DNA from: Burkholderiales bacterium
Lineage (GTDB): Bacteria > Pseudomonadota > Gammaproteobacteria > Burkholderiales > SG8-39
Assembly (NCBI GenBank): GCA_022844545.1
Contig: JALHLN010000008.1
Span: forward strand, 1-32,600
DNA: 32,600 bases
Direction of reading: 5' to 3'
Position 1 is the stretch's first letter; the number at the start of each line of letters is the position of its first letter. The position numbers and the translations under genes were made by a program. Under the pieces are notes generated by a model. That model was not told where the DNA came from. It did not search any database and was given only the letters and a program-made list of their open reading frames with translations. Of the stretch, positions 1-32,600 are shown in pieces.

Positions 1-762
1 GGTACGGCCCACCTTGATCATCACGATGGGCTTGTCCAGCTCCGCCGCGCGCATCGCCAGCGCGCGCAGCCTGGCGATATCGGGCACGCGCTCGGCGATG
101 GCGAGCACCACCTTCGTGCGCTCGCTCTCGACCATGAAGGCCATGTAGTCGATCAGGGACAGGTCCGCGTCGTTGCCGCAGCTCACCTGGTAGGAAATGC
201 CCAGCCCCGCCTGCTGCGCGCGCCACATGACGTTGATCTGCCCGGCGCCGCCGGATTGGCTGACCACGCCGATGTCCCCTGCCGGCCGCCGTTCTCCCTT
301 GATGGCCGAGGTGGACGTGAGCGCGAAGGCGTCCACGAAGTTCACCATGCCGTTGCAATTCGGACCCATGAACCGCAGGCCCCCCGCGCGGGCGATGGCG
401 ACGGCGTGCTGCTGCAGGAGGCGGCCCTCCTCCGTGCCGGTCTCGCCGAACCCGGCCGAGAACACCGTGGCGAAGGGCACCCTGCGCCGGACGCAGGCCT
501 CGAGCGCCGCCGGCACGCCGACGGAGGGCAGCACGATGCCGACGTGGTCCGGCGCCTCGGGCAGCTCGTCCAGCGACGGGTAGCACTTCAGGCCGAACAG
601 CTCGCTGCGCTTCGGGTTCACCGGGTAGATCTCGCCCCGGTAGCCGAAGTCGATGAGCAGCCGCATGCAGCGGCCGCCGAACTTGGACAGGTCCTCGGTG
701 GCGCCGACGAAGGCGACGCGTTTCGGCGCGAAGAACCTCGCCAGATCGGGAAAGCTAGACAT
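1..762 (-). CDS. Acyl-CoA synthetase (NDP/ADP-forming type), CoA-binding domain; partial, continues off the left edge
   Basis: Manual minus-strand translation from ATG at 762: MSSFPDLARFFAPKRVAFVGATEDLSKFGGRCMRLLIDFGYRGEIYPVNPKRSELFGLKCYPSLDELPEAPDHVGIVLPS...FSAGFGETG...GPNCNGMVNF...GVVSQSGG; typical CoA-binding/succinyl-CoA ligase-like motifs. Not in the supplied ORF track because it has no end in the window. Confidence 0.88.
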   Translation of the reverse strand, partial: MSSFPDLARFFAPKRVAFVGATEDLSKFGGRCMRLLIDFGYRGEIYPVNPKRSELFGLKCYPSLDELPEAPDHVGIVLPSVGVPAALEACVRRRVPFATVFSAGFGETGTEEGRLLQQHAVAIARAGGLRFMGPNCNGMVNFVDAFALTSTSAIKGERRPAGDIGVVSQSGGAGQINVMWRAQQAGLGISYQVSCGNDADLSLIDYMAFMVESERTKVVLAIAERVPDIARLRALAMRAAELDKPIVMIKVGRT

Positions 763-1617
763 CCTTGAGATACTTCTTTTCCAGCCCCTGCCAGCGCACC
801 GAGTTCACCGCCGCCTCGCGGTCGTTGAAGGTCGCCAGTTCCGACTCGATGGCCGCGGTGTCGCCGTCGCGCTTGAGCACCGCGAGCACCTTCTTCGCCG
901 CCGCGATCGCGGCGCGGTGGGTCTGCGAGGGGTAGATGCCGATGCGAAAGCCCATCGCCTCCAGCTCCTTCGCCGGCAGCGGCGGGGTCTTGCCGCCTTC
1001 GAAGATGTTGGCGAGCGCGGGCTTGGCAAGCGCCTTCGGGATCGCGGCCAGCTCCGCCACCGACTGCGGCGCCTCCACAAAGCCGACATCCGCCCCGGCT
1101 TCCAGGTAGGCGTTGACGCGGTCGATCGAGGCCTGCAGGCCTTCCACCGCGCGCGCATCCGAGCGCGCGATGATGACCATGTCCGCGTCGCGGCGCGTGT
1201 CCACCGCGGCCTTGATCTTGCCGACCATCTCGGCCCGGCTCACCAGCAGCTTGCCCTCGTAGTGGCCGCATTTCTTGGGCGAGACCTGGTCCTCGAGGTG
1301 GAAGGCCGCCACCCCGGTCTTCTCGTATTCGCGCACCGCGCGGATGACGTTGAGCGCGTTGCCGTAGCCCGCGTCCATGTCCGCGATCACCGGGATGTCC
1401 ACCGCCTCGACGACGCGCGAGATCCACGCCGTCACCTCCGTCATGGTGAGCAGCCCGATGTCGGGATAGCCGTTGGAGCGCGAGTAGCCGCCGCCGGTGA
1501 GGTAGACGCCCTCGAAGCCCGCGAGCTGGATCAGCCGCGCGGTCAGCACGTCATAGGAGCCCGGCACGATGGTGTAGGCCTTCCTCGCGAGCAGCGCCCG
1601 CATCTTCTGCCTTGCGT

Positions 1618-1621
<4 letters not shown>
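755..1621 (-). CDS. Isocitrate lyase/PEP mutase (ICL/PEPM) superfamily lyase
   Basis: ORF 755..1759 with likely start MNARQKMRALL at 1621 (ATGA overlap with upstream gene). Motifs IADMDAGYGN, HLEDQVSPKKCGHYEGK (catalytic KKCGH loop of lyases), ARSDA. Confidence 0.9.
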
Positions 1622-4232
<2,611 letters not shown>

Positions 4233-4236
<4 letters not shown>

Positions 4237-4790
4237 TTCATGAGGTCGGCGGCGGTGGCGATGCGCGACTTCGCCATCGCCTCGATGAACTGCAGAGACC
4301 ACTGCTGGGTCTCCTCCACCGTGTGCCCGCCCCAGGCGTGCGAGATGCACAGGTCGCTCACCACGGTGCTGGGGTAGCCCAGCTGCCAGCCGTCGATCGC
4401 CGTGGTGGCGACGGCGAGCGACGTGGACCAGCCAAACATCACGAGGGACGTGGCGCCCAGCTCGCGCAGCGTGAGATCCAGGTCCGAGTCGAAGAAGCCG
4501 CTGTAGCGCCGCTTATGGACGATGATGTCCTTTTGCGCGTCGTACAGCTCGGGGATGGGCTCGCCGCCCGGCTTCCAGATCTCGTTGGCCAGTTCCCAGT
4601 GCTTGAGGAACCACTTGTCGGTGCGGCGCCGCGCGCTGCAGACGAATGCCACCGGCCGGCCGGACTTGCGCGCCCAGTCGAGGAACAGCCGCACCTGCGG
4701 CAGGATCGCCTGGCGCTTGTCCGCCGCGCGCGCTTCGGGCGCGATCGAGTCCCGGGTCATGTCGAGAACCAGTATCGCTTCGCTCTTCAT
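4233..4790 (-). CDS. Isochorismatase-like (cysteine hydrolase fold) protein lacking the nucleophilic Cys
   Basis: ORF 4233..4871; likely start MKSEAILVLDMTRD at 4790. Fold motifs LVLDMTRD, VHKRRYSGFFDSDLDLTLRELGA, GWSTSLAVATTAIDGWQLGY. Confidence 0.8.
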
Positions 4791-4797
4791 GGTCGCG

Positions 4798-5766
4798 TCA
4801 ATCGATCTTGATCTTCGCGGTCTTCGCCACCCTGGCCCAGCGCTCCAGGTCAGAGCGGATCTGGGCGGCATGCTCTTCCGGCGTGTTGCCCACCGGGTCC
4901 AGGCCCGCCGCGCGCAGGCGCTCGTTCACCTCGGGGGACTTCAACGCCTTGGCGGTCTCGCGCTGCAGCAGCTGCACGATCTCCTTCGGCGTGCCGGCCG
5001 GTGCCATCATGCCGTACCAGGAATTGACCTCGAATCCGGGCATGATCTCGTTCATCGTCGGAACGTCGGGCAGGACCCCCGAGCGCCTGAGCGTCGTCAC
5101 CGCGAGCGGGCGCAGCTGCTTCGCGTCCAGCTGCCCCTTGACGCCGGCGATGTTCAGGAAGCTCATGACGATCTGCCCGCCCAGCATGTCCGTCACCACC
5201 GGCGCCGAGCCCTTGTAGGGCACATGGATGGTGCTGATGCCGCCCATCATGTTGAGCATCTCGCAGGCGAAGTGCGTGGTGCTCGCCGGCCCGACGGAGC
5301 CGCAGCTCAGCTTGCCGGGGTTCGCCTTGGCGTGGGCGACGAGTTCCGCGACGTTCTTCGCCGGGATGTCGTTGCGCACCAGCAGCACCAGCGCGCCGGC
5401 GGCGACCTGGGTGATGGGCTCGAAGTCCTTCACCGTGTCGTAGGGCATGCTCGCGGCCACCGCCGGATGGATCGCCATCGGCCCGACGTGCGAGAAGAGG
5501 ATCGTGTAGCCGTCGGGCGCCGACTTGGCGACGAACGAGCTGCCGATGGTGCCGTTGGCGCCGGGACGCGACTCGATGAGGAAGGGCTGGCCGAGGGCCT
5601 CCTGCAGCTTGGTGCCGACGGTGCGCGCCAGCAACTCGGCCGGGCCGGCGGGGGTCCAGGGGTTGATCAGCTTCACCGGCTTGTTCGGGTACTGCTGCGC
5701 GGCGGCCGGAACGGCAAACGACGCCGCTGTGGCGACCATCAGGGCTCTGAGCATTCTGGATCTCAT
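4798..5766 (-). CDS. Bug family tripartite tricarboxylate transporter substrate-binding protein
   Basis: Signal peptide MRSRMLRALMVATAASFAVPAAAQQYPNKPVKLINPWTPAGPAELLART; APDGYTILFSH; HVPYKGSAPVVTDMLGGQ; SWYGMMAPAGTP. Confidence 0.95.
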   Translation of the reverse strand: MRSRMLRALMVATAASFAVPAAAQQYPNKPVKLINPWTPAGPAELLARTVGTKLQEALGQPFLIESRPGANGTIGSSFVAKSAPDGYTILFSHVGPMAIHPAVAASMPYDTVKDFEPITQVAAGALVLLVRNDIPAKNVAELVAHAKANPGKLSCGSVGPASTTHFACEMLNMMGGISTIHVPYKGSAPVVTDMLGGQIVMSFLNIAGVKGQLDAKQLRPLAVTTLRRSGVLPDVPTMNEIMPGFEVNSWYGMMAPAGTPKEIVQLLQRETAKALKSPEVNERLRAAGLDPVGNTPEEHAAQIRSDLERWARVAKTAKIKID

Positions 5767-5778
5767 GCGCGTTCTCCT

Positions 5779-6753
5779 TTATTGCGATCGATCGACGTTT
5801 CTTGCGGGATCCATCCGGCGCAGGACCTTGCCCTGCTTCCAGGCGGCGATGTTTTCCACGATCTGGCCGTACCACAGGCGGTAATTGTCGCCGCTGACGT
5901 AGCCCATGTGGGGCGTCGCCAGCACGTTCGGCAGCCTGCGGAACGGGTGCTCGGCCGGCAGCGGCTCGATTTCATAGGCGTCCAGGCCGGCGCCGGCGAT
6001 CAGGCCGCGCTCCAGCGCCTCCACCAGCGCCGCCTCGCGAACGATGAAGCCGCGCGAGGTGTTGATGAGGAAGGCGCTGCGCTTCATGCGCGCGAACTCC
6101 GTCCGGTCGATCAGGCCTTCGGTCCGCCGGCTCAGCTGGGTGTGGATGGAAAGAATGTCGGACTCCGACACCAGGCGGTCCTTGCTCACGTACTCGACGC
6201 CCAGCGACGCACAGCGCTCCGGTTTCAGGTTGTTGCTCCAGGCGATGGCCTTCATGCCGAGCGCCTGGCCGACGCGGGCCACCTGCGCGCCAAGGGTGCC
6301 CAGGCCCAGCAGGCCCAGCGTGCGGCCGTGCAAGTCCAGGCCCACGCGCGTCTGCCAATGGCCGTTGGCCCGAAGGTTCGCGTGTTCGTGCGGGATGTGC
6401 TTGATCAGTCCGAATATGAGCGCCCAAGTCAGCTCGGCGGTCGGGTACGGCAGGGCGTCGGTGCCGCAGCAGGTGATGCCCAGTTCCTCGGCGCCGCGCA
6501 AGTCGATGGACGGATTGCGCGGGCCGGTGGTCTGCAGCAGCTTCAGCTTGGGCAAGGTAGCGAGAAAGGCCTTCGCGAACGGCGTCCGCTCGCGCATCGC
6601 GACCACGACCTCGAAGCCCTCGATCGCCCTGCGCACCTCGTCCTCGGTGGCGAAATGCTCGTTGTAGGAGGTGACCTCGACGCCTGCCTGCGACCAGTCG
6701 GCCATGGTCAGGGCGGCGTTCTGGTAGTCGTCGAGGATGGCGCAGCGGGTCAT
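5779..6753 (-). CDS. D-2-hydroxyacid dehydrogenase (D-isomer specific, NAD-binding)
   Basis: Start MTRCAILDDYQNAALTMADW at 6753; LGLLGLGTLGAQVAR nucleotide-binding motif; NTSRGFIV; AYEIEPLP; ATPHMGY. Confidence 0.92.
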   Translation of the reverse strand: MTRCAILDDYQNAALTMADWSQAGVEVTSYNEHFATEDEVRRAIEGFEVVVAMRERTPFAKAFLATLPKLKLLQTTGPRNPSIDLRGAEELGITCCGTDALPYPTAELTWALIFGLIKHIPHEHANLRANGHWQTRVGLDLHGRTLGLLGLGTLGAQVARVGQALGMKAIAWSNNLKPERCASLGVEYVSKDRLVSESDILSIHTQLSRRTEGLIDRTEFARMKRSAFLINTSRGFIVREAALVEALERGLIAGAGLDAYEIEPLPAEHPFRRLPNVLATPHMGYVSGDNYRLWYGQIVENIAAWKQGKVLRRMDPARNVDRSQ

Positions 6754-7385
6754 TGCAGGGGAGAGAACTTCGCCGGCACCAGGATCGTCGAGCGCATGTG
6801 GAACAGCAGCGGCGAAGCCTTGGCGAGGAACGCCCGCCACTCGGGGTCCTGCAGCGCCCGTGCGCGCGCCTCGGCGCGCACCTTCAGGTCCGGGTACGCC
6901 CAGAGATGCGTCACCTCGTTCTGCTCGCCGATTTCGCTTTGCCAGAGACCGACGATCTTCGAGTACTTCTCCCGCAGCGGCAGGATCCCCTGGAACAGCT
7001 CGAGCCACTCGGCGAGCCTGCCCGGAAGAAGTCGGTAGCGGCGCAACTCGTAGAGATTGCCGCCCGACGCCGGCGGCTTCACCGGCAGCACCGGATTGAG
7101 GATGCTGACTTCCCGCCGATGGACCAGCCGGTCCACCTGCGGGTTGTAGACATCAACCCACCCGGGGCGCGCGCGCAACACGACGCGCTGGCGCTGGCGT
7201 TCCTCGAGGTCCTTCCATTCCCAGATGTGCACCAGCTGGTTGAGGATCCCGATATCGGAGGAGAACCAGCCCACCAGCACGCCTGCGTCATTGCGCCGGA
7301 TCGGCAGCGATACCTCTTCGGCCAGCCTCAGGTACTCGGGGACCTTGCCCGGAATCAGGGTGTAGGTGCGAATCTCGTGCAGCAT
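6750..7385 (-). CDS. NIPSNAP family protein (two tandem NIPSNAP-like domains)
   Basis: MLHEIRTYTLIPGKVPEYLRL... and NLYELRRYRLLPGRLAEWLEL...; start 7385. Confidence 0.85.
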   Translation of the reverse strand: MLHEIRTYTLIPGKVPEYLRLAEEVSLPIRRNDAGVLVGWFSSDIGILNQLVHIWEWKDLEERQRQRVVLRARPGWVDVYNPQVDRLVHRREVSILNPVLPVKPPASGGNLYELRRYRLLPGRLAEWLELFQGILPLREKYSKIVGLWQSEIGEQNEVTHLWAYPDLKVRAEARARALQDPEWRAFLAKASPLLFHMRSTILVPAKFSPLQ

Positions 7386-7396
7386 GCGCCGATTCC

Positions 7397-8458
7397 TCAG
7401 GTTACTTTGATCACGATCTTGCCGAACTTGGCGCCGGTCTCGTAGTAGCGGATCGCTTCCAGAACCTCGTCGAAGCCGAACACCCTGTCGATCACCGGCC
7501 GGATGCGGCATACCTCAAGCGCGCGCACGAAGTCCTCGAACATGCGCCGGCTGCCGACGGTGAAGCCCTTGATGGAGATGCACTTCGCGATCAGGTTGGG
7601 CAGCTGGGTGAAGCTTGCGGGCGCGGCGGCGGCGCCGACCACGGGACGCGCGCCGATGTGCATCACGCGTGCGTTCGAGGCGCACGAGAGCAGGCATCTT
7701 TCTAGCGTGGCATAGCCGATGGTATTGAGCACGACGTCAGCGCCGCGGCCGCCGGTCAGCCGCATGACTTCGCGGTCCCATTCCGGGTGCGTCCGGTAGT
7801 TGATGGCCTCGTCCGCGCCAATCCCGCGCAGCCGCGCGCATTTGTCGTCGCTCGAGGTCGTCGCGATCACCCGCGCACCGAGGCTCTTGGCGATCTGCAC
7901 CCCGAATACCGAGACATTGCCGCTGCCAAGCGTCAGGACCGTCTCACCGGGTTGCGTCCCTGCCTCCACCGTGAGCGCCCGCCAGGGCGTCAGGCCCGAG
8001 CTCTGCAACGGCGCCGCCTCCTCGAAGGACAGGCACTCAGGGATCCGCACCAGCGCCTCGGCCGGCACTCGAGCCTGCTCGGCCAGGAACCCGTCCAGGA
8101 CGTCGCCGAAGTCCGCATGCGCCATGGTGTCGAAATCCCAGGCACCATCGACGAAACGCGGGTAATGCGTCGCCATGACCCGATCGCCGGGCTTCACGCG
8201 TGTCACGCCCTCGCCCACGGCAATGACTTCGCCCGCTCCATCCTGCAGCGGGATGCGCTCCGGTGGAGGCGGGTTCTGCCAGGGCTTCCTTTCGGCGGGC
8301 GGCCAGGCACTCTTCATGATGCTGAGATCCCGGGCGCCAAGCCCGGTCGCGCGCACCTTCAGCACTACCTCACCGGGCCCCGGCGCCAGATCCGGGAGCT
8401 CCACCTGGTGCAAGGTCATTGCCCCGTTGCGGCGGTCGCCGAGCCGCCAGGCGCGCAT
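7397..8458 (-). CDS. MDR/zinc-type alcohol dehydrogenase-like oxidoreductase
   Basis: MRAWRLGDRRNGAMTLHQVELPDLAPGPGEVVLKV; DGAGEVIAVGEGVTRVKPGDRV; TLGSGNVSVFGVQIAKSLGARVIATTSSDDK. Confidence 0.9.
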   Translation of the reverse strand: MRAWRLGDRRNGAMTLHQVELPDLAPGPGEVVLKVRATGLGARDLSIMKSAWPPAERKPWQNPPPPERIPLQDGAGEVIAVGEGVTRVKPGDRVMATHYPRFVDGAWDFDTMAHADFGDVLDGFLAEQARVPAEALVRIPECLSFEEAAPLQSSGLTPWRALTVEAGTQPGETVLTLGSGNVSVFGVQIAKSLGARVIATTSSDDKCARLRGIGADEAINYRTHPEWDREVMRLTGGRGADVVLNTIGYATLERCLLSCASNARVMHIGARPVVGAAAAPASFTQLPNLIAKCISIKGFTVGSRRMFEDFVRALEVCRIRPVIDRVFGFDEVLEAIRYYETGAKFGKIVIKVT

Positions 8459-9411
8459 CAATCCGCCTTCGCGCCCGAAACCTCCACGACCCGCTTCCAC
8501 TTCGAAACTTCCGCCTTCATGAACGCGTCGAATTCGCCTGCGGTACTGCCGGACACGGTAAATCCCGCGCCGGTCAACTTCTCCCGGACCTCCGGGGAGC
8601 GGACCGCCTTGGCAAACTCGGCGCTCAAGCGCTCGACCACCGGCCTGGGCGTGGCCGAAGGCGCGAAGACGCCGAACCAGGAGTCCACCACATAGCCCGG
8701 CAGGCCCGCCTCCTCCATCGTCGGCGTCTCGGGCATCTGCGCCGAACGCGCCTTGCTGGTCACCGCCAGGGGCCGCAACTTGCCGCCCCGGATGTGGCCA
8801 AGCGCCGTCCCCGGCTGATCGAACACCATCGTGATCTGCCCGCCCAGCACGCCGTTGAGCGCCGCCGCCTGCCCGGTATACGGGACATGGACGACGTCGA
8901 TGCCTGCCATGCTCTTGAGCAGCTCCGCCGAGAGGTGCGTCCCGGTGCCGTTGCCGCCGGAGGAGTAGTTGAGCTTGCCTGGCTGCGCCTTGGCCATCGC
9001 GATGAGGTCCTTCAGGTTCTGCACCTGCAGCGACGAGCTGACCACCAGCAGAAGGGGTTGCATGACCAGGAGCGAGACCGGCGAGAAATCCGCGAGCACG
9101 TCGTATGGCAGGTTCTTGTAGAGGCTGTGCCCGATGGCGAGCGGAGTGGATCCGATCACGATCGTGTAGCCGTCGCCAGGTGATTTCGCCGCAAACGCCG
9201 TGCCGATCTGGCCGCCGGCACCGCCGCGGTTCTCGACGACGACCGGTAGCCCCAGTCCCTCACCCAGTTTCGGACTGACGACGCGCGCGACCAGGTCGGT
9301 GCCGCCGCCGGGGCCGAAGGGAACCACGAACCGGATCGGTTTCGAAGGAAACGGCTGCGCAACGGCCGAAACGGAGAACAGCGCCGCAAGAGCGACAAAC
9401 AAGGCCTTCAT
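8458..9411 (-). CDS. Bug family TTT substrate-binding protein
   Basis: MKALFVALAALFSVSAVAQPFPSKPIRFVVPFGPGGGTDLVAR; HVPYTGQAAALNGVLGGQI; SWFGVFAPSATP. Confidence 0.95.
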   Translation of the reverse strand: MKALFVALAALFSVSAVAQPFPSKPIRFVVPFGPGGGTDLVARVVSPKLGEGLGLPVVVENRGGAGGQIGTAFAAKSPGDGYTIVIGSTPLAIGHSLYKNLPYDVLADFSPVSLLVMQPLLLVVSSSLQVQNLKDLIAMAKAQPGKLNYSSGGNGTGTHLSAELLKSMAGIDVVHVPYTGQAAALNGVLGGQITMVFDQPGTALGHIRGGKLRPLAVTSKARSAQMPETPTMEEAGLPGYVVDSWFGVFAPSATPRPVVERLSAEFAKAVRSPEVREKLTGAGFTVSGSTAGEFDAFMKAEVSKWKRVVEVSGAKAD

Positions 9412-10271
9412 ATTGGAGCCTCCTCATTGAGAAACCGGGTCACGCTGCGCGCGATCTCGGCAGCATGCGATTCGATGGCGACGCGGCCGGCGTTCTGGAT
9501 TGTCTCGCCGCGCCCCCGCTTCAACAGCCGGCAGACCGCATCGAGCTGCCGTCCCAGATGCTCCTCGTCGGGCATCACCAGCTCGAGCAGCAGGGTCCTG
9601 GCGGCGATGCGTTCCAGCGCGGCGCCGAAGTCGTAGTCGAAGTTCGCGCCGTAGGTGGCCTGGATCGCCGCGGCGCCCTGCACATGGTCCAGCACGCGGA
9701 TCTTCAGGTCCTCGATGTCGGCCTCGGTGATCACCGGTTTGGAGAACAGGCTGCGCGGCTGCGCGAAGCCGGTGACGTCGGACCAGTCGGCCTGCCAGCG
9801 GCGCAGGCGATGCTCGCCGTTCGGCGATTCCGGGAACGTCGCGAAGTACTTGTCGACGATGTGGCGGATGGCATCGTTGCGCGCGTCGCGGTCGGGAATG
9901 ATGCTGTGGATCTGGCCGCACAGCACCACGCCATCCACTTGCCCCGGATGCCCGGCCGCCATCGCGGCGGCCACCTTGTTGCCGGTGTGGTAGCCGAACA
10001 CGTGCGCCCTGGGGATGCCGATCGCGCCGAGGAACTCGACCATCACCTCGCCCAGCGTCTCCATGGTCACCTTGCCGGCGAGCGGATCGGACTGGCCGAA
10101 GCCCGGCAGGTCCGGCGCGATGCAGCGGAAACCCGGTGCGAGCAGCGGCACCAGGAAGCGGTAAGCACGCGAGGAGCGCGGCGCTGAGTGCAACAGCAGC
10201 AGCGGCGCGCCCTCGCCCGCCTCGACATAGTGGACCTGGCCGTGCTTCAGGTTCGCGTAGGCGCGCTTCAT
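9408..10271 (-). CDS. Alpha/beta fold hydrolase with atypical GYHTG nucleophile elbow
   Basis: MKRAYANLKHGQVHYVEAGEGAPLLLLHSAPRSSRAYRFLVPLLAPGFRCIAPDLPGFGQSD; VFGYHTGNKVAAA. Confidence 0.88.
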   Translation of the reverse strand: MKRAYANLKHGQVHYVEAGEGAPLLLLHSAPRSSRAYRFLVPLLAPGFRCIAPDLPGFGQSDPLAGKVTMETLGEVMVEFLGAIGIPRAHVFGYHTGNKVAAAMAAGHPGQVDGVVLCGQIHSIIPDRDARNDAIRHIVDKYFATFPESPNGEHRLRRWQADWSDVTGFAQPRSLFSKPVITEADIEDLKIRVLDHVQGAAAIQATYGANFDYDFGAALERIAARTLLLELVMPDEEHLGRQLDAVCRLLKRGRGETIQNAGRVAIESHAAEIARSVTRFLNEEAPI

Positions 10272-10273
10272 TC

Positions 10274-11245
10274 TCAGTCCAGCTTCGCGCCGGAATCCTT
10301 CACGACCTTGGCCCACTTGGCCACTTCGCTCTGGACGTGCGCGCCGAACTCCTTCGGCGTGCTGGTAACCACGTCGAATCCGAGGGCGTTCAGCCTCTGC
10401 GCCACCTCGGGGGCGCGCACCGAGGCCGCGATATCGACAGCGAGACGATCGAGAATCGGCGCCGGCACGCCCGCCGGCCCCATCATTCCGTACCAGGCGA
10501 TGACGTTGAATCCCTCGAAGCCCTTGATCTCCGCCATGGTCGGCAGCGTCCCGTCGGCGACCAGCGGCGAGCGCGTCGGCCCGGTGGTCGCAAGTGCCTT
10601 GAGGCGCCCTGCCTTGACGTGCTGCATGGCCGTCGAAGCGCTGTCGAAGAGCATGGAGACGCGGCCGGCCGCCATGTCGGCCGAGGCAGGCGCCTGGCCC
10701 TTGTAAGGAACGTGCAGGATGTCCAGACCCGCCATCAGCTTGAACATTTCGCCCGCGAGGTGCGTGGCGCCGCCGGCGCTGTGCGAGGCGTACGTAAGCT
10801 TGCCGGGCTGCGCCTTGGCCAGTGCGACCAGCTCTGCGACCGTGGTCGCCGGCACCGTGGAGTGCACTACGAGCACAAACGCCTGGCGCGTGAGCAGCGT
10901 GACCGGCGACAGATCCTTCAGCACGTCGAAGGGGATGTCATTGCGGAACGCGGGATTGGTGGCGAGCGGCGTGGCCGCGAGCACCAGCGTGTGGCCATCC
11001 GGCGCCGAGCGTGCCACCTGGTTGGTGCCGATGTTGCCGCTGGCGCCGGCCACGTTGTCCACGACGACGGGCTTGCCGATGCGCGGCCCGAGCTGACTGG
11101 CGATCATGCGGGCGAGCGCGTCGGCGCTGCCGCCGGGCGGATAGGGCACGACGATGCGGATGGGCTTGTCGAGCGGGAAGGTCTGCGCCTGCACCGCAAG
11201 CGCCGAGAACACCAAGACTGCTCCGCCAATGATTCTGCTTAACAT
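10274..11245 (-). CDS. Bug family TTT substrate-binding protein
   Basis: MLSRIIGGAVLVFSALAVQAQTFPLDKPIRIVVPYPPGGSADALAR; HVPYKGQAPASADMAAG; AWYGMMGPAGVP; SD AAAGGAGA upstream. Confidence 0.95.
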   Translation of the reverse strand: MLSRIIGGAVLVFSALAVQAQTFPLDKPIRIVVPYPPGGSADALARMIASQLGPRIGKPVVVDNVAGASGNIGTNQVARSAPDGHTLVLAATPLATNPAFRNDIPFDVLKDLSPVTLLTRQAFVLVVHSTVPATTVAELVALAKAQPGKLTYASHSAGGATHLAGEMFKLMAGLDILHVPYKGQAPASADMAAGRVSMLFDSASTAMQHVKAGRLKALATTGPTRSPLVADGTLPTMAEIKGFEGFNVIAWYGMMGPAGVPAPILDRLAVDIAASVRAPEVAQRLNALGFDVVTSTPKEFGAHVQSEVAKWAKVVKDSGAKLD

Positions 11246-11256
11246 GCACTTCTCCT

Positions 11257-12654
11257 TTATGAAATGCGCGTTGCCGCGCTCCTGCCTGCAATGCGACCGA
11301 AGATCAGCGCCTTGCCGATCCCGGTGCCCGAGTGGTAGCTGGCGCCGTGAAAGCCGCCAGTCGACTCCCCCGCCGCGTACAGGCCGGGAATCGGTTGACC
11401 CTTCCTGAGCACGCGCATCTGCGCATCGACCGCAATGCCGCCGTAGGTGGCAAGCAGGTGGCCGATGGTGGCGTAGGCGTAGAACGGCGCCCTGTCCAGG
11501 CGCACCGGCTTGCCGAAATTGCCGGCCAGCACCTGCCGCCCGAAATCCTGGTCGCGCCCTGCGTCCACGAAATCGTTGTAGCGCGCCACCGTCCGGCACA
11601 GGTCTTCGGCGGGCACTTCCATGTTCACCGCCAGCTCCTCGAGCGCACGCCCCTTCACCAGCAGGCGGATCTTGTTCGCGTCCAGCGTCATCGGCGAGCT
11701 CTGCCCCGCCGCTGCCTGCGCGGCCACCGCCTTGTCGTAGACGGCGGAATCGAAGACCTGCCAGCCCATCATGCCCGGCTGGTCCAGGCAGGCGCGCGCG
11801 ATGTCCTTGTACGAAATGGACTCGTTCACGAAGCGCTCGCCCCTGGCGTTGACGATGATGCCGCCCTGGTAATACAGGATCAGGATGTCGTCCGAGGTGC
11901 CGCCGCTCGCGTGCAACTCGAAGCTGGGCTGCACATACTCGATGTCGCGGGTGTCGGCGCCCAGCGCTTCGGCCATGCGTAGCGCGTCGCCGGTGTGGCC
12001 AATGCCGGAAGTCGCCAGCACCCGGTCGAATCGCGGCTCAATGCGGCGCAGCCGCTCCGGATCGCGCGCGAAGCCACCCGCCGTCAGCACCACGCCCTTG
12101 CGCGCGCGGATGCGCGAGGCGCGGCCGCTGCGCTCGCGCACCGTGGCTCCCACCACGGTACCCGCATCGTCGGCGAGCAGTCCGGTCACGGGCGTCTGGA
12201 ACACCACCTGCGCGCCGCGCGACTCGGCGGCGCGCCTGAGCGTGCGCACCAGGTCAATCATGTCGGTCAGGTGGCCGCGCGGCACGCTCATCCCGGCCAT
12301 GGCGGAGACCGTGGGCGACCAGACGATGCCCAACTGGCACAACTGCCGGTAGGTGCCGAGCGCGTGATCGACGTAGGCCTGCACCTGTACTGGATCGTTC
12401 TTGTGGCGGCCGGTTTCGAGGATGTCTCGGGCCATCAGTTCATTGGAGTCCGCGACGCCGTTCCTGGCCTGCAGATCGGTGCAGGGAAAGCTGACGCGCC
12501 CGACAGCGATGGCGGTGGACGATTCCCAGATGCGCATCTGCTTCTCGAACACGATGGCGCTCGCGCCGGCAGATGCCGCCTCGATGGCGGCCTGCAGCCC
12601 CGCGCCACCGGCACCGGCGATGAGAACGTCGACCTCATCGTCCCAGGGATCCAT
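11257..12654 (-). CDS. FAD-dependent oxidoreductase (fumarate reductase/succinate dehydrogenase flavoprotein-like, FAD_binding_2)
   Basis: VDVLIAGAGGAGLQAAIEAASAGASAIVFEK dinucleotide fold; GRASRIRARKGVVLTAGGFARDPE; GLYAAGESTGGFHGASYHSGTGIGKALIFGRIAGRSA. Confidence 0.92.
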   Translation of the reverse strand: MDPWDDEVDVLIAGAGGAGLQAAIEAASAGASAIVFEKQMRIWESSTAIAVGRVSFPCTDLQARNGVADSNELMARDILETGRHKNDPVQVQAYVDHALGTYRQLCQLGIVWSPTVSAMAGMSVPRGHLTDMIDLVRTLRRAAESRGAQVVFQTPVTGLLADDAGTVVGATVRERSGRASRIRARKGVVLTAGGFARDPERLRRIEPRFDRVLATSGIGHTGDALRMAEALGADTRDIEYVQPSFELHASGGTSDDILILYYQGGIIVNARGERFVNESISYKDIARACLDQPGMMGWQVFDSAVYDKAVAAQAAAGQSSPMTLDANKIRLLVKGRALEELAVNMEVPAEDLCRTVARYNDFVDAGRDQDFGRQVLAGNFGKPVRLDRAPFYAYATIGHLLATYGGIAVDAQMRVLRKGQPIPGLYAAGESTGGFHGASYHSGTGIGKALIFGRIAGRSAATRIS

Positions 12655-14099
12655 CAGGCGATCATGCGGACGATCTGCGCCACGTCATCGAGCTGCTCCA
12701 GCCGGTCGACCGCATCGATCAGGCCATCCACCGTCGCTGCCGGCATCGGCTTCACCGAGTAGACCATGCAGTCGCGGAACTTCTCGACCTGGTCGGCGCG
12801 CGGAATCGGGTTGCGTGGATGGCCGTAGCGGTAGCCGTTGTGGCGGAATTGCACCGACTTGCCGCCGCGCAGGCCGATCTCGACGCCCGCCTGGATCTCG
12901 GCCGTGCCGTAGGACTTGTCGCAGGCCGGATCCGTACGCCAGCGCACCTTCGCGGCCATGGCGAGGATCGCCGGATCGCGCAGGCCTTCGCGCGTGAAAT
13001 GGTCGATCTTCGGCTTGCCCTTGGCGATCGCCGTGGCGACCGTGTAGGGGATGCTCATCTGCGCCTCGGTCATGTTGCTAGGGCTGCAGCGCACCTCCCG
13101 CGGCTCGCAAAGGTTCAACGCCCGGGGGCCGACCGACAGCGTCACGGACTCGACGTCCTCCGGTCGCACGCCGTTCTCGCGCACCAGCTTGAGCGTCTCG
13201 GCTACATAGACCTGCGTGTAGCCACAGCATGGGTAGGCATAGGCACCGAGTTCACTGGACAGGAAGCGTGTTCCGAGCCCTTCGGTCAACGCGCCCGGAT
13301 CGTATTCGCCACGGAAGAACAGCGGGAACAAACCCGCCTTGCCCTCCAGGCTGCGCGGCGCGCCGGCGATGCCCTTCGCGGCCATCAGGACGGCGAGGAT
13401 GCTCTGTTGCGCGGGAAACGACTGGTAGAGGCCTTTGTCGGCGCCGACTCCGAACAGCGGTTCCATGGTGCCCGCCGCCTGCGCATAGGCAAGGCCGAAG
13501 GCGCTCACCTGCTGCTTTTCGTTCAATCCGGCCAGCCGCCCGGCCAGCGCGGCGCCGCCGAAGTAGCCGAAAATCTGCGGCGGCAGCCAACCGTAGCTCG
13601 CCCAGTCGCGCGAAGGCGTGGGAGGAAACACGGCACGACCCAGCCGGGCCATCACATCCAGCGCAAGCACGTAAGCGGTGAGGAACTCCTTGCCGCTCAC
13701 CTTGCCGCTGCGCTCGGCGCTTGCCAGTCCGACCGGCAGCAGCGTGCCACCGGGGTGCGACCACCAGGCATCGAAGAGATCGTTGAAGTTCAGCGAATGA
13801 ACCAGCGCCGCATTCACCCAGGCCGCCATGTGCGCCGGCACCTTTCCGCCGTAGCCGAGGATGCTCGCCTCGGGCTTGCCGCCCAGGTCCAGCGCAATCT
13901 CCGACATCTCGCGGCAGGCTGGCGTGGTCGTGGTCGCCGCCAGCGCGACGCCGATACCGTCCAGGATGTTGGCTTTCGCTACCGCAAGCGCATCGCTGGG
14001 AATATCCTCGTAGCGCACGCTGCGCAGCGCGCGCGCGAAGGCGAGCGAGGCATCGTCACCCTGCGCCTGGAGCGCGGACTTCGGCAGCGGATCATTCAC
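12654..14099 (-). CDS. MmgE/PrpD family protein
   Basis: GTG start at 14099; VALAATTTTPACREMSEIALDLGGKPEASILGYG, HSLNFNDLFDAWWSHPGGTLLPVGLASAERSGKVSGKEFLTAYVLALDVMARLGRA; typical MmgE/PrpD layout. Confidence 0.9.
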   Translation of the reverse strand: MNDPLPKSALQAQGDDASLAFARALRSVRYEDIPSDALAVAKANILDGIGVALAATTTTPACREMSEIALDLGGKPEASILGYGGKVPAHMAAWVNAALVHSLNFNDLFDAWWSHPGGTLLPVGLASAERSGKVSGKEFLTAYVLALDVMARLGRAVFPPTPSRDWASYGWLPPQIFGYFGGAALAGRLAGLNEKQQVSAFGLAYAQAAGTMEPLFGVGADKGLYQSFPAQQSILAVLMAAKGIAGAPRSLEGKAGLFPLFFRGEYDPGALTEGLGTRFLSSELGAYAYPCCGYTQVYVAETLKLVRENGVRPEDVESVTLSVGPRALNLCEPREVRCSPSNMTEAQMSIPYTVATAIAKGKPKIDHFTREGLRDPAILAMAAKVRWRTDPACDKSYGTAEIQAGVEIGLRGGKSVQFRHNGYRYGHPRNPIPRADQVEKFRDCMVYSVKPMPAATVDGLIDAVDRLEQLDDVAQIVRMIA

Positions 14100-15069
14100 T
14101 TTTCGCCCCCGTCAGCTTGACGATGCGCGCGTACTGGGGAATCTCCTGCCGCAGGCGGGCGGCGAACTGCTCCGGCGTGCTGCCGACATGTTCCAGGCCG
14201 CCCTGAACGAACAGCTTTTCCTTGACGTCGGGCATCTGCAGGGCATTCACGGTAGCGCGATGCAGGATCGCGATCACCGCCGGCGGCGTGCCCGCCGGCG
14301 CCAGCAATCCGTACCACGAGTCGATTTCGAAGCCCGGCAGGGTCTCGGCGACGGTGGGGATCCCGGGCGCTGCCGTGGCGCGCTTGGCCGTCGCCATCCC
14401 CAGCGCCCTGAGCTTGCCCGACTTGATGTGCGGAATGACACTGACGTAGCCGACGAACAGCATGTCCACGTGTCCGCCGACGATGTCGGTCAATGCCGGG
14501 CCGGCGCCTTTGTAGGGAACATGCTGGATGTCCAGGTCCGCCATCGACTTCAGCAATGCTCCCGAGAGGTGTCCGCCGCTGCCCTCGCCGGAGGAGGCAT
14601 AGTTGAGCTTCCCGGGGCGAGCCTTGGCGAGTGCGATCAGGTCCTTGACCGATTGCGCCGGCACGCCCGCGTGGACCACCAGCGCCAGCGGAATCGACGC
14701 GAGATACGAGATCGGCGCGAAGTCCTTCAGCGGATCAAACGGCAACTTGCTCATCAGGCTGACGTTGACCACCAGCGGACCGTTGGTACCCATCAGCAGC
14801 GTATGGCCGTCCGGCGCCGCCTTCGCCACGTGGTCCGTGCCGGTATTGCCCCCCGCGCCAGGCCGGTGCTCGACCACCACGGGCTGCCCCAGGGCTTCCT
14901 TCAGCTTCTCGCCCAGCGTGTGGCCGACCAACCCCGCCGCGCCGCCTGGCGGGAACGGCACGATCAGTCGGATCGGCCCCGAGGGATAGGCTTGCGCGGC
15001 CGCAAACAGCGGTAGCGCCGCCAGGACGCAGAAGCCGATTGCCGTGCTCCATCGTTCAATACGATTCAT
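14092..15069 (-). CDS. Bug family TTT substrate-binding protein with degenerate first-loop motif
   Basis: MNRIERWSTAIGFCVLAALPLFAAAQAYPSGPIRLIVPFPPGGAAGLVGHTLGEKL; HVPYKGAGPALTDIVGGHV; SWYGLLAPAGTP; SD AAAGGAGA upstream. Confidence 0.94.
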   Translation of the reverse strand: MNRIERWSTAIGFCVLAALPLFAAAQAYPSGPIRLIVPFPPGGAAGLVGHTLGEKLKEALGQPVVVEHRPGAGGNTGTDHVAKAAPDGHTLLMGTNGPLVVNVSLMSKLPFDPLKDFAPISYLASIPLALVVHAGVPAQSVKDLIALAKARPGKLNYASSGEGSGGHLSGALLKSMADLDIQHVPYKGAGPALTDIVGGHVDMLFVGYVSVIPHIKSGKLRALGMATAKRATAAPGIPTVAETLPGFEIDSWYGLLAPAGTPPAVIAILHRATVNALQMPDVKEKLFVQGGLEHVGSTPEQFAARLRQEIPQYARIVKLTGAKSE

Positions 15070-15129
15070 AACGCTCTCCTTTGAGAATAGCCGTCAATCG
15101 AGCCTGCACGTACGGATATGCAGCATGAA

Positions 15130-16146
15130 TCAGTCGATCCGGATCACATGCTTGCCGAGCCCCCTGCCCTGCAGCACGTCGATCAATGCCTGGGGGGCGG
15201 ACTCGATACCGTCATGCACCGTTTCGCGATAGCGAACCTCGCCGGCCGCGAGCCAGCCCGCGATGCGCTGGCGCGCCTCGTCGGCGCGGTGCTCGTAGTC
15301 GTAGACGATGAAGCCTTCGATCCGCGCTCGGGCGGCGAGGATGTATTCCTGGACGTCGGCGCGCGTACCCTTGCCCCCAAGCTGAGCGATGCGGCCGACG
15401 ACGGCGACACGCGCCCCCTTCGCCAGCAGCGAATAGACCGCGTCGGCGACCTCGCCGCCGGTGTTGTCGAAAAATGCGTCGACGCCATCGGGACAGGCCG
15501 CACGCAGGGCCGCCTGCAGGTCCGGCGAACCGCGATAGTCGATCGCGGTGTCGAAGCGCAGTTCCGACTGGACATGGCGCGCCTTCTCCGGGCCACCCGC
15601 GATGCCGACGACGCGGCAACCGTGCAGCCGCGCAATCTGGCCGGCCAGGGAGCCCACGGCCCCCGCCGCCGCGCTCACCACGACGGTCTTGCCCGGCCGC
15701 GGATCGCAAATCTCGAGCATGGCGAAATACGCGGTGACGCCGGGCATGCCGAGAATGCCGAGCGAGGTCGATACCGGCGCAAGCGACGGGTCCACGCGCG
15801 TGACGCCTGGGGCATAGCGCGCCTTCTCCGTCTCGCCCCTGGACAGGGCGTATGTCTGCCAGCCCAGCATGCCCTCGGCGACGTCGCCTTCGCGCCAGCC
15901 GGGATGTCTCGAGCGCACAACCTCGCCCACCATGCGGCCCCAGATGGTCTCGCCGATGGCGATGGTTGCGCCGTAGTTCGCCGTCTCGTCCATGCGCCAG
16001 CGCTGCAGCGGGTCGGCCGACAGGTAGCGGGCGGCAACGAGGAACTCGCCCGCGGCAGGCTCGGGCACCCGAGACTCCGCGAACGCAAAGTCACCCGGCG
16101 CTGGCAGTGCGCTCGGCCTCGCCGCCAGCACGACGCGACGGTTCAT
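15130..16146 (-). CDS. NADP-dependent MDR oxidoreductase (CurA/leukotriene B4 12-hydroxydehydrogenase-like)
   Basis: MNRRVVLAARPSALPAPGDFAFAESRVPEPAAGEFLVAARYLSADPLQRWRMDE; VVVSAAAGAVGSLAGQIARLHGCRVVGIAGGPEKA; FFDNTGGEVADAV. Confidence 0.92.
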   Translation of the reverse strand: MNRRVVLAARPSALPAPGDFAFAESRVPEPAAGEFLVAARYLSADPLQRWRMDETANYGATIAIGETIWGRMVGEVVRSRHPGWREGDVAEGMLGWQTYALSRGETEKARYAPGVTRVDPSLAPVSTSLGILGMPGVTAYFAMLEICDPRPGKTVVVSAAAGAVGSLAGQIARLHGCRVVGIAGGPEKARHVQSELRFDTAIDYRGSPDLQAALRAACPDGVDAFFDNTGGEVADAVYSLLAKGARVAVVGRIAQLGGKGTRADVQEYILAARARIEGFIVYDYEHRADEARQRIAGWLAAGEVRYRETVHDGIESAPQALIDVLQGRGLGKHVIRID

Positions 16147-17012
16147 GCGAGCTTGTACACCCGCAGCGCGTTGTCGCGCAGGAGCTTCCTCTTCGCTTCC
16201 TTCTTCAGGCCGAGAGCCTCGATCTCCGCTCGCGTGCGCTCGAAGTCGAGAATCGGGAAATCGGTGCCGAACAGCACCTTGTCCTGGCCGAAGCTGTTGA
16301 TGTAGTGCACGAACGCCTGCGGCCAGTACTTCGGGCTGTGGGCGTCGCAACCGATGTAGACGTTCTTGTGCTTCCAGGCCATGGCGATCATCTCCTCGGT
16401 CCAGGGAATGCCGACATGGATGCCGATCAGCTTCAGCTCCGGGAAGTCGCAGGCCACCGCATCGAGCGTGATCGGGCGGCCGACGCTGCGCAGGCGGTAG
16501 TCCGGGTCGTAGATCATGGATTGGCCGACCTGCATCTGCACCGGGATGTCGAGCTCGCAGCACTTCGCGTAGTACGGGTACCACCTGGCGTGGTCCGGCG
16601 CGAGTTCGTACCAATGCGGATAGAAGTGGGCGCCGATGAAGCCCAGGTCCTTCACCGCGTGCTCGAGCTCCCGCACGCCGTCCATGAGGTTGTGCGGGTC
16701 CAGCCCGGCCAGCGCGCTGAAGCGGTCCGGATGCTGCTTCACGGCTTTCGCCACCAGTTCGTAAGGCAGGTGGTAGCAGGCCGGATGGCCGAGGCGCCCG
16801 GCACGGATGGCGACCAGGAAGCTGCGCTCGGTGCCGGCGGCGTCCATGCGCCTCAACATCTCCTTGAGCGAGATGCCGTCGGCGGTCTTCGGCTCCACCT
16901 TCATCTTGCCCTTGAAGAAGGCGTCGCGCTTCGGCCGCAGCGCGTTGGCCTCCGGCGTCCAGAGGTTCACCACGATGTCGATCGCGGCGATGTCGTGCTT
17001 GCCCTTCTTCAT
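16143..17012 (-). CDS. Amidohydrolase_2 (ACMSD-like TIM barrel) family protein lacking the N-terminal HxH
   Basis: IDIVVNLWTPEANALRP; GAHFYPHWYELAPDHARWYPYYAKCCELDIPVQMQVG; KLIGIHVGIPWTEEMIAMAWKHKNVYIGCDAHSPKYWP; VLFGTDFPILDFERTR. Confidence 0.88.
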   Translation of the reverse strand: MKKGKHDIAAIDIVVNLWTPEANALRPKRDAFFKGKMKVEPKTADGISLKEMLRRMDAAGTERSFLVAIRAGRLGHPACYHLPYELVAKAVKQHPDRFSALAGLDPHNLMDGVRELEHAVKDLGFIGAHFYPHWYELAPDHARWYPYYAKCCELDIPVQMQVGQSMIYDPDYRLRSVGRPITLDAVACDFPELKLIGIHVGIPWTEEMIAMAWKHKNVYIGCDAHSPKYWPQAFVHYINSFGQDKVLFGTDFPILDFERTRAEIEALGLKKEAKRKLLRDNALRVYKLA

Positions 17013-18355
17013 GTCACCGCCTCGGTCTCGAATATCTCATCCAGGATGACCTGCGCCTCCGAGCGCGGAATGCGCCGGCAGGCAAGATCAAGGAACTTCG
17101 CGCGCATGCCCGCCTCGTCCAGCGGCGGCGTGGTGGTGCCGCGCGGCGAGTACGGCCCGTCCTCCGAGGGCATGCCGTACTCCATGCGGCAGTCGCCGGC
17201 GCGCAGGCTGCCGTCCTCCAGCGTCACCTCGACGCGCGTGAGGAAGCGCCGCGGGTACTCCTTCTCATACTCCGGCACCGCCTCGAAGGCGATCTTCGGA
17301 TACAGCGCCTCGATGCGCGGATCGCGCGCCGGCGCCAGGACATTGTCGAAGCCGTAGCCGCCGTGAACCAGGCAGCTCGCCACCGCCCAGGGCGTGCTCA
17401 TCAGGCGGTCGTAGAGCTCGTGCTCCGGTCGCGGCGGCTTGCCGAACATGATGGACACCGGATAGGTGAGCACCCTCACGCCGAGGATGCGCCGATGGTC
17501 CAGTGCCCCGGCGCGCAGCAGGTCGAGCACCGCCTCCACCGCCGGCTGCGCGTGGCGGCAGGCGGGCATCGGCTTGAAGTACACGCCGTCCAGCATCTCG
17601 CCATGCCATTGCTCCGGCACCAGCGCGGATGCATCGCCCTTGAGCAACTGCAGCAGGCCGGCATCCTTGCCGCCCTCCAGCACGTTCTCGCCTGCGGCCA
17701 GGCCGGCCTGCGCCAGGCGTACCGCTTCCATCGCGGTGCGCGCCGCGAGCCCGCCGTGAATCGGCACTACGGAACCGTGTTCGGTCAGGCCGCGCATGGC
17801 GGCGACCGGGACCGAGAATGCGGCGATGGAGATCGCGTTCGCGAGCGTCCCCTGGTTCAGCCCGAGCAGCCGGCCCACCGCCGCCGCCGAGCCGATGGCG
17901 CCGGTGGTCGAGGTCGGCGCCGCACCGGCCAGCGTCTGGGCCGGGTGCGCGCATTTGGCGATGCGGCAGGCGACTTCGTAGCCGATGGCCGCAGGCAGCA
18001 GCAGGTCTGTCATTGGGCGCTGGCCACGAGAGGCCCAGAGTGCGGAAACAATGGCGCTGCTGGGATGGTTGCCGCCGCCGCCAAAACCGTCGTGAATCTG
18101 CAGCAGCGCGCCGCAGGTACCCATCGCGATCGCCGCCGACTCGGGAGAAAGCCCCCGGCTGTCTCCGGGAACTTTTACCGCTCCGGGACTAGCCAGCACA
18201 TAGCCGCTCGCCGCCTCCGCAAGCGTGCTGCCCGCCAACGTGCAGCCGATGAAGTCAGCCAGGAACCAGCGCGCCTTCCTGCGGCGCGCCGGCGAAAGGT
18301 CCTCCCAGCGCAGGCCGTGCGCGAAGGCGGCGATGCGGGCGGCGAGGCCGGCCAT
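17009..18355 (-). CDS. MmgE/PrpD family protein (second paralogue)
   Basis: Start MAGLAARIAAFAHGLRWEDLSPARRRKARWFLADFIGCTLAGST at 18355; LQIHDGFGGGGNHPSSAIVSALWAS; FKPMPACRHAQPAVEAVLDL. Confidence 0.9.
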   Translation of the reverse strand: MAGLAARIAAFAHGLRWEDLSPARRRKARWFLADFIGCTLAGSTLAEAASGYVLASPGAVKVPGDSRGLSPESAAIAMGTCGALLQIHDGFGGGGNHPSSAIVSALWASRGQRPMTDLLLPAAIGYEVACRIAKCAHPAQTLAGAAPTSTTGAIGSAAAVGRLLGLNQGTLANAISIAAFSVPVAAMRGLTEHGSVVPIHGGLAARTAMEAVRLAQAGLAAGENVLEGGKDAGLLQLLKGDASALVPEQWHGEMLDGVYFKPMPACRHAQPAVEAVLDLLRAGALDHRRILGVRVLTYPVSIMFGKPPRPEHELYDRLMSTPWAVASCLVHGGYGFDNVLAPARDPRIEALYPKIAFEAVPEYEKEYPRRFLTRVEVTLEDGSLRAGDCRMEYGMPSEDGPYSPRGTTTPPLDEAGMRAKFLDLACRRIPRSEAQVILDEIFETEAVT

Positions 18356-19317
18356 CAGTTCGTTGTCACCTTGGCATCCTTGATCGCCTTCGCCCACTTC
18401 GCCGTTTCCGAGCGGATGTAGGCGGCGTGCTCCTCGGGCGTGGAGGCCACCGGATCGAGGCCGTTCTGCTTCATCCATTCGATGACGTCGGGTTTCTTCA
18501 CCGCCGCGGCGACTTCCTGGTACAGCCGCTGCACGATCGCCTTCGAGGTCCCGGCCGGGGCCATCATGCCGTACCAGGAATTGAGCTCGAAGCCGGGCAC
18601 CGTCTCCGCCACCGCGGGAATGTCCGGGAAGTTGGGCGAGCGCTTCAGCGTGCTGATCGCGATCGCGCGCAGTTGCCCGGCCCTCGCCTGCTGGATCGAG
18701 CCGGAGATGCCGAAGAACGCGAAATCCACGCGCTGCCCGAGCATGTCCGTGATCGCGGGCGTGGAGCCCTTGTACGGCACGTGCAGGGTATTGATGCCGG
18801 CGGCGACATTGAGCATCTCCCCCGCGAGGTGCGTGGTGCTCGCCACGCCCACCGAGGCGTAGCTCAGCTTGCCCGGGTTCGCCTTGGCGTGGGCGATCAG
18901 TTCCTTGACATTGTTGATCGGCAGCCCGGTGCGCACCACGAGCAGCGTCGGGCCGGAAATCACCTGCGTGATCGGCTCGAAGTCCTTGACGGGATCGTAC
19001 GGAAGATCCTTCATCAGCGAGGGCGAGATCGCCGTCGGCCCCAGGTGCGAGAACAGGATGGTGTAGCCGTCGGGCGCGGCCTTGGCGACGAAAGCGGTGC
19101 CGATGGTGCCGTTGGCCCCGGGCTTGGCCTCGATGATGAACGGCTGTCCCATCACTTCGCTCATCTTGGTCGTGACCGTGCGCGCGAGCGCCTCGGCGGG
19201 ACCTCCCGGAGGCCAGGGCACGATGAGGCGGATGGGCTTGTTGGGGTAGGCCTGCGCGAAGGCGGCGGACGAGAACATCGCAACGGCAAATGCCACTGCT
19301 ATGCGTTCGAGTCTCAT
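18355..19317 (-). CDS. Bug family TTT substrate-binding protein
   Basis: MRLERIAVAFAVAMFSSAAFAQAYPNKPIRLIVPWPPGGPAEALART; HVPYKGSTPAITDMLGQ; SWYGMMAPAGTS. Confidence 0.95.
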   Translation of the reverse strand: MRLERIAVAFAVAMFSSAAFAQAYPNKPIRLIVPWPPGGPAEALARTVTTKMSEVMGQPFIIEAKPGANGTIGTAFVAKAAPDGYTILFSHLGPTAISPSLMKDLPYDPVKDFEPITQVISGPTLLVVRTGLPINNVKELIAHAKANPGKLSYASVGVASTTHLAGEMLNVAAGINTLHVPYKGSTPAITDMLGQRVDFAFFGISGSIQQARAGQLRAIAISTLKRSPNFPDIPAVAETVPGFELNSWYGMMAPAGTSKAIVQRLYQEVAAAVKKPDVIEWMKQNGLDPVASTPEEHAAYIRSETAKWAKAIKDAKVTTN

Positions 19318-19319
19318 GG

Positions 19320-20297
19320 TCACTGTCCTTTCAGGTTTCCAGCGCGGATCACGCGCGCCCATTTGTCGATGTCTGTGCGGATCACCTGCGCAAGCCGCTC
19401 GGGCGAACCGCCCATGGGGATGGTGGCAAGCGAAACAAGACGTTCGCGAACCTCCGCCACTTCAAGAGCCCTATTCGCTGCCGCATTGATGCGCTCGATA
19501 GCCTCGCGTGGCGTGCCCGCTGGCGCTGTCAGACCGATCAGTCCGCTCACCTCAAAGTCCGGCACACCCGATTCGTGAATCGTCGGGACTTCCGGCAGCC
19601 CGTCAAAGCGCCTTGGCGAACCTATGCCGAGCACCCTTACCTTGCCCGCTTTGACATGCGGCATGGCCACAGAAATGTCCACCAGCATGGAGTTGGCGTG
19701 GCCACCAAGCAAGTCGTTCAGCGCAGGTGCGGCACCCTTGTACGGCACATGCAACAGGTCTACTCCTGCCATCAGCTTGAACAACTCCGCTCCCAAGTGC
19801 GCCGAACTGCCGTTTCCGGAGGACGCAATGGTGATCGCAGCCGGCTTTGCCTTCGCCAGCGCGATGAACTCCCGCACGTTCGATACCGGAACAGACGGAT
19901 GGACGACCAGCAGGCTCTGGTTCATGACCAGCAGCGCGATGGGGTCGAGGTCCTTGGCCAGGTTCCACGAGATGTTGGGCGACAGCGTTGCATTGATTGC
20001 GTTGGCGGAACTGGTCAGAAGCATCGTGTAGCCGTCAGGTGGCGACTTGACCACGTGCTCAGTACCGACATTGCTGCCGGCCCCGGCACGATTCTCCACC
20101 ACAATGTTCTGGCCGAGGAACTCCGACATCTTCGGCGCGACCGTGCGGGCCACTACATCAGTGCCACCTCCGGGCGGGAACGGAACCACGAGTCGGATCG
20201 GCTTGCTCGGAAACCCTTGGCCGATCGCGTGCGTATTAAACAGCACGATGGCAGCGACGGACACTGCATGAAGCAACTTCTGGATTTGGCGATGCAT
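19320..20297 (-). CDS. Bug family TTT substrate-binding protein
   Basis: MHRQIQKLLHAVSVAAIVLFNTHAIGQGFPSKPIRLVVPFPPGGGTDVVARTV; HVPYKGAAPALNDLLGGHA; GLTAPAGTP. Confidence 0.95.
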   Translation of the reverse strand: MHRQIQKLLHAVSVAAIVLFNTHAIGQGFPSKPIRLVVPFPPGGGTDVVARTVAPKMSEFLGQNIVVENRAGAGSNVGTEHVVKSPPDGYTMLLTSSANAINATLSPNISWNLAKDLDPIALLVMNQSLLVVHPSVPVSNVREFIALAKAKPAAITIASSGNGSSAHLGAELFKLMAGVDLLHVPYKGAAPALNDLLGGHANSMLVDISVAMPHVKAGKVRVLGIGSPRRFDGLPEVPTIHESGVPDFEVSGLIGLTAPAGTPREAIERINAAANRALEVAEVRERLVSLATIPMGGSPERLAQVIRTDIDKWARVIRAGNLKGQ

Positions 20298-20300
20298 GGT

Positions 20301-21620
20301 TCAGTTTCCCTTTCCGGTGACAATGACATCTCTGGGCAGAGTCGACAGGTACTCCAGACCGCTCGCAGTTACGTGAATGCTGTCCTCCAGATGAACCCCG
20401 CCAATGTCCGGATCCCGGTGGAACAGCTCGAAGTTCATCACCATCCCTGGCTCCACAATCCAGCCTTTGGTGCGGTCGGAGGGATGTGCGTACTCGACCA
20501 CGTCAAGCCCGACGTTGTGCCAAGCGAGCGTGGTGAGCTTCAGGTCCAGGCCACCACGGGAAAGTATCTCCGCCGCGATGGCCTTAAGATCCTCGGTGTT
20601 GGCGCCCGGCTTGAGCTTCGCTTCGGCGGCCTCCAGTGCCTCGCGTACCACCATGTAGAGTTCGGTCAGTCTCGCCGAGCCCTGCTCGACGATGCCCGTA
20701 CGCGCAAGGTCGCAGTGATAGAGCTCGTACTTTCCGCAGCAGTCGAAAACAACGGCATCGCCCTTCGCAAGAATCTTCGCTTCGGCGTAGTGGTTGTCGA
20801 GTACAAAGCCGCCGTCGGGGCCGGCGCCAAACATCATGCCGCGCTGGCCGAGGAACGTACCGCCTTGCCGGACCATGGACAGGCGATAGGCGTTCACCAT
20901 GTCGGACAATGGTCGGCCGCTGGTCGCCGCGGCTGCCGCGTCGAGCACCGCGATGTCATTTATCGCCGCGGCCTTCGCCAAGAGCGAGACCTCTGCCGGC
21001 GTCTTTACCATCCGGACCTTGCGGAAATGATGGAGCGCATCGACCACTTCGACCCGATCGCCAAGGCGACGGCGCACTTCGAGTCCGACTCTGAGGTCAT
21101 CGAATGCCACGCGAACCGGGCCCGCCGGAACACTGTCGCCCACAGCACGCGCGAGAGCCGAAAGAACATCGGGCTCACTGGTCCTGCGCGTCTCAGTGTA
21201 GGACGCGCGAAGCGGCTCCCGAAGCGCTGTCTCAATGCCGATACCGCGGCTTAGTACTTCGAGAAGGAATGTGGCGCTCGAGCGTTCCTTTGCGCCAAAC
21301 ATTCTCAATTGCGGCATCCAGGTCGGCCGCGTAACCAGATAGGCAAGGTCATAGTCCGAGGCCACCAGCGTAGGTGGCAGCTTTTCGTCACCCGGCAGAA
21401 TCGCCGCTGCAGTAAGGTCCTGGAAGTCGCCCAGCACCGAGTCAGGCATATGACCGCTTGCGTAGTACAGGTTGCGATGCGTTGTCGCCACCATCGCATC
21501 CAGGCCCTGCTCCTTCATCACTGCATAGGCACGAGGCAGGTTGACCAGTCGCGTCGGCGGCGACACTTGCAGGCGCTCTATGCCTTCGCTCCGGCCCTTC
21601 GCTTGCGCTTGGCTGCTCAT
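20301..21620 (-). CDS. M24 family metallopeptidase (Xaa-Pro peptidase-like)
   Basis: Pita-bread metal ligands readable: VVFDCCGKYELYHCDLARTG (two Asp), AWHNVGLDVVEY (His), GMVMNFELF (Glu), GGVHLEDSIHVT (Glu). Confidence 0.9.
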   Translation of the reverse strand: MSSQAQAKGRSEGIERLQVSPPTRLVNLPRAYAVMKEQGLDAMVATTHRNLYYASGHMPDSVLGDFQDLTAAAILPGDEKLPPTLVASDYDLAYLVTRPTWMPQLRMFGAKERSSATFLLEVLSRGIGIETALREPLRASYTETRRTSEPDVLSALARAVGDSVPAGPVRVAFDDLRVGLEVRRRLGDRVEVVDALHHFRKVRMVKTPAEVSLLAKAAAINDIAVLDAAAAATSGRPLSDMVNAYRLSMVRQGGTFLGQRGMMFGAGPDGGFVLDNHYAEAKILAKGDAVVFDCCGKYELYHCDLARTGIVEQGSARLTELYMVVREALEAAEAKLKPGANTEDLKAIAAEILSRGGLDLKLTTLAWHNVGLDVVEYAHPSDRTKGWIVEPGMVMNFELFHRDPDIGGVHLEDSIHVTASGLEYLSTLPRDVIVTGKGN

Positions 21621-22366
21621 TGGGCTGTGTATCCTCCATCGACGAGAAGATCGGTGCCGGTGACGAATGCGGCTTCATCGCTCGCGAGGTAGGTTGCGGC
21701 AAGAGCGACGTCTTCTGGGGTGCCGAGCCGACCAATGGGATAGCGTGGCTCAAGCTTGTCGCGTGTCGCCTCGACGCTGCCGTAGCGGGCAACGACACGG
21801 CTTGTCAGCACCGCGCCCGGCGACAAGCTGTTGACGCGGACCCCGTGCGGACCGTAGTCCAGGGCCATGATGCGCGCGAGCTGGATCAGCCCCGCCTTGG
21901 TTGCGCCATACGCGGCTCGTCCTGGCGCGCCGACATGCCCCATCTGTGAAGCCATGTGGATGATGCAACCCGAGCCGGACTTCTGCATTACTGGCACAGC
22001 ATGCTTGCTCATCAGAAAGGCTCCCGTGAGATTCACGTCCAGCGCCTGGCGCCATGCCGCCTCGTCCAGTGCGTGCACTGGTTCGTAGGGGGACACGGTC
22101 GCCGCGTTGTTGACCAAGATGTGAAGCGAGCCAAATTTATCCACCGCGGTCTTCACGCAAGCAGCAGCGGATGCGGAGATGCTCACGTCACAGCGAGCCG
22201 CCACAGCGGACGCCCCCGCCGTCTGCGCGCAAACCTCCGCGCCTTCCAGGTCCAGATCGGCACACAAAACGCTTGCGCCTTCAGCGACGAAACGCACGGC
22301 GATTGCGCAACCAATGTCGCCGGCGGCTCCGGTAACAATGGCGACCTTTCCCTGCAGGCGCTTCAT
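21617..22366 (-). CDS. SDR family oxidoreductase
   Basis: Start MKRLQGKVAIVTGAAGDIGCAIA at 22366; LVNNAA; IIHMAS; YGATKAG; YLASDEAAFVTGTDLLVDGGYTAQ. Confidence 0.95.
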   Translation of the reverse strand: MKRLQGKVAIVTGAAGDIGCAIAVRFVAEGASVLCADLDLEGAEVCAQTAGASAVAARCDVSISASAAACVKTAVDKFGSLHILVNNAATVSPYEPVHALDEAAWRQALDVNLTGAFLMSKHAVPVMQKSGSGCIIHMASQMGHVGAPGRAAYGATKAGLIQLARIMALDYGPHGVRVNSLSPGAVLTSRVVARYGSVEATRDKLEPRYPIGRLGTPEDVALAATYLASDEAAFVTGTDLLVDGGYTAQ

Positions 22367-23817
22367 AGCGGCGAAAGACCGGCGCTCAGCTCGGCCTTGA
22401 TCACCTTGCCGAGCGCGTTGCGGGGAAAATCCTTCACCACGAACACTTCGCGCGGCACCTTGTAGGGCGCCATCCGGCCGCGGCACAGGTCGCGCAGCTC
22501 GGCAGGCTTCGCTTCGCCTTTCACGATCACGAACGCGGCGACTTCCTCGTTGAATTCCTTGGACGGCCAGCCCACCACCGCGCAGTCGGTGACCGCGGGA
22601 TGCGCCTGCAGCACCGCTTCGATCTCCGCGGGGTAGATATTCACCCCGCCGCGGATGATCATGTCCTTGGCGCGGCCCTTCAGATGCAGGTAGCCGCTCG
22701 CATCCAGCATGCCGAGGTCGCCCGGATACCACCAGCCATCCCGGAACGATTCGCGGCTCGCCTCCGGATCGTTCCAGAATCCGTCGGCGACCGCCGGCCC
22801 GCGGTAGCGGATGCGCCCGACGGTTCCCGCCGGCACCGGCTGGTGCGCCTCGTCGACGCACTGCACCTCGACGCCGAACACCGGGCGTCCGACCGAATCG
22901 CTGAACGCCTCCGGGTCCTCCGAAGTCAGGTAGCTGACGCCGCCGCCCTCGGTGGAGCTGTAGTACTCGACGAAGCCCGGGCACAGCGCGCGCAGGTGGC
23001 GGCGCTCCTCCGCGTGCAGCGCGGAGCCGGAGGACAGCAGCAGGCGCAGCGACCGGATCGGCGTCAGCTCGGCGTCGCCCAGGGTCAGCAGGCGCCGGAT
23101 GAGCGTCGGCACCAGGAAGAGCGACGTGATCCGGTGCCGGGCAACCGCTTCGCACAATTCCTGCGGCTCATGCGGCGGCGGCAGCATGAACGAGGTGCCG
23201 CCGGAGTACAGCATGGTGAGCGGGAAGGTGCGCCCGCCGCCATAGTAGAGCGGCGTCGCGGACAGAAACCGGTCCTGGCTGTTGAAGCCCAGGTTGATCC
23301 AGAACACGCGGTAGCGCGCGAGGAACTGGCTCTGGCGGATGCGAGGGCCTTTCGGCCGGCCGGTGGTGCCCGAGGACAGCGACATCAGCAGCGGCAGGTC
23401 GCCTTCGGGAAAGCTCTTGTCGGTGCGATGCTTGCCGACCAGGGAAAGAAAATCTTTCTCCACCGGCACGCAGGTGGCGCCTGGCAACGCCGGTTTGCCC
23501 GGTTCCAGCAGCACCACCGTGGCGCCGAAATGCGCCACGACCCGCTCCTGCTCCTCGGGCGTCCAGCGCCAGTCCAGCGGCAGGATGACGATGCCGGCAC
23601 GCGCCAGCGCGCACAGGACGACGATGTGCTCGATGCTGTCCTTCAGCGCCACGCCGACGACATCGCCAGGCACCAGGCCCAGGGAGTAGAAGTGCGCCGC
23701 GGCGCGGCTCACCAGCGGGTCGAGGTCGCGGTACAGGACAACGCTGTCGCCATGCACCAGCGCTGGCCGGTCGGGGACCGCGCGTGCGTGGTGGGCGAAG
23801 GTTTCAGTGATGTTCAC
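22363..23817 (-). CDS. AMP-dependent synthetase/ligase (ANL superfamily acyl-CoA ligase)
   Basis: GTG start at 23817 (NITETFAHHARAVPDRPALVHGD); LSSGTTGRPKG; YYSSTEGG; WYPGDLGMLDASGYLHLKGRAKDMIIRGGVNIYPAEIE; PRNALGKVIK. Confidence 0.95.
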   Translation of the reverse strand: MNITETFAHHARAVPDRPALVHGDSVVLYRDLDPLVSRAAAHFYSLGLVPGDVVGVALKDSIEHIVVLCALARAGIVILPLDWRWTPEEQERVVAHFGATVVLLEPGKPALPGATCVPVEKDFLSLVGKHRTDKSFPEGDLPLLMSLSSGTTGRPKGPRIRQSQFLARYRVFWINLGFNSQDRFLSATPLYYGGGRTFPLTMLYSGGTSFMLPPPHEPQELCEAVARHRITSLFLVPTLIRRLLTLGDAELTPIRSLRLLLSSGSALHAEERRHLRALCPGFVEYYSSTEGGGVSYLTSEDPEAFSDSVGRPVFGVEVQCVDEAHQPVPAGTVGRIRYRGPAVADGFWNDPEASRESFRDGWWYPGDLGMLDASGYLHLKGRAKDMIIRGGVNIYPAEIEAVLQAHPAVTDCAVVGWPSKEFNEEVAAFVIVKGEAKPAELRDLCRGRMAPYKVPREVFVVKDFPRNALGKVIKAELSAGLSPL

Positions 23818-23821
23818 GCGC

Positions 23822-24520
23822 TCACGCCGCCGCGGCCCTCGCCAGCGGCTTGAGCTTGCCGAGGATCTCGGCCGTGGTACCCACGTCAGCGTACTTCGAA
23901 GCCATGTCGAACAGGTTGACCGCGTGCGAAACGGCGCTGCGGTCGTAGACCGCGTCCTGCGGCACCAGGACGCGGAAGTTGTAGGCGAAGGCATCCACCA
24001 CGCTGCCGCGCACGCAGCCGCTGGTGGTGCAGCCGGTGACCACCAGGGTGTCGGCCTGCAGGTCGATGAGGTGGCTCGCCAGCGGCGTGGCGAAGAACGC
24101 GCTCGGGTGCTTCTTCGGGATCAGCACGTCGCCCTCGCGCGGCGCAATCTCCGCCGGGAACTCGTAACCCTTCTCGGGGATGTTCATGATCGCCGGCACC
24201 TTCTGGGCCAGGCGGCCGCCGTCGGTGGCCTTGTTCTTGGGCGCCACGTGCGGGTACAGCACCGGCCAGGCGTTGCGGCGGAATTCCTTCAGCAGGAGGG
24301 CGACGTTGTGCATCGCGTTCCAGCCGATCTCGCCGCAGGAGGTCGGGAACTCCTTGATGGACTCCCAGAACGGCTTCGGCGTGGTGCCGATGGTGCGGTA
24401 CTGCACGTCGATGATGAGCAGCGCCGGGCGCTGGCCGATGCCGCCCGCGCGGCCGAAGCCGGCGGCGTGATAGGCCTTCTGCTCCTCCTCGCTGATGATG
24501 CCGTCCCAAGGTTTCTTCAC
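23822..24520 (-). CDS. Isochorismatase-family cysteine hydrolase, N-carbamoylsarcosine amidase-like
   Basis: GTG start at 24520 with GGAGG Shine-Dalgarno; LLIIDVQYRTIG (Asp), VLIPKKHPSAFFATPLASHL (Lys), VVTGCTTSGCVRGSVVDAF (Cys). Confidence 0.9.
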   Translation of the reverse strand: MKKPWDGIISEEEQKAYHAAGFGRAGGIGQRPALLIIDVQYRTIGTTPKPFWESIKEFPTSCGEIGWNAMHNVALLLKEFRRNAWPVLYPHVAPKNKATDGGRLAQKVPAIMNIPEKGYEFPAEIAPREGDVLIPKKHPSAFFATPLASHLIDLQADTLVVTGCTTSGCVRGSVVDAFAYNFRVLVPQDAVYDRSAVSHAVNLFDMASKYADVGTTAEILGKLKPLARAAAA

Positions 24521-24551
24521 TTTGGATCGCCTCCTCTAGGGCCCGGAAGAA

Positions 24552-24582
24552 TTGACCGCTTCAGCTTAGGCAGGCCTATAAT
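24552..24582 (+). promoter_or_regulatory. Candidate sigma70-type promoter for the lysR-led plus unit: TTGACC-N19-TATAAT
   Basis: TTGACC 24552-24557, 19-nt spacer, TATAAT 24577-24582, upstream of LysR. Confidence 0.4.
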
Positions 24583-24591
24583 ATTAGTCAA
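24563..24591 (-). promoter_or_regulatory. Candidate sigma70-type promoter for the minus-strand operon: TTGACT-N17-TAAGCT
   Basis: On the minus strand, TTGACT (24591..24586), 17-nt spacer, TAAGCT (24568..24563), upstream of GTG at 24520. By-eye match; the -10 is weak. Confidence 0.4.
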
Positions 24592-24612
24592 ATCAATCTC
24601 TTACATTTTCGC

Positions 24613-24629
24613 TATCCATAGCATGGATA
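24613..24629. promoter_or_regulatory. Perfect inverted repeat TATCCAT-AGC-ATGGATA containing a T-N11-A LysR-type box
   Basis: TATCCAT (24613-24619) and ATGGATA (24623-24629) are exact reverse complements; T24615-N11-A24627 fits the LTTR consensus; lies between divergent LysR and operon starts. Confidence 0.6.
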
Positions 24630-24636
24630 CCAAGGC

Positions 24637-25566
24637 TTGAGCGACACCCCCGACCTCAACCTGCTGCTGGCGTTCGAAGCGCTGTTCCGCCATGGCAGCG
24701 TCACCCGCGCCGCGGGACAGATCGGTTTGTCGCAATCGGCGATGTCGAGCGCGCTCGGACGCCTGCGCAAGCAGTTCGGCGACCCCCTGTTCGTCAACAC
24801 CCGCTCGGGCATGCTGCCCACCCCGCGTGCGCTGGAACTGGCCCCGCCGCTCATGGAGGCCCTCGCCATGGTGCGCGGCGCGATGGGCAAGCGCGAAGCC
24901 TTCGAGCCGGCCACCTCCACCCGCAGCCTGCGCGTGTTCATGACCGACGTCGGCGAGACCGTGCTGCTGCCCTCGCTGATGCGCTTGATGCACGAGCGCA
25001 GCCCGTCCATGCGCCTGGAGACGGCGCAGCTGCCCGCCTCCGAACTGGGGGTGCGCCTGGAGACCGGCGACATCGACCTCGCGGTGGGCTACCTGCCGCA
25101 CCTTCCGGCGAAGATCCGCCGCGCGCGCCTGTTCAAGGAGCACTACGTCTGCATGACGCGCCAGGACCACCCCCTGGGCCGGCGCGCGCCGCTCACGTTG
25201 AAGGAATTCCTCGGCGCGCGCCACGTGCAGATCGCCTCGATGGGCTCCGGGCACCAGGCACTGGAGCGCGCGCTCGCCGAGCACGGCGTGCACGAGAACG
25301 TCGCCCTGCGCGTGCCGCACTTCGTGGTGGTGCCGCTGATCATTGCAAGCACCGACCTCATCGTCAGCGTGCCCAGCCGGGTGGCGGGCGCCACCGCGCG
25401 CCTGGTGAACGCGCGCGTGCACCCGCTGCCGATCCCGATCCCGTCCTTCGACGTTTCCACCTACTGGCACGAGCGGGTCGAGAACGACGGCGCCAACCGC
25501 TGGCTGCGCGCCGCCCTCACCGACCTGTTCGGCGACCGCAAGCCGAAGCGTGCGCGCAGTGAGTAG
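24637..25566 (+). CDS. LysR-family transcriptional regulator (NodD/NahR-like subgroup)
   Basis: TTG start; DLNLLLAFEALFRHGSVTRAAGQIGLSQSAMSSALGRLRKQFGDPLFVNTRSGMLPTPRALEL. Confidence 0.92.
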   Translation: MSDTPDLNLLLAFEALFRHGSVTRAAGQIGLSQSAMSSALGRLRKQFGDPLFVNTRSGMLPTPRALELAPPLMEALAMVRGAMGKREAFEPATSTRSLRVFMTDVGETVLLPSLMRLMHERSPSMRLETAQLPASELGVRLETGDIDLAVGYLPHLPAKIRRARLFKEHYVCMTRQDHPLGRRAPLTLKEFLGARHVQIASMGSGHQALERALAEHGVHENVALRVPHFVVVPLIIASTDLIVSVPSRVAGATARLVNARVHPLPIPIPSFDVSTYWHERVENDGANRWLRAALTDLFGDRKPKRARSE

Positions 25567-26536
25567 GCCCGGCGGCGCCGGTCGCATCCCGGTGTTCCTG
25601 CTCACCGGCTTTCTCGGCAGCGGCAAGACCACGCTGCTCAATGCCGCGCTGAAGGCGCCGGCCCTGGCCAATACCGCGGTGGTGGTCAATGAGCTGGGCG
25701 ACATTGGCCTGGACCAGGTGGTGCTCGCGCAGGCCGCCGACAACGTGGTGCTGCTGGATGCGGGGTGCCTGTGCTGCGCCAACACCGGCGCGCTGCACGA
25801 GACCCTCGCGGACCTCAATCACCGCCGCGCGCGCGGCGAGGTGCCGCCCTTCGAGCGCGTCATCATCGAGACCAGCGGCGCCGCCGACCCCGCCCCGCTG
25901 CTGCACATCCTGCTCGGCCACCCGCTGGTGGTGTCCGACTACGTCCTCGACGCCGTGGTGTGCACCGTGGACGCGCAGCATTTCCTGCATTCGCGCGAGC
26001 AGCACGCTGAACTCGACAAGCAGGCGGCGATGGCCGACCGCATCGTGATCACCAAGCACGACCTCGCCGACCCTGGACCGGCCGCCGCCTTCCTCGCCAC
26101 GCTCAACCCGGATGCGGAGTTCGCCGGCGATGCCGCGGCGGCATTCGCGCCGCTGGGCCACGCGCGCAAGCCCGCGCCGGCGCTCGAGACGCTCGGTCCG
26201 ATCCGTCCGCACGGGCGCCCGAGCGGCATCCGCGCCTTCGCCTTCCGCCCGGAGCCGCCGGTGACCTGGGCGGGCTGGGCCGCATGGTCGCGCGCCGTGG
26301 GCGAGCGCTTCGGCGCGCGCCTGCTGCGCGTGAAGGGGCTGATCCGCATGGAGGACAGCGGCGAGGTCGCGCTGGTGCAGGGGGTGCAGGGCGTATTCCA
26401 CAAGCCGCAACGCTTTCGTGATTGGCCTGGCGACGACAGGCGAAACAGCCTGATCTGCATCGCCAGGGACATCGCCGAGGACGAGTTGCGCGCCACGCTG
26501 CAGGACTTGAACAGGGAAAGGATGGCGGAAACATGA
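25550..26536 (+). CDS. CobW/COG0523 family GTPase (putative metal chaperone)
   Basis: GTG start at 25550 (alternative GTG 25559); Walker A GFLGSGKTT; GCLCCAN (CxCC metal motif); IVITKHDLAD; C-terminal CobW_C-like region. Confidence 0.92.
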   Translation: MRAVSRPGGAGRIPVFLLTGFLGSGKTTLLNAALKAPALANTAVVVNELGDIGLDQVVLAQAADNVVLLDAGCLCCANTGALHETLADLNHRRARGEVPPFERVIIETSGAADPAPLLHILLGHPLVVSDYVLDAVVCTVDAQHFLHSREQHAELDKQAAMADRIVITKHDLADPGPAAAFLATLNPDAEFAGDAAAAFAPLGHARKPAPALETLGPIRPHGRPSGIRAFAFRPEPPVTWAGWAAWSRAVGERFGARLLRVKGLIRMEDSGEVALVQGVQGVFHKPQRFRDWPGDDRRNSLICIARDIAEDELRATLQDLNRERMAET

Positions 26537-27933
26537 ATGGAAACCCGACTGACTTCGTCCTGCGAGGGGGCACCGTGGTGTTCCCTGACCGGGCGCCCGA
26601 GCGCAGGGACATCCTGGTCCAGGGCGGGAAGATCGCCGCCCTGCTCGCCCCCGGCGCCGCGGCGCCCGCCGGCATCGCGGAGCAATCCGCTGCCGGCCTG
26701 CACGTGTTCCCCGGCCTGATCGACGCCCACGTCCATTTCGGCTTCGGCGAGAAGATCACCGAGTACACCTCGGAGACCGCCTACGCCGCGCAGGGCGGCT
26801 TCACCACCATCCTCGGCTACTTCCTCAACAACGAGGCCTACACCGACGTCTACAAGCGCGAGCAGGCCTATGCCAGCGCGCGCGCGCACGTGGACTACGG
26901 CTTTCACTTCACCACCTGCAACGAGCTGCACATCACCGAACTGGGCAAGTACGTGCGGGACTACGGCGTCACCTCGTTCAAGTACTTCATGAACTTCAAG
27001 GGCGAGGAAGGCCGCTACATGGGGCTCGACGGCACCGACGACGGCTTCTTCCACGCCCTGCTCTCCGAGTCCGCGCGGGTCGGCAAGCCCACCATGGTTT
27101 GCCATACTGAGAACATCGAAATCGTGAACCGCATCCGGCGGCAGATCCAGGCCGCCGGGGGCAGCACGCTGAAGGACTGGTCGGCCTCGAAGCCCGCGAT
27201 CACCGAATCCGAGCCAGCGATCCGCGCCATGTACTTCGCCGAGCGCCTCGGCGCCCGGGTCTATTTCCCGCACATCTCCTCGCGCATCGCGGTGGACGAG
27301 ATCCGGCTCTGGCGCAAGCGCTATGCGGACGTGACCTTCGAGATCTGCCCGCACTACCTCACGCATACCGAGGAATCCGACCTGCTGGGGATGGGCAAGG
27401 CGAATCCGCCCTTCCGCACGCAGGACGACCTGGAGGCGCTGTGGGAGGCGCTCGCCGACGGTACCGCGGACGTGGTCGCCTCCGACCATGTCGCCCGCAA
27501 GAAATCGACCAAGGACAAGCCGTTGTGGCTCGCCTCGCAGGGCTTCCCCGGCACCGCGACCATCCTGCCGGTTCTGCTCTCGGAGGGCTACCACAAGCGC
27601 AAGCTGCCGCTCGCGCGAATCTGCCAGTTGCTCACCTCCGGCCCGGCGAAGATTTTCCACCTCGACCCGGTGAAGGGCCGCATCGAGAAGGGCGCGGATG
27701 CCGACTTTGCGCTCGTGGACCTGGAGAAGGAGCGGGTGGTGAAGGCTGCGGAGTTCGATTCCTACGCCGACTACAGCCTGTACGAGGGGTGGAAGTTCAG
27801 GGGCTGGCCGGTGCGCACCATCGTGCGCGGCGTCACGGTGATGCAGGAGGGCAAGGTCACCGGCCCCGGCGGCCACGGCCAGTTCATCTGGCGCCGCATC
27901 GGCCAGGCGCCGGTCCGGGGCCGCACGGAGTGA
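26533..27933 (+). CDS. Dihydropyrimidinase/hydantoinase-like amidohydrolase
   Basis: Start MNGNPTDFVLRGGTVVFPD at 26533 (ATGA overlap). DAHVHFGF (HxH), SFKYFMNFKG (candidate carboxylated Lys), VCHTEN, YFPHISS, VVASDHVA: all binuclear-metal ligands readable. Confidence 0.9.
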   Translation: MNGNPTDFVLRGGTVVFPDRAPERRDILVQGGKIAALLAPGAAAPAGIAEQSAAGLHVFPGLIDAHVHFGFGEKITEYTSETAYAAQGGFTTILGYFLNNEAYTDVYKREQAYASARAHVDYGFHFTTCNELHITELGKYVRDYGVTSFKYFMNFKGEEGRYMGLDGTDDGFFHALLSESARVGKPTMVCHTENIEIVNRIRRQIQAAGGSTLKDWSASKPAITESEPAIRAMYFAERLGARVYFPHISSRIAVDEIRLWRKRYADVTFEICPHYLTHTEESDLLGMGKANPPFRTQDDLEALWEALADGTADVVASDHVARKKSTKDKPLWLASQGFPGTATILPVLLSEGYHKRKLPLARICQLLTSGPAKIFHLDPVKGRIEKGADADFALVDLEKERVVKAAEFDSYADYSLYEGWKFRGWPVRTIVRGVTVMQEGKVTGPGGHGQFIWRRIGQAPVRGRTE

Positions 27934-27937
27934 GCCG

Positions 27938-29905
27938 GTGAGCAGTCGCTACCCGCTGTCGTCGCAGCCCTTCCGGCTCGGGCGCCTCGCGCTGCGCAAC
28001 CGGCTGTTTTCGCCCGCGCACACCACCAACTTCGGCGAGCGGCACATGCCGACGGAGCGCCACGTCGAGTACCACCGTGCCCGCGCGCGCGGCGGGGCCG
28101 CGCTCATCATCTTCGAGTCCATCCGCGTCGCGCGCGAGAGCCTCGGCCGGCCCCAGGGCGTGGCCGGCTACGATCGCGCCTCCATTCCGGTGTTCGCGCG
28201 CTGCGCCGAAGCCGTGCACGCGGAGGGCGCGAAGCTCTTCGGGCAGGTGATCCACATCGGCCGCCAGATCGAAGGCGATTTCGAGCGCACCGTGTCCTTC
28301 AGTCCCTCGCCGGTTCGCTGGTCGCCGGTCGCCGCGGTGCCGCACGCCATGAACGAGGACGACATGGCCGCCGTCATACAGGCGCACGTGGTGACCGCGA
28401 AGAACGTGCTCGAGGCCGGCATGGACGGCTTCGAGGTGCACCTGGGCCATGGCCATCTGCTGCAGCAGTTCCTCTCCCCCGCCTCCAACACCCGGGTCGA
28501 CGCCTACGGCGGGTCGGAGGACAACCGCCTGCGCTTTCCGCTCGCGGTGCTGAAGGCAGTGCGAGCAGCGGTGGGACCGCAGGCCAACGTCGGCATCCGC
28601 TTCTCAGGCTCGGAGTTCATCGACGGCGGCCTCGCGCTCCCGGACGCGCTGTCCATGCTGCCCAAGATCTGCGCCGCGGTGCCGCTCGACTTCATCAACG
28701 TGTCGCACTCGGCCTACCACATGAGCTATTCGCTCGCGACGCAGTTCGCCGACATGCATTTCGACCCGGCGCCCTTTCGCGAGCTGTCGCGCGAGATCCG
28801 GCGCATGCTGAAGGAAGCCGGCCACGACGTCCCGGTGCTCGCCGCCGGCAAGTACCGCAGCGTCGCCGAGGCCGAAGCCGCGCTCGCCTCGGGTACCGCC
28901 GACATGGTGGGCTTCGCGCGCGGCCACATCGCCGACCCGGAGCTGGTGGCCAAGTCCTTCGCCGGCCGCGAGGACGAGGTGCGCGCCTGCATCGGCTGCA
29001 ACCAGGGCTGCGCCGCGATGCTGGAGAAGAACCTCGCCATCACCTGCATGGTCAATCCGGCCGCGGGCCGCGAGGCGGAATGGAGCCAGGTCCCTGAACC
29101 CGCCAAGGCAAAGAAGCGCGTGGTGGTGATCGGCGCCGGACCCGCCGGGCTGGAGGCGGCCGCCACTGCGGCCGAGCGCGGCCACCGGGTCACCCTCATC
29201 GAGCGCGAGGCGGAACCGGGCGGCCAGCTGCGCTGGGTCCGGTACATGCCGGCGCGCCGGGACCTGCTCGGGCTGCTCACGCAGCAGATGGCCCGTGTCA
29301 CGAGGGCCGGCGTGGAGATGCGCCTCGGCGTCGCCGCCGACGCGGCGGCCATCCGGGCCATGGCGCCGGACCTGGTGCTGCTCGCCGCCGGCTCGAGGCC
29401 GCAGCGCTTCGCCCTTCCCCTGGGCGGCCGCGCGCTGACCGTCGAGGAGATCCTGGAGCAGCCCGGCAAGCGCGGCAGCCGCGTCGCCTTCCACGACCTC
29501 ACCGGCGAGTTCGCCGCGCTGGGCGTCATCGAGCACCTCGCTGACCTGGGGCTTGCGGTCACCGTTTTCACCCCGGTGGCCGGCTTCGCCTGGCGCACCA
29601 CCATCTACAGCAACCTCGCCACGCGCAAGCGCCTGCGCGAGAAGAAGGTCCGCATCGCGCCGCTGCGCGCCGTGAAGGGCTTCGACGGCGGCGTCCTAAC
29701 GGTTGAGGACACCTCCACCGGCGAGCTGGAGAAGCTGCCCGGCTTCGACCAGCTGGTCGTCGCGCAGTACAACGCCGCGGACGACGCGCTCTATGGGCTG
29801 CTGATCTCGGCAGGGCTGAAGGTGCAGGCCGTGGGCGACTGCCTTGCGCCGCGCACCGCGCTGGAGGCGGTGTACGAGGGCCACGCCGCGGCGCGGGCGA
29901 TTTGA
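27938..29905 (+). CDS. OYE-like NADH:flavin oxidoreductase with C-terminal Fe-S and NAD(P)/FAD domains (2,4-dienoyl-CoA reductase/trimethylamine dehydrogenase type)
   Basis: GTG start; LFSPAHTTNFGE; FEVHLGHGHLLQQFLSPASNTRVDAYGGS; CIGCNQGCAAMLEKNLAITCMVNP (Fe-S Cys pattern); VVVIGAGPAGLEAAATAAERGHRVTLIE. Confidence 0.93.
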   Translation: MSSRYPLSSQPFRLGRLALRNRLFSPAHTTNFGERHMPTERHVEYHRARARGGAALIIFESIRVARESLGRPQGVAGYDRASIPVFARCAEAVHAEGAKLFGQVIHIGRQIEGDFERTVSFSPSPVRWSPVAAVPHAMNEDDMAAVIQAHVVTAKNVLEAGMDGFEVHLGHGHLLQQFLSPASNTRVDAYGGSEDNRLRFPLAVLKAVRAAVGPQANVGIRFSGSEFIDGGLALPDALSMLPKICAAVPLDFINVSHSAYHMSYSLATQFADMHFDPAPFRELSREIRRMLKEAGHDVPVLAAGKYRSVAEAEAALASGTADMVGFARGHIADPELVAKSFAGREDEVRACIGCNQGCAAMLEKNLAITCMVNPAAGREAEWSQVPEPAKAKKRVVVIGAGPAGLEAAATAAERGHRVTLIEREAEPGGQLRWVRYMPARRDLLGLLTQQMARVTRAGVEMRLGVAADAAAIRAMAPDLVLLAAGSRPQRFALPLGGRALTVEEILEQPGKRGSRVAFHDLTGEFAALGVIEHLADLGLAVTVFTPVAGFAWRTTIYSNLATRKRLREKKVRIAPLRAVKGFDGGVLTVEDTSTGELEKLPGFDQLVVAQYNAADDALYGLLISAGLKVQAVGDCLAPRTALEAVYEGHAAARAI

Positions 29906-30840
29906 TGCGCGTTCTTGTCACCGGCGCCAGCGGCTTTGTCGGCGTCAACCTCGTCGAGGCGCTGCTGGCGCGCGGCCACGAGGTGGTCGCGATGTCGCTG
30001 GATGCCTACCCGGGACCGGGCCGCATGACGGAAATCCGCGGCGACACGACCGACACCGCGTTGGTCGAGCGCGTCATGCGCGAGCATCGCATCGAGGCGG
30101 TGTGGCATGGCGCGGCGATCACCGCCGGCGCGGAGCGCGAGAAGCGGGAAGCGAGCCGCATCGTCGAGGTGAACCTGCTCGCGACGGTGCGTGCGCTCGA
30201 AGCCGCGGCGCGCGCCGGCGTCCGGCGCTTCCTCTATCCCAGTTCCTCGGCCGTCTACGGCAACACCGCGTTCGAAAGCGCAGGACCGGTGAGCGAGGAC
30301 GCGCCGCTGCGGCCGATGAACCTGTACGGCATCACCAAGGTCGCGGCCGAAGCCGCCGTGCTGCGCCTCGCGCCCGCGCTCGGGCTGGAGGCCTGCGCCG
30401 GCCGCATCAACGCGGTGTTCGGCCCCTGGGAGCGCGACACCGGGCTGCGCGACACGCTTAGCCCGCACCTGCGGCTGGCCGGCTTCGCGAAACAGGGAAA
30501 GGAAGCCATCCTCGCGCGCGGCGCCGAGCGCGACTGGGTGTATGCGCCGGACGTGGCCGATGCGTTCGTCGCCATGCTGGAGGCGAAGGCAGTGCCGCCT
30601 GTCGCCATGAACATCTCGATGGACCGGCTCTGGCCGCTGGAAATCATGGCGCGGGCGCTGCCCGGGCTGAAGTGGCGCTACGCGGGGGAAGGCGAGGAAG
30701 CGAACCTGGGCTACGGCGGCCCGATCGACCGCCCTCGCCGGGCGCTGCCGCCCGCCCTCATCAAGGAGCGGCTGGGCTGGTCGCCGGCGCACACGCCGGA
30801 GAGCGCCTGCGCCGACTTCGCCCGCCGCCTCAGCCGCTGA
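29905..30840 (+). CDS. NAD-dependent epimerase/dehydratase (extended SDR)
   Basis: MRVLVTGASGFVGVNLVEAL; YPSSSAVYGN; YGITKVAAE; RINAVFGPWE. Confidence 0.92.
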   Translation: MRVLVTGASGFVGVNLVEALLARGHEVVAMSLDAYPGPGRMTEIRGDTTDTALVERVMREHRIEAVWHGAAITAGAEREKREASRIVEVNLLATVRALEAAARAGVRRFLYPSSSAVYGNTAFESAGPVSEDAPLRPMNLYGITKVAAEAAVLRLAPALGLEACAGRINAVFGPWERDTGLRDTLSPHLRLAGFAKQGKEAILARGAERDWVYAPDVADAFVAMLEAKAVPPVAMNISMDRLWPLEIMARALPGLKWRYAGEGEEANLGYGGPIDRPRRALPPALIKERLGWSPAHTPESACADFARRLSR

Positions 30841-31504
30841 CCCGCCCGCCGGGCATCAATTCGTCCAGTTCGGCCGCCACTTCCATGGGGTTGAGGTCCG
30901 GGCGCGGGATGGTCACGCTGGAGTTGACGCAGGCGTAGTCGAAATAGCCCAGCCGCGCCATGGGCCGGTAGCGGGCGATGTCCACCAGCCCGTCGGTCAG
31001 GATGCGCTCATCCAGGTGAATGCCGATCACCTCGCCGATGACGATGTTGTTCTCGATCGGCGGCGCGTCCGTGGGCAGGCGCAGCGCGGTGACCAGCCTG
31101 CACTCCAGCGCTACCGGCGACTCGGCCACGCGCGGCGCCTTCACCTTGACGCAAGCCGCCTTGGTCAATCCGGCGCGCTCGAACTCGTCGACGCCGGCCG
31201 CGAAATGCGCCGAGGTCAGGTTCATCCGCTCGCGCAGCTCCCAGGTCACCATGTTGACGACGAACTCCTGGGTCTCGATCGCGTTGGCGTAGCTGTCCTT
31301 GGCGCCGCCCTCGGGCTTGGGCCCGATCGGGGCGAACATCACCATCGGCGGGAAGTCCGCGACGCCGTTGAAGTAGCTGAACGGCGCCAGGTTGGCGACA
31401 CCCTCGCGCGACAGCGTGGAGACCCAGCCGATCGGCCGCGGCACGACGATCGCCTTCCACGGATTGAAGCGCAGCCCGTGATGCCGCGGATCGTCGATGT
31501 ACAC
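30830..31504 (-). CDS. Flavin reductase family protein (FMN-binding split barrel)
   Basis: GTG start at 31504; HHGLRFNPWKAIVVPRPIGWVSTLSREGVANLAPFSYFNGVADFPPMVMF; EFVVNMVTWELRERMN. Confidence 0.9.
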   Translation of the reverse strand: MYIDDPRHHGLRFNPWKAIVVPRPIGWVSTLSREGVANLAPFSYFNGVADFPPMVMFAPIGPKPEGGAKDSYANAIETQEFVVNMVTWELRERMNLTSAHFAAGVDEFERAGLTKAACVKVKAPRVAESPVALECRLVTALRLPTDAPPIENNIVIGEVIGIHLDERILTDGLVDIARYRPMARLGYFDYACVNSSVTIPRPDLNPMEVAAELDELMPGGRVSG

Positions 31505-31517
31505 GCGGCCCAGGCGC

Positions 31518-32600
31518 CTAGCGCGGCGCCCCGGAGGTCGTCATCTGCGCCGGCAGCCAGCTGACGATCTGCGGGAAGTACCAGATCAGGAACACCGCCA
31601 CGCACATCATCAGGAAGTACGGCAGCGCCGCCATGGCAATGTAGGGCAGGTCGCGCTTGGTGAGGCCCTGGATGACGAACAGGTTGAACCCGACGGGCGG
31701 CGTCACCAGCCCCATCTCGACCACGAAGATCATGTAGATGCCGAACCACAGCGGGTCGATCTTCGCCGCCTCGATCACCGGCATCAGCACCGAGGTGGTG
31801 AGCACCACCACCGAGATGCCGTCGATGAAGCAGCCCATCACGATCATCAGCAGCGTCAGCACCAGCAGGATCTCCCCGGGCGAGAAGCCCTGCTCGCCCA
31901 CCATGGAGGCGAGCTGGCGCGGGATGCCGGTGAAGCCCATGGCGCCGGTGAGGAACATGGAGCCGGCGAGGATGAAGAAGATCATGCAGTTGGTGCGCAC
32001 CGCGGCGTAGACGCTGTCCAGGAACGACTGCCAGGTGAGCGTGCCGGTCCACCAGGCGATCGCGAACGAGCCCATCAGGCCGACCGCGGCGGCCTCGGTG
32101 GCGGTGGCGATGCCGAAGTAGATGGAGCCGATGACGCCGGCGATCAGCACCACCACCGGGATCAGTTCCCGGGAGGCGCGCAGCTTCTGCGCGAACGTGG
32201 TTGCCGCGTCCGGCGCCGGGATGCGCTCCGGGTGCCAGGCGGAGTCCACCATGATCCAGCCCGAGAACAGCGCCATCAGCAGCGCGCCGGGCAGCACGCC
32301 GGCGATGAACAGGTGGGTGATCGGCACGTCGGCGGCGACGCCGTAGACGATCATGATGAGCGAGGGCGGGATCAGGATGCCCAGCGTGCCCGAGCCGGCG
32401 AGCGAGCCCAGCACGATGCGGTCGTCGTAGCCGCGCTTGGTCAGCTCGATGACCGTGATGCGGCCGATGGTGGCGGTGGTCGCGGTGGAGGAACCCGAGA
32501 CCGCGGCGAAGATGCCGCAGGCGAGCACGTTGGTGTGCGCGAGTCCCCCGGGGAGCTTGCGCATCCAGGGCGCGAGGCCGGCGAACATCTGGTCCGCCAG
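31518..32600 (-). CDS. TRAP transporter large permease (DctM-like); partial at right edge
   Basis: CGIFAAVSGSSTATTATIGRITVIELTKRGYDDRIVLGSLAGSGTLGILIPPSLIMIVYG; multiple hydrophobic segments; reading frame open to window end. Confidence 0.93.
   Translation of the reverse strand: MADQMFAGLAPWMRKLPGGLAHTNVLACGIFAAVSGSSTATTATIGRITVIELTKRGYDDRIVLGSLAGSGTLGILIPPSLIMIVYGVAADVPITHLFIAGVLPGALLMALFSGWIMVDSAWHPERIPAPDAATTFAQKLRASRELIPVVVLIAGVIGSIYFGIATATEAAAVGLMGSFAIAWWTGTLTWQSFLDSVYAAVRTNCMIFFILAGSMFLTGAMGFTGIPRQLASMVGEQGFSPGEILLVLTLLMIVMGCFIDGISVVVLTTSVLMPVIEAAKIDPLWFGIYMIFVVEMGLVTPPVGFNLFVIQGLTKRDLPYIAMAALPYFLMMCVAVFLIWYFPQIVSWLPAQMTTSGAPR

Follow-up and report, generated by a model that had tools for sequence, protein, structure and literature searches.

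The nucleophile elbow motif GxHTG is well supported as the signature of a large and widespread family of alpha/beta hydrolase-fold proteins, and its His is a family-level fact, with members found in Proteobacteria, Chloroflexota, Actinomycetota and Desulfobacterota. Textbooks treat the Ser/Cys/Asp-acid-His triad as a fixed feature of the alpha/beta-hydrolase superfamily. The change in the His-elbow family looks like a rebuilt active site, because the family as a whole has also lost the canonical His that follows beta8. The member described here, P0001, is encoded on the minus strand at complement(9408..10271) of the window, by which we mean the whole 32,600-nucleotide stretch of DNA that was analyzed.

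The reading frame of P0001 runs from an ATG at 10271 to a stop codon at 9408-9410, and the 287-residue product was delimited by ORF analysis, the Pfam family Abhydrolase_1 and an AlphaFold model. It contains VFGYHTGNKVAAA, in which GYHTG corresponds to residues 93-97 (9981..9995, minus strand) and His95 is encoded by CAC at 9987-9989. The original prediction, that GYHTG stands in place of G-x-S-x-G with His at this codon, is therefore borne out by the protein sequence. The match to Abhydrolase_1 (PF00561) has an E-value of 2.8e-18 and 66.9 bits against a cut-off of 25.8, and by this score, the AlphaFold model and the Foldseek matches P0001 is a genuine alpha/beta hydrolase fold. An NCBIfam scan of P0001 gave no equivalog above cut-off, and the dehalogenase and epoxide hydrolase models of that collection scored far under theirs. 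A sequencing error or pseudogene was rejected by the open frame, the conserved family and the dN/dS values. A wrong strand or frame was likewise rejected, the plus-strand frame over P0001 being antisense noise.

The AlphaFold model of P0001, built from a 31-sequence alignment (pLDDT 93.5, pTM 0.92), was examined for the geometry of the elbow. Strand 89-94 leads to His95 at the turn and on to helix 96-107, which places His95 exactly in the strand-turn-helix turn of a nucleophile elbow. A second model, of the distant GHHTG member L009 (pLDDT 94.9; two plasmid rows were left out of its alignment), repeats the arrangement with strand 91-96, His97 and helix 98-109, and has Asp215 three residues past beta7. 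In a profile alignment against PDB entries, His95 falls on the Asp of a haloalkane dehalogenase and on the Ser of Est1. P0001 thus has His95 where canonical alpha/beta hydrolases carry a Ser, Cys or Asp nucleophile. An elbow located elsewhere, with a normal Ser nucleophile, had been named as the finding that would overturn the prediction; the AlphaFold model and the profile alignment place the elbow at His95, and no second GxSxG elbow occurs elsewhere in the protein sequence. That P0001 is an ordinary hydrolase whose elbow has shifted, or whose Ser nucleophile is at another site, would agree with its general homology to esterases, dehalogenases and epoxide hydrolases, yet two confident models and the profile alignment put His in the elbow, there is no other GxSxG and the beta8 His is missing, so that we regard it as extremely improbable.

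P0001 has Arg263 (9483..9485, minus strand) where canonical enzymes carry the catalytic His after beta8. The alignment column of Arg263 is His in 18/18 Ser/Asp-elbow relatives with the C-terminus covered and in 0/94 His-elbow members; after thinning at 45% identity the corresponding counts are 14/14 and 0/35. Elbow His and beta8 His therefore appear to be mutually exclusive in the alignment, although the counts are not independent and both changes may have arisen once, in which case Fisher p-values exaggerate the exclusion. The acid of the triad is retained after beta7. Glu236 (9564..9566, minus strand), the proposed partner of His95, is Glu in 45/45 covering rows of the closest subfamily (GNK, below), and other His-elbow rows have Asp in 96% one alignment column beyond it. 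The beta6 acid position in P0001 is Gly119, so that of the remaining canonical features the acid is present and the beta8-loop His is absent. The original prediction of a His at the nucleophile position and a non-standard mechanism holds in that the His is a family trait and the standard Ser/Asp/Cys route is implausible. Its picture of a swap at the nucleophile alone is not supported in that form, the beta8 His being gone too. The lyase or cofactor-less role that it suggested may still apply. The chemistry of P0001 probably lies beyond what the standard alpha/beta-hydrolase mechanism explains.

Whole-protein and profile genome searches, in which no elbow pattern was used, recovered GxHTG relatives ranging from the same genus to other classes, and the proposed assembly of a family around GYHTG proteins did yield GxHTG as a trait of a large one. 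The elbow His was present in all of the pattern-free relatives of the closest subfamily of P0001, GxH[T/A]GNK (GNK), which forms one clade (SH-aLRT 98). When 84,980 species genomes were scanned, 80 loci were recovered. Of these, 52 have H[TA]GNK, a count of His95 that is partly built in, since one of the two scan patterns included H[TA]GNK. In that scan an alignment query recovered relatives and a single-protein query recovered none. The loci span Beta-, Alpha- and Deltaproteobacteria and Chloroflexota, with GHHTG forms in Actinomycetota and Desulfobacterota. Protein similarity searches added plasmid members from Rhizobium, Shinella, Rhodococcus and Novosphingobium, which read GMHTG, GLHTG or GHHTG and, where annotated, are labelled only alpha/beta hydrolase. 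One such member is WP_183686272.1 of Rhizobium lusitanum. A tree constrained to keep all DGSHL/His-elbow rows together had a log-likelihood 14.3 higher than the free tree (p-AU 0.73), and these rows fit a single clade. The gene is patchy in occurrence, with a few of 98 family genomes carrying one, which fits accessory catabolism, where patchiness is expected.

P0001 carries the features by which we define the GNK subfamily in a 54-member alignment, namely the HTGNK elbow, a His-Ser pair after beta6, Glu230 and Glu236. His122 (9906..9908, minus strand), just after beta6 in the motif G-x-[TI]-H-S, is found in 54/54 rows, and Glu230 (9582..9584, minus strand) lies at the end of beta7. His122, Ser123, Glu230 and Glu236, none of which were part of the scan patterns, show 100% conservation wherever GNK rows cover them. 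His154 (9810..9812, minus strand) belongs to a cap motif, [DN]-G-x-H, and its column is His in 33/45 covering GNK rows and 48/56 covering other His-elbow rows. Close GNK orthologues have dN/dS of about 0.02-0.22 and the family is under purifying selection. The invariant elbow His is encoded by CAT in 28 cases and CAC in 22. The elbow His persists throughout a deep family with low dN/dS and is written with both of its codons, so it is not a chance substitution.

Some variation around the elbow was observed. Within one genome (G036, contigs C47 and C62; L034-L036) three divergent GNK paralogues have the elbows GHHTG, GFHIG and GLHAG, so the Thr that follows the His is replaceable. In some clade members the elbow residue is Ala, Leu or Gly, with motifs such as GSATG and GTLSG, from which it follows that the fold tolerates losing the elbow His. 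Tandem proteins of about 540-630 aa with two hydrolase-fold domains were also found (L045, L046, L055, L056, L014, L048, L061-L063), their N-domain having mostly GxHTG (GSATG in L048) and their C-domain a degenerate elbow (GVEGG, GQGEG, GRGLG or GGAAG). Another group without an elbow Ser (L010, L011, L068 and L075) has a HINQQSS oxyanion loop, a GEATG, GEAVG or GEAGG elbow and Phe at the beta8-His column.

Degenerate elbows in some relatives, including the second domains of the tandem proteins, together with the destroyed standard triad, would be expected if P0001 were a pseudo-enzyme or a protein that binds without catalysis, such as a sensor or chaperone in an organic acid pathway. A non-catalytic role was among those first suggested for the protein. 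We consider it unlikely, as strong purifying selection and the invariant His95, His122, Glu230 and Glu236 disfavor it; the conserved polar set with the cap motif and the location of the gene inside catabolic operons also speak against it. The same invariant residues could alternatively form a mononuclear catalytic metal site in the old triad pocket of GNK proteins. None of the four varies in any GNK row that covers it, and they persist in two plasmid-borne Rhizobium members that have lost His28. However, His122 is not kept in other His-elbow groups, Glu230 is absent from their conserved columns, and the Pfam and NCBIfam scans of P0001 gave no metal-family match. A metal enzyme is thus decidedly unlikely, and from the alignment such a site would be possible in the GNK subfamily only; if true, an alpha/beta-hydrolase elbow would have been converted to a metal ligand.

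PDB searches with five single proteins returned superfamily-level matches only, with no close solved structure for any of them. Foldseek matched the P0001 model best (TM about 0.7) to the fluoroacetate dehalogenase RPA1163, haloalkane dehalogenases and the epoxide hydrolase CorEH, which share its core, helical cap and elbow position. Haloalkane and fluoroacetate dehalogenases and epoxide hydrolases use an Asp nucleophile and a His after beta8, and the structure entries for RPA1163 name Asp110 and His280. P0001 departs from these enzymes at both sites, with His as the elbow residue and Arg in place of the beta8 His. 3-Oxoadipate enol-lactonase (PcaD) and the meta-cleavage-product C-C hydrolases are canonical Ser-Asp-His enzymes. 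They are near L009 in fold (2XUA, DxnB2) and similar in size and catabolic setting, and against the NCBIfam model for PcaD, P0001 scored 48.9 bits with a cut-off of 255.85.

Parallels in mechanism are found among members of the fold in which the elbow nucleophile is dispensable. HOD uses a His251-Asp126 dyad as base and has Ser101 or Ala at the elbow, the Ser being dispensable, and MKS1 keeps the catalytic His while the canonical triad is absent (PMC10548524). HOD/QDO, AqdC and MKS1 share with our proposal for P0001 the dispensable elbow nucleophile and a His-acid base (HOD) or lone His (MKS1) (PMC10548524). P0001 differs from HOD in that it has no beta8 His, carries its His at the elbow and has Gly119 at the beta6 acid position, and the HOD dyad is therefore not present in it. 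Cluster 39, of carboxy-lyase type, lacks the elbow Ser as P0001 does, but retains a D/E-H dyad with the usual His, which P0001 has lost (PMC11878206). In a superfamily-wide classification from 2024, the elbow residue is Ser, Cys, Asp or none, and the beta8 His is described as totally conserved (PMC11878206). Our literature search, confined to open-access papers, gave no relevant paper on GHHTG, GYHTG or GxHxG elbows and no description of a His-for-Ser elbow replacement.

In the window, P0001 lies within a tight minus-strand run of genes. The original prediction placed it between two Bug genes that it overlaps or abuts, and this arrangement was confirmed, with both neighbors matching PF03401. 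The downstream Bug/TctC receptor gene (8458..9411, minus strand; E=5.6e-70) has an ATG that overlaps the P0001 stop as ATGA and is preceded by a ribosome-binding-like site, GAGGAGG. The Bug/TctC gene just upstream (10274..11245, minus strand; E=7.7e-63), with a start at about 11245 suggested by its signal peptide, has its stop 2 bases ahead of the P0001 ATG. Beyond it on the minus strand are an FAD-dependent dehydrogenase gene of the flavocytochrome c/tricarballylate dehydrogenase-like (TcuA-like) type (11257..12654; PF00890, below NCBIfam cut-offs) and an MmgE/PrpD family gene (12654..14099; PF03972 and PF19305). On the other side is a gene for a zinc-type MDR dehydrogenase (outer ORF limits 7397..8500, minus strand; PF00107 and PF08240). 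The window also has NIPSNAP, D-2-hydroxyacid dehydrogenase, further Bug and aconitase genes, and judged by these gene families the surroundings of P0001 are an organic-acid catabolic region. Six Bug/TctC genes were counted between 4798 and 20297, among catabolic enzymes that include two MmgE/PrpD proteins and an amidohydrolase, and no TctA or TctB was found among the genes scanned in that interval.

Bug genes were found at 19/52 GNK loci and FAD_binding_2 genes at 13/52, in both cases in addition to the window. Genes of the Asp/Glu-racemase family (PF01177) occur at 10/52 and Amdase-family genes (PF17645) at 6/52, together at 15/52 loci, and both are absent from the window. At L086, L090 and L100 the hydrolase frame ends and the PF01177 frame begins 4 bases later. 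Two PF01177 genes were counted in the 3.25 Mb of the genome from which the window comes, which would correspond to ~0.4 expected in the searched flanks if that density held; an Amdase-family search of the same genome gave zero matches, its control being likewise silent. The pairing with a racemase gene is repeated in the other His-elbow branch, at L042 and in Shinella (L167), where the racemase gene is immediately downstream, and that branch has Amdase-family neighbors at L147 and L156. An association of TTT/Bug genes with AMDase genes has been described (PMC4996985). The neighboring genes point to small di- or tricarboxylate-like substrates and, being varied, to no one compound.

At two loci (L084, 6221-7138; L095, 6303-7178) a second odd hydrolase with an Ala elbow (GGATG/GCATG) was noted upstream of the Amdase-family gene, which itself abuts the GLHTGNK gene; the Ala-elbow protein of L084 retains the beta8 His. 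In Rhizobium lusitanum (L164, 8854-10446) the His-elbow gene overlaps a gene for a 530-residue hypothetical protein. A gene for an NAD(P)-binding protein comes next, and genes of the xanthine dehydrogenase family lie farther along.

We propose, with about even confidence, that P0001 is catalytically active and that the imidazole of the old triad was relocated from the beta8 loop to His95 of the elbow, with His95 and Glu236 acting as the general base in proton-transfer chemistry on a small acid. The two elbow models, the exclusivity of the two His positions, the beta7 acid, the GNK clade and the constrained tree, the dN/dS values, the precedent of HOD and MKS1 and the neighboring genes at the GNK loci support the proposal. 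The clade members without an elbow His, a possible single origin of both changes and the variety of neighbors weigh against it. The side chain of His95 would fill the former space of Ser and His and, by a predicted contact, pair with Glu236; the dyad would deprotonate the substrate or a water molecule, and no covalent acyl-enzyme would be formed. Plausible substrates are small organic acids, or enol, lactone or keto-acid derivatives, imported via Bug receptors, and the reaction may be a C-C cleavage, an isomerization, a decarboxylation or a direct-water hydrolysis. The scheme can be likened to the His-Asp dyad of the cofactor-free alpha/beta-hydrolase dioxygenases, except that the His would be on the elbow, and we know of no described case of an HOD-like catalytic His at that site. 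His95, at the exact nucleophile position by profile alignment and AlphaFold, might instead act as a covalent nucleophile through an acyl- or alkyl-imidazole intermediate. This route is very doubtful, since the canonical place lacks a second imidazole that could activate His95 or the hydrolytic water, and the reviewed variants of the superfamily have no elbow nucleophile other than Ser, Cys or Asp (PMC11878206).

A broad clade under purifying selection, with a His gained at the elbow and the beta8 His lost, would be evidence that the position of the catalytic imidazole is not fixed in the alpha/beta-hydrolase fold. It would also caution that proteins labelled simply as alpha/beta hydrolase may not be serine hydrolases, and the His-elbow clade is a defined family whose chemistry is open to direct testing.
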